In this document: positions 1-42,557 of the stretch, piece after piece
Layout of the letters: every line of letters starts with the position of its first letter
Numbering within the stretch: position 1 is the first letter of the stretch
IMG/VR virus record: IMGVR_UViG_3300025079_000006
Coordinates: 1 to 42,557 of that record
Reading direction: 5' to 3' (one strand)
Origin: a virus
DNA: 42,557 bases
Notes under the pieces: model-generated
What the model was told of the DNA's origin: nothing
What the model saw: only the letters and a program-made list of their open reading frames with translations
The model's database searches: none
Made by a program: the position numbers and the translations under genes

Positions 1-120
1 CTCATCTGTATTTATTCTATGAACGTCTACTATCTGCTCACCTGTACTATCGTCTATGTAGTACTCGTAGTTACCTATGGTTAGGTACACTACCTTGTCG
101 TTTCTTATATCTATTTTCAT
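1..120 (-). CDS. Hypothetical protein, 3' part outside window
   Basis: The reading frame opens at an ATG (complement of 118-120), begins MKIDIRNDKVVYLTIGNYEY and runs off the left edge after 40 codons. It is the last visible gene of a minus-strand operon. Its ATG overlaps the stop codon of the upstream gene (ATGA), so translation is probably coupled. The family is not recognised. Confidence 0.6.
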   Translation of the reverse strand, partial: MKIDIRNDKVVYLTIGNYEYYIDDSTGEQIVDVHRINTDE

Positions 121-221
121 TTGATTAGGTTTTTAATTGTGTTTACATCTGTTGTTCCGTACTTCTGCTTGATGTACTCCAGGTACCTCTTACACTCGGT
201 TATTTTTTCTAGCTCGTTCAT
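117..221 (-). CDS. Very small hypothetical protein (34 aa)
   Basis: Begins MNELEKITECKRYLEYIKQK and ends TIKNLIK; charged and helical-looking. It starts inside the 3' end of the upstream gene (4-nt overlap) and its TGA overlaps the next ATG. This tight overlap on both sides is the main support for a real gene. Function unknown. Confidence 0.5.
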   Translation of the reverse strand: MNELEKITECKRYLEYIKQKYGTTDVNTIKNLIK

Positions 222-412
222 AATTTCCATAGGTCGTGTTCTTCTACAATATTACACTCAAGCATGTCTACTATTTCTCTTAGTGCTTGTTCTTTACCCT
301 TCCAGAAGTTACAACTCATCGGGTCTGACTTCTTTACTTCTTCTGCATTTTTTTTGTATGACTCCATGTCGTACTTAATTCTCTGTAATACATTAATGTT
401 TATTGCTCTCAT
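218..412 (-). CDS. Small hypothetical protein (64 aa)
   Basis: Begins MRAININVLQRIKYDMESYK. The frame extends nine codons further to an ATG at 439. I prefer 412 because the A-rich leader AACAAATAGAAATTATG, seen before several genes on this strand, ends exactly at this ATG. The longer form would also overlap the upstream gene. The protein is charged and probably helical, in a tight minus-strand operon. Function unknown. Confidence 0.6.
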   Translation of the reverse strand: MRAININVLQRIKYDMESYKKNAEEVKKSDPMSCNFWKGKEQALREIVDMLECNIVEEHDLWKL

Positions 413-417
413 AATTT

Positions 418-780
418 CTATTTGTTTAGGTTGTGCCATTTAATAAATTCTACTACTGCGTTATATATTTCTTTTATATTGAATTGTAGTACTGCATTGT
501 GGACTCTCTTAATCTTATCATCTACCCACTCTCCATCCTTACCTTTTACTAGACCATTTACAATACCTTTATCGTTATGCTCATACTCTACAAATGAGTT
601 ATTTATCTTCTCCACTACTGGCATTAACCAATCCCAAGAGGAATGAAATTTAAAATTAGGTATCTCTCCATTATCTACCTCTAAATTAGATAAATGTAAG
701 TTAGGAGGTATTGTCGTTGGGGATAGAATATCCCATCCCATAAATTCTGCTATTAGTTTATTGTTTTCTTGTGTGTTCAT
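418..780 (-). CDS. Phage protein with HxSWDWLMPVVEKI motif (120 aa)
   Basis: Begins MNTQENNKLIAEFMGWD, has a central SSWDWLMPVVEKI motif and ends IYNAVVEFIKWHNLNK. It is a clear paralog of the product of 1252-1665: the N-terminal block, the SWDWLMPVVEKI block and the C-terminal HAVVEFIK-type block all match, while the middle differs. From memory this family is common in Bacteroidota phages and has no assigned function. It lies 2 nt downstream of the previous operon gene. Confidence 0.75.
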   Translation of the reverse strand: MNTQENNKLIAEFMGWDILSPTTIPPNLHLSNLEVDNGEIPNFKFHSSWDWLMPVVEKINNSFVEYEHNDKGIVNGLVKGKDGEWVDDKIKRVHNAVLQFNIKEIYNAVVEFIKWHNLNK

Positions 781-782
781 CT

Positions 783-1001
783 TTATAATTTTTTAAGGTT
801 AATAAATCTTCCGTTGAATATGATGCTTATGTCAGACATCTTAATCTCTCTGCCCTCGTCATCCGAAAGCATTTCAAGTAGGTTATCCTTCATCTCTTGC
901 TTTGTCATTGAGTGTGACATCATGTTGTTGCCATTGCTCATATCGAATTCGTAGTGCCATCCGTTTGGATAAGCCTCTATGTTGATAGTTAATTTTTTCA
1001 T
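783..1001 (-). CDS. Hypothetical protein (72 aa)
   Basis: Begins MKKLTINIEAYPNGWHYEF and contains NNMMSHSMTKQEMKDNLLEM. Its ATG overlaps the stop of the upstream gene by 4 nt and the next gene follows 2 nt later, so it sits within an operon. The N-terminal alternating pattern suggests beta strands followed by a helix. Function unknown. Confidence 0.65.
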   Translation of the reverse strand: MKKLTINIEAYPNGWHYEFDMSNGNNMMSHSMTKQEMKDNLLEMLSDDEGREIKMSDISIIFNGRFINLKKL

Positions 1002-1186
1002 TCGTGTAAATTTATTTCGTTAAACGTAATCTCAATATTTTTAGGTGTCTTTTGCTCATTCCCATCCTGGTCTGTGCCTATTACAAGCGTGAACTGATAG
1101 TTACCCTTGGTGTCGTGTATATCTTTCTCGACACAGTCGCTTAATACTATAATCTCCTTGGTGTAAATTGTTTCAAAAATTCTCAT
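998..1186 (-). CDS. Hypothetical protein (62 aa), first gene of operon
   Basis: Begins MRIFETIYTKEIIVLSDCVE and ends IEITFNEINLHE; mostly beta-like. It is the first gene after the promoter-like element at 1218-1243 and heads the run of genes leading to the left edge. No family recognised. Confidence 0.65.
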   Translation of the reverse strand: MRIFETIYTKEIIVLSDCVEKDIHDTKGNYQFTLVIGTDQDGNEQKTPKNIEITFNEINLHE

Positions 1187-1217
1187 AATGTGTGGTTTTA
1201 ATTGGTTTATATTCTTG

Positions 1218-1243
1218 TACGTTAGTTAGTTACTTAGGGTTAC
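1218..1243 (-). promoter_or_regulatory. ECF-like promoter, copy A
   Basis: Read on the minus strand it has GTAACC, 16 nt, then CGTACAAG followed by AATATAAACC. AAC in the -35 and CGT in the -10 are the usual signature of ECF-sigma promoters. It sits 32 nt before the ATG of the 998-1186 gene. Copies B (1696-1721) and C (2520-2545) are almost identical through the spacer; D and E match only in the two boxes. Confidence 0.6.
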
Positions 1244-1251
1244 AACTTTTT

Positions 1252-1665
1252 TTATCCTAGTCTTTTTTTATCTCTTTCTATTATATGGTTGTGACTCTTA
1301 ATAAATTCTACTACTGCATGATAAAGGTTTGTTTTACTAAAATTATTAGTAAGAATATAGTCAATAGATTTATCATTGTACATTTTATCGGGGGCAAACC
1401 CAACATTCTTTATCTTCTCCACTACAGGCATCAACCAATCCCATGAGGTGTGGTATTCAACCGCTTCCATACATAAATCGCAACCACTTATAATACCCTC
1501 ATCCACTTCTGTTTGTACTTCTTCCATAGCATCGACAATGGAATTACAAATATTTGTAGATGTAGGTAGTTCTTCGCCTAACTCATATTCAAAGGGTACG
1601 TTAATTCTTATGGTTTTACTGCCCATAAATTCTGCTATTAGTTTATTGTTTTCTTGTGTTGTCAT
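1252..1665 (-). CDS. Phage protein with HTSWDWLMPVVEKI motif (137 aa)
   Basis: Begins MTTQENNKLIAEFMGSKTI, has YHTSWDWLMPVVEKIKNVG in the middle and HAVVEFIKSHN near the end. It is a paralog of the 418-780 product. It lies alone between copies A and B of the ECF-like promoter, so it is probably monocistronic. Its start codon and first codons (ATGACAACACAAGAA) are identical to those of the 1887-2489 gene, as if promoter, leader and start were duplicated together. Confidence 0.75.
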   Translation of the reverse strand: MTTQENNKLIAEFMGSKTIRINVPFEYELGEELPTSTNICNSIVDAMEEVQTEVDEGIISGCDLCMEAVEYHTSWDWLMPVVEKIKNVGFAPDKMYNDKSIDYILTNNFSKTNLYHAVVEFIKSHNHIIERDKKRLG

Positions 1666-1695
1666 TGTGTTTAGTTTTATTGGTTTATATTCTTG

Positions 1696-1721
1696 TACGT
1701 TAGTTAGTTACCTAGGGTTAC
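1696..1721 (-). promoter_or_regulatory. ECF-like promoter, copy B
   Basis: Minus-strand GTAACC, 16 nt, CGTACAAG, then AATATAAACC, 31 nt before the ATG of the 1252-1665 gene. The -35-like box overlaps the TAA stop codon of the upstream 1718-1885 gene, so box and stop share bases. Confidence 0.6.
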
Positions 1722-1885
1722 AACTTTTTTTTATTGATAGAGTTTTTATCTCCACCTGTCTCCTCGTTGAATGGCTTATCTAATAACATCTTGCCCTCAC
1801 ACATTTGTTTAAGCGTTATGTTAGGGTAGTTTTTTAGTAGCCAATCCTTATCTGCTGACAGGTAATATTTTTTTTCTTTTTTCAT
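1718..1885 (-). CDS. Small hypothetical protein (55 aa)
   Basis: Begins MKKEKKYYLSADKDWLLKNY, contains YPNITLKQMCEGK and ends in a lysine-rich tail KNSINKKKL. The segment DKDWLLKNYPNITLKQ looks like a short helical DNA-binding unit, but that is only a guess. It starts 1 nt after the stop of the upstream 1887-2489 gene, so the two are co-transcribed. The stop lies in promoter copy B. Confidence 0.6.
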   Translation of the reverse strand: MKKEKKYYLSADKDWLLKNYPNITLKQMCEGKMLLDKPFNEETGGDKNSINKKKL

Positions 1886-1886
1886 T

Positions 1887-2489
1887 CTATATAAAGTATT
1901 TGTTTTTGTTTATATTTATATACCTTTTCTTCGCTAACATATCCTCAATTTCATCTATGTTCTCATAATATTTTTTTTCAGACATTATTAAAACCTTCTC
2001 GGTGTTTAAATATTCTCTTAACAACTTTCTCGCCTCTGTTAAAGTAGCTACATAATCCGTAGAGTACCCACTTCTTGCATCGAAAATGCAGTACTCCCCC
2101 GTAACCTCATTCTTATCTATCGAAATACTTCCCTCTCCAACCCGATAATAGTCTTTATACTCTTTGTAGCCTACCCCCTCTGCATCTTCTACTTTTGTAA
2201 TTCTTCTTGGTGCATTTCTCTTTTCTCTTCTCTTAGCTTCGTCTAAGTCCATCTTATCAGACACTTTTTTTACTCTCTCTAACTCCTTTTGTTTAGCACT
2301 AATTAATTTTTTTAATTTTTCAACCCATTCTTTATCACCATCGTCAGATATGTAGGTTATTTTGCCAAACACTCCTAAAGTAAACTTTTCCGTTTCGCTC
2401 TCTAAATGTTTAGCAAATGATTTTAAATCTCTAACAGTTGCCGTATAAGGATAATCATTTATCTGTACGTGTGCTTCTTGTGTTGTCAT
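1887..2489 (-). CDS. Hypothetical protein (200 aa)
   Basis: Begins MTTQEAHVQINDYPYTATV. Residues about 55-95 are strongly charged and probably a coiled coil (KKLISAKQKELERVKKV). The C-terminal half is mixed alpha/beta with an aromatic stretch around YKEYKDYYRVGEGSIS. It is the first gene behind promoter copy C and is followed 1 nt later by a small gene. No family recognised. Confidence 0.7.
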   Translation of the reverse strand: MTTQEAHVQINDYPYTATVRDLKSFAKHLESETEKFTLGVFGKITYISDDGDKEWVEKLKKLISAKQKELERVKKVSDKMDLDEAKRREKRNAPRRITKVEDAEGVGYKEYKDYYRVGEGSISIDKNEVTGEYCIFDARSGYSTDYVATLTEARKLLREYLNTEKVLIMSEKKYYENIDEIEDMLAKKRYININKNKYFI

Positions 2490-2519
2490 TGTGATTTGTT
2501 TAGTTGGTTTATATTCTTG

Positions 2520-2545
2520 TACGTTAGTTAGTTACCTAGGGTTAC
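2520..2545 (-). promoter_or_regulatory. ECF-like promoter, copy C
   Basis: Minus-strand GTAACC, 16 nt, CGTACAAG, then AATATAAACC, 30 nt before the ATG of the 1887-2489 gene. It ends 2 nt from the stop of the upstream 2548-2769 gene, at the boundary between two operons. Confidence 0.6.
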
Positions 2546-2547
2546 AA

Positions 2548-2769
2548 TTAATGCAATCTTTTTTCATCGTTCTCCATGTCCCCCAGAAAATCTTTGATGT
2601 CCTCAGTGTCCCTGTTCTCTTGCGTTATCTCATCACCTATTAATATATCTAGGTCGCCTATTAATACTTGTGCTTGTGATACCTGTTGCTCATGCTCAGA
2701 ACCTATGTCTGAGTGTATGTCCTCTAGTAGCTCTAGTACGTGTTCTAATTTTTCTTTTAGTTCTTCCAT
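2548..2769 (-). CDS. Acidic coiled-coil protein (73 aa)
   Basis: Begins MEELKEKLEHVLELLEDIHS, a clear heptad pattern. The rest is very acidic (RDTEDIKDFLGDMENDEKR). The conserved leader AACAAATAGAAATTATG precedes its ATG. It is the last gene of a three-gene operon (3202 to 2548). Function unknown; small acidic phage proteins can act as inhibitors or DNA mimics, but nothing here shows that directly. Confidence 0.6.
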   Translation of the reverse strand: MEELKEKLEHVLELLEDIHSDIGSEHEQQVSQAQVLIGDLDILIGDEITQENRDTEDIKDFLGDMENDEKRLH

Positions 2770-2774
2770 AATTT

Positions 2775-2981
2775 CTATTTGTTTAGTTGATTAATAAATT
2801 TGTTTAGATGTTCTTCTATATTTAAAATATGTAGAACTAATGAGCCTTTATCAAGCCTATATAATTCTCTTATTTTTTGTTGAGTTTCCTGGTCATAACC
2901 TATAAGCAATCTATCTATGTTATTTGATTCTTCCATAATTCTTTTTTGTATTATTTCTTCTTTGTTGTTTGGTGTTTCCAT
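2775..2981 (-). CDS. Hypothetical helical protein (68 aa)
   Basis: Begins METPNNKEEIIQKRIMEESN and ends NIEEHLNKFINQLNK. The upstream ATG is chosen because the conserved leader ending AGAAATTATG abuts it. It is the middle gene of a three-gene operon, 5 nt from each neighbour. Function unknown. Confidence 0.6.
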   Translation of the reverse strand: METPNNKEEIIQKRIMEESNNIDRLLIGYDQETQQKIRELYRLDKGSLVLHILNIEEHLNKFINQLNK

Positions 2982-2986
2982 AATTT

Positions 2987-3202
2987 CTATTTGTTTGTTG
3001 CGTTATTAAATAATTCTCTTGCCTTAATCAGAGCATAGCTTTTCTGTTGGTAGTGTGTGCCACATCTTTGACCTCTAGGTAATTCAATATCTAAAGCAAA
3101 TATTTTAGATTCATCATACCTAAGGTTCTCTCTACCATCATAATATTTATCTCCCCTAAGTATAGCTTCTGCTATTCTCTCAATCTCTTGTAGTTCTGTC
3201 AT
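2987..3202 (-). CDS. Hypothetical protein (71 aa), first gene of operon
   Basis: Begins MTELQEIERIAEAILRGDKY and ends YALIKARELFNNATNK; helical ends with a polar middle (GQRCGTHYQQKSY). It is the first gene behind ECF-like promoter D. No family recognised. Confidence 0.6.
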   Translation of the reverse strand: MTELQEIERIAEAILRGDKYYDGRENLRYDESKIFALDIELPRGQRCGTHYQQKSYALIKARELFNNATNK

Positions 3203-3240
3203 AGTTTCTATTTTTTATTGTGTTTATATTTATATTGTTT

Positions 3241-3265
3241 AACGGAGTAGTTTTAAAAAAGTTAC
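3241..3265 (-). promoter_or_regulatory. ECF-like promoter, copy D
   Basis: Minus-strand GTAAC, 16 nt, CGTTAAAC, then AATATAAATATAAA. The boxes match copies A-C but the spacer is unrelated, which supports the boxes as the functional part. It lies 38 nt before the ATG at 3202 and just after the stop of the 3268-3480 gene. Confidence 0.55.
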
Positions 3266-3267
3266 AA

Positions 3268-3480
3268 TTAATCAAAGATAAAGTCTGTTAGTCCCTTAAT
3301 TCCTACAAATAGTAGCTCCTTCTGTACCTCGCTAGGACACTTTATATGGTCATATCCTTGCACCTCATCGATTAAAATTAGTTCCTGGTTACTTCGTACC
3401 AGTCCTTCTTTTTTGTTGGTGTATACAAAGATTGCTTTGCCGTTAGATAGTTCGATTTCCTGTTTATTAAATTGTTTCAT
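3268..3480 (-). CDS. Hypothetical protein (70 aa)
   Basis: Begins MKQFNKQEIELSNGKAIFVY and ends LLFVGIKGLTDFIFD; beta-rich pattern. It is the last gene of the operon that begins behind promoter E. Function unknown. Confidence 0.6.
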   Translation of the reverse strand: MKQFNKQEIELSNGKAIFVYTNKKEGLVRSNQELILIDEVQGYDHIKCPSEVQKELLFVGIKGLTDFIFD

Positions 3481-3559
3481 AGTTTTTATTTTATTTATTA
3501 GTTAATTTCATTATAGCGTACACATTTTTAGTTGCATACTGTTTCTGTTTTAGCTCTCT

Positions 3560-3769
3560 TTATTTAATTGATTGCAGCCACCTTGTTATTATCTCTGACT
3601 CCATAATCTCTTGAGCTACCCTCAAGGTCTCATCACGAGGGGAAGATAATGGGCGATTTTCTAAATCTGATATTATTTCACTAAATACTGCCTCATAATT
3701 CATTTTTAATTGTTCGTCAGATTGGGTTATTGCTACCTCTTCTATTCTCAGTTTTCTTGCTAGTTCCAT
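3560..3769 (-). CDS. Hypothetical protein (69 aa) with strong Shine-Dalgarno site
   Basis: Begins MELARKLRIEEVAITQSDEQ and ends ESEIITRWLQSIK. It is helical and charged, with a short-helix look in the N-terminal 20 residues. Unlike its neighbours it has a near-perfect ribosome binding site before the ATG, so its translation should be stronger or differently controlled. Function unknown. Confidence 0.65.
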   Translation of the reverse strand: MELARKLRIEEVAITQSDEQLKMNYEAVFSEIISDLENRPLSSPRDETLRVAQEIMESEIITRWLQSIK

Positions 3770-3776
3770 TTTTATT

Positions 3777-3784
3777 TCCTCCTT
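3777..3784 (-). promoter_or_regulatory. Strong Shine-Dalgarno site (AAGGAGGA)
   Basis: Minus-strand AAGGAGGA lies 7 nt before the ATG at 3769. It is the only strong anti-16S match I found before a gene in this window. Other genes use A-rich leaders without such a site, as is usual in Bacteroidota. Confidence 0.7.
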
Positions 3785-3829
3785 TATTTAATTGATTAAT
3801 TTCATTAGATGAGTGTGAACGATTTATGG

Positions 3830-3928
3830 TTAACTCAATTCGATTATACTCATTACTATTATGCTACTGAATGATATTAATACCATTACCCTGAATAATA
3901 ATTCTTGTTGTTTTGTTTCTTCTTTCAT
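3830..3928 (-). CDS. Tiny single-pass membrane protein (32 aa)
   Basis: Begins MKEETKQQELLFRV, followed by a hydrophobic segment (VMVLISFSSIIVMSII) ending ELS. A charged N-terminus plus one membrane helix suggests a tail-anchored inner-membrane peptide. It lies between two operon genes in the same direction. Phage peptides of this shape are sometimes lysis or exclusion factors; no direct evidence here. Confidence 0.5.
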   Translation of the reverse strand: MKEETKQQELLFRVMVLISFSSIIVMSIIELS

Positions 3929-3939
3929 GGTTATTGTTT

Positions 3940-4143
3940 TTATAGGTTTTGTTCTTGGTCAAAGATTTGTTCAAGTCTTTCTTGTAGACATTCTATCTTA
4001 AGGTCAATGTCCTTATCTCCTTTTGGAAATGAATCTCTGTATATAATCAAATCAAATAACATCTTGTTTAAAGTTTTAAGTTCAAAATGCTCTATAAATT
4101 GGCTGATTATTTCTTTTTTGTTTCTAGCTTTGAAGTCAATCAT
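3940..4143 (-). CDS. Hypothetical helical protein (67 aa)
   Basis: Begins MIDFKARNKKEIISQFIEHF and ends LQERLEQIFDQEQNL; almost entirely charged helix. The conserved AAAAACAATAATTATG leader precedes the ATG. Function unknown. Confidence 0.6.
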   Translation of the reverse strand: MIDFKARNKKEIISQFIEHFELKTLNKMLFDLIIYRDSFPKGDKDIDLKIECLQERLEQIFDQEQNL

Positions 4144-4166
4144 AATTATTGTTTTTAGTTTTTAAT

Positions 4167-4472
4167 TTATTTTAAGTATTTTATTTTTAAATCTTCTGTT
4201 ACTTCATAACTAAATTGTTCGTAAGGAATATTTAATTTTTTACATCTTAAAAGTTGAATGCTATATTTTTGAATAAACATCTCAACTTGATTAATATCAA
4301 AGTTAGAAGTTGTAAAACTATTGATAAAGATTCCGACATTATCCCAATCTTTATTTCCATATAAAATTACAGATAATTCATATAAGCTATTGTCTAGGTT
4401 TGTTTCTAGTATATACTTATCTGAGTTGTGAAAAATTGTAAATAAATTTTCTGAGTTTTTGTAAGTTGTCAT
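4167..4472 (-). CDS. Hypothetical protein (101 aa)
   Basis: Begins MTTYKNSENLFTIFHNSDKY and ends YEVTEDLKIKYLK. Mixed alpha/beta; the centre contains GNKDWDNVGIFINSFTTSNF. The ATG follows the AAAAACAATAATTATG leader. It lies 11 nt downstream of the 4484-4648 gene in the operon from promoter E. No family recognised. Confidence 0.6.
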   Translation of the reverse strand: MTTYKNSENLFTIFHNSDKYILETNLDNSLYELSVILYGNKDWDNVGIFINSFTTSNFDINQVEMFIQKYSIQLLRCKKLNIPYEQFSYEVTEDLKIKYLK

Positions 4473-4483
4473 AATTATTGTTT

Positions 4484-4648
4484 TTAGTTTAAATTTATTA
4501 TAAATGATTGTAGTTGTTCCGTTCTATCTTCGTAGGTTTTAATTCCTAGGTCATTTGCCCCTAGTCTGAAAAAATATTGCTTAGATGTAATTAAGCTATT
4601 TTTCCATAGGTACTTTAAAAATTCAGGGTTGTTGTTTTGTTCTTTCAT
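4484..4648 (-). CDS. Small hypothetical protein (54 aa), first gene of operon
   Basis: Begins MKEQNNNPEFLKYLWKNSL and ends TEQLQSFIINLN. It starts 22 nt after the -10-like box of promoter E, and the next gene follows within 12 nt. Its placement between promoter and operon supports it. Function unknown. Confidence 0.55.
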   Translation of the reverse strand: MKEQNNNPEFLKYLWKNSLITSKQYFFRLGANDLGIKTYEDRTEQLQSFIINLN

Positions 4649-4669
4649 GTCTTTATATTTATATGGTTT

Positions 4670-4694
4670 AACGTAGATTAATTTATTTTGTTAC
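4670..4694 (-). promoter_or_regulatory. ECF-like promoter, copy E
   Basis: Minus-strand GTAAC, 16 nt, CGTTAAAC, then CATATAAATATAAA. It shares CGTTAAAC and the ATATAAATATAAA block with copy D. It lies in the gap after the stop of the 4697-4894 gene and before the ATG at 4648. Confidence 0.55.
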
Positions 4695-4696
4695 AT

Positions 4697-4894
4697 TTAT
4701 TTTATTCTTATTTCTGTGTTGTATTTTAAATTTAAAATCCTAGACTTTAATATTTCATTTTGTTGCTCTAGGTCTTTAACTCTTGTTAATACTTCTTCTA
4801 ATTTCTCTAAGTCAAAACCATAAATTTCTTTTTGAAATTTAATATTTCCTATTGTTAAATTTAATCTTTGACTAGTGGTTAAAAAATCTTTCAT
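4697..4894 (-). CDS. Coiled-coil protein (65 aa)
   Basis: Begins MKDFLTTSQRLNLTIGNIKF. Residues about 28-60 form a leucine heptad (LEKLEEVLTRVKDLEQQNEI). Probably oligomeric. Function unknown. The leader AAAAACTAGAAATTATG precedes the ATG. Confidence 0.6.
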   Translation of the reverse strand: MKDFLTTSQRLNLTIGNIKFQKEIYGFDLEKLEEVLTRVKDLEQQNEILKSRILNLKYNTEIRIK

Positions 4895-4959
4895 AATTTC
4901 TAGTTTTTAGTTTTGGTTTATAATTTTGTTTTTAGTTCCCATTGTTTATTTTTTATAGA

Positions 4960-5196
4960 TTATTTAATATATCTTTTAACTGCATTTTTGAATTTCATAT
5001 AATCTGTATATTTTTTTGACCTATTCCCTTTAGATAAATCTGACTCATCTTGTTTTCTAGGATATGTAAAACTTTCATACCATATTTCTCCTGTTGATAA
5101 TGCTATTTTTCTAACAGATGTGTATTTGTTTAAATGTACACTTGTCCCAGTTTCGATTTCTTTTAATATGTTTTCTAATTTTTGTTCTGTGTTCAT
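4960..5196 (-). CDS. Hypothetical basic protein (78 aa)
   Basis: Begins MNTEQKLENILKEIETGTSV and ends YMKFKNAVKRYIK. The middle (VRKIALSTGEIWYESFTY) looks like beta strands and the C-terminus is basic, so a small nucleic-acid-binding protein is possible. Same AAAAACTAGAAATTATG leader as its downstream neighbour. Confidence 0.6.
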   Translation of the reverse strand: MNTEQKLENILKEIETGTSVHLNKYTSVRKIALSTGEIWYESFTYPRKQDESDLSKGNRSKKYTDYMKFKNAVKRYIK

Positions 5197-5278
5197 AATT
5201 TCTAGTTTTTAGTTTTGATTAAGACACCCACGATTCACATCGGTAGTGTTTCTGTATTTAACTTCATCAGTTAACCTT

Positions 5279-5479
5279 TTATAGTCTAGGTAAAAAATGT
5301 TCATCATTGTATTTTAATCCGTTGATGTCATGCAGTACATCAAAGTTTATATCTGTTACTTTCACTCTAGAAAAATAATCTGTTAATCTACTTCTATATT
5401 CTATCTGATTTACATTCAGTATATCTTCAATCGTTTGAAGTTGTATAGCTTTTTTTACTTGGTCGTTTATCTTAGTCAT
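5279..5479 (-). CDS. Hypothetical protein (66 aa)
   Basis: Begins MTKINDQVKKAIQLQTIEDI and ends GLKYNDEHFLPRL. Preceded by the AAAAACAATAATTATG leader. No family recognised. Confidence 0.55.
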   Translation of the reverse strand: MTKINDQVKKAIQLQTIEDILNVNQIEYRSRLTDYFSRVKVTDINFDVLHDINGLKYNDEHFLPRL

Positions 5480-5501
5480 AATTATTGTTTTTAGTTTTGG
5501 T

Positions 5502-5672
5502 TTATTTTAATTTCTTGATTGCGTTATATACTTCATTAGATACCTTTATATATTTGCTACCTACTTTTACATATTTAACACCTTCGCATTCAAACTCAGC
5601 TGAGTTAAACATCTTTGCTAGATGTAATGCTACTTTGTAATGATTTACTTTTACTCCTTTTGCGTTTTCCAT
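5502..5672 (-). CDS. Small hypothetical protein (56 aa)
   Basis: Begins MENAKGVKVNHYKVALHLAK, contains VKYVKVGSKYIKVSNEVY and ends NAIKKLK. A helix followed by a beta hairpin is likely. The AAAAACAATAATTATG leader and close same-strand neighbours support it. Confidence 0.6.
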   Translation of the reverse strand: MENAKGVKVNHYKVALHLAKMFNSAEFECEGVKYVKVGSKYIKVSNEVYNAIKKLK

Positions 5673-5684
5673 AATTATTGTTTT

Positions 5685-6002
5685 TTATTGGTTTATTAAT
5701 TTAGTGAATGATTTTTTGATTATGCTTAAATCATGTTTTAATGCTTTCAATCCGTTATGACTGAAATAATCTCTGTCATTTGTATTGTATCTTTTTTCAA
5801 ATCCGTACTTGTGACGATTTTCTTCTTCAAAGATGTAAACGAATTGATTTTTCACCTCAATAGCTTTGTTTAATTCAACATAGCTACAATGAGTGCTACC
5901 ACCATAAGAGGAGGCGTAATCGTCACACTCTAATACCTGAGGTAATAGTGCATTTATTTCATCAATCCTTCTCTGAACTGATATTGGAAGTTTTTTAATC
6001 AT
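5685..6002 (-). CDS. Hypothetical protein (105 aa)
   Basis: Begins MIKKLPISVQRRIDEINALL and ends SIIKKSFTKLINQ. The middle has a polar, aromatic stretch (YASSYGGSTHCSYVELN). It is the first protein gene of the minus-strand block, next to the tRNA-like element. I see no promoter in the short gap, so it may be transcribed through the RNA element. Function unknown. Confidence 0.65.
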   Translation of the reverse strand: MIKKLPISVQRRIDEINALLPQVLECDDYASSYGGSTHCSYVELNKAIEVKNQFVYIFEEENRHKYGFEKRYNTNDRDYFSHNGLKALKHDLSIIKKSFTKLINQ

Positions 6003-6024
6003 CTTATTGTTTTTTATTGGTTAG

Positions 6025-6130
6025 GAGCTAAGGAAGGAATCGAACCTTCAACTCTAGGCGAAATAATAGATAATTCATCGTATATCTTATTCAATTTCTA
6101 TAGTTAGAGTCCTGCCAAGTTTCTTAGCTC
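6025..6130 (-). ncRNA. tRNA-like RNA with atypical core
   Basis: On the minus strand, 5' GAGCTAAG (6130-6123) pairs with 3' CTTAGCTC (6032-6025). Before the 3' strand is a canonical T arm: GAAGG, loop TTCGATT, CCTTC (49-33 of 6000). ACTCTA (6110-6105) pairs with TAGAGT (6056-6051). The normal D and anticodon arms do not resolve. About 48 nt, itself partly paired (AGATA/TATCT), replaces the anticodon-to-variable region. It could be an unusual class II tRNA, a decayed tRNA or a tmRNA-like/tRNA-mimic RNA. No CCA is encoded. Confidence 0.55.
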
Positions 6131-6147
6131 AGTTGTCTGTGATGTCC

Positions 6148-6184
6148 TCTGTAGCTCATATTCGCATTAGCTTGTAGCTACAGA
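6148..6184. repeat. Inverted repeat nested within an outer stem
   Basis: TCTGTAGCT (6148-6156) is complementary to AGCTACAGA (6176-6184). Directly outside, TTGGCAGAA (6185-6193) pairs with TCCTGCCAA (6110-6118), with one G-U. As RNA this would extend the tRNA-like element upstream, its outer stem using bases of the tRNA-like D-arm region. Confidence 0.55.
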
Positions 6185-6467
6185 TTGGCAGAAGAGTGCT
6201 GACCACCCAATAGTTTTAAAAAGATTACTATCAAACTTTCTCCAAATGTCGTGTAAATATATTTATAAACCTAATTTCATGACGAATACTTTTTCTACAG
6301 ATAGGAAAATATATGAATGTACTATTTTTGTCGATGAACCACTACTTGCCAACTCACCACATAAAATATTTAAGCCTAACTTGTTGATAGTTAGTTAGTT
6401 AGGGCGTTTTCTTGAGAGGTGAACTATAAATTGTCTAAACAAGCTACAGAGGGAGACTTGGGTTATC

Positions 6468-6499
6468 CTTTGTCTCTCAAAGTACTTTGTAATTCAAAG
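6468..6499. repeat. Two tandem dyads CTTTG-N5-CAAAG
   Basis: CTTTG-N5-CAAAG occurs at 6468-6482 and again at 6485-6499, separated by TA. The arms are identical and the loops differ (TCTCT and TAATT). Centres are 17 bp apart. Paired dyads with conserved arms and variable centres are typical of operators for a dimeric regulator. Confidence 0.55.
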
Positions 6500-6588
6500 T
6501 GAATGCTTGCTGTTGTGCATAAATCAGCCACAATAATGACGATTAGAACACCATTTTAAACCCATTAGCCATGTGCGTCCAGATAAAT

Positions 6589-6736
6589 GTTATGCTTACA
6601 TACCTTTTCAGGTAGGCTTCAGGTAGGGAAATGTTACATTTGTTATGCGTGCATACTATATATGTTATGAGTGCATACTATCTGCTCAGTACATCAGAGG
6701 TGACACCAGATATAATGTTATGCTTACATACTATCT
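6589..6736 (+). repeat. Four direct repeats spaced 53/22/53 bp
   Basis: Copies of GTTATGnnTnCATACtatct start at 6589, 6642, 6664 and 6717. Each contains an imperfect dyad (TATGC-GT-GCATA in the second). The spacings 53, 22 and 53 bp are close to 5, 2 and 5 helical turns, placing all sites on one face of the DNA. This fits iterons or a cooperative operator array. Confidence 0.65.
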
Positions 6737-6840
6737 AGACCAACAGACACACCAGACCAACAGAGGTACACCAGCAGGAAACCTCCAACATCTACAGAGG
6801 AACGCCAGAGAATCTCAAAAAATCTGAAACATTCAGAGGT
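6694..6840 (+). repeat. CAGAGG repeat family
   Basis: CAGAGGTGACACCAG (from 6695), CAGAGGTACACCAG (from 6761), CAGAGGAACGCCAG (from 6795) and CAGAGGTAATCGACACC (from 6834) follow or interleave with the 53/22/53 repeats. GACCAACAGA also repeats at about 6738 and 6755. Spacing is irregular. Confidence 0.4.
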
Positions 6841-6964
6841 AATCGACACCCCCCATTGTGTTTTGAATCGGTTTTAGTTTAGGGGTACTGCTGCGTATAT
6901 CATATAATAACCCTCAAGTTCCGTATATCTCACGTAAATTTTTCGTATCTTTAGGTATCAATTG

Positions 6965-7028
6965 TTATCCCCCTATCAGGCGAGGCGAGCAGCTTTGGTT
7001 AGAGCCCAATACTGAGAAGGGGGGATAG
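6965..7028. other. Long stem-loop upstream of promoter
   Basis: TATCCCCC (6966-6973) pairs with GGGGGGATA (7019-7027), continued by TCAG/CTGA. A small internal hairpin GCTTT-GGTT-AGAGC lies in the loop. No T-run follows, so it is not a simple terminator. It ends about 20 bp before the promoter at 7049. Confidence 0.45.
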
Positions 7029-7048
7029 CTACTTTCGAATATAATTAG

Positions 7049-7056
7049 TATCTTTG
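7049..7056 (+). promoter_or_regulatory. TAnnTTTG promoter for 7073 gene
   Basis: TATCTTTG matches the Bacteroidota housekeeping -7 element. It lies 16 nt before the ATG at 7073, the same spacing as the promoters at 9576 and 16704. The mRNA leader would be only about 10 nt. Confidence 0.7.
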
Positions 7057-7072
7057 TTGGAAACAACGAATT

Positions 7073-7264
7073 ATGAAAGCGAAGAAGAACTTAATGTACG
7101 ACAAGGATTATACTGTTAAAGACGGTAGATTAATAAACAATGCACCACCTACTCAGATGGGTATTACTAAGATGGCTAATAGAAAGAGGGCTGAGAAGAG
7201 GGCTGAGAAGGTTGGCATCATAGTGGAAGCTAATAACATCTCCAGGATGTTGGGTGATATGTAG
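7073..7264 (+). CDS. Small basic protein (63 aa)
   Basis: Begins MKAKKNLMYDKDYTVKDGRL and contains MANRKRAEKRAEKVG, a basic helix, before the C-terminal IISRM-type helix. It is transcribed alone between the promoter at 7049 and the terminator at 7288. A single small basic gene next to the control region could be a DNA-binding regulator; it also resembles the basic-protein cluster further right. Function unknown. Confidence 0.65.
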   Translation: MKAKKNLMYDKDYTVKDGRLINNAPPTQMGITKMANRKRAEKRAEKVGIIVEANNISRMLGDM

Positions 7265-7287
7265 AAACAGTTTGTGTGTTCCATAGT

Positions 7288-7326
7288 AAATGGGGATTTT
7301 GGTAGCGATATCGGGTCCCCATTTTT
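7288..7326 (+). terminator. Rho-independent terminator
   Basis: AAATGGGGA (7288-7296) pairs perfectly with TCCCCATTT (7316-7324), followed by TT. It lies 24 bp after the stop of the 7073 gene. The symmetric A/T flanks make it possibly bidirectional. Confidence 0.7.
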
Positions 7327-7414
7327 CATTCCACATATTCCAGATTGGTATTAAATAGGGTTAAAAGTTTTGTCACAGAAATGTCATTCTGGTGTTTTTG
7401 ATGATTTTGCTAGT

Positions 7415-7426
7415 CGTTTTAAAACG
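7415..7426. repeat. Perfect palindrome CGTTTTAAAACG
   Basis: A 12-bp perfect palindrome between the two clusters of ATTCCAC repeats. A partial echo (CTTAAAAACGG) follows directly. It could be an operator for a dimeric regulator. Confidence 0.35.
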
Positions 7427-7620
7427 CTTAAAAACGGAAAAATGGCTAAAATATTCCACTTGTGAGGCGATATTCCACATTGATTCCACTTATATTCCAG
7501 TTCTAAAGCTTTAAGTAACCTACTCTAACTACTTAATAATCAGTATAGTTACTATTTACGATTCCAGTTATGACGAATAATTTCCTCCTGTACATGGGGA
7601 AAAAAAATATAAAGACTTAA

Positions 7621-7632
7621 ACTCTATAGAGT
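7621..7632. repeat. Perfect palindrome ACTCTATAGAGT
   Basis: A 12-bp perfect palindrome about 80 bp upstream of the groEL -7 element. It may be an operator. Confidence 0.35.
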
Positions 7633-7709
7633 GTAGTTGGTGTGTTTTTTTAAAATGTGGAATGGATATTTTTTAGTTTTCTTTAGCACGGGGTTTAAAA
7701 AAGAATGTA

Positions 7710-7717
7710 TATATTTG
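7710..7717 (+). promoter_or_regulatory. TAnnTTTG promoter for groEL-groES
   Basis: TATATTTG lies 25 nt before the groEL ATG and fits the Bacteroidota -7 consensus. No CIRCE-like inverted repeat is seen between it and the ATG, so the usual HrcA heat-shock control is not evident. Confidence 0.6.
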
Positions 7718-7742
7718 CTGATATAAATTAAATTCAAATTCA

Positions 7743-9326
7743 ATGATAGTAAAACAAGTAAGCTTTGAGGATAAGGCACGCCAGGACCTTATTGATGGTA
7801 TCAACACACTGGCTGACGCAGTGAAGAGCACACTAGGTGCTAGGGGCAAGACGGTCCTAATAGAGTCAGAGAATCATACACACGGTATTACAGTGACCAA
7901 GGATGGTGTGACGGTAGCTAAGAGTATTAACCTTATGCACCCCACGCAGAACCTTGCGGTTACGATGATGAAGGAGGCAGCGGAGAACACGGCTGTGTCA
8001 GCTGGCGATGGAACGACAACAGCAATAGTGATAACGCAGGCGATAGTGCTGGAGGCACAGAAGAGGATTAAGGACCACATGAACCTAACCGATATTATTC
8101 GTGCTATACAGAACAGCAGTAAGTACGTGGTAAAGGAACTACAGAAGGATTCAAAGAAGGTGAACGGCAAGCGGCTGTTGGATGTGGCTACCATATCATC
8201 CAATAACGACAAGGTGATAGGTAAGATTATCGCTGAGGCGTATGACGCAGTTGGCGACAACGGGGTAGTGACGGTAGAGAACGCAAGCGGAACAGAGACC
8301 TACTCTGAGATTATAGAGGGGATGAAGATAGACCGAGGGTATTCGAGTAAGTATTTCATAACAGACCAAAAGAAGGGGGAGTGTGTGCTCGACAACCCAT
8401 ACGTGCTAGTGGCAGACCAGGAAATAAACCACACCAGCAGCATTGAGCACATACTAGCACCCATCATACAGGAGGGGAAGCCCATACTAATTATAGGCAC
8501 GCTATCACCAGCGGCACTGAACACGCTTAACCTAAACAAGGCAAAGGGTGTCATTAAGGTGTGCTCAATTATACCACCGCAGTTTGGGTACAAGAGCCAT
8601 GACCTGATGAGTGACATAGCTATAGCAACAGGTGCTACCTACTACTCGGAGGATACGGGGGACAACCTAGAGACCATCCAGATGGCAGACCTAGGTAGGG
8701 CTAAGAAGGTTATCGTCAGCGGTGCAGGCACGGTGCTCATAAAGGACGACACCCAGGGTGTGCACGTTGAGAACAGGATTAGTGACCTGTGGGAGGAGTA
8801 CAACACCAGCGACAATGTACACCAGCAGGAGTTCATCAAGGAGAGGATAGCCATTATGTCTGGCGGTGTAGCGGTGATACATGTAGGTGCAGGCTCGGAT
8901 ATTGAGCAGAAAGAGAAAAGAGACAGGGTTGACGATGCGGTGTGTGCCACAAGGGCAGCCATTGAGCAGGGAATCCTGCCAGGAGGAGGAATAGCACTCC
9001 TAAAAATTGCGGACGACCTCGCCCAGCGAGGTGATAACGAGAGTACTCGTGTGGGTAACTCAATACTATCCGAGGCTATTAAGTCTCCGTTTAGGCAGAT
9101 AATCATAAACGCAGGTGCTAATCCAGATGAGATAGAGCCCAACCTAGACCCAGGGATTGGGTATGACGTAAAGGATGAGAGATACGGGGACATGATTAAG
9201 CTAGGCATCATCGACCCACTGAAGGTAACAAAGAACGCACTAGAGAACGCAGTGTCGGTGGCGACAACCATTATGTCCACTAACGCAATAATAACTAACG
9301 TAAGAGACTATGAAGGCAGTAGGTAA
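7743..9326 (+). CDS. groEL: Chaperonin GroEL (527 aa)
   Basis: Group I chaperonin that folds proteins in an ATP-driven ring cavity. Visible landmarks: TLGARGKTV near residue 30, KDGVTVAK with Asp54, AGDGTTT at 88-93 (nucleotide binding, Asp89), the apical domain with RGYSSKYF and GKPILIIG, and DRVDDAVCATRAAIEQG with Asp397/398 (ATP hydrolysis), then PGGGIALL. Length is close to bacterial GroEL, but the C-terminal GGM-rich tail is missing. The coding sequence looks more GC-rich than the flanking phage genes. groES overlaps its end by 17 nt. Some large phages encode GroEL, usually without GroES; here both are present, probably for capsid or tail folding. Confidence 0.97.
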   Translation: MIVKQVSFEDKARQDLIDGINTLADAVKSTLGARGKTVLIESENHTHGITVTKDGVTVAKSINLMHPTQNLAVTMMKEAAENTAVSAGDGTTTAIVITQAIVLEAQKRIKDHMNLTDIIRAIQNSSKYVVKELQKDSKKVNGKRLLDVATISSNNDKVIGKIIAEAYDAVGDNGVVTVENASGTETYSEIIEGMKIDRGYSSKYFITDQKKGECVLDNPYVLVADQEINHTSSIEHILAPIIQEGKPILIIGTLSPAALNTLNLNKAKGVIKVCSIIPPQFGYKSHDLMSDIAIATGATYYSEDTGDNLETIQMADLGRAKKVIVSGAGTVLIKDDTQGVHVENRISDLWEEYNTSDNVHQQEFIKERIAIMSGGVAVIHVGAGSDIEQKEKRDRVDDAVCATRAAIEQGILPGGGIALLKIADDLAQRGDNESTRVGNSILSEAIKSPFRQIIINAGANPDEIEPNLDPGIGYDVKDERYGDMIKLGIIDPLKVTKNALENAVSVATTIMSTNAIITNVRDYEGSR

Positions 9327-9567
9327 GTATTTAATAATAGAGAACATCACCGAGGAGCTAACCAGCAATAGCGGATTAATAATGACTGGTGAGGACATGG
9401 GGAACCTAAGATACCGCAAGAGTAAGGTGGTTAGTGCAGGCACGGAGGTAGACTGCGTAAAGGATGGCGATACCATCTACCACGACTCCCGTGCTGGTCA
9501 CAAGGTAAAGCTTGATGATAAGGTGTATGGGGTGATTCTAGAGAGAGAGGTAGTGATAAAGATGTAA
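9310..9567 (+). CDS. groES: Co-chaperonin GroES (85 aa)
   Basis: Begins MKAVGKYLIIENITEEL. A mobile-loop segment (ELTSNSGLIM, about residues 15-25) corresponds to the GroEL-binding loop, followed by VVSAGTEVDCVKDGDTIYHD and a C-terminal VYGVILEREVVIKM typical of the Cpn10 fold. At 85 aa it is about ten residues shorter than usual. The start lies inside the end of groEL in another frame, so the two are translationally coupled. It caps the phage GroEL ring. Confidence 0.9.
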   Translation: MKAVGKYLIIENITEELTSNSGLIMTGEDMGNLRYRKSKVVSAGTEVDCVKDGDTIYHDSRAGHKVKLDDKVYGVILEREVVIKM

Positions 9568-9575
9568 TTTATTCA

Positions 9576-9583
9576 TATCTTTG
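9576..9583 (+). promoter_or_regulatory. TAnnTTTG promoter for basic-protein cluster
   Basis: TATCTTTG, 16 nt before the ATG at 9600 and 8 nt after the groES stop. It probably drives the small basic genes up to the next promoter at 11203. Confidence 0.7.
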
Positions 9584-9599
9584 TATCAAATCAAGGATT

Positions 9600-9800
9600 A
9601 TGAGTAAGATGGTTAATAGGAAACGGAAGTGCCCTAGAGGGCAAAAGTTCAGTAAGCGTAAAAACAGATGTGTAGAAAGGCTTGTCAGTAAGGCTGGCAT
9701 AGACACACCTGATGCTTTAGCTGGTTTAGTTGGTGTTTTAGGTGGAGGATTAGGAGCTTACGCTAAAGTAAAGTCGGATGTTAAAAAGCAAGGACGATGA
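9600..9800 (+). CDS. Small basic Cys-containing protein (66 aa)
   Basis: Begins MSKMVNRKRKCPRGQKFSKR, with CPRGQ...RC resembling a short two-cysteine loop, then a Gly/Ala hydrophobic segment (LAGLVGVLGGGLGAYAKV) that could enter a membrane or pack in a virion. The tail is basic. It is the first gene of the basic cluster. Its TGA overlaps the next ATG. Function unknown. Confidence 0.65.
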   Translation: MSKMVNRKRKCPRGQKFSKRKNRCVERLVSKAGIDTPDALAGLVGVLGGGLGAYAKVKSDVKKQGR

Positions 9801-9973
9801 ATTATAGAACATCACAACCATTACACCCAACCGAATTAGGGTGCCCCCCTAATTGTAATAGAAGCGTAAAAACTAAACGAAAAGCTCACAGCAAACAATT
9901 AAAAAAGTGCGGTAAAAAAACTTTGGGAAGTTGTAAGGTTGTAAATAGAAAAAGAAAACCAAAAAGAAGGTAA
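9797..9973 (+). CDS. Basic Cys-rich protein with RTSQPLHPTE motif (58 aa)
   Basis: Begins MNYRTSQPLHPTELGCPPNC and ends in a Lys/Arg-rich tail (NRKRKPKRR) with four cysteines overall. It overlaps the previous gene by 4 nt. The N-terminal block matches that of the next gene (MSHRTSLPLHPTEGDG), pointing to duplication or a shared docking peptide. Confidence 0.65.
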   Translation: MNYRTSQPLHPTELGCPPNCNRSVKTKRKAHSKQLKKCGKKTLGSCKVVNRKRKPKRR

Positions 9974-9976
9974 ATT

Positions 9977-10207
9977 ATGAGCCACAGAACATCACTACCA
10001 CTACATCCTACGGAAGGGGATGGCAAGAAGAAGAGAAAGGTCGAGAGAGGCACCTATGGCTTCGGTATAGATGGTAAGGAGGTTGCGGTAGAGGGTAAGA
10101 TGATTACCAGAAGGAGTGGTAAGAAGAGGTTTGTACCTAAGAGCCGTGCCAATAAAAAGATGTTTAGGGTAATAGACCGCAATAAAAGAAAAGGCATAAA
10201 GGGTTAG
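9977..10207 (+). CDS. Basic protein with RTSLPLHPTE motif (76 aa)
   Basis: Begins MSHRTSLPLHPTEGDGKKKR. The middle GTYGFGIDGKEVAVEGKMI resembles a segment of the following protein (GTYGNYDGKDVSHKGNRI). The C-terminus is strongly basic (RNKRKGIKG). It lies 3 nt after its paralog-like neighbour. Likely nucleic-acid binding; function unknown. Confidence 0.7.
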   Translation: MSHRTSLPLHPTEGDGKKKRKVERGTYGFGIDGKEVAVEGKMITRRSGKKRFVPKSRANKKMFRVIDRNKRKGIKG

Positions 10208-10210
10208 GCT

Positions 10211-10522
10211 ATGGCACTAGGACGTACAGCAAAATATTACAGGGATAACCCAGAGGCTAGGAAGAAGAGGCTAGAGTACCAGAAGAAGTACAACAAGCGT
10301 AAGGACCAGGTAAAACGTAGGGTGTTTGACAACAAGAAGAACCGAGAGTTCGGAACCTACGGCAATTATGACGGCAAGGACGTATCACACAAAGGAAATC
10401 GTATAGTTTTAGAGAAAGAGTCTAAGAATAGAGCCAGTAAGTCTGCCACTAAGGGAGATGTTCGTGCTAGAGGCAAGAAAGGTAAGGGTAGACGCAACAA
10501 AGGAAACACAGGTGGAAGATAA
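10211..10522 (+). CDS. Highly basic phage protein, RTAKYYRDNPEARKK type (103 aa)
   Basis: Begins MALGRTAKYYRDNPEARKKR. The N-terminal half is a basic helix, then GTYGNYDGKDVSHKGNRI and a Lys/Arg/Gly-rich tail (KKGKGRRNKGNTGG). Proteins with this start and a D-x-S-H-type segment recur in marine phages from memory, sometimes called HNH-like. The HNH metal ligands are not convincingly present here, so I do not call a nuclease. Its stop overlaps the next start (TAATG). Confidence 0.75.
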   Translation: MALGRTAKYYRDNPEARKKRLEYQKKYNKRKDQVKRRVFDNKKNREFGTYGNYDGKDVSHKGNRIVLEKESKNRASKSATKGDVRARGKKGKGRRNKGNTGGR

Positions 10523-10647
10523 TGGCAACTAAAAGAAAGAAAAAGAAAATGAAAAACCCATGCTGGAAAGGTTATGAAGCTATAGGCATGAAGAAAAAAG
10601 GTGATAGAAAAGTTCCTAACTGTGTACCTATTAAAAAGAAGAAATAA
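10522..10647 (+). CDS. Small basic protein, NPCWKGYEAIGMK motif (41 aa)
   Basis: Begins MATKRKKKKMKNPCWKGYEA and contains VPNCVPIKKKK. The NPCWKGYE...GMK...VPNCV pattern recurs in marine phages (established from memory, function unassigned), sometimes as a tag-like domain. It is linked by TAATG overlaps on both sides. Confidence 0.75.
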   Translation: MATKRKKKKMKNPCWKGYEAIGMKKKGDRKVPNCVPIKKKK

Positions 10648-10781
10648 TGGCTGGTAAAAAATTCAAACCACACATGATGTATAAAGGCTGTAAAGGTAAA
10701 ATGGCTTTTAAAATACAAGACCATAATAATTTAAAAGCAAAAGGCTATGGTCACACCAAAGGAAAAGATTGTAAAAAGTAA
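10647..10781 (+). CDS. Small basic two-Cys protein (44 aa)
   Basis: Begins MAGKKFKPHMMYKGCKGKMA and ends GYGHTKGKDCKK. Lys/Gly-rich with two cysteines. It starts on the stop of the previous gene (TAATG). The GYGH segment also occurs in the 10912 product (GAKGYGHNYSS). Confidence 0.65.
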   Translation: MAGKKFKPHMMYKGCKGKMAFKIQDHNNLKAKGYGHTKGKDCKK

Positions 10782-10801
10782 TTATAAAAAAAATAAACAT
10801 T

Positions 10802-10912
10802 ATGCCAACAGTAGGAAAGAAAAAGTTTACGTACACAGCTAAAGGAAAGGCTGCCGCTAAGAAGTATGCTAAGAAGACAGGAAAGAAAGTAGCTGTTAAG
10901 AAGAAGTACTAA
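10802..10912 (+). CDS. Tiny Lys/Ala-rich protein, MPTVGKKKF type (36 aa)
   Basis: Begins MPTVGKKKFTYTAKGKAAAK and ends KTGKKVAVKKKY; about one third lysine, like a histone tail. The MPxVGKKKFxYTxKG signature is common in marine phages from memory. It overlaps the next gene by TAATG. A DNA-condensing role is plausible. Confidence 0.75.
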   Translation: MPTVGKKKFTYTAKGKAAAKKYAKKTGKKVAVKKKY

Positions 10913-11202
10913 TGGCTAGCAAGTCAAATATGGCATGTAATAAGCCCCGACCTTCTACCAGACCTGGTAAGAAGCGAATGGTAAAGGGTTGCGAGGGGGG
11001 CAAGGAGAAGCTTGTCCACTTTGGGGCTAAGGGATATGGTCACAACTACTCATCAGCCGCTAGGAAGAGTTTTAAGGCTAGGCACAAGTGCAGCAGCAGA
11101 AAGTCTAAGCTTACAGCGTCCTATTGGGCGTGTAAGAACCTATGGGCTGGCAAGGGAGGCTCTACTAAGTCATCACCAAGCTCACGTAAAGGAAAATATT
11201 AG
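10912..11202 (+). CDS. Basic Cys-containing phage protein, CNKPR...CEGGKEK type (96 aa)
   Basis: Contains MACNKPRPSTRPGKKRMVKG, then GCEGGKEKLVHFGAKGYGH, RKSFKARHKCSSRKSKLTAS and YWACKNLWAG. The order CNKPR, K-x-CEGGKEK-hh-x-FG, RKSFKARH and S-x-YWA matches a family widespread in cyanophages and other marine phages (recognised from memory; function not established). Five cysteines are probably paired or metal-bound. Confidence 0.8.
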   Translation: MASKSNMACNKPRPSTRPGKKRMVKGCEGGKEKLVHFGAKGYGHNYSSAARKSFKARHKCSSRKSKLTASYWACKNLWAGKGGSTKSSPSSRKGKY

Positions 11203-11210
11203 TATCTTTG
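11203..11210 (+). promoter_or_regulatory. TAnnTTTG promoter within the basic cluster
   Basis: TATCTTTG, 14 nt before the ATG at 11225. It begins right at the stop of the previous gene, dividing the basic cluster into two transcription units. Confidence 0.65.
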
Positions 11211-11224
11211 TAAAAAACTAAGTT

Positions 11225-11437
11225 ATGAACAAGTACCAAGACAAAAAATCGGCTATGGATGATTACTCTCACGAGAGAAAATTACGAATAGACGGTAGAT
11301 ACGAGGCAGCACACGGAAAGATGAGAGCTGCTAAGAACGATTTTGACCACGCACATGCACTAAAGAAGGACGCACACTACGACAAAGAGTCACGTTCACA
11401 GTTTAAGGGACACGTACACGGTAGGTTTAAAAGATAA
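11225..11437 (+). CDS. Basic, His-rich helical protein (70 aa)
   Basis: Begins MNKYQDKKSAMDDYSHERKL. Charged helix throughout with nine or so histidines (AHGKMRAAKNDFDHAHALKK). Ends FKGHVHGRFKR. Unlike the rest of the cluster it mixes acidic and basic residues. Function unknown; may be a virion or DNA-associated protein. Confidence 0.65.
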   Translation: MNKYQDKKSAMDDYSHERKLRIDGRYEAAHGKMRAAKNDFDHAHALKKDAHYDKESRSQFKGHVHGRFKR

Positions 11438-11438
11438 T

Positions 11439-11570
11439 ATGCCATTTAAGAAGGCGAATAGAGGTAAGTGTAGGGGTAAGTATGTAAGCCCAAGCGGCAA
11501 ATGCTTTACTAAGAAGCAGGTATCGCTTTATTATGCTACCGATGGAACATTTAAAAAAAGTAAAAAATAA
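11439..11570 (+). CDS. Small basic two-Cys protein (43 aa)
   Basis: Begins MPFKKANRGKCRGKYVSPSG, then KCFTKKQVSLYYATDG and a lysine tail. The pattern C-x3-KYVSPSGKC suggests a short Cys loop. It begins 1 nt after the upstream stop. Function unknown. Confidence 0.65.
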   Translation: MPFKKANRGKCRGKYVSPSGKCFTKKQVSLYYATDGTFKKSKK

Positions 11571-11576
11571 ATAATT

Positions 11577-11777
11577 ATGAAAAAGCAAGGTTACAACGCA
11601 AGATTAGATGAGTCTCTAGGTGGAAGACATAAAGGGAAGCACAAGCAATCATTAAAAGACAGAAGAGATGAGTCTAAGGGTATGTCTAAGAAGATGTATG
11701 GTCACGCCTATGGTGCAGACAAAGGTATGAGTTACAGAGTTTCTCAGCCACTAGCTACTAGTCCTAAATCAAAATAA
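11577..11777 (+). CDS. Basic phage protein, GYNARLDESLG...KDRRDESKG type (66 aa)
   Basis: Begins MKKQGYNARLDESLGGRHKG, with QSLKDRRDESKGMSKK in the middle and a C-terminal MSYRVSQPLATSPKSK. The N-terminal signature is common in phages from memory. The C-terminal YRVSQPL echoes the N-terminal YRTSQPL of the 9797 product, a possible shared peptide used in assembly. Confidence 0.75.
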   Translation: MKKQGYNARLDESLGGRHKGKHKQSLKDRRDESKGMSKKMYGHAYGADKGMSYRVSQPLATSPKSK

Positions 11778-11788
11778 ATATAAAAAAA

Positions 11789-12052
11789 ATGGCATTACCA
11801 ACAAAAAAACCAGCTTCTGGAAGAACTAAGTGTCCACTAAGCCCTATAAAAGGAGCTGATGGCAAAAACCTAAGAAAAGTAATGGTGGGTGGGAAATGTG
11901 TTAACCCTACCACAGCTAATCAGAGAGCTTCTCGTGCAGACCAAATGAAAGCAGATAAGTTAAGACAAAATAAAGCAAGAGGTGCTTCTGCTACCGCAAA
12001 GGCTGCTGAAAAATCAAGAGAAGACGCTAGAAAAAGAGGTGCTCAAATATAA
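11789..12052 (+). CDS. Basic two-Cys protein (87 aa)
   Basis: Begins MALPTKKPASGRTKCPLSPI, contains VMVGGKCVNPTTAN, and then a long Ala/Lys/Arg helix (KLRQNKARGASATAKAAEKS). A short Cys loop followed by a basic helix fits a DNA- or RNA-binding protein. It is the last gene of the basic cluster. Function unknown. Confidence 0.7.
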   Translation: MALPTKKPASGRTKCPLSPIKGADGKNLRKVMVGGKCVNPTTANQRASRADQMKADKLRQNKARGASATAKAAEKSREDARKRGAQI

Positions 12053-12065
12053 TAAATATTTTTTT

Positions 12066-12090
12066 GTAACCTTTTCTGAATTGCTGCGTA
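12066..12090 (+). promoter_or_regulatory. ECF-like promoter for secreted protein
   Basis: GTAACCTTTT, 11 nt, CGTATAGGTA, then ACTATATAAACC. The same two 10-bp blocks at the same spacing recur at 26728-26752. The boxes match the minus-strand early promoters (GTAAC-N16-CGT). It lies 32 nt before the ATG at 12122; no TAnnTTTG element is present. Confidence 0.6.
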
Positions 12091-12121
12091 TAGGTACTAT
12101 ATAAACCAAAAAAAACGCACA

Positions 12122-12526
12122 ATGAAAAAACTAGCACTATTACTTACTTTATTTTCTTTTTTAACTACCCACTCTCAAACAAGTGAATTAATTGTGGAGC
12201 CCACAAGAGCTACCAAAAGAGCTTGTGTTAAGGGAGATTATAAATCATTAGAAAAGTATTTGACTAAAATAGACCAGAAAAGAGAAGTATTAGAGAAGTA
12301 TGTTCTATATACTAATATCAAACAACAGGACTATAACTACATCATAAAAGATATCGACTCAGATATTGAATACTATAAAGGTGTTTCATACGCATTAAAT
12401 AAGATACTTCACCCTTACATTAAGGTTTCATATTATGTAAACGCTAAGTATACAGCCCTAACACAGTATTATGATAATGGTAATCAAGTAAGTGTGTTTA
12501 TTTTTGGGGATTCACCTCAGCATTGA
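12122..12526 (+). CDS. Secreted protein of unknown function (134 aa)
   Basis: Begins MKKLALLLTLFSFLTTHSQ, a signal peptide with likely cleavage near residue 18. The mature part is charged and helical (YKSLEKYLTKIDQKREVLEK), rich in tyrosine, with one cysteine. It is exported to the periplasm or surface. It has its own ECF-like promoter, and its 3' end overlaps the convergent winged-helix gene by 29 bp, so antisense effects are possible. It might act in exclusion or envelope modification, but this is unproven. Confidence 0.7.
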   Translation: MKKLALLLTLFSFLTTHSQTSELIVEPTRATKRACVKGDYKSLEKYLTKIDQKREVLEKYVLYTNIKQQDYNYIIKDIDSDIEYYKGVSYALNKILHPYIKVSYYVNAKYTALTQYYDNGNQVSVFIFGDSPQH

Positions 12527-12995
12527 ACTGACGGATAGCGTGACGATAGATTCTATCGGTAGAGTTACAGGTTCGGTTATTAAATATAGGGTTCCTTCTA
12601 GCTGTCTCAGCAATCTTCTCCTCACCGTTTAGCTTCTTATATACCGAAATTATAAACTTTTTAGTCTTATATGACACCTCATATAGGGCTTTTTCATGGT
12701 TTATACTCTTTCTCCACTTATTAATCCACCCCTCACGAAGTAGCTTATTAAACCTATCCTTGTTCCATGACATTAGTGAGCCGTAGTTCTCACACTGGAC
12801 CCTGGTAAATAATCCCTCGCTGTGGAGGAATAATAGCATATCTAGGTCAGCGGTGGTGATTCCATACTTTTTTTTAGCCCAGTATCTTACAATCCTCCAA
12901 AACTTCAGGTAATCATACTTAGGGTCCTTCCTATCGTATATCTCTGGAGCTGGTCTAGGTCTCTTCTTTTTATATATTACAGGTACTTGTCTCAT
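12498..12995 (-). CDS. Winged-helix-like protein, putative regulator (165 aa)
   Basis: The only minus-strand gene right of the control region. Begins MRQVPVIYKKKRPRPAPEIY. Residues about 45-115 (ITTADLDMLLFLHSEGLFTR, then MSWNKDRFNKLLREGWINKW) have the helix-turn-helix and wing pattern of MarR/PadR-type proteins. The N-terminus is basic. From memory, similar proteins occur in the virion-gene region of other Bacteroidota phages. Its promoter overlaps the divergent late promoter at 13022, so it may regulate itself and its neighbour. Confidence 0.7.
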   Translation of the reverse strand: MRQVPVIYKKKRPRPAPEIYDRKDPKYDYLKFWRIVRYWAKKKYGITTADLDMLLFLHSEGLFTRVQCENYGSLMSWNKDRFNKLLREGWINKWRKSINHEKALYEVSYKTKKFIISVYKKLNGEEKIAETARRNPIFNNRTCNSTDRIYRHAIRQFNAEVNPQK

Positions 12996-13000
12996 AATCC

Positions 13001-13008
13001 CAAAGATA
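13001..13008 (-). promoter_or_regulatory. TAnnTTTG promoter, minus strand, leaderless
   Basis: TATCTTTG on the minus strand lies only 5 nt before the ATG at 12995. The transcript should start at or very near the start codon. It is back to back with the plus-strand promoter 13022-13029. Confidence 0.65.
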
Positions 13009-13021
13009 GAAATATTATTCT

Positions 13022-13029
13022 TATCTTTG
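13022..13029 (+). promoter_or_regulatory. TAnnTTTG promoter, plus strand, leaderless
   Basis: TATCTTTG lies 4 nt before the ATG at 13034, predicting a leaderless mRNA. Only 13 bp separate it from the divergent -7 element at 13001-13008, so polymerase could hardly occupy both at once. Confidence 0.65.
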
Positions 13030-13033
13030 CCTT

Positions 13034-13207
13034 ATGAAGTACAAAAGTATGAGAAGTCGTGGATTGGGTGACTCTGTAGAAAAGATTGCTCGTGCGACAG
13101 GAATTAAAACGATAGTAGAAAAAGGAGCTAAGGCTATGGGTAAAGACTGTGGGTGTAGTAAACGCCAGAAAACTTTAAACGACCTTTTTCCTTACAATAA
13201 AAAATAA
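13034..13207 (+). CDS. Conserved phage protein, GDSVEKIARATGIKT...CGC type (57 aa)
   Basis: Begins MKYKSMRSRGLGDSVEKIAR and contains ATGIKTIVEKGAKAMGKDCG, CGCSKRQKTLNDLFPY. The pattern GDxVExI...TGIKxxV...DCGCxxRxxxLNxxFPY recurs in Bacteroidota phages and prophages (from memory, function unassigned). Vicinal cysteines may bind metal. It is the first gene of the rightward unit starting at 13022. Confidence 0.75.
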   Translation: MKYKSMRSRGLGDSVEKIARATGIKTIVEKGAKAMGKDCGCSKRQKTLNDLFPYNKK

Positions 13208-13210
13208 AAA

Positions 13211-13483
13211 ATGGCATATCAAAAATTACAAGTAAGTAGAGCAGCGGTAGTGGTTCCGTCAGACACGTTGAACATACCCTCACTAGCTAGTGCAACAACT
13301 ATTAATAACGGCTGTGTACTGTACATTGGTACAGCTGGAGATTTAAAGGTTATGACAGCAGGTGGCGACATTGTTGAGTTTATTGGTGTATTAGCAGGAA
13401 CATTCTTGCCTGTTCAGGTGGTTAGAGTTTTTGCAACAGGCACAACAGGGGCGGCAGCTACAAATATACTAGCTCTCTGGTAG
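13211..13483 (+). CDS. Small virion protein, YQKLQVSRAAVVVPSDT type (90 aa)
   Basis: Begins MAYQKLQVSRAAVVVPSDTL, then NIPSLASATTINNGCVLYIG and a beta-rich Gly/Thr remainder. Proteins starting YQxLQVxRAxxVxPSDT are common small structural or decoration proteins in marine phages (from memory). It lies 3 nt downstream of the previous gene and 1 nt before the LamG-like gene. Confidence 0.7.
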   Translation: MAYQKLQVSRAAVVVPSDTLNIPSLASATTINNGCVLYIGTAGDLKVMTAGGDIVEFIGVLAGTFLPVQVVRVFATGTTGAAATNILALW

Positions 13484-13484
13484 T

Positions 13485-14309
13485 ATGTACATAGCTATCG
13501 CAAATAGTGTAGGTGCGTCTAGTAGGGCATCTGGGGGAGTTAGACCAACTCCATTTTCTAATGTATATTCCTGTGCCTTCGATGGTGTTGATGACTACTT
13601 AGAAGGTGGAGATGTTCTACATAATGATGGACAAACTCCGATGACATTGTCAGCTTGGGTAAATGTTTCTACTAATGGTGATTTTCCTATTGCTTCAAAG
13701 AAAAAAATAAGAGGTGCACCTGGATATCTAATGCAAGGTTGGGATATTACTCTTGATACATCGGGAGCGTCTAAAAACAAACTGACGTTTACGTTAATAG
13801 GTGCAACGTCAGGTAGTGTTGGAATTGGTAACATATCAGTAAAGGCAAATGGTTTTGATTTTAATGATGGTTTATGGCATCACGTTGTAGTTACCTATGA
13901 TGGCTCAGAAAATGCAAGTGGAGTTAAGTTTTATAAAGATAGCGTTGAAGATACGAATATTCAGACTTTGCAAAACACCTTTTCTGGAAATTCACCAAAC
14001 GTACCTTCAGCAAATTTTAAAGTAGGTACAAGATATAAATATGGTGGAAGTAATTTCTACAATGGTTATCTTGATGAATTAGCAATATGGGATGATACGG
14101 CTATAACTCCTGCTCAAGTTGTTGAAATTTATAATTCGGGAGTACCTAATAATTTAAATGATTTATCTACACCTCCACCTTCTTGGTGGCGAAATGGAGA
14201 CCCTAACGGACAAGCAAGTTTTCCTACTATAGTAGACGATGGCAGTAATTCAAATAGTGTTGAAATGACCAATATGACTGACACAGATATCGAAACAGAA
14301 GTGCCATAA
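13485..14309 (+). CDS. LamG/concanavalin-fold protein, possible receptor-binding protein (274 aa)
   Basis: Residues about 28-220 form a LamG-type jelly roll: FDGVDDYLEGGD, MTLSAWVNVS, DGLWHHVVVTYDGS, GVKFYKDSV, GYLDELAIWDDTAITPAQV and EIYNSG. This order is characteristic of Laminin_G_3 domains that bind sugars. The C-terminal part (PPPSWWRNGDPNG) is unlike the domain. No signal peptide. As it follows a small virion protein, a fibre or surface sugar-binding role is likely. Confidence 0.75.
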   Translation: MYIAIANSVGASSRASGGVRPTPFSNVYSCAFDGVDDYLEGGDVLHNDGQTPMTLSAWVNVSTNGDFPIASKKKIRGAPGYLMQGWDITLDTSGASKNKLTFTLIGATSGSVGIGNISVKANGFDFNDGLWHHVVVTYDGSENASGVKFYKDSVEDTNIQTLQNTFSGNSPNVPSANFKVGTRYKYGGSNFYNGYLDELAIWDDTAITPAQVVEIYNSGVPNNLNDLSTPPPSWWRNGDPNGQASFPTIVDDGSNSNSVEMTNMTDTDIETEVP

Positions 14310-14321
14310 AAAATTAATAAA

Positions 14322-14594
14322 ATGATAAAAGCATTTGCAGAAACATATAGTATAATTAAGATTGAAGATTTAACTCTAATAGATTTTAATGAAGTATTTG
14401 AAAAATCACCACAAACATTAACTAAAAGTGCAGCTGAAAGTTTATTTGTAATTAAATACAATGTGGAACCTTCCTTTATAGCAAGTGGTGAAGTCATACC
14501 AGAGCAGATTTTAACACATTCAGAGTGTTTTGATTTAATGTACACAAGTGCTTGGAACCCAGAACCAATAATAATTTTAAAAAGTGCTAAATGA
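14322..14594 (+). CDS. Hypothetical protein (90 aa)
   Basis: Begins MIKAFAETYSIIKIEDLTLI and contains FEKSPQTLTKSAAESLFVIK. Acidic, mixed alpha/beta. It lies 12 nt after the LamG-like gene and could be a fibre chaperone or accessory protein, but this is speculative. Its TGA overlaps the ATG of the broken basic ORF at 14591. Confidence 0.55.
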   Translation: MIKAFAETYSIIKIEDLTLIDFNEVFEKSPQTLTKSAAESLFVIKYNVEPSFIASGEVIPEQILTHSECFDLMYTSAWNPEPIIILKSAK

Positions 14595-14678
14595 ACTTTA
14601 AGTAAAAAAGAAAAACGAAAGAAACGTAAGAAACGAAAAAAAAGAAGGATGCGTAGAAAACGAAGAAATTTATTATAA
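14591..14678 (+). pseudogene. Frameshifted Lys/Arg-only mini-protein
   Basis: ATGAACTTTAAGTAA stops after four codons. Shifting by one base in the TTT run opens a frame reading LSKKEKRKKRKKRKKRRM, then RRKRRNLL and stop, ending just before the next gene. A protamine-like peptide of about 28 residues is thus one base from intact. It could be a real loss, a sequencing or assembly error, or programmed frameshifting. Confidence 0.45.
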
Positions 14679-14680
14679 AA

Positions 14681-14866
14681 ATGGCAGACAGAATAGATAA
14701 ACTAATTGAGGGTCAGATTAAGATTCAAACTAAACTAGAGTCTATGGAAGATAAGACTAATGACCAAGAAAAAAGAATCAGGTCGCTTGAGACTAAGTTC
14801 TGGACAGCGTTAGGCACATTCTTTGTTGGAATCGGAACCTTTATTGAGGGATTATTTATGAAATAA
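14681..14866 (+). CDS. Coiled-coil protein with C-terminal TM segment, XhlA-like (61 aa)
   Basis: Begins MADRIDKLIEGQIKIQTKLE. Residues 1-38 are a coiled coil and 40-58 a hydrophobic segment (FWTALGTFFVGIGTFIEGLF). This layout matches XhlA/haemolysin-type holin partners and gp-like lysis accessory proteins. It heads the lysis region, 2 nt before the CUB protein gene. A holin-related role is inferred. Confidence 0.6.
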   Translation: MADRIDKLIEGQIKIQTKLESMEDKTNDQEKRIRSLETKFWTALGTFFVGIGTFIEGLFMK

Positions 14867-14868
14867 AT

Positions 14869-15723
14869 ATGAAGAAACTACTCCTACTACTACTTATATT
14901 TCCAATTTTTATTAACAGTCAAGTTACGTTACTAATGCCTAACGATGGTTTCTGGTACACCTACACTACTGACGATGCTATTCTCTACGATGATGGAGGA
15001 TTAAATGATTACGCTAATGATGGGTTAGGGGCTTTGACCATATATCCAGTGATAGGAACAGTAACAGCTAATGTTGGGTTCTTTGATGTAGAATTTAATT
15101 CTACGTGTGGGTGGGATGTTTTTGAGGTGTATGATGGGGATGATTTTAGTAATCTAATAGGAAGCTATTGTGGTACTAGTATTCCAACCACCTTTCAATC
15201 TACACACCCTACGGGAGCACTTACTTTCTTTTGGTCTACTGATGGGAGTGTTACATTCCCAGGATTTGAAATAAGGATAGGTAACTTCAACATGTCTTTA
15301 CCTATAGAGTTAATATCTTTTACCGCTGGATATAATGGTAGTTATGTAGTAATTGACTGGAGTGTTGCGGCACAGATTAATAATGACTATTATGAGGTTC
15401 ACAGAAGTATAGATGTGGAGAATTGGGAAACAATATCTACTATTGAGGGTGAAGGAAACAGTAACACTCAGATGGATTACAGAACGATAGATGAAACCCC
15501 TCTATTAGGTGTTTCTTATTATAGATTATCACAAACAGATTATGACGGGACTACGGAGAGTTTTTCACCCATATCGGTAGTTATTAAACCAAAAAGAAAG
15601 GAATTAGTTAAAATATTTAATATCTTTGGACAAGAAGTAAACCACAATTACCACGGAATTGTTTTTAAATTATACCGTGATGGTTCGGTAGAAAAAACAC
15701 TAAACAATGGGAGATTTAACTAA
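14869..15723 (+). CDS. Secreted CUB protein with type IX secretion sorting domain (284 aa)
   Basis: Signal peptide 1-18 (MKKLLLLLLIFPIFINS). Residues about 20-142 form a CUB domain: ILYDDGGLNDYANDG, WDVFEVYDGDD, GSYCGTSIPTTFQST and ALTFFWSTDGSVT. Residues 145-243 are the LPIELISFTA...YYEVHRSID...YYRLSQTDYDGTTE module that precedes sorting signals in many Bacteroidota T9SS cargo proteins. Residues 247-284 (KIFNIFGQEV...LYRDGSVEKTL) fit a type A T9SS C-terminal domain. The product should cross the inner membrane by Sec and be put on the host surface or released by T9SS. It lies between a holin-like gene and the endolysin, whose start it overlaps by 17 nt. Confidence 0.85.
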   Translation: MKKLLLLLLIFPIFINSQVTLLMPNDGFWYTYTTDDAILYDDGGLNDYANDGLGALTIYPVIGTVTANVGFFDVEFNSTCGWDVFEVYDGDDFSNLIGSYCGTSIPTTFQSTHPTGALTFFWSTDGSVTFPGFEIRIGNFNMSLPIELISFTAGYNGSYVVIDWSVAAQINNDYYEVHRSIDVENWETISTIEGEGNSNTQMDYRTIDETPLLGVSYYRLSQTDYDGTTESFSPISVVIKPKRKELVKIFNIFGQEVNHNYHGIVFKLYRDGSVEKTLNNGRFN

Positions 15724-16090
15724 AAATTTTAGCAAGTCAGAGTTCAACTGCAACTGTGGATGTGATATGCCAGAGGATGTATTTGATAATGTAGATGTAC
15801 ACGCACAGAACCTACAGACAATTAGAGATTTCTTTAATTCTTCAGTAGTTATAAACTCAGGGTACAGATGCCCTAGCTACAATGCTAAGGTGGGTGGAGC
15901 CTCAAAATCTCAGCACATGACTGGCAATGCTAGCGATGTGGTTATATCTGGATACACAGACAGTGAGGTTGCTGACATAATTGAAGGATTAATAAGAATA
16001 GGGGCTATTGACGAGGGTGGATTAGGAAGGTATAACACATTTACCCACTATGACCGAAGGGGTACTAAGGCTAGATGGGACAACACTTAA
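15707..16090 (+). CDS. Endolysin, peptidase M15 family (127 aa)
   Basis: Zinc D,D-/L,D-peptidase that cuts peptidoglycan cross-bridges. Visible features: N-terminal FSKSEFNCNCGC, VINSGYRCPSYNAKVGG, then SQHMTGNASDV with zinc ligands His70 and Asp77, and FTHYDRRG with His114 as third ligand. Length is normal for a single-domain Peptidase_M15_3 enzyme. No signal peptide, so it needs a holin. It overlaps the CUB-protein gene by 17 nt. Confidence 0.88.
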   Translation: MGDLTKNFSKSEFNCNCGCDMPEDVFDNVDVHAQNLQTIRDFFNSSVVINSGYRCPSYNAKVGGASKSQHMTGNASDVVISGYTDSEVADIIEGLIRIGAIDEGGLGRYNTFTHYDRRGTKARWDNT

Positions 16091-16100
16091 AACAATAACT

Positions 16101-16280
16101 ATGAAAAATAGATTATTTTCAAACTATGTGACTACAATTTTAGGATTACTAATAATAATCTTTTGTGGTACTATGATTTTTATGGAAAAAGCCACTATTG
16201 AGGACATGTCAGGGTGGATGACCACAGGTTTATTATTTTTACGTTCAAAAGATTCTTTAATTGCGTTACCGAAGTCTTAA
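16101..16280 (+). CDS. Small membrane protein, holin candidate (59 aa)
   Basis: Begins MKNRLFSNYVTTILGLLIII, a transmembrane helix at about 10-28, then a second weaker hydrophobic stretch (MSGWMTTGLLFL) and LRSKDSLIALPKS. An upstream in-frame start inside the endolysin gene exists, but the ATG at 16101 with its A-rich leader is more natural. The LRSKDSLI ending is common in Bacteroidota phages from memory. It overlaps the next gene by 20 nt. Confidence 0.65.
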   Translation: MKNRLFSNYVTTILGLLIIIFCGTMIFMEKATIEDMSGWMTTGLLFLRSKDSLIALPKS

Positions 16281-16698
16281 AATATTTATTATCTTTGCAG
16301 CCGTTTTAGTAGGATGTACTCCACAGAAAAGGTTGAATAGGTTAATTAAAAAAAACCCTTATTTATTACAAATGGATACCATTAGAATTATTGATACCGT
16401 AGTTGTACCTGAGTACACCCATGATACTACAACATTTATACAATATCATGACAGTGTAACGGTAATTAACAATGAACGAATTAAAATCAAATATTTCTAC
16501 GACACGCTTCGAGAAACAATCCATCATGAGTACACATGCTATGGCGACACGGTTTTTTCGGAGAAAATTATACCGTATGAGAAAATCGTTATACAGGAGC
16601 TTACTTGGTGGCAAAAATATGGTAGCGTAGTAATGATAGGGGGGTTCCTATTGTTGTTCCTATTAATACTAAAGAAGTTTGGTAAACTATTGGTATAA
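16261..16698 (+). CDS. Lipoprotein with C-terminal TM helix, unimolecular-spanin-like (145 aa)
   Basis: Starts at TTG (16261). The N-terminus ends in a lipobox (AAVLVGC, Cys19), predicting outer-membrane lipidation. Residues 20-118 are a polar periplasmic part. Residues about 121-141 (YGSVVMIGGFLLLFLLILKK) form an inner-membrane helix. A lipobox plus C-terminal TM is the topology of u-spanins such as T1 gp11, which fuse inner and outer membranes at lysis. The only nearby ATG (codon 39) would remove the lipobox, so TTG is preferred. It follows the endolysin and a holin candidate. Confidence 0.7.
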   Translation: MRYRSLKIFIIFAAVLVGCTPQKRLNRLIKKNPYLLQMDTIRIIDTVVVPEYTHDTTTFIQYHDSVTVINNERIKIKYFYDTLRETIHHEYTCYGDTVFSEKIIPYEKIVIQELTWWQKYGSVVMIGGFLLLFLLILKKFGKLLV

Positions 16699-16703
16699 TT
16701 TCT

Positions 16704-16711
16704 TAACTTTG
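16704..16711 (+). promoter_or_regulatory. TAnnTTTG promoter
   Basis: TAACTTTG, 16 nt before the ATG at 16728, directly after the spanin-like gene's stop. Confidence 0.65.
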
Positions 16712-16727
16712 TAAAAAACTAATCACA

Positions 16728-16997
16728 ATGGCAAAAATAAGTACATACGCAACCGCAACACCAGCATTAACGGATATGGTTCCAGGAACAGATACTGGAG
16801 AAGCTAACGCAACAAAAAACTTTACCTTTGAGGCGATAAGAGATTTCATTAGTGGTCAACACGCAGACGTTACAAATGTCCCTGCGTCCGCTGGCTCAAC
16901 AGGGGTTGCTGGACAATTAGCGGTAGATGCAAACTACTTATACGCATGTGTTGCTACTAATACGTGGAAAAGAGTAGCTATTGCTGGTTGGGTTTAA
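16728..16997 (+). CDS. Small virion/fibre-type protein (89 aa)
   Basis: Begins MAKISTYATATPALTDMVPG, then TDTGEANATKNFTFEAIRDF and a C-terminal YLYACVATNTWKRVAIAGW. From memory, the start MAKISTYxxxTPALTDM..GTD...NATKNFT is common near tail-fibre genes of marine phages, and the C-terminal strand resembles fibre repeat ends. First gene of its transcription unit. Confidence 0.65.
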   Translation: MAKISTYATATPALTDMVPGTDTGEANATKNFTFEAIRDFISGQHADVTNVPASAGSTGVAGQLAVDANYLYACVATNTWKRVAIAGWV

Positions 16998-17016
16998 TAA
17001 ATTAAAATAAAATAAA

Positions 17017-17178
17017 ATGGAAAAGATAAAAAAAGTAGTTACATCACCGTTATTCTTATCAGCAGTAGCTGGTGGAATAGGATTAGCAGTATTAATTAAG
17101 GGTGATATATTATATGCTGGCATCGCATTTGGTGTAGGTATAAGAGAGTTCTTACTAGCGTTCAAGGACGTAAAATAA
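17017..17178 (+). CDS. Two-TM small protein, holin candidate (53 aa)
   Basis: Begins MEKIKKVVTSPLFLSAVAGG. Two hydrophobic helices (about 12-27 and 32-48) joined by a short KGD turn, with charged ends: the shape of a class II holin or similar pore protein. It lies 19 nt after the fibre-type gene. Function inferred from topology and the nearby lysis genes only. Confidence 0.6.
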   Translation: MEKIKKVVTSPLFLSAVAGGIGLAVLIKGDILYAGIAFGVGIREFLLAFKDVK

Positions 17179-17193
17179 TCAAAATAAAATATA

Positions 17194-17433
17194 ATGGAAA
17201 AGAAAATGACCCAAGAGGAAGTTGACCAGCTGCGTGAACTTCAAAAGAAACTATTTGACGCAAGACTAGACCTAGGAGATGTGCAGGTAGCAATTTCAAG
17301 ATTAGAAACAAAAAAGAAATCCTTAGTATTTGACGTAGAAACCACTTCAGCAGAGTTAGGTAAGTACCAGGATGGTCTTAATAAGAAGTACGGTGATAAG
17401 AAAGTAAACCTGGAGACAGGTGTATTGTCGTAA
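17194..17433 (+). CDS. Coiled-coil protein (79 aa)
   Basis: Begins MEKKMTQEEVDQLRELQKKL. A long heptad-repeat helix runs from about residue 5 to 65 (LFDARLDLGDVQVAISRLET). Its stop overlaps the next start (TAATG). Function unknown, probably oligomeric. Confidence 0.65.
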   Translation: MEKKMTQEEVDQLRELQKKLFDARLDLGDVQVAISRLETKKKSLVFDVETTSAELGKYQDGLNKKYGDKKVNLETGVLS

Positions 17434-17651
17434 TGATTAGAAAGATATCTATAGGGGCTGATTATAAATCAAGTGCCATGCATTATGTTGTGGGACAGGA
17501 TGTGCTGGGTGGTAGTCATAAAATACATCACATAAGACAAGAATCTGATAATAGTATTAGGGTTTGGGTTTTAAAAGGAGATGAGGTTTATCTCTGGAAA
17601 GAATTTAACGCTAACATGCCTATATCTATCGAGTATAACATAAACTTTTAA
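17433..17651 (+). CDS. Conserved phage protein, IRKISIGADYKSSAMHY type (72 aa)
   Basis: Begins MIRKISIGADYKSSAMHYVV, then GQDVLGGSHKIHHIRQES. Short beta-rich protein; the N-terminal signature recurs in Bacteroidota phages next to terminase genes from memory. Function unassigned. It overlaps the preceding stop by 1 nt. Confidence 0.7.
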   Translation: MIRKISIGADYKSSAMHYVVGQDVLGGSHKIHHIRQESDNSIRVWVLKGDEVYLWKEFNANMPISIEYNINF

Positions 17652-17654
17652 GTA

Positions 17655-17822
17655 ATGGAAGAAACAGAGTTAAAAATGAGAATAGAGAAGTTAGAAAAAC
17701 TTTTAACTGGCGATATGATGCAGGACATGGATGTTAAGGACGAGATTCATAACATTGAAATGGAATTAAGCGGCACTAAACCTACAGACTCACACTTTGA
17801 CTGCATTGGTTGTGGTTCATGA
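17655..17822 (+). CDS. Small acidic protein with C-terminal CxxC (55 aa)
   Basis: Begins MEETELKMRIEKLEKLLTGD and ends DSHFDCIGCGS. A helical N-terminus and a terminal FDCIGCGS motif with two cysteines, possibly metal binding. Its TGA overlaps the ATG of the tandem GroES-like gene. Function unknown. Confidence 0.65.
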   Translation: MEETELKMRIEKLEKLLTGDMMQDMDVKDEIHNIEMELSGTKPTDSHFDCIGCGS

Positions 17823-18382
17823 GGTCTACCTTTCAATTCTTAGTAAAACCAGTAGACGGTAAGAGATATAGTCACACTAAAAAGATAGGTGATAAAGATT
17901 TTATTGTTAGCTCATCACAAGAGGACCATAAGGCAACCAATAGGTTTGCTGAGGTACTATCTATTCCTATAATGTACGATGGAGAAATTAAGGTGGGAGA
18001 CACACTACTTGTACACCATAATGTATTCAGAAAGTATTACGACATGAAGGGTAGGGAAAAGAGTGGACCCTCTTTCTTTATGAATGACTTATTCTTAATA
18101 GATTTCGACCAGTTTTTTTTATATAAAACAAAGGACGGATGGAAGGCTCCATCTCCCTATTGCTTTGTAACACCTATAGACAAGAAAGAGTCGTTATTAA
18201 AAAATAAAGATATAGAGCAGGAGCTAATAGGAAACATAAGATACGCTAATAAAGATATGGTGTCTATGGGCTTAAACGAGGGTGATTTAATATCATTCCA
18301 ACCAGAGAGTGAGTATGAGTTTAATGTAGATGGAGAGAAGATGTACAGGATGTTTACAAAAAATATTTGTATATTACTATAA
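17819..18382 (+). CDS. Tandem GroES-like (Cpn10-fold) protein (187 aa)
   Basis: The ATG at 17819 overlaps the upstream TGA and is preferred to an upstream TTG. Two Cpn10-like units are visible. Unit 1 (about 5-102): QFLVKPV, a loop, FAEVLSIP, GEIKVGDTLLVHHNVF and FLIDFDQFFLY. Unit 2 (about 112-187): YCFVTPI, IGNIRYAN, GLNEGDLISFQPESEYEFNV and DGEKMYRMFTKNICIL. The last matches the GroES KVGDKVLF...KVDGEEY...DILAI pattern. Unit 2 lacks an obvious mobile loop. It precedes the terminase and is probably a gp31-like co-chaperonin or a structural derivative of one. It is separate from the true groES at 9310. Confidence 0.65.
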   Translation: MRSTFQFLVKPVDGKRYSHTKKIGDKDFIVSSSQEDHKATNRFAEVLSIPIMYDGEIKVGDTLLVHHNVFRKYYDMKGREKSGPSFFMNDLFLIDFDQFFLYKTKDGWKAPSPYCFVTPIDKKESLLKNKDIEQELIGNIRYANKDMVSMGLNEGDLISFQPESEYEFNVDGEKMYRMFTKNICILL

Positions 18383-18666
18383 TGGACATTAAAAAAATCA
18401 AGGAAGAGATTATAGAAGCTGGTGAATTAGCTGTTAGGCAGCTGGTAAAGGTTGCCAAGGAAGAGATTATAAAGCCAGACCCTGATGACGAGTTAGCTGC
18501 TGATAGGTTAAAGAATGCAGCCGCTACAAAGAAGCTCGCTATTTTTGATGCCTTTGAGATTTTAAATAGAATAGAAGCAGAAAGAGCTATGTTAGAAGAG
18601 AGTGGCTCTAGCACAAAAAAAACATCTAGTGGTGGATTCGCAGAACGAAGGTCAAGAAAATCTTGA
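18382..18666 (+). CDS. Terminase small subunit (putative, 94 aa)
   Basis: Begins MDIKKIKEEIIEAGELAVRQ; helical throughout, contains PDPDDELAADRLKNAAATKK and ends in a Ser/Arg tail (GGFAERRSRKS). The call rests on position directly before the large subunit, on size and on helicity; helix-turn-helix is not clear. Start overlaps the previous stop (TAATG), and the frame of the large subunit opens inside its 3' end. Confidence 0.65.
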   Translation: MDIKKIKEEIIEAGELAVRQLVKVAKEEIIKPDPDDELAADRLKNAAATKKLAIFDAFEILNRIEAERAMLEESGSSTKKTSSGGFAERRSRKS

Positions 18667-20875
18667 TTTACATAAGGTAATAAAGTTAGATGTAACCACA
18701 TCTACTATAACTACTAAAAACAAGGCTAAGAGCTGGAAGTATGGTTATAACGAGAAGTATGACGTTGTAATTATTTCTAAGGACGGTACACTAGGAGATG
18801 TCTACGAGATAAACGGATTAAAAATAGGTCTACCTAAAGCACCTACTGATTTAATAAAGGGTAACAATAAGTGGGTGGCTGATAACTACCCAAAAGAACT
18901 TAGCAAGATAAGGACAATTTTTGATTGGAACAAGCGAGACAACCTTTTTAAGGATAAATGGGTTGATTATATAGAATCAGAGTTCGATAGAAGAGAGGAG
19001 GGGTATTGGTTTGTAAATAATGGAAACATTACCTACCTGACAGGCTCTCACTATATGTATCTACAGTGGACTAAGATAGATGTTGGAAAACCCGATTTTA
19101 GAGAATCTAATAGATTATTCTATATATTCTGGGAGGCTTGTAAGGCTGATTATAGAAGCTTTGGTATGTGCTACCTAAAGAACAGGCGTTCAGGGTTTTC
19201 TTTTATGGGTTCTGAGGAGTGTGCTAATATAGGGACGATATCCAAGGATTCTAGAATAGGTATACTATCTAAAAGTGGTAGTGATGCTAAAAAAATGTTT
19301 ACCGATAAGGTAGTTCCTATAACACTTAATTACCCATTCTTTTTCAAGCCCATACAGGATGGTATGGATAGACCTAAGACTGAGCTTGCTTTTCGTGTTC
19401 CAGCTAGTAAGATTACTAAGAAGAACATGTACAATACAGAAACTGATGATTTAGATGGTCTAGATACTTCGATTGATTGGAAAAACACAGACGATAACTC
19501 ATACGATGGTGAGAAGTTATTATTATTAGTACACGATGAAAGCGGTAAGTGGTTAAAACCAAATAACATACTAAACAACTGGAGGGTTACTAAAACATGT
19601 CTTAGGTTAGGTAGTAGAATTATAGGTAAGTGTATGATGGGTTCTACATCTAACGCTTTAGATAAAGGTGGTGATAACTTTAAGAAATTATACGAAAGTT
19701 CTAGTCCGTTTGAAAGAAATAACAATGGACAAACAAAGGCAGGCTTGTATTCCTTGTTTATTCCTATGGAGTGGAACTTTGAGGGGTATATAGATGAATT
19801 TGGAATGCCAGTGTTTTATACTCCAGAAAAACCAATTAAGGGTGTTGATGGACAGTGGATAAAAATAGGTGTTATTGAGTATTGGCAGAATGAGGTCGAC
19901 TCATTAAAAGGAGATGCTGATGCATTGAATGAGTTTTATCGTCAGTTTCCACGAACAGAGTCTCATGCGTTCAGGGATGAGAGTAAGTCATCTCTTTTCA
20001 ATCTAACTAAAATATACCAACAGGTAGATTATAACGATTCCTTAATAAAGGATAGGTATTTAACAAGAGGCAGCTTTCATTGGAAGGACGGTATTAAAGA
20101 TACTAAGGTTATATGGACACCTAATAGGAATGGTAGGTTTTTAGTTTCGTGGATACCAGAGGAAAGATTAAGAAACAATGTGTTTAAGAAGAACGGAAAG
20201 TATCACCCAGGAAATGAACACCTGGGCTCATTTGGTTGTGACCCTTATGACATATCAGGAACGGTGGTTGGTAAGGGCTCTAATGGGTCGTTACACGGAC
20301 AGACTAAATTCAATATGGATAACTGTCCCTCTAATGAATTTTTCTTAGAGTATATAGCTAGACCACAAACCGCAGAGATATTTTTTGAGGAGGTATTAAT
20401 GGCGTGTATATTTTACGGAATGCCAGCACTAATAGAAAACAACAAGGCTAGGATACTGTATCACTTTAAAAACAGAGGATATCGTCACTTTTCCATAAAC
20501 AGACCAGATAAGACCTATAATAAGCTCTCTAAGACAGAGAAAGAGCTTGGGGGTATGCCTAACTCATCTGAAGACATAAAGCAAGCACACGCATCCGCTA
20601 TTGAGTCCTACATAGAGAAGCACGTAGGTTTTGACATGGAGGGTACATATAGGGATTCTGAGGAGATAGGTTCTATGTTTTTTAGTAGAACATTGATAGA
20701 TTGGGCTAAGTTTGATATCAACAATAGGACTAAACACGATGCCTCTATTAGCTCAGGACTTGCAATTATGGCAAATCAGAAGCATATTTACACTCCAACT
20801 AAAGAAGAGTCAAAAATATCTGTTATCTTTGCAAGATATAGTAACAAAGGAAACATAAGCCAAATCATTAAATAA
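18602..20875 (+). CDS. Terminase large subunit (up to 757 aa)
   Basis: DNA-packaging ATPase and nuclease. ATPase: YLKNRRSGFSFMGSEE near residue 195 (deviant P-loop with Arg-Arg) and LLLLVHDESG near 310 (Walker B with catalytic Glu). RNase H-like nuclease: FGCDPYDISGTVVG near 545, PALIENNKARILYHF and a late acidic helix. No early ATG exists; GTG codons at 18602 and 18632 are the candidates, the latter giving a smaller overlap with the small subunit. Its length and large N-terminal region (GNITYLTGSHYMYLQW) resemble terminases of Bacteroidota podoviruses. Confidence 0.9.
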   Translation: MALAQKKHLVVDSQNEGQENLDLHKVIKLDVTTSTITTKNKAKSWKYGYNEKYDVVIISKDGTLGDVYEINGLKIGLPKAPTDLIKGNNKWVADNYPKELSKIRTIFDWNKRDNLFKDKWVDYIESEFDRREEGYWFVNNGNITYLTGSHYMYLQWTKIDVGKPDFRESNRLFYIFWEACKADYRSFGMCYLKNRRSGFSFMGSEECANIGTISKDSRIGILSKSGSDAKKMFTDKVVPITLNYPFFFKPIQDGMDRPKTELAFRVPASKITKKNMYNTETDDLDGLDTSIDWKNTDDNSYDGEKLLLLVHDESGKWLKPNNILNNWRVTKTCLRLGSRIIGKCMMGSTSNALDKGGDNFKKLYESSSPFERNNNGQTKAGLYSLFIPMEWNFEGYIDEFGMPVFYTPEKPIKGVDGQWIKIGVIEYWQNEVDSLKGDADALNEFYRQFPRTESHAFRDESKSSLFNLTKIYQQVDYNDSLIKDRYLTRGSFHWKDGIKDTKVIWTPNRNGRFLVSWIPEERLRNNVFKKNGKYHPGNEHLGSFGCDPYDISGTVVGKGSNGSLHGQTKFNMDNCPSNEFFLEYIARPQTAEIFFEEVLMACIFYGMPALIENNKARILYHFKNRGYRHFSINRPDKTYNKLSKTEKELGGMPNSSEDIKQAHASAIESYIEKHVGFDMEGTYRDSEEIGSMFFSRTLIDWAKFDINNRTKHDASISSGLAIMANQKHIYTPTKEESKISVIFARYSNKGNISQIIK
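20824..20831 (+). promoter_or_regulatory. Possible internal TAnnTTTG promoter before portal
   Basis: TATCTTTG lies inside the 3' end of the terminase gene, 44 nt before the portal ATG. It could boost portal expression, but it is also within coding sequence. Confidence 0.4.
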
Positions 20876-23305
20876 ATGAAGGAATCTACCATAGCAGTAA
20901 ATCCTACTAATTTTCCCAATCAATTAGCTACTGATGCTCAGAAGGCATCAGAAGAGTATGGATTACAGGTAGGTAAATCAATACAATACGAATGGTTTAA
21001 GAGGTCGGGTAATAGTTGTAAGTATTACAATCAATGGGTTGACTTCCATAAATTAAGGTTATACGCAAGAGGAGAACAATCAGTAGCAAAGTATAAGAGT
21101 GAGTTAGCGGTAGACGGTGACTTATCTTACTTAAACCTAGACTGGACACCAGTTCCTATTATACCTAAGTTTGTGGATATAGTGGTTAACGGAATGTCTG
21201 ATAGGCTGTTCACGGTTCAGGCGTATGCTCAGGATGCGATGTCGGCAGACAATAGAAAGTCGTATCAGAATATGATAGAGGCTGATATGGTGGCTAAAGA
21301 TTTCTTACTACAGAGTAAGGAGCAGTTTGGCATAGATGCATTCAATACAGCAGCTGAAGATTTACCTGCCGATGACCAAGAGCTTCAGTTACACATGCAG
21401 CTTAACTATAAGCCAGGTATAGAGATTGCGGAGGAAGAGGCTATCAATACCTTGTTAGAGCAGAATCATTACGCAGATATTCAAAAAAGATATAACTACG
21501 ACATAACTACAGTAGGTATGGGATGGGTTAAGCACGAGTTCTTACCGAACTCAGGTGTTAAGGTTGAATACGTAGACCCAGCAACCTTAGTATATAGCTA
21601 CACAGAAAGTCCTACGTTTGAGGATTGTTTTTATTTCGGAGAAGTAAAGCAGGTTCCAATTACAGAGCTTATTAAGATAAAGCCAGATATAACTAAGGAA
21701 GAGTTACAAGAAATATCAGATACCAGCTCAGGGTGGTATGATTACTACGGTGTAACCAGACAATACCAGAATGATATATTTCAGAAGGATGTTGTTACAT
21801 TATTATACTATAACTACAAAACAGATAAGAAGTTTGTTTATAAGAAAAAATATTTAGAGAACGGTGGTGAAAGAGTTGTTAGAAAGGATGAGGATTTTAA
21901 CCCACCAGAAGGAACAGAGGAGAGATTCGAGAGAATAGAGAAAAGAATTGATGTGTGGTATGAGGGTATTATGATACTCGGAAGTAATAAATTAATTAAG
22001 TGGGAACTTTCTAAAAATATGGTTAGACCTAAGTCAGCCTCTCAGTATGCACTACCTAATTACATAGGTGTTGCACCAAGGATGTATAAAGGTGTTGTAG
22101 AGTCATTAGTTAGACGAATGACAACATTCGCTGATTTAATTCAGATGACACACCTTAAGCTACAGCAAGTAATTGCTAAGGTAGTACCAGATGGTGTATA
22201 CATAGATGCGGATGGTATTAATGAGGTGGACCTCGGAACAGGGGCTGCATATAATCCAGAGGATGCACTTAAGATGTACTTCCAGACTGGTAGTGTTATT
22301 GGTAGAAGCTTTACGCAGGATGGTGAATTTAACCACGGTAAGATTCCTATTCAGGAATTAAACTCTAACAGTGGACAGGCTAAGATGGCTAGTTTAATTA
22401 GTACCTATAATCATTACCTAGGTATGATTAGGGATGTAACAGGTTTAAATGAGGCTAGGGATGGCTCTACTCCAGACCCTAACGCATTAGTAGGTGTTCA
22501 GAAACTAGCGGCACTAAATTCAAACACGGCTACTAGACATATACTAGATGGTAGTTTGTTTATTACTAGAAAATTAGCTGAGGCACTATCTATTAGAGTA
22601 GCTGATGTATTAGAGTATTCTGACTTTAGGGAAGAGTTCGCAAATCAAATCGGAAAATATAATGTAAATATTTTAGAAGATATCAATAATTTATATCTAC
22701 ATGATTTTGGAATTTTTATTGAAGTTTCTCCAGATGAGGAACAGAAAGCACAGCTTGAGGCTAACATACAGATGGCACTTAGTAGAGACCAAATCTCGCT
22801 TGAGGATGCTATTGATATTCGTCAGATTAAAAACATTAAGATGGGTAACGAGCTTCTTAAGGTTAAGAGAAAGAATAAGCAGCAGCAAGACATTGACAGA
22901 GAGAATGAGAAGATGCAGATGCAGTCGCAAATAAATATGCAGTCTCAACAAGCGGCAGCTGAGTCAGCGATGCAGCAGGCACAGGCAGAGATGCAATCTA
23001 AGATTCAAGTTAAGCAGGCTGAGATAGCATTCGAGATTGAGAAGATGAATGCAGAGGCTAACCTTAAGAAAGAGTTAATGGAGGTAGAGTTTAACATGCA
23101 GATGAGAATTAAAGGACAGGAATCTGAGGCATTAAAGACAAGAGAGAATGAAAGAGAGAAGGGCAAGTCAGAAAGGATTAGCCAGCAGTCTACTCAGACA
23201 TCAAAGATAGTTAATCAAAAGAAAAATGACCTACCACCAATAGATTTTGAATCTAATGAGGATAGCTTAGATGGTTTTGATTTAGCTGAATTTGAGCCTA
23301 GATAA
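20876..23305 (+). CDS. Portal protein (809 aa)
   Basis: Dodecameric ring for DNA packaging and tail attachment. Recognised from position between terminase and scaffold, size, and the N-terminal segment YNQWVDFHKLRLYARGEQSV then NLDWTPVPIIPKFVDIVVNG, which resembles portals of crAss-like and Cellulophaga podoviruses from memory. The C-terminus (about 640-760) is a Gln/Glu/Met-rich coiled coil (QQAAAESAMQQAQAEMQSKI), consistent with a portal barrel reaching into the capsid. It begins directly after the terminase stop. Confidence 0.88.
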   Translation: MKESTIAVNPTNFPNQLATDAQKASEEYGLQVGKSIQYEWFKRSGNSCKYYNQWVDFHKLRLYARGEQSVAKYKSELAVDGDLSYLNLDWTPVPIIPKFVDIVVNGMSDRLFTVQAYAQDAMSADNRKSYQNMIEADMVAKDFLLQSKEQFGIDAFNTAAEDLPADDQELQLHMQLNYKPGIEIAEEEAINTLLEQNHYADIQKRYNYDITTVGMGWVKHEFLPNSGVKVEYVDPATLVYSYTESPTFEDCFYFGEVKQVPITELIKIKPDITKEELQEISDTSSGWYDYYGVTRQYQNDIFQKDVVTLLYYNYKTDKKFVYKKKYLENGGERVVRKDEDFNPPEGTEERFERIEKRIDVWYEGIMILGSNKLIKWELSKNMVRPKSASQYALPNYIGVAPRMYKGVVESLVRRMTTFADLIQMTHLKLQQVIAKVVPDGVYIDADGINEVDLGTGAAYNPEDALKMYFQTGSVIGRSFTQDGEFNHGKIPIQELNSNSGQAKMASLISTYNHYLGMIRDVTGLNEARDGSTPDPNALVGVQKLAALNSNTATRHILDGSLFITRKLAEALSIRVADVLEYSDFREEFANQIGKYNVNILEDINNLYLHDFGIFIEVSPDEEQKAQLEANIQMALSRDQISLEDAIDIRQIKNIKMGNELLKVKRKNKQQQDIDRENEKMQMQSQINMQSQQAAAESAMQQAQAEMQSKIQVKQAEIAFEIEKMNAEANLKKELMEVEFNMQMRIKGQESEALKTRENEREKGKSERISQQSTQTSKIVNQKKNDLPPIDFESNEDSLDGFDLAEFEPR

Positions 23306-23321
23306 ATATAAAAAAGTTTAT

Positions 23322-23329
23322 TACCTTTG
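23322..23329 (+). promoter_or_regulatory. TAnnTTTG promoter for scaffold-capsid
   Basis: TACCTTTG lies 17 nt after the portal stop and 36 nt before the ATG at 23366, giving an AT-rich leader. It should drive high expression of scaffold and capsid. Confidence 0.65.
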
Positions 23330-23365
23330 TAATCAGAGAATTAAATTAAATTAAAATAGAATATA

Positions 23366-24487
23366 ATGGGAGAGTTTAAAGTAAGAGAGGTTAGTGCGGA
23401 ACCCGAAAAGTCAAAACAGCAGATAGAGGCTGAACTTTTAGAGAAGCACGAGCAACAGTTTGAGGATGTAGATGCACCTAAAACAGAAGAGAAAGTAGTT
23501 GTAGGTGAAGATGTAACTGCCGAGTCAACAGAAGAGGTTGAACAAAAAGAATTACAAGATACTGACGTTCTTTCATATATAAAGAATAGGTATAAGGATA
23601 AAGAAATTAACTCTATTGATGAGTTGTTTGAGCGGAGAGAAAGTAATGAAGAGCTTCCAGAGGATGTCTCTACTTTCTTAAAGTTTAAAAAAGAAACTGG
23701 AAGGGGAATCAATGACTTTGTTAAGTTAAACAAGGATTTTGATAAAGATAACCCAGACAGCCTCTTGGCTGATTATTGGTCTGAGACTAAATCACATCTG
23801 GATAAGGATGATGTAGCTTTTGAATTAGAGCAGAGATTTGGTTACGATGAAGAAATGGATGAGGAGTCGGATATTAGAAAGACTAAAATCGCCAAGAAAG
23901 AAGAGCTTGCAAAAGCAAAGGAGTATTTTAACAAACAGAAGGAACTGTATAAATTACCGCTTGAGTCAAGCAGTGATTTTGTTTCAGAAGGGGAGAAGGA
24001 AAACTACAATGCTTACAAGAAAAACAAAGCTGAAGAATCTAATTCGCAGCAGCAAAATTTAAAAAGACAGGAGTACTTTTTAGATAAGACTAACAAATTA
24101 TTCTCTGATGAGTTCAAAGGTTTTGAATTTAAGGTAGGGGAGAAGGAGTTAACTTATAAGCCTGGTAATCCAGAGCAACTAAAGAAAGCTCAGTCTGACG
24201 TTACTAACTTTATTGGCAAGCATGTTAATGAGGACGGTTACTTAAAGGATGCTAATGCGTATCACAGAGCTCTATCAGTAGCTATGAATCCAGAGGCTTT
24301 TGCGAAGTATTTTTACGAGCAGGGTCAATCGGATGCAATCGGTGATGTAACTAGGGAGTCTAAAAATGTAGACATGCCAGTTAGAAAAGCATCAGAGAGT
24401 GTGTCTAAGGGAGGATTTAAAGTTACCGCTATGAGTGAAGGAAGAGGTTCTGGAAAGCTACGAATAAGAAGTAAAAAAAATAACTAA
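23366..24487 (+). CDS. Scaffolding protein (putative, 373 aa)
   Basis: Very acidic and helical, with a Glu-rich N-terminus (KQQIEAELLEKHEQQFEDVD) and a basic Gly/Ser/Arg C-terminus (SEGRGSGKLRIRSKKN). An acidic helical protein with a basic tail between portal and capsid is the classical scaffold pattern; the tail would bind the capsid shell. No protease domain is seen. Confidence 0.75.
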   Translation: MGEFKVREVSAEPEKSKQQIEAELLEKHEQQFEDVDAPKTEEKVVVGEDVTAESTEEVEQKELQDTDVLSYIKNRYKDKEINSIDELFERRESNEELPEDVSTFLKFKKETGRGINDFVKLNKDFDKDNPDSLLADYWSETKSHLDKDDVAFELEQRFGYDEEMDEESDIRKTKIAKKEELAKAKEYFNKQKELYKLPLESSSDFVSEGEKENYNAYKKNKAEESNSQQQNLKRQEYFLDKTNKLFSDEFKGFEFKVGEKELTYKPGNPEQLKKAQSDVTNFIGKHVNEDGYLKDANAYHRALSVAMNPEAFAKYFYEQGQSDAIGDVTRESKNVDMPVRKASESVSKGGFKVTAMSEGRGSGKLRIRSKKNN

Positions 24488-24500
24488 AAAACTAAAAAAA

Positions 24501-25919
24501 ATGGCAGGAGCTATAACAGGTGCAGCTGGACAACCAGCATTGACACCATCCGCTAGTAAGGCAACATTGCCTACTAATTACATTACTGATTTTAATTTCC
24601 TGAATCAGTACTTACCAGACACGTATGAGAAAGAATTTGAGAGATATGGAAACAGGTCTATCAACGCTTTCTTAAGAATGGTAGGGGCAGAGATGCCTAC
24701 AAACTCAGACCTTATTAAATGGGAAGAGCAAGGAAGATTACATACACAATATACAGGAGTAACTGTAACAGCAGCTGTAGCACTTGGTATTCAAACTTTT
24801 GATATTGCAGCTGGTACGTGTAACTTTAGAGTTGGACAAACAGTGATGCTATCATCAGCTACTGATAATAAATTACTTAAAGGGGTAGTTACGGCAGTTA
24901 ATGCTGGTAATGACCAAGAATTTACTGTAGCTTATTATGGTGCAGGTGTATCGTTTACTAATGGTCTTACAGATGTTGTGGCTTTTGTTTACGGTTCAGA
25001 GTTTAGAAAAGGTTCACCTGGAATGGTTGGTTCTTTAGAGGCTGACCCTGTAATCTTTGACAACAAACCGATTATCATAAAAGACAAGTACGTTGTTGCT
25101 GGTTCTGATATGGCTCAAATTGGTTGGGTTGAAGTAACATCAGAGAATGGTGCTGATGGATACCTTTGGTACATTAAGTCTGAGCACGAGACTCGTTTAA
25201 GATACGATGACTACTTAGAGATGGCTATGATTGAAGGAGTTCCAGCGGAAGCAGCTTCAGGTGCGGCTGGAGAACTTCAAGGAAGTGCAGCAGCAGCGGC
25301 AGTAGCTGGAAAAGGTGGTACTGACGGTATGTTTGATTCTATCGAGAATAGAGGAAATGTTTGGTCTGGTGGTAATCCAACAGCGTTAGCTGATTTTGAT
25401 GCTATCATCCAAAGATTAGATAAGCAAGGTGCGATTCAAGAAAATGTTCTTTTTGTTAACAGACAAATGGGATTTGATATTGATGACATGTTAGCTGCTC
25501 AAAACTCTTACGGTGCAGGTGGTACTTCTTACGGATTGTTTGACAATGACGAAGAAATGGCACTTAACCTTGGATTCTCAGGATTCAAAAGAGGATATGA
25601 GTTCTATAAGTCTGACTGGAAATACCTTAACGATGCTACCTTAAGAGGTGGTTTAACTGCTGGTATAGTAAACGGTGTGTTAATTCCAGCTGGTTCTACT
25701 AATGTATACGACCAGGTTATGGGTAAAAATGCTCGTAGACCTTTCTTACACGTTAGATACAGAGCTTCTGAGACTGAAGACAGACGTTACAAGACTTGGA
25801 TAACAGGTTCTGCTGGCGGTGCTGCTACAAGTGACCTTGATGCAATGGAAGTTAACTTCCTTTCTGAGAGAGCACTTTGTACATTAGGTGCAAACAACTT
25901 CTTTATCTTTAAGAGCTAA
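24501..25919 (+). CDS. Major capsid protein (472 aa)
   Basis: Begins MAGAITGAAGQPALTPSASK. The segment YLPDTYEKEFERYGNRSIN, then FLRMVGAEMPTNSDLIKWEE, matches the N-arm region of capsid proteins of Bacteroidota podoviruses from memory. HK97 fold expected. It is followed by a strong terminator. Codons are regular, as in a highly expressed gene. An inserted Ala/Gly-rich segment (GSAAAAAVAGKGGTDGMF) lies near 260-285. Confidence 0.88.
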   Translation: MAGAITGAAGQPALTPSASKATLPTNYITDFNFLNQYLPDTYEKEFERYGNRSINAFLRMVGAEMPTNSDLIKWEEQGRLHTQYTGVTVTAAVALGIQTFDIAAGTCNFRVGQTVMLSSATDNKLLKGVVTAVNAGNDQEFTVAYYGAGVSFTNGLTDVVAFVYGSEFRKGSPGMVGSLEADPVIFDNKPIIIKDKYVVAGSDMAQIGWVEVTSENGADGYLWYIKSEHETRLRYDDYLEMAMIEGVPAEAASGAAGELQGSAAAAAVAGKGGTDGMFDSIENRGNVWSGGNPTALADFDAIIQRLDKQGAIQENVLFVNRQMGFDIDDMLAAQNSYGAGGTSYGLFDNDEEMALNLGFSGFKRGYEFYKSDWKYLNDATLRGGLTAGIVNGVLIPAGSTNVYDQVMGKNARRPFLHVRYRASETEDRRYKTWITGSAGGAATSDLDAMEVNFLSERALCTLGANNFFIFKS

Positions 25920-25935
25920 GAAGAATAAATAATAC

Positions 25936-25964
25936 AGGGGAGGTTAATTCCTCCCCTTTTTTTT
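25936..25964 (+). terminator. Terminator after capsid gene
   Basis: AGGGGAGG (25936-25943) pairs with CCTCCCCT (25950-25957) around a TTAATT loop, followed by eight Ts. It lies 17 nt after the capsid stop. The next gene has no clear promoter, so partial read-through probably sets its lower level. Confidence 0.85.
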
Positions 25965-25983
25965 AAATTTAAAATTAAATAAA

Positions 25984-26724
25984 ATGAAATTACAATCAAA
26001 AGATAAAATATACGTATTAAAAGCTAACACAACTCCATTAAGCTTTATGCTTTCTTCAAGAAATACAAGGAGATACCCATTAATGCATTTCGATGAGGAA
26101 CAAGGTACGAACCGAGCTCTTCGTTATGCTAGAAATCAAAAAACACCTTTCGAGGATGAGCAGGATGATAATGCTATATTAGAGCCTGTAGTATTCGAGG
26201 ATGGTTACTTAACGGTTCCAAAAAACAATCCTGTTTTACAGTGGTTCTTAAGTTTACATCCAGGGTTTGGTCAATTATTCGAGGAGGTAAACACAGAGAG
26301 AGATGCTTCTTCAGACGTAGAGTCTATGGATATTGAGTTAGAGGCAGAGATTGCAGCTAAAGAACTATCTATTGAGATGGCTGAATCTATCGCTAGGGTA
26401 CTTATGGGCTCAAGGGCTGATAAGTTAAGTAGTGCTGAATTAAAAAGAGATGTTAGATTATATTCCAGAAACAATCCTGTAGAGTTTTTAGAGATGTTGG
26501 ATGACCCAATGTTACAGCTTCAGGATTTAGCTCAAAAATCATTAAGTAATGGTTTAGTAGCCTTAAGAAATAATAAGAGGGATATTTACTTTAATTTAAA
26601 GGATAACAAGAAAAAGATGATGACTGTTCCTTTTGGGGAAGAGCCAGTATCTGCGTTAGCTTCATACCTTCAGACAGATGAAGGAATAGAGGTAATGACG
26701 ATGTTAGAAAAAAAGTTAAAGTAA
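25984..26724 (+). CDS. Conserved post-capsid virion protein (246 aa)
   Basis: Begins MKLQSKDKIYVLKANTTPLS, contains FMLSSRNTRRYPLMHFDEE and NPVLQWFLSLHPGFGQLFEE. The C-terminal half is helical. From memory, such a gene follows the capsid gene in related phages; its role (head completion or virion protein) is not known. Confidence 0.65.
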   Translation: MKLQSKDKIYVLKANTTPLSFMLSSRNTRRYPLMHFDEEQGTNRALRYARNQKTPFEDEQDDNAILEPVVFEDGYLTVPKNNPVLQWFLSLHPGFGQLFEEVNTERDASSDVESMDIELEAEIAAKELSIEMAESIARVLMGSRADKLSSAELKRDVRLYSRNNPVEFLEMLDDPMLQLQDLAQKSLSNGLVALRNNKRDIYFNLKDNKKKMMTVPFGEEPVSALASYLQTDEGIEVMTMLEKKLK

Positions 26725-26727
26725 AAC

Positions 26728-26752
26728 GTAACCTTTTAAAAGAACTTACGTA
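26728..26752 (+). promoter_or_regulatory. ECF-like promoter upstream of a terminator
   Basis: GTAACCTTTT, 11 nt, CGTATAGGTA: both blocks and the spacing are identical to those at 12066. The next element downstream is a terminator at 26803-26828, so it predicts a transcript of only about 70 nt. Confidence 0.6.
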
Positions 26753-26756
26753 TAGG

Positions 26757-26828
26757 TAAGTGTTTGTTATTCATAATTCATGTTATGTTTATTGGTTAAA
26801 AGAAGGGGCTTTCGAGTCCCTTTTTTTT
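26757..26828 (+). ncRNA. Predicted small RNA (about 70 nt)
   Basis: Bounded by the ECF-like promoter at 26728-26752 and an intrinsic terminator. The body is AT-rich and unstructured before the final hairpin. No good ORF fits within it. An inferred small regulatory RNA, or a short leader for read-through into the 26868 gene. Confidence 0.4.
26803..26828 (+). terminator. Terminator with TTCG loop
   Basis: AAGGGGCT (26803-26810), loop TTCG, AGTCCCTT (26815-26822) with one G-U pair, then a T-run. The T-run directly abuts the promoter at 26831. Confidence 0.8.
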
Positions 26829-26830
26829 AT

Positions 26831-26838
26831 TATCTTTG
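26831..26838 (+). promoter_or_regulatory. TAnnTTTG promoter
   Basis: TATCTTTG lies 3 nt after the terminator T-run and 29 nt before the ATG at 26868. Confidence 0.7.
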
Positions 26839-26867
26839 TACTTTATAAACCCATAAAATTTTTTAAA

Positions 26868-27152
26868 ATGGCAAAATTTTTAAGTATTCCAGTTACAAGT
26901 GAAGGAAATCAACTTGTTTCTGCTGACAACATTAAGTTAATTGAGCAAGCAACTAATACTACTGTTACTATTGTTTACGGAGGTGCAGCTGCTCAAGATG
27001 TAGTTACAATTACTCACGCTACGCAATCTAGTGGATTTCAAATGAGAGATGATATTCAAAATGCGGTTGTTTCTGCTCATCAAAGCATGTGGCAAAACGT
27101 TACCCAAGATGTGTCTCCAAGTAAGGCTGTTAGTGGTATTGCTATCGCTTAA
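26868..27152 (+). CDS. Small virion-type protein, FLSIPVTSEGNQL (94 aa)
   Basis: The ATG at 26868 is chosen because the promoter and terminator lie inside any longer frame. Begins MAKFLSIPVTSEGNQLVSAD, contains TVTIVYGGAAAQDVVTITHA and ends TQDVSPSKAVSGIAIA. A small beta-rich protein with its own strong promoter and terminator, so probably abundant (decoration or head protein). A decayed copy follows at 27224. Confidence 0.7.
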   Translation: MAKFLSIPVTSEGNQLVSADNIKLIEQATNTTVTIVYGGAAAQDVVTITHATQSSGFQMRDDIQNAVVSAHQSMWQNVTQDVSPSKAVSGIAIA

Positions 27153-27177
27153 GTAAAAGCTTTAGTGAATTTAATCA

Positions 27178-27208
27178 AGAGGACTTTTTATAGGTCCTCT
27201 TTTTTTTT
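27178..27208 (+). terminator. Terminator
   Basis: AGAGGAC (27178-27184) pairs with GTCCTCT (27194-27200), extended by A/T pairs, followed by nine Ts. It closes the 26868 transcription unit. Confidence 0.85.
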
Positions 27209-27211
27209 GAT

Positions 27212-27219
27212 TATCTTTG
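27212..27219 (+). promoter_or_regulatory. TAnnTTTG promoter before decayed gene
   Basis: TATCTTTG lies 3 nt after the T-run and 4 nt before the ATG at 27224, so a transcript would be leaderless or nearly so. Confidence 0.55.
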
Positions 27220-27223
27220 TAGT

Positions 27224-27306
27224 ATGAGTACATTTATATCTATTCCTGTTTCTTTAAGTGATAAGTGAGTCCTCCGCAAACCATTACAGCAATTGGTTTT
27301 AGCTAA
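27224..27306 (+). pseudogene. Decayed paralog of the 26868 gene
   Basis: The ATG opens MSTFISIPVSLSDK and then meets TGA. In the +1 frame the sequence continues VSPPQTITAIGFS and TAA. The first part matches the N-terminus (MAKFLSIPVTSEG) and the second the C-terminus (VSPSKAVSGIAIA) of the 26868 product. The middle, about 65 codons, is gone and the junction is out of frame. Promoter and upstream terminator are kept. Confidence 0.6.
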
Positions 27307-27340
27307 TTTACATTTTTTAACTAAGTCCCTTTTTTTTCTT

Positions 27341-27348
27341 TATCTTTG
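27341..27348 (+). promoter_or_regulatory. TAnnTTTG promoter for connector-tail operon
   Basis: TATCTTTG, 17 nt before the ATG at 27366. It is preceded by AGTCCC and a T-run like the right arm of the 26803 terminator, but without a left arm, so this terminator looks like a remnant. Confidence 0.7.
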
Positions 27349-27365
27349 TATCAAAGAATTTTTAG

Positions 27366-28100
27366 ATGATTAACACGGTTAGAAATACAGTCATGGCAAT
27401 CCTTAATAAGGATAACAATGGCTACGTGACTCCAGAAGAGTTTAACCTGTTTGCAAAGCAAGCTCAACTTGAGTTGTTTGAGGAATACTTCTACGACTAC
27501 AAGAACGCACTTAACCTCCAGAATAAGAGGCTTTCTAACAGCGGTTATGCAGATATACCTAAACAGTTAGCTGAGGTGATAGATTTATTTACCAAGAAAG
27601 CAACAGGACTTACTTATGTTGCTGGTACTACATCTTTTACACTACCTACAGACTGGTACACATTAAACGTGGTTTATTACAACACCACTACTGAGGTTGA
27701 GAGAGTGAACCAGAATAAGATTAATAAATTAGTGATGTCTAATATGACAGCCCCTAATACAAGCTATCCTGCGTACTACTTAACAGGAGCTAGCGACTCA
27801 ACACCAACACCAACCTCACCAGGTAACTCATTAATAGTATATCCAACAACCATAACAACAAACGTAGATGTTCTATATGTACGCTATCCATCTAGCCCTA
27901 AGTGGACCTATAATACAGTATCTGGCTCACCTGTATTTAATCAGTCAGCTGCCGATTATCAAGACTTTGAGCTACCTCTTTCAGACCAGGATACTCTAGT
28001 CTTTAAGATATTAGAGTACGCAGGTGTTAATATTAGAGAGGCAGCTGTAACGGCTTTTGCTTCACAAGAGGAAGCTATTAACGACCAAAAAGAAACCTAA
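27366..28100 (+). CDS. Putative head-tail connector protein (244 aa)
   Basis: Begins MINTVRNTVMAILNKDNNGY, then VTPEEFNLFAKQAQLELFEE and a middle TTSFTLPTDWYTLNVVYYN. The helical N-terminus with EEFNxFAxxAQxELF is common in connector-type proteins of marine podoviruses from memory. First gene of the tail operon; its stop overlaps the next ATG by 1 nt. Confidence 0.65.
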   Translation: MINTVRNTVMAILNKDNNGYVTPEEFNLFAKQAQLELFEEYFYDYKNALNLQNKRLSNSGYADIPKQLAEVIDLFTKKATGLTYVAGTTSFTLPTDWYTLNVVYYNTTTEVERVNQNKINKLVMSNMTAPNTSYPAYYLTGASDSTPTPTSPGNSLIVYPTTITTNVDVLYVRYPSSPKWTYNTVSGSPVFNQSAADYQDFELPLSDQDTLVFKILEYAGVNIREAAVTAFASQEEAINDQKET

Positions 28101-29020
28101 TGGCATATATAAGTAACTATCAATACTACACCAACTCAGGAACAGTTCCTCAGAGTGCTAACTGGGGAGAATACCAGTTTGTATCACTAAAGGATATTGT
28201 TAACAATTTTATGTTAATGTATGTGGGTGATGATAAGTTGGTTAATAACATTACCAGATACAACGTATTGTTTCACGCTAAGAGAGGTATTCAAGAGATT
28301 AACTATGACGCATTAAGAAATATAAAGGTATTACAACAGTCTGTCGGTGATGACTTAAGGTTTGTATTACCACCTGACTACGTAAACTATGTGCGTATAT
28401 CTGTAGAGAAGGATGGTATATTATTTCCACTACACGAGAATAGTCAGATTAATTACGCTACTGAATACCTAAAGGACAATAGCGGAAATTTATTGTTTGA
28501 CCAAGACGGTGAGGTATTAGAGGAGGAACTATCTCAGCTAGATAGGGATAGATTAGCAGGACTGCCTAAGCAACAATTCCTAGATTCAGGATTACGATAT
28601 GGACAGTGGGGTTGGTGTGTCGATGGGAGCTGGTATTTTAGCTACGGAATAGGCGGATACTACGGACTAGACACATCTAAGGCTAATGTAAATGATAGCT
28701 TTAGAATTAATAAACAATCAGGTGTTATTAATTTTAGCTCTGGGGTTAATGCTCAGTCTATAGTATTGGAGTATGTGTCTGATGGTATGGAGAACGGTAA
28801 CGATGATTCGGTTACTATTAATAAACTAGCAGAGGATTACATATACAGCTACATTAGATGGGCTATTTTAGACAACAAAATAGACACACAGGAATACGTA
28901 GTTAGAAGAGCTCAAAAAGCAAAGATGGCTAAACTTAGAAACGCTAAGATTAGATTAAGCAATATGCACTCTGGGAGATTATTGATGTCTCTAAGGGGCA
29001 GAGATAAGTGGATTAAATGA
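28100..29020 (+). CDS. Putative connector / tail tubular protein (306 aa)
   Basis: Begins MAYISNYQYYTNSGTVPQSA; contains SLKDIVNNFMLMYVGDDKLV, HAKRGIQEINYDALRNIKVL and LPPDYVNYVRISV, then beta-rich domains and a basic helical C-terminus (KAKMAKLRNAKIRLSNMHSG). This order resembles the P22 gp4-like family that joins portal to tail. It overlaps the tail protein gene by 4 nt. Confidence 0.7.
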   Translation: MAYISNYQYYTNSGTVPQSANWGEYQFVSLKDIVNNFMLMYVGDDKLVNNITRYNVLFHAKRGIQEINYDALRNIKVLQQSVGDDLRFVLPPDYVNYVRISVEKDGILFPLHENSQINYATEYLKDNSGNLLFDQDGEVLEEELSQLDRDRLAGLPKQQFLDSGLRYGQWGWCVDGSWYFSYGIGGYYGLDTSKANVNDSFRINKQSGVINFSSGVNAQSIVLEYVSDGMENGNDDSVTINKLAEDYIYSYIRWAILDNKIDTQEYVVRRAQKAKMAKLRNAKIRLSNMHSGRLLMSLRGRDKWIK

Positions 29021-32000
29021 GGTTAATTAAAAGTTTCATAAAAGGTATTATGAACAAAGGTCTTGATGAACGTCTGATTCCAGACGGTCAGTATAGGGAT
29101 GCGTTGAATATCGAAGTGTCTGCATCTGAGGGTGCAGGAGTAGGTGCGTTAGAAAACATTAAGGGTAATACTAATGTAACCACTCAAACATTTACAGGTA
29201 CTGGAGCTAAGACTATAGGTGCTGTAGCTGACGAGGCTAATAACAACATCTACTGGTTTGTAACAGACTCTGACTTTGATTATGTTCTTAAGTATAATGA
29301 GATAACAGGCGTTACTACCACTTTATTAAAAGACACTATAGGTGGTGTAAATCCTGTATTAAATTTTAACGCTAGCTACCTAATAACAGGTGTTAACATT
29401 ATAGATGGTTTATTATTCTGGACAGACAACCTAAACCCACCAAGACGATTAAACGTAGCTAAGTTTTACGCTACAGATGGTTTTATAGAGGACGATATTT
29501 CTGTTATCGTTAAGCCAGCCATAAACTCTCCGACAATTACACTTAGTAATTCAGCGGTACAGTTTCAGGAGAATAATTTAAAGTATAAGTTCTTACAGTT
29601 TGCTTGTAGATATAAGTACGAGAACGATGAGTACAGTGCTATATCTCCATTCTCATCAACAGCCTTTGAGCCGTCACCTTTTCTATATGTAATTGGTGAT
29701 GATTCATTTGCATCTATGACTAATAGTTATAACCAGGTAGATGTTAATTACTACATTAACGGAGTATCTTCAGGTGGTGTGTGGGTTCCAGACGAAAGAA
29801 TAAAAGAGGTTCAGTTACTATTTAGAGATACAGCAGGGACAAATATGAATGTCATTCAGTCCTTTGATGTTGATGACATCACTATAGACGGCACTACGGG
29901 TAGGTTTACTAACACGTTTGATAATAGTAAGGTATATACAGTCTTACCTCCAGATGAGATTACGAGGTTATTTGATAATGTACCACTACTCGCTAAAGCT
30001 CAGGATTTAATAGGAAGTAGAATTGCTTACGGAAACTACGTACAGTTTTACGATATTGTAGATTCAGCAGGTGTAGAGATAGATATAGATTACAAATTAA
30101 CGCTACAAACAGAAATAGTTTCAGGAACACCACTACCTACGTTTAGGAGTGATAGAGATTACGAGATAGGTATTGTTTATCTGGATGATTACAGCAGGAT
30201 GACTACGGTTCTCACGGCTCCAAAGAATACAATTAATATTGCCCCTTCTAATTCTGACACTGCTAATGATATTAGGGTTGAAATAAATAATGAAGCTCCA
30301 TCATTCGCTTCGAAGTATAGAATATTTATTAAGCAGCCTAAGGGTAATTATTATAACATATTCGCATTGTACTACGGGAAGGATGGTATATACACCTGGT
30401 TTCAAATAGACCAATCAGAGGTGGATAAGGTTCCTATCGGAGAGTATGTAATAATAAAGACAGAGGCAGGGGTAGCTAGTAGAAGCAATCAACAATACAA
30501 GGTATTAGATGTTCAATCTCAACCAGAGGATTTTTTAGATAACGGAAACCCACAACCAAAGGGTTTATATTTTAAATTACAAATAGATGACGTTTCGTTA
30601 TTTGATGAAAGTGATTTAGTAAATTATGTTCATAATACAACTTCTACAACACCATTACAAGCTAATACAAATAACACATCAGATATAAAAACCGTTCCTT
30701 ACATATTAGGATATCAAAATAATGAAAGAACTTTTGTTTATAATTTTCCCGTATATTATGGCACATTAATAGATTTTAATACAATAAAGCCTAACATTTC
30801 CTTAAATAGCTCCATAATACCTCAAAGGGATTATAGATTTAAAATAATTATTGATATCCCTGGAACTGGTAATATAAATAGGTATAGAGTAGAACAATTA
30901 ATTTCAAGCCCCAATGGAGGTGGCTATCAATCTGTCCAATCTATTCAAAATATAACGACTGGAAATAAAGAAATTATAATAAATGGTAATGTAATATATA
31001 ATTTTGAATTTCCTCAAACTCTAGGATATAAAGTTGGTGATTATTGGATAGTGAACATCCATTCTGATGCAGGAGCTAATTTAAGTTCAATGGGGACGGG
31101 ATGGTCGTCTAGTTCGTTGTCTAGTTATAGTTATGCTATTCCACAGGATAGTTTATGGGATTCTACTGGGTTTATTTCTGGCTCTTCTGTTCCTAGTTCA
31201 ATAGCTCAACAGGGTAATAACACTCAAGACAGGGAGATAAAAGCTGGAGCTAGAATAAAAATAAACATTAATGATGTGGATAAACAAGGGGATGGTTCTT
31301 CTAATACATTGACTTCTTTATTAAGCGAGAGTGAATTTATATCTAATAGAAACTATGCCAACATAGAGGAGTGGTTTTGGGAAAGTGGTGCGTATTTGCA
31401 ATTTAACCATTTAGGTCATAGTCAAACCACAAATACTACGTCTCAACAAAATGCATTTGGCGTAACTATTTATACTACTTCAAGCCAAATTACTGGACAA
31501 GAAGAATTTGGTCCTAGCAGGGTTTTTTTTAGAAGAGGATTTAGTAGAAGTGAAACAACTATACAATCTTGTACATCTACAGGTAGAATAGCTCAAATAA
31601 TATCAGGGGCTTCCACCCCCCCATCTCCAGGGGCTGGTAACACATGGTCAACTTATTTAAGGGGAAAGGCTACATGGATGATTATTAGAGGGACGGGACT
31701 TAGTTATAGTGGTAATAACAGTTGCAGTTCTCAAGGTTATATAGGGGTTCGTTTAGAAATAATACAACAAGAACAGGCTAATGTTTTTGAGACTACTCCT
31801 ATAGAGAATCCTGCGGATATATACTACGAGCTTAGTGATACGTTTGATATTATTAACGGAGCTCATCAGGGAAATGTTTCTAATCAGAGTTTATCGAGTA
31901 ACTCTCCAGCTCAGGTGAGTTTAAATACTACTACACTATCATCCACAGTTCCAGATAGAGAGAACAGTATGTACAACGCCTATTGCTTCGGTAATGGTGT

Positions 32001-34608
32001 AGAGGGGCTTAGAATACGTGGTGACTTCAACGCACCAGCACTCGCCTACTCTCCAAGAGTAAGTTCTGTGATAGAGGATTATCAGCAACAACGAGTAGAG
32101 GAGGCTATTACATATAGTGGTATATATAGAGAGAACACAGGTATAAATAACCTGAATGAGTTTAATCTATCATTAGCTAACTTTAAGTACTTAGATAAGT
32201 TCTTCGGTTCTATTCAGAAGCTACATGCTAGAGATACAGATATCGTAACTTTTCAAGAGAATAAGGTATCTAAGATATTATATGGTAAGAACCTACTTAG
32301 CGATTCAGTAGGTGGTGGTGTGGTAGCATCTATACCAGAGGTACTGGGAACTCAAGTTACCTTTACGGGGGAGTATGGTATAAGTGAAAACCCAGAGAGC
32401 TTTGCTACGTGGGGTAACGACATGTACTTTACAGACTCTAGACGAGGTGCGGTAATGCGATTAGGTTCTAACGGAATGTTTGAGATATCATCTCAAGGCA
32501 TGAGAAATTACTTTAAGGACTTGTTTGTGTCTAACAGTAGAACACAGAAGATAGGGGCTATAGACCCATTTAAAGAGAGATACGTACTAGCTAATAACGA
32601 TACGTTAAATCCTCCGTGTAACTTTAAGGTTTCCCCTCCACTAAAGAATGGTTTAAATGTAACAAGTAGTGCATTTACAGCCAACTGGAATGTATCATCA
32701 AATACAGAGTGGACAGTATCCTGGGTTGGAGCAACATGGTTAACGGTTAACACTCAAGCCACCCCTTACTCTGGAGAGGATTCAGAGGTACTACAGCTTG
32801 CTTTTGATGCTAACGCAACAGGGTCAAATAGAAGTGTTACGGTGATATTCACCGCTTGCGGTGTAAGCTATCCGTTTACTGTTACACAGCACGGAAAAAC
32901 AAGGATAGAAAGAAAAATATTTGTAGTTGGAAACGGTGTAGACACAGGATTAATAGCTAATCAGAAGTATGACTTTACGAGTAATACCACGGGTGGAGAT
33001 ATTGACTTTGACGGAATTAGGCTTACTAAAAACTCTTTAGCGTTAAACAACGGGTTTAGCTCATTTGAAGGGATTGATTCTATCCCTGTGTCTGGTGATA
33101 CAGTGACGTTGAAAGCAGGAGTTACGGGAACTACTACTATAAAACCATTTAACCCTAATTTTGGAAATTCTTTAAGATATTTAGTTTCTAACGTAGAATA
33201 CGGAGAGGAAGATATTAAGACATTATTATTATTATCAACAGCCACAGTGCCTGCTATTGTAGGTAGTAATTATGAGGGTTCTTTTACGTTCAGTAGGACT
33301 ACAGAGAAGTATTTATATTTAATCTATGATTATCAAAACACGGTTACTCCTCCAATAACATTAACAAGTAGTGCATCTATTGCTGGACCAGTTAATTCCA
33401 TTGTTGATTATACTAATAGACGAGGAAATGTAAGTATGAGATGTACACCATCAGGTACAAATACATTTTATGTTAAGTGGAACGACAGGGTTGTGGGGCA
33501 AGCTATAAATGTTGCCGTCCTGACAGATATAGATTTCTTTAAAAATGAATTACTCCCTGGAGATGTAGAGGTTATTGTTGAGGGTGGAGGTGCGTTTACT
33601 GTTCAGGCAGGGGCAAGCACCCTATCATCGTTTGCTATAGACACTACTGATGACACATTGACAAGCGTATGTGCATCTACAACATCCCCACAAACAAGGT
33701 ATCACTCAGGAGCTGCGTTGCTGCCAGTTGTAGGTGATGTGATATATAACGAACTAAGTGGTTTAAATACGTATGATGGTAATAATTCCTTCCATAGAAT
33801 GGGTCCTGCTCCAACTACAGATTATGCTGTTATAAACAATGAGGGAACAGTGTTAATTGTAGGTAGCTGTTCTGCGTGTGCAGAGGTTGCTGTGCCAGTT
33901 ATTAATCAGCCTGCCATTACCCTTAATGTAGGGGATGCTATAGACTTAAAGATACCTGTTAGTAATAACCCAATAAGCTGGGCGGTAGTTACTACGTGTA
34001 ACACCTACGAATTAAACGGTGGAACTGACGGGGCGTTGTTTACTACTACAGACTGTACTACAGGGGCTACTATAGAAACGACAGTAACTAGAAACTCATT
34101 CCAGAATATATGTACAACAACGGTTCCAGTATTGGTATCAGGTACAGGTACATCATCGTTAGTTGGTACGTGTGATGATGAGGTATTACCTCCAGGTATA
34201 ACATTGGATAAGTTAAACGGAATAATAAACGGAACAGCTAATACACCAGGTATATATACATTTAGAATTACAGCTACTAACTGTTTCGGGACAAGTGCTC
34301 TATCCACACTTAGCTTTACGATTAACCCAAACACTACAAACAGAAGGTTTAACATGGATAGCTCTACACCTGAGACTACAAGTGGTCTAGCGTGTGCTGT
34401 CACACCTTCATACTCTATCTTCTATCATAACGGACAGAAAGAGTATCCAGAAGTAAATGACTTTATATTTAACTTCTGTGAGTGTGAACAACGTATCTTT
34501 AACGGTGGATACTTATGGTATGTAACCGATGAGTTGACAGGGGTTAAGAATAATGTAATACGAATTGACAGTGTGGGTCAGGTAGTGGAGAAGGTAGTGT
34601 GTCCTTAA
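29017..34608 (+). CDS. Giant tail stabilization protein with BACON and Ig-like domains (1863 aa)
   Basis: The N-terminus (KGIMNKGLDERLIPDGQYRD, then ALNIEVSASEGAGVGALENI) is the mark of P22 gp10-like tail stabilization proteins in marine podoviruses. Residues about 1200-1292 form a BACON domain: FTANWNVSSNTEWTVSW, ATWLTV, GSNRSVTVIFTACG and FTVTQHG. Residues about 1620-1770 look like putative Ig (He_PIG) repeats: LPPGITLDKLNGIINGTA, GIYTFRITATNCFG. These probably bind host sugars or extend the tail. The stretch encoded by about 30600-31790 looks unlike its flanks and may be an inserted, host-range-type segment. Confidence 0.8.
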   Translation: MRLIKSFIKGIMNKGLDERLIPDGQYRDALNIEVSASEGAGVGALENIKGNTNVTTQTFTGTGAKTIGAVADEANNNIYWFVTDSDFDYVLKYNEITGVTTTLLKDTIGGVNPVLNFNASYLITGVNIIDGLLFWTDNLNPPRRLNVAKFYATDGFIEDDISVIVKPAINSPTITLSNSAVQFQENNLKYKFLQFACRYKYENDEYSAISPFSSTAFEPSPFLYVIGDDSFASMTNSYNQVDVNYYINGVSSGGVWVPDERIKEVQLLFRDTAGTNMNVIQSFDVDDITIDGTTGRFTNTFDNSKVYTVLPPDEITRLFDNVPLLAKAQDLIGSRIAYGNYVQFYDIVDSAGVEIDIDYKLTLQTEIVSGTPLPTFRSDRDYEIGIVYLDDYSRMTTVLTAPKNTINIAPSNSDTANDIRVEINNEAPSFASKYRIFIKQPKGNYYNIFALYYGKDGIYTWFQIDQSEVDKVPIGEYVIIKTEAGVASRSNQQYKVLDVQSQPEDFLDNGNPQPKGLYFKLQIDDVSLFDESDLVNYVHNTTSTTPLQANTNNTSDIKTVPYILGYQNNERTFVYNFPVYYGTLIDFNTIKPNISLNSSIIPQRDYRFKIIIDIPGTGNINRYRVEQLISSPNGGGYQSVQSIQNITTGNKEIIINGNVIYNFEFPQTLGYKVGDYWIVNIHSDAGANLSSMGTGWSSSSLSSYSYAIPQDSLWDSTGFISGSSVPSSIAQQGNNTQDREIKAGARIKININDVDKQGDGSSNTLTSLLSESEFISNRNYANIEEWFWESGAYLQFNHLGHSQTTNTTSQQNAFGVTIYTTSSQITGQEEFGPSRVFFRRGFSRSETTIQSCTSTGRIAQIISGASTPPSPGAGNTWSTYLRGKATWMIIRGTGLSYSGNNSCSSQGYIGVRLEIIQQEQANVFETTPIENPADIYYELSDTFDIINGAHQGNVSNQSLSSNSPAQVSLNTTTLSSTVPDRENSMYNAYCFGNGVEGLRIRGDFNAPALAYSPRVSSVIEDYQQQRVEEAITYSGIYRENTGINNLNEFNLSLANFKYLDKFFGSIQKLHARDTDIVTFQENKVSKILYGKNLLSDSVGGGVVASIPEVLGTQVTFTGEYGISENPESFATWGNDMYFTDSRRGAVMRLGSNGMFEISSQGMRNYFKDLFVSNSRTQKIGAIDPFKERYVLANNDTLNPPCNFKVSPPLKNGLNVTSSAFTANWNVSSNTEWTVSWVGATWLTVNTQATPYSGEDSEVLQLAFDANATGSNRSVTVIFTACGVSYPFTVTQHGKTRIERKIFVVGNGVDTGLIANQKYDFTSNTTGGDIDFDGIRLTKNSLALNNGFSSFEGIDSIPVSGDTVTLKAGVTGTTTIKPFNPNFGNSLRYLVSNVEYGEEDIKTLLLLSTATVPAIVGSNYEGSFTFSRTTEKYLYLIYDYQNTVTPPITLTSSASIAGPVNSIVDYTNRRGNVSMRCTPSGTNTFYVKWNDRVVGQAINVAVLTDIDFFKNELLPGDVEVIVEGGGAFTVQAGASTLSSFAIDTTDDTLTSVCASTTSPQTRYHSGAALLPVVGDVIYNELSGLNTYDGNNSFHRMGPAPTTDYAVINNEGTVLIVGSCSACAEVAVPVINQPAITLNVGDAIDLKIPVSNNPISWAVVTTCNTYELNGGTDGALFTTTDCTTGATIETTVTRNSFQNICTTTVPVLVSGTGTSSLVGTCDDEVLPPGITLDKLNGIINGTANTPGIYTFRITATNCFGTSALSTLSFTINPNTTNRRFNMDSSTPETTSGLACAVTPSYSIFYHNGQKEYPEVNDFIFNFCECEQRIFNGGYLWYVTDELTGVKNNVIRIDSVGQVVEKVVCP

Positions 34609-34619
34609 AAATATAGATT

Positions 34620-35393
34620 ATGGCAGAAGCAACAATAACATACGCACCAGCAAACGATGGATGGACCTCTTTTCACTCTTACTTCCCAGAGTGGATGATA
34701 GGGATGAATAGTAGGTTTTACACGTTTAAGGGTGGTAACATGTGGAAGCATTACAGCAATAATGTTAGAAACAATTACTATGGTCTACCTACACCAACTA
34801 CATCCCACCCCTCTACAGTAACGCCAGTATTTAATGATGAGCCTACTGTTAATAAGATGTTTAAGACCATACAGCTGGATAGTAACTCTCCGTGGGACAC
34901 TACTATTACCACAGATATGTCCACTGGTTTTATGAACTCAACACAGTATCAACTAAAGGAGGGTGATTACTATACCTATATTAGACGAGTAGCAGGAAAC
35001 ACTGACCTAGATTTAATGTCAGCACAAGGGATAGGAGATATACTTACAGTAACGGGTGCATCCCCAGGAAACATAACTGTAACATTTTCATTTAATATTG
35101 GTAGTAATGTTTCTATTGGAGATAAGCTATACAGGGACAATGCAGGTATTCAGTTAATCGGAACTATAACGGGCTTAACAGACACTTCTATTGAGATGTT
35201 TCCTAATCCTCCAGTTATACCTGTTACGTCTATAACACCAGTTATTGGTGATTATGTGCTATACATCAAGGATGCGGAGGCTGAATCGTATGGTGCTAGA
35301 GGGTATTACATGGAAACATTGTTATCTAATAGTAGCACTAGCGAGGTAGAATTATTCTCAATTTCTAGCGAAGTATTCAAAAGTTTCCCTTAA
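34620..35393 (+). CDS. Conserved virion protein, YFPEWMIGMNSRFYTFKGG type (257 aa)
   Basis: Contains YFPEWMIGMNSRFYTFKGG, NMWKHYSNNVRNNYYG, PTVNKMFKTIQLDSNSPWDT and KEGDYYTYIRR, a pattern seen next to tail stabilization genes in marine podoviruses from memory. The C-terminal half is beta-rich. Probably a tail or virion component. Confidence 0.7.
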   Translation: MAEATITYAPANDGWTSFHSYFPEWMIGMNSRFYTFKGGNMWKHYSNNVRNNYYGLPTPTTSHPSTVTPVFNDEPTVNKMFKTIQLDSNSPWDTTITTDMSTGFMNSTQYQLKEGDYYTYIRRVAGNTDLDLMSAQGIGDILTVTGASPGNITVTFSFNIGSNVSIGDKLYRDNAGIQLIGTITGLTDTSIEMFPNPPVIPVTSITPVIGDYVLYIKDAEAESYGARGYYMETLLSNSSTSEVELFSISSEVFKSFP

Positions 35394-35398
35394 TTTAG

Positions 35399-35406
35399 TA
35401 TCTTTG
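35399..35406 (+). promoter_or_regulatory. TAnnTTTG promoter, leaderless GNAT transcript
   Basis: TATCTTTG lies 5 nt before the ATG at 35412. Transcription should begin at about the start codon. Confidence 0.65.
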
Positions 35407-35411
35407 TACCA

Positions 35412-35816
35412 ATGGAATTTACTGTTAGGAAGTTAAACACTACTGATTATGATGATATCCTGGTAGGTTGGTGGAAGGGATGGAAATGGACACCACCAAC
35501 AAGAGATTTTTTACCAGAGAATGGAGAGGGAGGATTTATAGTTTTAGATGGAGATACTCCTGTATGTGCAGGGTTTGTATATATAACTAATTCTAAGGTA
35601 GCGTGGTGTGAGTTTATCATATCTAACCCTAACTATAAAGACCACAGAAAGGAAGCGTTAAGTTTGTTAGTAGAAACTATTAATACATTATGTATAGAAC
35701 TGAAAATGAAATACATATATGCGTTATTAAAAAGTAATAGTTTAATAGATTTGTACTCAAACTTAGGTTATAAACAAGCAGACTCATATAAGAGTGAAAT
35801 GATAAAAGTATTATAA
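35412..35816 (+). CDS. GNAT-family acetyltransferase (putative, 134 aa)
   Basis: Begins MEFTVRKLNTTDYDDILVGW. GFIVLDGDTPVCAGFVYI, AWCEFIISNPNYKDHRKEA (acetyl-CoA loop region) and LIDLYSNLGYKQADSY (the typical C-terminal Y-x-x-LGF strand) follow GNAT order. The usual Q/RxxGxG/A loop is degenerate (NPNYKDHRKEAL). It might acetylate a virion or host protein; substrate unknown. It has its own promoter within the structural operon. Confidence 0.7.
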   Translation: MEFTVRKLNTTDYDDILVGWWKGWKWTPPTRDFLPENGEGGFIVLDGDTPVCAGFVYITNSKVAWCEFIISNPNYKDHRKEALSLLVETINTLCIELKMKYIYALLKSNSLIDLYSNLGYKQADSYKSEMIKVL

Positions 35817-35817
35817 A

Positions 35818-36717
35818 ATGGCAGCAGCAACAACAATAATCGCAGCATCTGCAGCAATCGCAGGAACTGCGGCACTAGCATCCACAGGTCTAGGAGTAGG
35901 TCAAATGATATCAGGGGCTAAGAAAAAGAAAAAAGCTCAAGGAGCTATTAACGAATCCGTAAAAGAATTAAGAGGCATGATAGAGGAAGGTCAGGCTAAT
36001 AGGCTGAAGGCTTTACAGGTTCCTACTATGGGTGCAGAGCTACAAGAGAGGGCATTAGCTAGAGGCACAGCAGGACAGGTTGAGGCGATGCAAGAGGCTG
36101 GTGCAGCAGGGGTTATCGGTGGTGCAGGTAGGCTTACTCAAGCGGTTGGAGAGCAGGCTGGTCAAATAGGTGCAGACTTAGATAGAATGCAAAAAGAAAG
36201 AGATAAACTGGTATTAACTGAAGACCAACGATTAGAGGGTCAGAGATACCAAGGATTATTAGGTCTAGAGCAAATGGAACTACAGGGAGCTCAACAAGCA
36301 GCAGCTGATGCTATGGCACAGCAACAGGCTGGAGCTTTAGGTATAGGAACAAGTTTAGGTCAGCTGTCTTCAACTTTTGCTGGACTTGCTAATCCTTATG
36401 GGGACCAGACTGGTGGAGCAAAGTCAGGTAAAAAAGGAGTTCCAAAAGGAACAACAACAGGGATTGACCCTAATACAGGGAAGATGGTTTCGTTAGCTCC
36501 AGGATATCCAGGAGCTCAAGTTATAACAAGACCTGCTGTTACTAGTGGTTTAACAAGTACACAACCTCAACTAAGAGACCCGTATGGAGCATCATTTAAT
36601 CCAGCTATAAGCCCTGGTTCGTTTGGTCCTATGGCTACAGGTGTTTATTCTGAAGATATTTATGGGTTACAAACCCCACTAACTCAATCTCCAAGTTCGT
36701 TTATATTTAATCAATAA
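35818..36717 (+). CDS. Ala/Gly/Gln-rich internal virion protein (putative, 299 aa)
   Basis: The N-terminus is a hydrophobic Ala-rich helix (AATTIIAASAAIAGTAALAS), then GLGVGQMISGAKKKKKAQGA, a Gln/Glu-rich helical middle and a Gly/Pro/Thr-rich C-terminus. This shape fits short-tailed-phage ejection proteins, which insert in the host envelope. It starts 1 nt after the GNAT gene and precedes two more large internal-type proteins. Confidence 0.65.
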   Translation: MAAATTIIAASAAIAGTAALASTGLGVGQMISGAKKKKKAQGAINESVKELRGMIEEGQANRLKALQVPTMGAELQERALARGTAGQVEAMQEAGAAGVIGGAGRLTQAVGEQAGQIGADLDRMQKERDKLVLTEDQRLEGQRYQGLLGLEQMELQGAQQAAADAMAQQQAGALGIGTSLGQLSSTFAGLANPYGDQTGGAKSGKKGVPKGTTTGIDPNTGKMVSLAPGYPGAQVITRPAVTSGLTSTQPQLRDPYGASFNPAISPGSFGPMATGVYSEDIYGLQTPLTQSPSSFIFNQ

Positions 36718-36722
36718 TAACA

Positions 36723-38417
36723 ATGGCAGAATACGCAGGATATGTAAGAAGACAGCCACCTATTAATTGGGGTGCGGTAGCAGGAGACATCGTTAATAAG
36801 ATGGGTGATGTTGAGAAGGAGCAAGAGGCTTTCAGGGAGAAGTATGATACAATGGCTTCTGACCTGTACAAGGAATTAGGAGACTACGAGGCTGGTAAGT
36901 CTCAAGAGATGAATCAGTTTGTGTATAATGGAATAGCGGCAGGTAGAGATAATTTAGGAGCACTACACCAAAAACTAAAACGAAGAGAAATATCCCCAGA
37001 TGATTTTAATAGGGCTACCATGTCTATGGGCTCTGAGATGGATAAGCTAAAGCAGTTAACCACTAATTATGACGAGGCTATTGTTGGAGCTATAGAGGGT
37101 ATAGATAATGGAACATTAGACAATGTATTGTCAGGATGGGCGTTAACAAAGTTTGGTGAACTCTCTAATCTAAAAGACAAGAACCTACAGTGGATGCCTG
37201 GTCAGGATGGATACACTACCCTGTATGTAAACGAGGAGGGTAAGGAGCCAGTGTCTATGAGTGTTGCAACCAACCCTAATAATTTAATATTTAAAAGGGT
37301 GGATATTGTTGAAGCTTTCAAACCTTTAACACAAGAGATAGGTGCGTACCAAACAGCAACGGCTAACGGAACGCTTGACGATGCTAGTGCAAAGGAAGGA
37401 TTTGACTCATTAAAGACGGCTTCTATTAATAAAATACTTAGTGACGATAACGCTATAGCTAGTGTGCTTGCTCAGTATGGAGAATATGAGCCATACACTA
37501 AAGGTGACCCAGTGCCAGCAAAAGGGATATTAATGAAGATAGGTGAGGATGGAAAACACTTCGTTCCCCAAGTAGAGCACCTAAGGAGTATAGCTGAGGA
37601 TATAGTAGGGAACCACTTATCCCAGATGTTAAATTATAAAGAAACAAAACATAGACCCCTATCATCAGGAAATAAAAATGATGACGAAAAGAAAAGATTA
37701 AAGAATCTAACCACTGGGTATCAAATCACCTTAAATGCTTCTCGTGGTGATTTTACAGGAATGAATGTAGGTAAATACACCTTTAAGGAAACTACAAACG
37801 GTATTGAGGTAAGCAGAAAAACAGACACTAAAAATATACCACTTCACGTAGGTAAGGATGCGTTAAAACCTGGGACTAGAGAGACGGCTAAAATTTTATC
37901 TCAGTACACTAGAGAGTTTTCCGCTTCGGGCTCACAGACTGAGTGGGATGAGATAGATATTTACCTTGGTGAAGGTAAAGGTAAGGATGTATCTATTGAC
38001 ATTGTTGAGCAAGAGGTAGAGGGTAAACCGTTTGCACCATCGATAGAGGATATAACGATACAAACTTTATTATGGAATGGCGGTGATGATGCAGGTCACT
38101 TGGGGGTTAACAACGCTGACAGTGAAGAAGAGATAAACGCAGTTAAACCTAGCATCATGGCATACATTCAACAAAACGCCCCAAATACTGAGGTTACATT
38201 CGGAAAGATAACTAATGTAGGAGAAGGAGTAGATGATGCTTATTCTGTTCCGTTATTTATAAATGGAGCTTTAATTGACACAGAAATAGTCTTTGACGAA
38301 CAGGGTGGTAAGCAGAGTGGTTTTGATGCTGTAATGAAAAAGGCAATAGACGCAGGAAGGAAAAAGAAAACAGCTACATTTACAAAAGGAAACGAAGTTG
38401 ATTACAGTAGTAAATAA
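36723..38417 (+). CDS. Putative internal virion protein (564 aa)
   Basis: Begins MAEYAGYVRRQPPINWGAVA, then a long helical N-terminal third (VEKEQEAFREKYDTMASDLY) and a mixed C-terminus. Position between the Ala-rich ejection-type protein and the giant protein suggests a second ejection or core protein. No enzyme motif seen. Confidence 0.6.
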   Translation: MAEYAGYVRRQPPINWGAVAGDIVNKMGDVEKEQEAFREKYDTMASDLYKELGDYEAGKSQEMNQFVYNGIAAGRDNLGALHQKLKRREISPDDFNRATMSMGSEMDKLKQLTTNYDEAIVGAIEGIDNGTLDNVLSGWALTKFGELSNLKDKNLQWMPGQDGYTTLYVNEEGKEPVSMSVATNPNNLIFKRVDIVEAFKPLTQEIGAYQTATANGTLDDASAKEGFDSLKTASINKILSDDNAIASVLAQYGEYEPYTKGDPVPAKGILMKIGEDGKHFVPQVEHLRSIAEDIVGNHLSQMLNYKETKHRPLSSGNKNDDEKKRLKNLTTGYQITLNASRGDFTGMNVGKYTFKETTNGIEVSRKTDTKNIPLHVGKDALKPGTRETAKILSQYTREFSASGSQTEWDEIDIYLGEGKGKDVSIDIVEQEVEGKPFAPSIEDITIQTLLWNGGDDAGHLGVNNADSEEEINAVKPSIMAYIQQNAPNTEVTFGKITNVGEGVDDAYSVPLFINGALIDTEIVFDEQGGKQSGFDAVMKKAIDAGRKKKTATFTKGNEVDYSSK

Positions 38418-38423
38418 ATACAC

Positions 38424-41400
38424 ATGGACGAAGAAGTAGTTATTGATTTATTTAATAGAGCCCAATCTAAAGGATATACTAAATCTATAGAAGATTTTAA
38501 GTTACTTTTAGAGACAGACGAGGATGTTATTGTTGACAATTTTAACTATGTTAAGTCTAAAGGATACGCTAAACCTATAGAGGATTTCAAGGTTTTAGTA
38601 AAAAAAAAAGACGAAACTACGGAGTTGGTTTCTCCACAAGAAGAAGTCGTTACTACATCGGTTACAGAAGAAGTGGAGACTCCTGGTGTTTCGGATGTTT
38701 CCGTTTCAGAAGAGGTAGTTGAAGAACCTATTCAAGGGGTTACAGAAGGAACTCCAGAGCTACCTAAATACCTACAACATGCTTTTGAATCAAAAACTGA
38801 AGATAAGTCTTTTAACGAGGCTATAGCTACCGTAGTTATAGACGATATAGATAAGGACCAGGAGGCACTAGTCCCTGAGTTATTAGAGAAGTTTAATAAG
38901 TATGGGTTTTCTTTTCAAGAGTCATCATGGCTCGGTGATGCTATAACTGTCTACGACTATAACGGAACCCCACTTGAGGTAGACCTACAGACATTCACTT
39001 CTTCAGGTAAGCAGGAGGAGTATAACAAGTTAATTCAATTCCTTGATAACAACCGAAGAGACCCTAAAAAAATTCAAGAAGACCTAGATGTTGAAGCTGA
39101 AGATTTTAAACACTTAGCGGATAAAGAGGATAAAGATACCGAATCGTCATTACTATTCCCACAAGTTAAAACAAGTAAGGCTGGACAAATTACAACAGGT
39201 CCATTAAGTGTTATTAGTAGTTTGTTTAGCAGTCAAGAAAAAGAGGATGCTTTTGTTGTATCTCAAAGAGCTAATAAATACATCACCGCTGGTGGTGAGA
39301 AATACAAGCAAAAAGATTTCGATAGGTTGTTTGAGGAGAAGGTTAAGGCACTAGAGATAGGTGATGACGGTAAGCCATCAGCCGCAGCTGTAAACCAAGC
39401 CACTTATGACGCTAAGATACAGCAGAGAGTAAACGCACAAGAAGATTTTATCAACACACTTTCTCCAGAAAGAAAAGCTTTAGCTGAGGCATTAACTGCT
39501 GTAAGGGAGGCTCAGAGAGTAGGGGTTTCAATCGAAGAGGTTAATAGTCTAAAACAAAAATTCAACGACCTATACAACATAGACGCAAAGAAGTTATACA
39601 ACTTTGACGGTACATACATCGAGGAGGGTAACGCACCAGATGAGGTGGTGGCTTTAAATAATCAAATAGAGGATGGTGCTATAGAGAAATATGAATCGTA
39701 CACTCCTGAGGAGCTGGAAAACTTACAGGTAGACCTATTATACAAGACAATCTTTTCAGCTAAAAAAATAAATACCCATAAAAAAAGAATATATAATGAC
39801 TTAGGGTTAATGACTGCAATAACCACCCTTATGGGTAGTGATTATGAGAGTTTAACTAAGGGTAAGAAGTTTGCTGAAAGCCCTGATGAATACTTACCTG
39901 AGTCTATAAAAAAAGCGGCTGAGACAGGGAGAATAACAGAGACACTTCCTCTTCTTCCTGGAAACTCACCATTGGTCCAGGAATACAATAACAATGTTTT
40001 GCAGTTACAACAGGTTCAGGGAGCATTAGCATTAAACTACAACCCATCTACGTTAGAGGAGGAGGGATATTTTAGCCCATTAAAGGCATTGGCTGTATCT
40101 GCTTACGAGACAGCTACGGGTCAAAATATAAGGGTAGCTGATGACATGGTCAAGGCTTATGTTTCAGGCAGAGAAGACGCTGGTTTAAAGGTTACGGATA
40201 AGGATAAACAACGAGCTGAGGACAGTATACTGGATGAGGGTATGTCTGCTGTAGGAGCTATAATACCACTTATTGCCGAGATAGCAATAACCAAGAAAGC
40301 TCTTAACCTAACGGGTGCATTAAAGAACATGCAGGTACTAACTCGTGGTGCACAGATTAAGTCAAAGAGTCCTTACACTAGAGTTGCTATTGGTTTAGTT
40401 AGTGCAGCAGCACAAGAGGCTTTAGTGTTTAAATCTACTGGGGTATTATCTGAACAGTTAGTATCTGGAAGTGGTGAAGGTCTGACGGGGGCTATGGGAG
40501 GGGCTTTTGGTTTCGCTGGTCAAGGTGGGGGTCTGATTCTTAAAGGATTACTAGGAAGTAGGAGTACTTTACTTCAATCCTTATTATCTCCTATACAAAA
40601 AAGTCTGACACTCAGAAGTGTGTTTAACGGAACGGCTAACGCTACGGTAGGAACAGGGGCTTTATACACTGCTGAGTTTTTTGATACAATGGTTAACACT
40701 GACAAGGGATTTCTTGAATCAGTAAACGAGGTGTTAGATGTGGGTGGTACTTGGGAGATGAAGGACGGAAAACCTACGTATACTGGGGGTAGTCCAATAA
40801 AGAAATTACTCGTATCATTCTCCACCATGGGAGCCTTAGGATTAGGTAACGCAAAGGGTTGGAAGAATATGTATGATGCCATGAGGAGTGACATCAAGAA
40901 CTACAAAGCTATGGAGCCCTCTGAGTATTCTAAAGCTGTAGAGACCCTAGGACTAGACTCTCAGAAAGAATATACGGGAGAAGAAATAAAAACAGCATAT
41001 AAAAATAAATCTAAAGAATCTCATCCAGACAGAGGGGGTAGTAACGAAGCATTTATAGAAGTAAAAAATGCGTATGAGAAGTTAACTGATAACGATGGAA
41101 TGCTTTTAGCTCAGGAGCAAATAAAAAAAGAAGAGGGATATAAGAAGAAGAAGAGAGAGTTGTTCTTTATGGCTAATAGAATGAAGAACAATATTGAGTT
41201 CACTGGTAAGGAGTACGAGCTAGACTACAAAGACGCTGAGGTTATTAAGGACTTAAGCATTGGGGAGTTAGAGGCGTTAACGGAAGATTTAAAGAAACAA
41301 GGAATAAGTGGACAGGATGCCTTCACTCTACAGGGTAAGGTTCAGACAGCTAGAAACCACTTAAAGACCATCAACGATGTAGGTATAACAGAGCCAGGAG

Positions 41401-42557
41401 CTAGAAAAAGAGTGTACGACTTACTCAACAAGTTCACTGAGGCTGATAGAAAACTAGAGGAATTAAAGAATAAGTCTAAAACTAGCAAGGCTAACGAGGC
41501 ATTGTTCTCAGAAAAGATTAAACAGCAGGAGGCTGAGGTAAAAGGTATTACCGATAATTTACAGAAAGAAATAACTAAAACAGAAAAGGATGCCGTTCAA
41601 GAACAAACAACAGAGGAAGGCGTGCTACGCCTTGAAGGGAAGGAACCCACAGAGCAAGTGGGACTGCAAGAAGTGGGACAGCCACAGCAAGAAGTCACTA
41701 CTGAGGTCAAGGAAGAAGTAGTAGAAGAAACCCCCACTACTGAGGTTACTGAAGAGGTGGATATAAAAACCGAAACAGTAGACACCCAGGGTAGACCAGC
41801 TAAAGCAGGGGCTAGATTATTTAACGACCCTAATCCAGAAACAGCAGAAATATCTGCTAAATATAAACAAGATAAAGGTATAGAGACATCAGCTGGAGAA
41901 AATATTACAGAGCTAGATATAGATAATGCTATGGAAATAGCGGATATTTATGAAGCTATGGAGGATAACCCTAGTGACCCTGAAGTTCAGGAGGCTTACA
42001 ATGCGTTAGCTAAAGAAACTGTAGACCAGTACAGTGCTATGACTGAGGCTGGTTACGAGATTGAAATATATGAGGGTAAGGGTGAGCCATACGCTAACTC
42101 ACAGGAGATGATAGATGACTTGAAAAACAACAAGCACATGTATATTTTCTCTACAGAGGGAGGTTTTGGTGAGGCAGGTATAACAGAGCAGCAACGTAAA
42201 GAAAATGCGATGTTACAAGACTCTGGTTTTAAAGACAAGAATGGAAAACCTTTATTAATAAATGATTTATTTAGAGGTGTTCATGATTTCTTTGGACACT
42301 CCGAAAGAGGAAATAGTTTCGGTGCTAAAGGAGAGGAGAACGCTTGGGATGTTCATGCTAGAATGTTTACTGATAAAGCAAGAAGAGCTATGACAGCTGA
42401 AACAAGAGGTCAAAATTCTTGGGTAAACTTTGGTCCTCAGATGAGAAATGAAAAAGGGGAGATTATTAAGAAAGGTGAGCCTGGATATTTAGGTCCAAAA
42501 GAAAGAGCTTTTGCTCCTCAAAAAATGGTACTACTTCCTGAATCCTATTCTGAAATA
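38424..42557 (+). CDS. Giant polyvalent virion protein with DnaJ domain, 3' truncated (>1378 aa)
   Basis: Open from ATG to the window end without a stop. Residues 3-64 are two copies of a motif (LFNRAQSKGYTKSIEDFKLL and FNYVKSKGYAKPIEDFKVL), then an acidic linker. The middle is helical with hydrophobic stretches near 610-720. Residues about 840-895 form a J-domain, with His867-Pro-Asp in SHPDRGGSNEAF followed by FIEVKNAYEKLTD. A second acidic linker follows (EVTTEVKEEVVEE). The last 90 visible residues (VHDFFGHSERGNSFGAKGEE, NAWDVHARMF, TETRGQNSWVNFG) match a domain found in large phage polyvalent proteins from memory. Such proteins are injected and act in the host; the J-domain would recruit DnaK. 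Confidence 0.75.
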   Translation, partial: MDEEVVIDLFNRAQSKGYTKSIEDFKLLLETDEDVIVDNFNYVKSKGYAKPIEDFKVLVKKKDETTELVSPQEEVVTTSVTEEVETPGVSDVSVSEEVVEEPIQGVTEGTPELPKYLQHAFESKTEDKSFNEAIATVVIDDIDKDQEALVPELLEKFNKYGFSFQESSWLGDAITVYDYNGTPLEVDLQTFTSSGKQEEYNKLIQFLDNNRRDPKKIQEDLDVEAEDFKHLADKEDKDTESSLLFPQVKTSKAGQITTGPLSVISSLFSSQEKEDAFVVSQRANKYITAGGEKYKQKDFDRLFEEKVKALEIGDDGKPSAAAVNQATYDAKIQQRVNAQEDFINTLSPERKALAEALTAVREAQRVGVSIEEVNSLKQKFNDLYNIDAKKLYNFDGTYIEEGNAPDEVVALNNQIEDGAIEKYESYTPEELENLQVDLLYKTIFSAKKINTHKKRIYNDLGLMTAITTLMGSDYESLTKGKKFAESPDEYLPESIKKAAETGRITETLPLLPGNSPLVQEYNNNVLQLQQVQGALALNYNPSTLEEEGYFSPLKALAVSAYETATGQNIRVADDMVKAYVSGREDAGLKVTDKDKQRAEDSILDEGMSAVGAIIPLIAEIAITKKALNLTGALKNMQVLTRGAQIKSKSPYTRVAIGLVSAAAQEALVFKSTGVLSEQLVSGSGEGLTGAMGGAFGFAGQGGGLILKGLLGSRSTLLQSLLSPIQKSLTLRSVFNGTANATVGTGALYTAEFFDTMVNTDKGFLESVNEVLDVGGTWEMKDGKPTYTGGSPIKKLLVSFSTMGALGLGNAKGWKNMYDAMRSDIKNYKAMEPSEYSKAVETLGLDSQKEYTGEEIKTAYKNKSKESHPDRGGSNEAFIEVKNAYEKLTDNDGMLLAQEQIKKEEGYKKKKRELFFMANRMKNNIEFTGKEYELDYKDAEVIKDLSIGELEALTEDLKKQGISGQDAFTLQGKVQTARNHLKTINDVGITEPGARKRVYDLLNKFTEADRKLEELKNKSKTSKANEALFSEKIKQQEAEVKGITDNLQKEITKTEKDAVQEQTTEEGVLRLEGKEPTEQVGLQEVGQPQQEVTTEVKEEVVEETPTTEVTEEVDIKTETVDTQGRPAKAGARLFNDPNPETAEISAKYKQDKGIETSAGENITELDIDNAMEIADIYEAMEDNPSDPEVQEAYNALAKETVDQYSAMTEAGYEIEIYEGKGEPYANSQEMIDDLKNNKHMYIFSTEGGFGEAGITEQQRKENAMLQDSGFKDKNGKPLLINDLFRGVHDFFGHSERGNSFGAKGEENAWDVHARMFTDKARRAMTAETRGQNSWVNFGPQMRNEKGEIIKKGEPGYLGPKERAFAPQKMVLLPESYSEI

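Follow-up and report, generated by a model that had tools for sequence, protein, structure and literature searches.

A phage cassette of twelve tiny basic proteins, filled from a shared family pool and possibly carried in the head

Strongly basic proteins are known from eukaryotic dsDNA viruses, including baculovirus P6.9, ascovirus P64 and the basic proteins of PBCV-1, and such core proteins are thought to neutralise packaged DNA, according to the available portions of two sources (PMC6163548, PMC3281028). For phage dsDNA, the accessible part of the 2012 chlorella virus DNA paper reports no evidence of a major neutralising role of basic proteins (PMC3281028). In the excerpted text of a 2015 study, Tlr6F is conserved across polinton-like viruses, virophages, giant viruses and some phages, and resembles no domain whose structure or function is known (PMC4642659). 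Two phage families are also relevant here, namely phrog_6437, which includes Syn5 gp50, P-SSP7 gp48 and phi40:1 gp080, and the phrog_727/Syn33_105-type proteins of cyanomyoviruses, two of which are reported in virions in the source portions available. The cassette described below brings together several functionally uncharacterised families (DUF5754, DUF5872, DUF6321, phrog_6437 and phrog_727). Its proteins resemble P6.9, P64 and the PBCV-1 proteins in being small and strongly basic, with no sequence relation to them found; DNA binding has been demonstrated for P64 and would be a prediction for the cassette proteins. By eye, the Cys spacing of P1, P5, P10 and P12 resembles the virus 2-cysteine adaptor (PF08793; 2C_adapt of P64). 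This assignment was rejected, with no matches in the window at E ≤ 10.

The window, i.e., the whole analysed stretch of 42,557 nucleotides from a marine phage, IMG/VR virus record IMGVR_UViG_3300025079_000006 (37% GC), carries twelve abutting ORFs, P1 to P12, on the plus strand between positions 9600 and 12052. A preliminary description had proposed twelve consecutive small genes here, mostly for very basic proteins, many with two or more cysteines, and joined by TAATG or ATGA overlaps, and all of this held. The proteins are 36-103 aa long with pI 9.8-11.3 and 25-41% Lys+Arg, and net charge per length was at least 0.10 in all twelve (P9 being the weakest) versus 3 of the 42 remaining small ORFs of the window; one full set sums to a net charge of +182. 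Seven of the twelve have at least two cysteines (2, 4, 0, 0, 2, 2, 0, 4, 0, 2, 0 and 2 from P1 to P12). Successive intergenic gaps are -4, 3, 3, -1, -1, 20, -1, 22, 1, 6 and 11 nt, with one ATGA and three TAATG overlaps. Lys, Arg and Cys make up 20.9%, 9.0% and 2.3% of the cassette, compared with 6.7%, 3.7% and 0.7% of the remaining called window ORFs of at least 60 aa. A mechanical gene caller dropped P5 and P6 in favour of antisense ORFs; despite this loss, small basic genes formed a run of up to 6 among all called genes (matched in 41 of 100,000 label shuffles) and of up to 7 among small genes only (28 of 100,000).

The cassette follows a phage groEL (7743-9326, plus strand), with tblastn matches in five related loci (L031, L043, L074, L082 and L083, the last two with annotated groEL) and the same left-flank position in several relatives, and a phage groES (9310-9567, plus strand) with matches in 8 loci. 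It precedes tail, lysis and terminase genes, a position that fits late expression. All members being on the plus strand, the array opens with P1 (9600-9800; 66 aa, basic, 2 Cys), for which no homologue was found among the loci examined, P2 (9797-9973; 58 aa, basic, 4 Cys), which starts with the tag MNYRTSQPLHPTE, and P3 (9977-10207; 76 aa, basic), which starts with MSHRTSLPLHPTE. P6 (10647-10781; 44 aa, 2 Cys) has homologues in L010, L071 and L077, and P7 (10802-10912; 36 aa) belongs to phrog_33179, the MPTVGKKKF family. The His-rich, weakly basic P9 (11225-11437; 70 aa, net +7) had its sole further copy among the related contigs surveyed in the near-identical L183. P10 (11439-11570; 43 aa, 2 Cys), P11 of the GYNxRLDESLG family (11577-11777; 66 aa) and P12 (11789-12052; 87 aa, 2 Cys) complete the array. 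No informative homologue of P1-P3, P9, P10 or P12 was found in the relatives examined. A thirteenth member, of the GLGDSVEK...DCGC family, lies apart at 13034-13207 (plus strand); this family typically forms the right cassette border in relatives and was found at ≥120 loci and at 77 of the best 80 P11-anchored loci.

P4 (10211-10522; 103 aa) matched phrog_6437 at 3.5e-26 over profile positions 2-82 of 86, and the phi38:1/phi40:1 gp080 protein matched the same PHROG at 3.8e-22; the P4 relative detected in virions, which belongs to another phage, is at about 38% identity to P4. The record of Cellulophaga phage phi40:1 gp080 reads "structural protein", an annotation credited to MS/MS proteomics, and the same MS/MS structural annotation is carried by gp069, another small basic protein; in the available portion of the phi38:1 proteomics paper, where gene numbering differs, no named protein was mappable to gp080. 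In both Syn5 and P-SSP7, the P4 homologues have genes for the terminase small subunit and for HNH proteins as neighbours. P4 and phrog_6437 apparently derive from HNH_3-like proteins, as suggested by a bridging protein that matches both HNH_3 (1.4e-10) and phrog_6437 (4.4e-5), the HNH_3 match being limited to the bridging relatives L158 and L148. In alignment A5, the loop that separates the HNH motifs is absent from P4, which also matched no Pfam family, HNH_3 (PF13392) included. Against solved structures, the P4 profile gave a single chance-level match (E 0.58), and Foldseek and VIA-align searches of the PDB returned nothing significant.

P5 (10522-10647; 41 aa) is a two-Cys CW-GY...VPNC module that also occurs within larger proteins. 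Its profile scored 25.6 bits against S-SCSM1_29, labelled "virion protein" in its record (best of 1000 shuffles, 5.3 bits), and 15.3 bits against S-CREM2 gp160 (128342-129235), which is listed with 7 unique peptides in a virion proteome table in the accessible part of its source (PMC10665884). S-SCSM1_29, Syn33_105 and gp160 all contain a DUF5872-like module, and two of the three a DUF6321-like one; in flavophage cassettes these modules are separate genes. The phrog_727/Syn33_105-type proteins carry P5 and further cassette families as successive modules of a single protein of 300-520 aa, in contrast to the separate tiny genes here. S-SCSM1_29 had no match among solved structures. In haloarchaeal viruses the module keeps its Cys/aromatic core yet is acidic, which counts against a purely electrostatic, protamine-like role; in HRTV-29 the acidic module is in a protein encoded between the portal and major capsid genes. 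We do not claim HRTV-29 gp36 as a head protease, as it had no Pfam match. The module was also found within a cytidylyltransferase-like protein, and some of its host proteins are annotated as cytidyltransferases. Such acidic versions and contexts are as compatible with an adaptor as with DNA binding.

P8 (10912-11202; 96 aa) scored 18.8 bits against Tlr6F/DUF5754 (PF19058), under the Pfam cut-off of 27.4, and 17.8 bits (E 0.0035) in a second search. Its elemo phage orthologue, elemoA gp45 (51% identical), reached 44 bits against the same cut-off, and through this orthologue P8 is, on profile evidence, homologous to the Tlr6F/DUF5754 proteins of polinton-like viruses, virophages, giant viruses and phages; the P8 model matched phage models and, more weakly, giant-virus models. 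Two Cys pairs, a basic tail and the cassette setting distinguish it from Tlr6F/DUF5754. The pairs, C9-C27 and C60-C74, come and go independently: among 113 distinct sequences, 0 and 1 were discordant within pairs versus 24-25 across pairs, and 4 and 3 changes were placed on a tree built with the Cys columns left out. This paired pattern predicts specific disulfides, and because both pairs were lost independently a zinc site is not favoured. The predicted structure is a beta-hairpin with two helices; neither profile searches of solved structures nor Foldseek and VIA-align searches of the PDB found a relative, so no DNA-binding fold was recognised. In phage CL131, a P8 module occupies residues 530-608 of the portal-MuF protein, with Phage_portal_3 on one side and Phage_Mu_F on the other. 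The "Peptidase_S78_2" tag on a 118-aa Vibrio GR11A ORF is a mere label, from which we claim no prohead-protease fusion. An entry labelled XkdF appeared in the BFVD match list, and it is likewise not taken to indicate such a fusion.

Recurrence in other phages, claimed in the preliminary description, was borne out for P4-P8 and P11, i.e., clearly for six of the twelve (relatives fetched), and for the thirteenth gene. The "defined module" suggested there is real and recurring, but not as a fixed set of twelve. Across related IMG/VR contigs, about 24 recurrent tiny basic families occur in shuffled order; among the matches listed, at least four families were present at 113 loci, in 81 different orders. 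These counts come from anchored searches in which no more than the 80 best of many matches were kept, and some contigs belong to the P8 set as well as the P11 set; they indicate association, not rates. The cassette is filled from a shared pool. For 35 terminase relatives, at least 5 kb of upstream sequence was available: 16 of them had no small basic gene near the terminase, among them the close relatives L003 and L004, whose upstream sequence extends to 10 kb, and a further 3 had isolated ones only, so the cassette is not obligatory to the head. Modal Cys counts in 49 basic clusters were 0 in 28, 2 in 12, 4 in 3 and odd in 6; Cys parity across all families gave no clean contrast and was dropped as evidence.

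Our favoured reading, at a rough probability of 0.45, is that the cassette forms one block of a late operon and encodes interchangeable cationic mini-proteins destined for the phage head. Profile matches identify relatives of P4 and P5 that other phages are reported to carry in their virions, in the source portions available, and with at least two members so placed the cassette proteins may help to pack or carry viral DNA. The capsid part of the earlier proposal stands to this extent; nucleic-acid binding or DNA condensation by the members would be a conjecture. The P8 module in the CL131 portal-MuF protein, the cassette modules combined in S-SCSM1_29, Syn33_105 and gp160, the paired gain and loss of P8 cysteines and the position ahead of tail, lysis and terminase genes also speak for the favoured reading. 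Each protein would be one small module, a separate gene in some phages and part of a strung-together virion protein in others. Expressed alongside head and tail genes, the proteins would enter the prohead with DNA or with head proteins, and their joint charge could neutralise and order a portion of the packaged DNA, or of its interface with portal and head. The paired cysteines may form disulfides once the particle leaves the cell and reopen in the reducing cytoplasm on entry. All of this is inferred, from the placement of the products in the head of this phage to DNA binding, disulfides and redox opening. Several points count against the favoured reading: every virion detection is in a phage other than this one; six members lack an informative homologue; by arithmetic, neutralising one-tenth of a 60 kb genome would take about 66 copies of every protein; P5 is acidic elsewhere and occurs in a cytidylyltransferase-like protein; no DNA-binding fold was recognised for P8; the available portion of the phi38:1 proteomics paper offered no match to gp080; and many terminase relatives lack the cassette. 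If true, packing or carrying DNA with proteins would be something thought foreign to tailed bacterial viruses. A dozen cationic, virion-linked genes would allow phage-DNA neutralisation by proteins to be tested in culturable flavophages, and the cassette would give a genomic setting for Tlr6F function.

The products could instead be head-assembly or packaging adaptors that act through protein-protein contact, as Cys-stapled clamps holding portal, scaffold or terminase, with P4 a packaging accessory and charge secondary. The P8 module inside a portal-MuF protein, the acidic P5 module encoded between portal and capsid genes in HRTV-29, the terminase and HNH neighbours of P4 homologues, and the bridging HNH_3 protein all suit such clamps, which nevertheless leave unexplained why many unrelated families converge on 25-41% Lys+Arg in a dozen-gene array, and why many relatives lack the cassette near terminase; we hold this to be unlikely, if the least so of the alternatives. 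We are rather doubtful that the proteins are injected effectors, entering with the DNA and targeting the host nucleoid, ribosome or defences. Basic peptides are suited to nucleic-acid or ribosome targets, the 81 orders among the matches listed are what an arms race would produce, and the cytidyltransferase-annotated class that can host P5 modules is reported in cyanophage virions in the accessible parts of two studies (PMC9602691, PMC10665884). However, P8/Tlr6F, common to phages, virophages and giant viruses in the available portion of its source (PMC4642659), suggests a basic virion role over a bacterial target, and in CL131 the module is part of the portal protein.

A late-expressed accessory hot spot (e.g., for anti-defence or lysis timing), with products outside the virion, would account for the variable gene content, the 16 terminase relatives without small basic genes and the six members without informative homologues; it sits poorly with the MS-based virion reports for two families, as far as the available source portions go, and with the same modules strung together in cyanophage structural-gene neighbourhoods, and we consider it improbable. 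Spurious ORFs might be suspected in a window of 37% GC, since A-rich codons specify Lys, and we give this almost no credence: the tiling is tight, few of the remaining small ORFs are equally basic, and protein-level conservation in other contigs already contradicts it for P4-P8 and P11. Returning to head-borne mini-proteins, a broader conjecture, which we also regard as unlikely, is that the DNA core of some tailed phages contains proteins drawn from an exchangeable cationic kit, locked by disulfides outside the cell and reopened on entry, with Tlr6F a common core part and the multi-module cyanophage virion proteins the same kit strung together.

Two promoters had also been proposed for the cassette. 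Scans for sigma-70 promoters gave no excess, and that type was rejected; what stands is an over-represented promoter-like element, TATCTTTG, with 14 copies in the window versus 2.8 expected (14 was reached in 0 of 100 shuffles), which we take to be a Bacteroidota -7 element (TAnnTTTG). It occurs on the plus strand at 9576-9583, ending 16 nt upstream of the P1 start codon, and at 11203-11210, ending 14 nt upstream of that of P9.

The IMG/VR virus record is 42,557 bases long and runs in the order groEL-groES, cassette, LamG-like protein (13485-14309), Peptidase_M15 lysis gene (15707-16090), terminase (18602-20875) and portal (20876-23305). The terminase, the portal and a structural protein (24501-25919) were clear matches to phrog_6681, phrog_6547 and phrog_13704, respectively. 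The terminase shared 70% identity with that of uncultured podovirus MW202828, about 45% with those of Flavobacterium elemo phages, and 32-41% with those of Cellulophaga and Tenacibaculum phages. The twelve small ORFs (P1-P12) that the preliminary description placed at 9600-12052 were confirmed there, with basicity far above the remainder of the window.

Among 80 terminase relatives from IMG/VR, 35 had at least 5 kb of upstream sequence; 16/35 carried a run of at least two small basic genes there, 3/35 isolated ones, and 16/35 none. Loci were also anchored on P8 (10912-11202, a Tlr6F/DUF5754 homologue; best 80 of 557 confirmed matches) and P11 (11577-11777; best 80 of 365), and these contained arrays of tiny basic genes up to ten long (L194). 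Clustering gave about 24 basic families, each in at least six loci. Scored with 21 family profiles, at least four families were present in 67 of these best 80 P11-anchored loci, 34 of the best 80 P8-anchored loci, and 12 of 80 terminase-anchored loci, and the 113 loci holding at least four families displayed 81 different orders. P8 was the sole family in 18 of its best 80 loci; P8 and P11 occurred together in 33 of the best 80 P11-anchored loci, and the GLGD...DCGC family (window 13034-13207) in 77 of them. Among the loci compared, P9, P10, and P12 matched only L183, a near-identical contig, and P1-P3 matched none. No description of such a cassette was found in the accessible portions of the openly licensed literature.

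Cassette-type modules also occur in series in the cyanophage protein Syn33_105 (454 aa; its gene lies between gp16 and gp17) and in its relatives S-SCSM1_29 and S-CREM2 gp160; whereas these proteins string the modules together, window and flavophage cassettes encode them as separate tiny genes. Profiles built from the tiny flavophage genes were controlled with 1000 shuffled decoys. In Syn33_105, S-SCSM1_29, and gp160, the profile of P5 (10522-10647, a two-Cys module) reached 38.7, 25.6, and 15.3 bits, respectively, where no decoy exceeded 5.3. The DUF5872-like profile scored 35.5-45.1 bits across these three proteins against a top decoy of 7.6, and the DUF6321-like profile 41.2 bits in Syn33_105 and 47.1 in S-SCSM1_29 against a top decoy of 4.8. 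Tiny genes of cassettes also passed the Pfam cut-offs for DUF5872 and DUF6321 by themselves. Families f4 and f5 scored near decoy level and were dropped as cyanophage modules. P5 modules were also observed inside proteins annotated as cytidyltransferases (L102 1655-2998, L095 2018-4147); the Pfam cytidyltransferase domain was just at cut-off in C48C1 and without support in Sf-CH8.

Virion reports exist for several relatives. gp160, identified by coordinates (128342-129235), appears in the published S-CREM2 virion table with 7 unique peptides and 13.1% coverage (PMC10665884). S-SCSM1_29 is labeled 'virion protein' in its record, and the S-SCSM1 paper gives 45 virion proteins by MS (PMC9602691); we infer that the label reflects MS. 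GenBank notes describe phi40:1 gp080 and gp069 as structural, 'based on experimental MS/MS proteomics', and both gp080 and window P4 (10211-10522) match phrog_6437. The small, basic gp069 (L085 6689-7030), also with this MS/MS virion annotation, matched no family of this analysis.

The reading that fits best is that cassette products are cationic, cysteine-paired modules that are made late and associate with the head; DNA condensation, raised in the preliminary description, is their natural, putative candidate function. That they are instead adaptors is unlikely, and that they are injected effectors is less probable. Both alternatives stay alive because cassette content varies, about half of the informative relatives have no cassette near the terminase, the P5 modules of haloarchaeal viruses are acidic, and enzyme-like fusions occur.

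The cysteine pairing was followed in P8, whose elemo orthologue scores over the DUF5754 cut-off. Across 113 distinct sequences, C9/C27 occurred together in 99 and were jointly absent from 14; C60/C74 occurred together in 82 and were jointly absent from 30, the single discordant sequence (L195) having a deletion at that place. Compared across the two pairs, 24-25 sequences were discordant. On a tree computed without the Cys columns, pair 1 (C9/C27) changed 4 times and pair 2 (C60/C74) 3 times, a paired gain and loss that two putative disulfides would give. An AlphaFold2 model from a 56-sequence input (mean pLDDT 81.6, pTM 0.72) predicted a beta-hairpin plus two helices. It had no fold match in the PDB and 17 among viral models at E up to 0.001, one being a 1393-residue entry of the same length as the CL131 portal protein; giant-virus proteins matched more weakly (e.g., a Tunisvirus protein, E 3.6e-3). 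In the 1393-residue CL131 protein (L091 2417-6598), a portal is joined to a P8/Tlr6F module and to InPase and MuF domains.

P4 aligned (alignment A5) with relatives L158 and L148, both with an intact HNH_3 match, and L158 also matches phrog_6437. The loop between the HNH motifs is missing from P4, which, from this alignment, is probably a dead derivative of an HNH_3-type protein.

P2 and P3 begin with nearly alike tags, MNYRTSQPLHPTE (9797-9835) and MSHRTSLPLHPTE (9977-10015), identical at 10/13 positions, and P11 ends in SYRVSQPLATSP (11730-11774). YRTSLPLHPTE or YRTSLPLHITE starts two basic proteins with differing bodies in other loci. The motif occurred in 8 of 861 small basic proteins (shuffles: mean 1.4, largest 4) and could possibly be a shared targeting tag. 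The element TATCTTTG had 14 sites in the window against 2.8 expected, a five-fold excess, among them 9576, 11203, 13001(-), 13022, 27341, and 35399. Copies often lie directly 5' of genes, and the sequence is likely a promoter element of the phage itself. The copy at 13001 stands ahead of the region's sole minus-strand gene (12498-12995; phrog_17028, function unknown), which faces the right end of the cassette.

Follow-up and report, generated by a model that had tools for sequence, protein, structure and literature searches.

The window analysed here is the whole 42,557-base virus record. Its nearest terminase relatives with named hosts come from phages of Flavobacterium, Cellulophaga, Tenacibaculum and Maribacter, and the virus appears to be one of marine Flavobacteria-like bacteria. 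Upstream of an M15 endolysin lies a gene that starts with ATG and encodes 284 amino acids followed by a stop codon. In its product, an apparent signal peptide is followed by a CUB domain, an FN3-like module and, at the C-terminus, a tail of about 40 residues (KIFNIFGQEV...DGSVEK). The features of the gene and its surroundings are collected in Table 1.

Table 1 Coordinates of the CUB gene, its parts and other features in the window (residue numbers refer to the CUB protein)
Feature	Coordinates	Strand	Basis
GroEL-like 527-aa ORF	7743-9326		
GroES-like 85-aa ORF	9310-9567		
134-aa ORF, apparent signal peptide, C-terminus other than the short tail	12122-12526		
Tail match	13211-13483		PHROG
61-aa ORF, charged/heptad N-terminal half, one hydrophobic C-terminal segment	14681..14866	+	sequence; weak Pfam coiled-coil
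CUB / FN3-like module / short-CTD protein	14869..15723	+	ORF call; 10 further viral orthologues aligned, plus identical L002
Apparent Sec signal peptide, residues 1-18 (MKKLLLLLLIFPIFINSQ)	14869..14922	+	by inspection
CUB domain, residues 19-141	14923..15291	+	PF00431; CUB structures; invariant columns
LPIELISF...YYRLSQTDYDG module, FN3-like beta sandwich, residues 143-240	15295..15588	+	AF2; cellular proteins
Short C-terminal T9SS-like sorting tail, residues 241-279	15589..15705	+	cell-only HMM; C-terminal in homologues
M15 peptidase endolysin	15707..16090	+	PF08291 E=1.6e-21; phrog_894 endolysin E=1.1e-36
59-aa TM ORF	16101..16280	+	start common to orthologues; function-unassigned PHROG
145-aa ORF, lipobox-like VGC near N-terminus, C-terminal TM	16261..16698	+	by inspection
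Tail match	16728-16997		PHROG

The N-terminus looks like a typical signal peptide, with KK in the n-region, LLLLLLIFPIFI as the h-region and NSQ in the c-region, and full-length orthologues also carry N-terminal hydrophobic segments. Residues 65-136 match PF00431 at E=1.2e-8 (35.7 bits against a gathering cut-off of 21.4 bits), and the family profile matches solved CUB structures, including cubilin (E=1e-32), neuropilin and others. The original prediction had read this ORF as a signal peptide, a CUB domain, the LPIELISFTA...YYRLSQTDYDG module and a C-terminal segment. All of these are present, the CUB domain by the Pfam search that it had proposed as a check and the signal peptide by inspection.

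The acidic residues E75, D83 and D125 are invariant among the aligned relatives and resemble in position the acidic residues of the CUB Ca2+ site, which in C1s are Glu45, Asp53 and Asp98 (PMC4222235). They line up by eye with acidic residues of cubilin. The phage domain shares the Pfam family with the CUB domains of cubilin, the neuropilins and C1s, and its E/D/D positions can be aligned by eye with those of cubilin, but it differs in being viral and in being followed by an FN3-like module and the putative sorting tail. An AF2 model of module and tail is all-beta, with a mean pLDDT of 90.6. Foldseek searches with this model returned nothing at E up to 1e-3 (best value 1.7e-3), and the resemblance to FN3/Ig-like folds is only generic. 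The full-length model was poor and was left out of the fold search because of its mean pLDDT of 53.

From 14 loci returned by a viral scan, the window protein was aligned with 10 others (alignment A1); the protein at locus L002 is a 100% identical copy. Module and tail are kept in all 10 further orthologues. Each domain is under purifying selection, with pairwise dN/dS of about 0.06 to 0.41 where computable, and in 4 of the 5 pairs that gave a value for the CUB domain, this value was the lowest. Past its tail, the window protein continues as far as NGRFN, this last stretch being encoded where the gene overlaps the M15 start (15706-15723), and the proteins at L005 and L006 stop at the tail without an extension of this type.

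The CUB gene and the start of the M15 endolysin gene share 17 nt. Upstream, the 61-residue ORF is XhlA/holin-like by architecture only and matches phrog_5225, a PHROG of unassigned function. Downstream, the 59-residue ORF is a possible holin or lysis accessory, and the 145-residue ORF has a u-spanin-like architecture and matches no family of known function in Pfam or PHROG. This layout, with the CUB gene followed by the M15 endolysin and small TM ORFs, is common to loci L002-L007, L012 and L133. Farther upstream in the window, the 134-residue ORF has no significant family match in Pfam or PHROG. GroEL/GroES-like ORFs occur also in the record of L012 and are annotated in MW202828.

The C-terminal tail and T9SS sorting signals

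The original prediction had treated the module and C-terminal segment as a T9SS sorting signal and had counted the lack of a match to sorting profiles as evidence against itself, and this is the result that the curated libraries gave. No type A, B or C profile matched the window protein in Pfam (E up to 1) or NCBIfam (E up to 10). More specifically, the type A profiles TIGR04183 and PF18962 gave no match to it while positive controls matched, and neither did TIGR04131 (type B) or NF033708 (type C) at E up to 10. Proteins that join the module to a longer tail match Por_Secre_tail in one or both libraries. T9SS profiles score in both libraries for L015 and L197, in Pfam only for L014 and in NCBIfam only for L020.

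The failed library test was therefore replaced by a tail HMM trained on cellular sequences and by a positional test. The HMM was built from cells only, since a mixed profile of phage and cellular tails (A2) would be circular. Trained on 28 cellular tails, it finds the window ORF at E=1.1e-14, while the runner-up among the 172 window ORFs and 2000 shuffles reaches E 0.13. T9SS targeting is thus supported by way of the short tail, through the cell-only HMM and its terminal position, whereas the curated profiles are blind to it.

The tail resembles type A signals in motif D, and its likeness to motif E is by eye. When the 28 cellular short tails were compared with 26 type A tails by hhalign, only the motif D stretch aligned (prob 39, P=3e-4). 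Like the type A CTD (TIGR04183, PF18962), the phage tail is C-terminal after the same LPIELISF module and carries a motif D-like KIxNxxGQEV, but it has only some 40 residues and escapes both profiles. The type C CTD (NF033708, ChiA) is comparable as a CTD class apart from A and B (PMC10202324), although its profile does not match the window protein. A tail this short could work, because a stretch of 22 aa at the end of the HBP35 CTD, comprising motifs D and E, is enough for GFP export (reviewed in PMC10202324).

A scan of species-representative genome contigs with the A1 profile returned cellular proteins with the same module. In all 43 that were read to their end, the module is followed by a C-terminal tail, short in 11 and of type A length in 32. 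The A2 tail profile, which mixes phage and cellular rows, was run against 395 genomes from the same class and gave at least 25 matches in at least 15 of them; the tail ends 0-7 aa from the C-terminus in every class-level match inspected, and the N-terminal parts of these proteins are diverse, including a multicopper oxidase. The 15 positive genomes all encode SprA, but so do 383 of the 395 overall, so that its co-occurrence with the tail is uninformative about T9SS. In a phylum-wide survey, the centre genome was the only one among the matches listed, and the short tail is therefore uncommon at the threshold used, in surveys whose first step limits the number of candidates per genome.

One of 146 cyanobacterial genomes matched, namely SAG G019, the source of locus L026 and already present in the first scan. 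The contig, filed as Prochlorococcus, encodes a large module/short-tail protein (L026 1529-4417) flanked by KDILKE ORFs like those of the viral locus L135. It looks phage-derived and is probably a Bacteroidota-phage contaminant.

Genomic settings and possible roles of the CUB protein

The setting of the gene in a lysis cassette, also part of the original prediction, holds for the window lineage, where the M15 endolysin and TM ORFs follow, but is not conserved across lineages. The proposed survey of related phages likewise found the gene kept in several lineages, with a neighbourhood that differs from one to the next. In L008-L011, whose terminase is nearest to that of the crAss-like phage phi14:2 (33.6%), the CUB gene lies upstream of an IHF-like gene (by inspection) and terminase genes. 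In L175, the CUB protein has the short tail, and the next gene downstream resembles that for the L139 ribonucleotide reductase. Finally, in L197, a phage contig 241,918 bp long for which a terminase match was obtained, the CUB gene adjoins an aminotransferase-like ORF (by inspection). Its CUB domain is 57.6% identical to that of the window and is joined to a TIGR04183/PF18962 type A signal above cut-off. Due to these varied settings, the lysis setting is no property of the CUB family. A lysis-specific role was set aside, since CUB relatives elsewhere sit before IHF/terminase or ribonucleotide reductase genes.

The combination of a signal peptide with a tail common to the bacteria's own secreted proteins makes it probable that the infected cell exports the protein via T9SS, and on these sequence features we predict export with good confidence. 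The signal peptide would bring the protein to the periplasm, and the host T9SS would read the short C-terminal tail, so that the protein crosses the outer membrane with the FN3-like module as a spacer. The CUB domain may then bind a ligand on the surface of the infected cell. By occupying or altering a surface receptor, it would cause other phages to fail at adsorption, and the same block would keep released progeny off spent cells and debris. We prefer such a surface-occupying role because CUB is a ligand-binding domain under strong constraint and the genomic settings vary. Phage cargo for the host T9SS that most likely blocks adsorption at a surface receptor is our main reading, at a probability of roughly 0.45; if export is granted, the receptor-blocking role has even to slightly better odds.

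Late surface export could instead serve lysis, with the CUB protein helping the M15 endolysin and the spanin-like protein to breach a surface layer or capsule. The overlap with the endolysin start and the compact block with small TM ORFs, kept in the eight loci named above, fit such an accessory, as does T9SS-like cargo in L154 and L164, where an amidase endolysin is encoded one or two genes away. However, the CUB relatives in crAss-like contigs, L175 and L197 adjoin no recognised lysis gene, and the CUB domain here belongs to no enzymatic family, which makes this role unlikely. Equally unlikely in our estimate is a host-derived secreted protein, binding Ca2+ or glycans, whose gene is retained as an auxiliary one serving the infected cell and has no anti-phage role. 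Module and tail do occur in cellular proteins, and the N-terminal parts of the viral cargo vary (CUB, MAM or no family), but the gene is conserved in several phage lineages, and none of the cellular loci read encodes a protein with CUB, module and short tail.

The tail might also have no T9SS role, the protein being periplasmic or a virion-associated adhesin beside tail-fibre genes. This would agree with the silence of the curated T9SS profiles and with the two PHROG tail matches nearby. The apparent signal peptide, the finding that the tail is terminal in cells and phages alike, and the L197 protein, in which a related CUB domain is joined to a curated type A signal, all speak against it, and we hold it to be less probable than the two preceding roles. 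Least probable is a decoy, in which an abundant short-tailed protein competes for T9SS or its shuttle and lowers the SprB/RemA-like adhesins used as phage receptors. The gliding machinery has been proposed to include flavobacterial phage receptors (PMC7345892), and overproduced type B cargo outstrips the capacity of its shuttle (PMC12618676). Yet PorV, the type A shuttle, is apparently in excess (PMC12618676), and a decoy would need the tail alone, whereas it is the CUB domain that mostly shows the lowest dN/dS.

Phage-encoded T9SS cargo and the spread of the short tail

The original prediction was wrong in knowing of no described phage effector of this kind. Three cargo genes with T9SS tags were reported from Cryophage by Bellas et al. 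2020 (PMC7468147), who proposed a role in superinfection exclusion, and T9SS sorting-domain proteins are mentioned in crAss-like phages (PMC6949934). The class is therefore not new. The Cryophage cargo resembles the window protein in that phage genes carry T9SS sorting signals, for which exclusion is suggested. It differs in that the proteins with type A signals are an endoglucanase, a GH39 protein and a PA14 protein, encoded in variable islands, while the window encodes a CUB protein whose short tail escapes curated profiles. The literature searched contained nothing on the short tail, its breadth in phages or CUB cargo; the short tail and its spread among phages are new here.

A viral scan with module and tail as query yielded 282 confirmed stretches, and 80 of these were retained. 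The short tail is found in 53 of the 62 further viral loci read, a proportion biased towards the short tail because the query itself contains it, and in all 53 it lies no more than 8 aa from the C-terminus. A terminase profile is matched by 13 of the 44 records behind short-tail loci (10 at E<1e-35), and the rest are viral by their IMG/VR listing. Clustering the viral cargo by N-terminal part was discarded, as the shared module sequence merged most proteins. In INPHARED only four records matched, all of uncultured large phages.

Tentatively, many phages of marine Bacteroidota, from podovirus-like (about 60 kb) and crAss-like lineages up to those with contigs of more than 200 kb, may send surface proteins through the host T9SS by means of this distinct short tail, in a shared strategy of surface remodelling. 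If so, phages of an abundant marine bacterial group would commonly use a secretion system restricted to the phylum of their hosts for surface display, and the short tail would be a sorting signal overlooked by present annotation. For surface-based exclusion in Flavobacteria, the CUB cargo would be a candidate that can be put to the test.

Two further observations were made among the viral records. In a 142-kb record, the locus L189 (1-6423) encodes two short-tail proteins, and secreted-looking ORFs nearby have type A-like ends. Furthermore, the terminase matches in the records of L191 and L202 (G598 and G603) show a terminase-like frame with two TGA codons and one TAA codon in the matched stretch, possibly reflecting an intron or an altered code.
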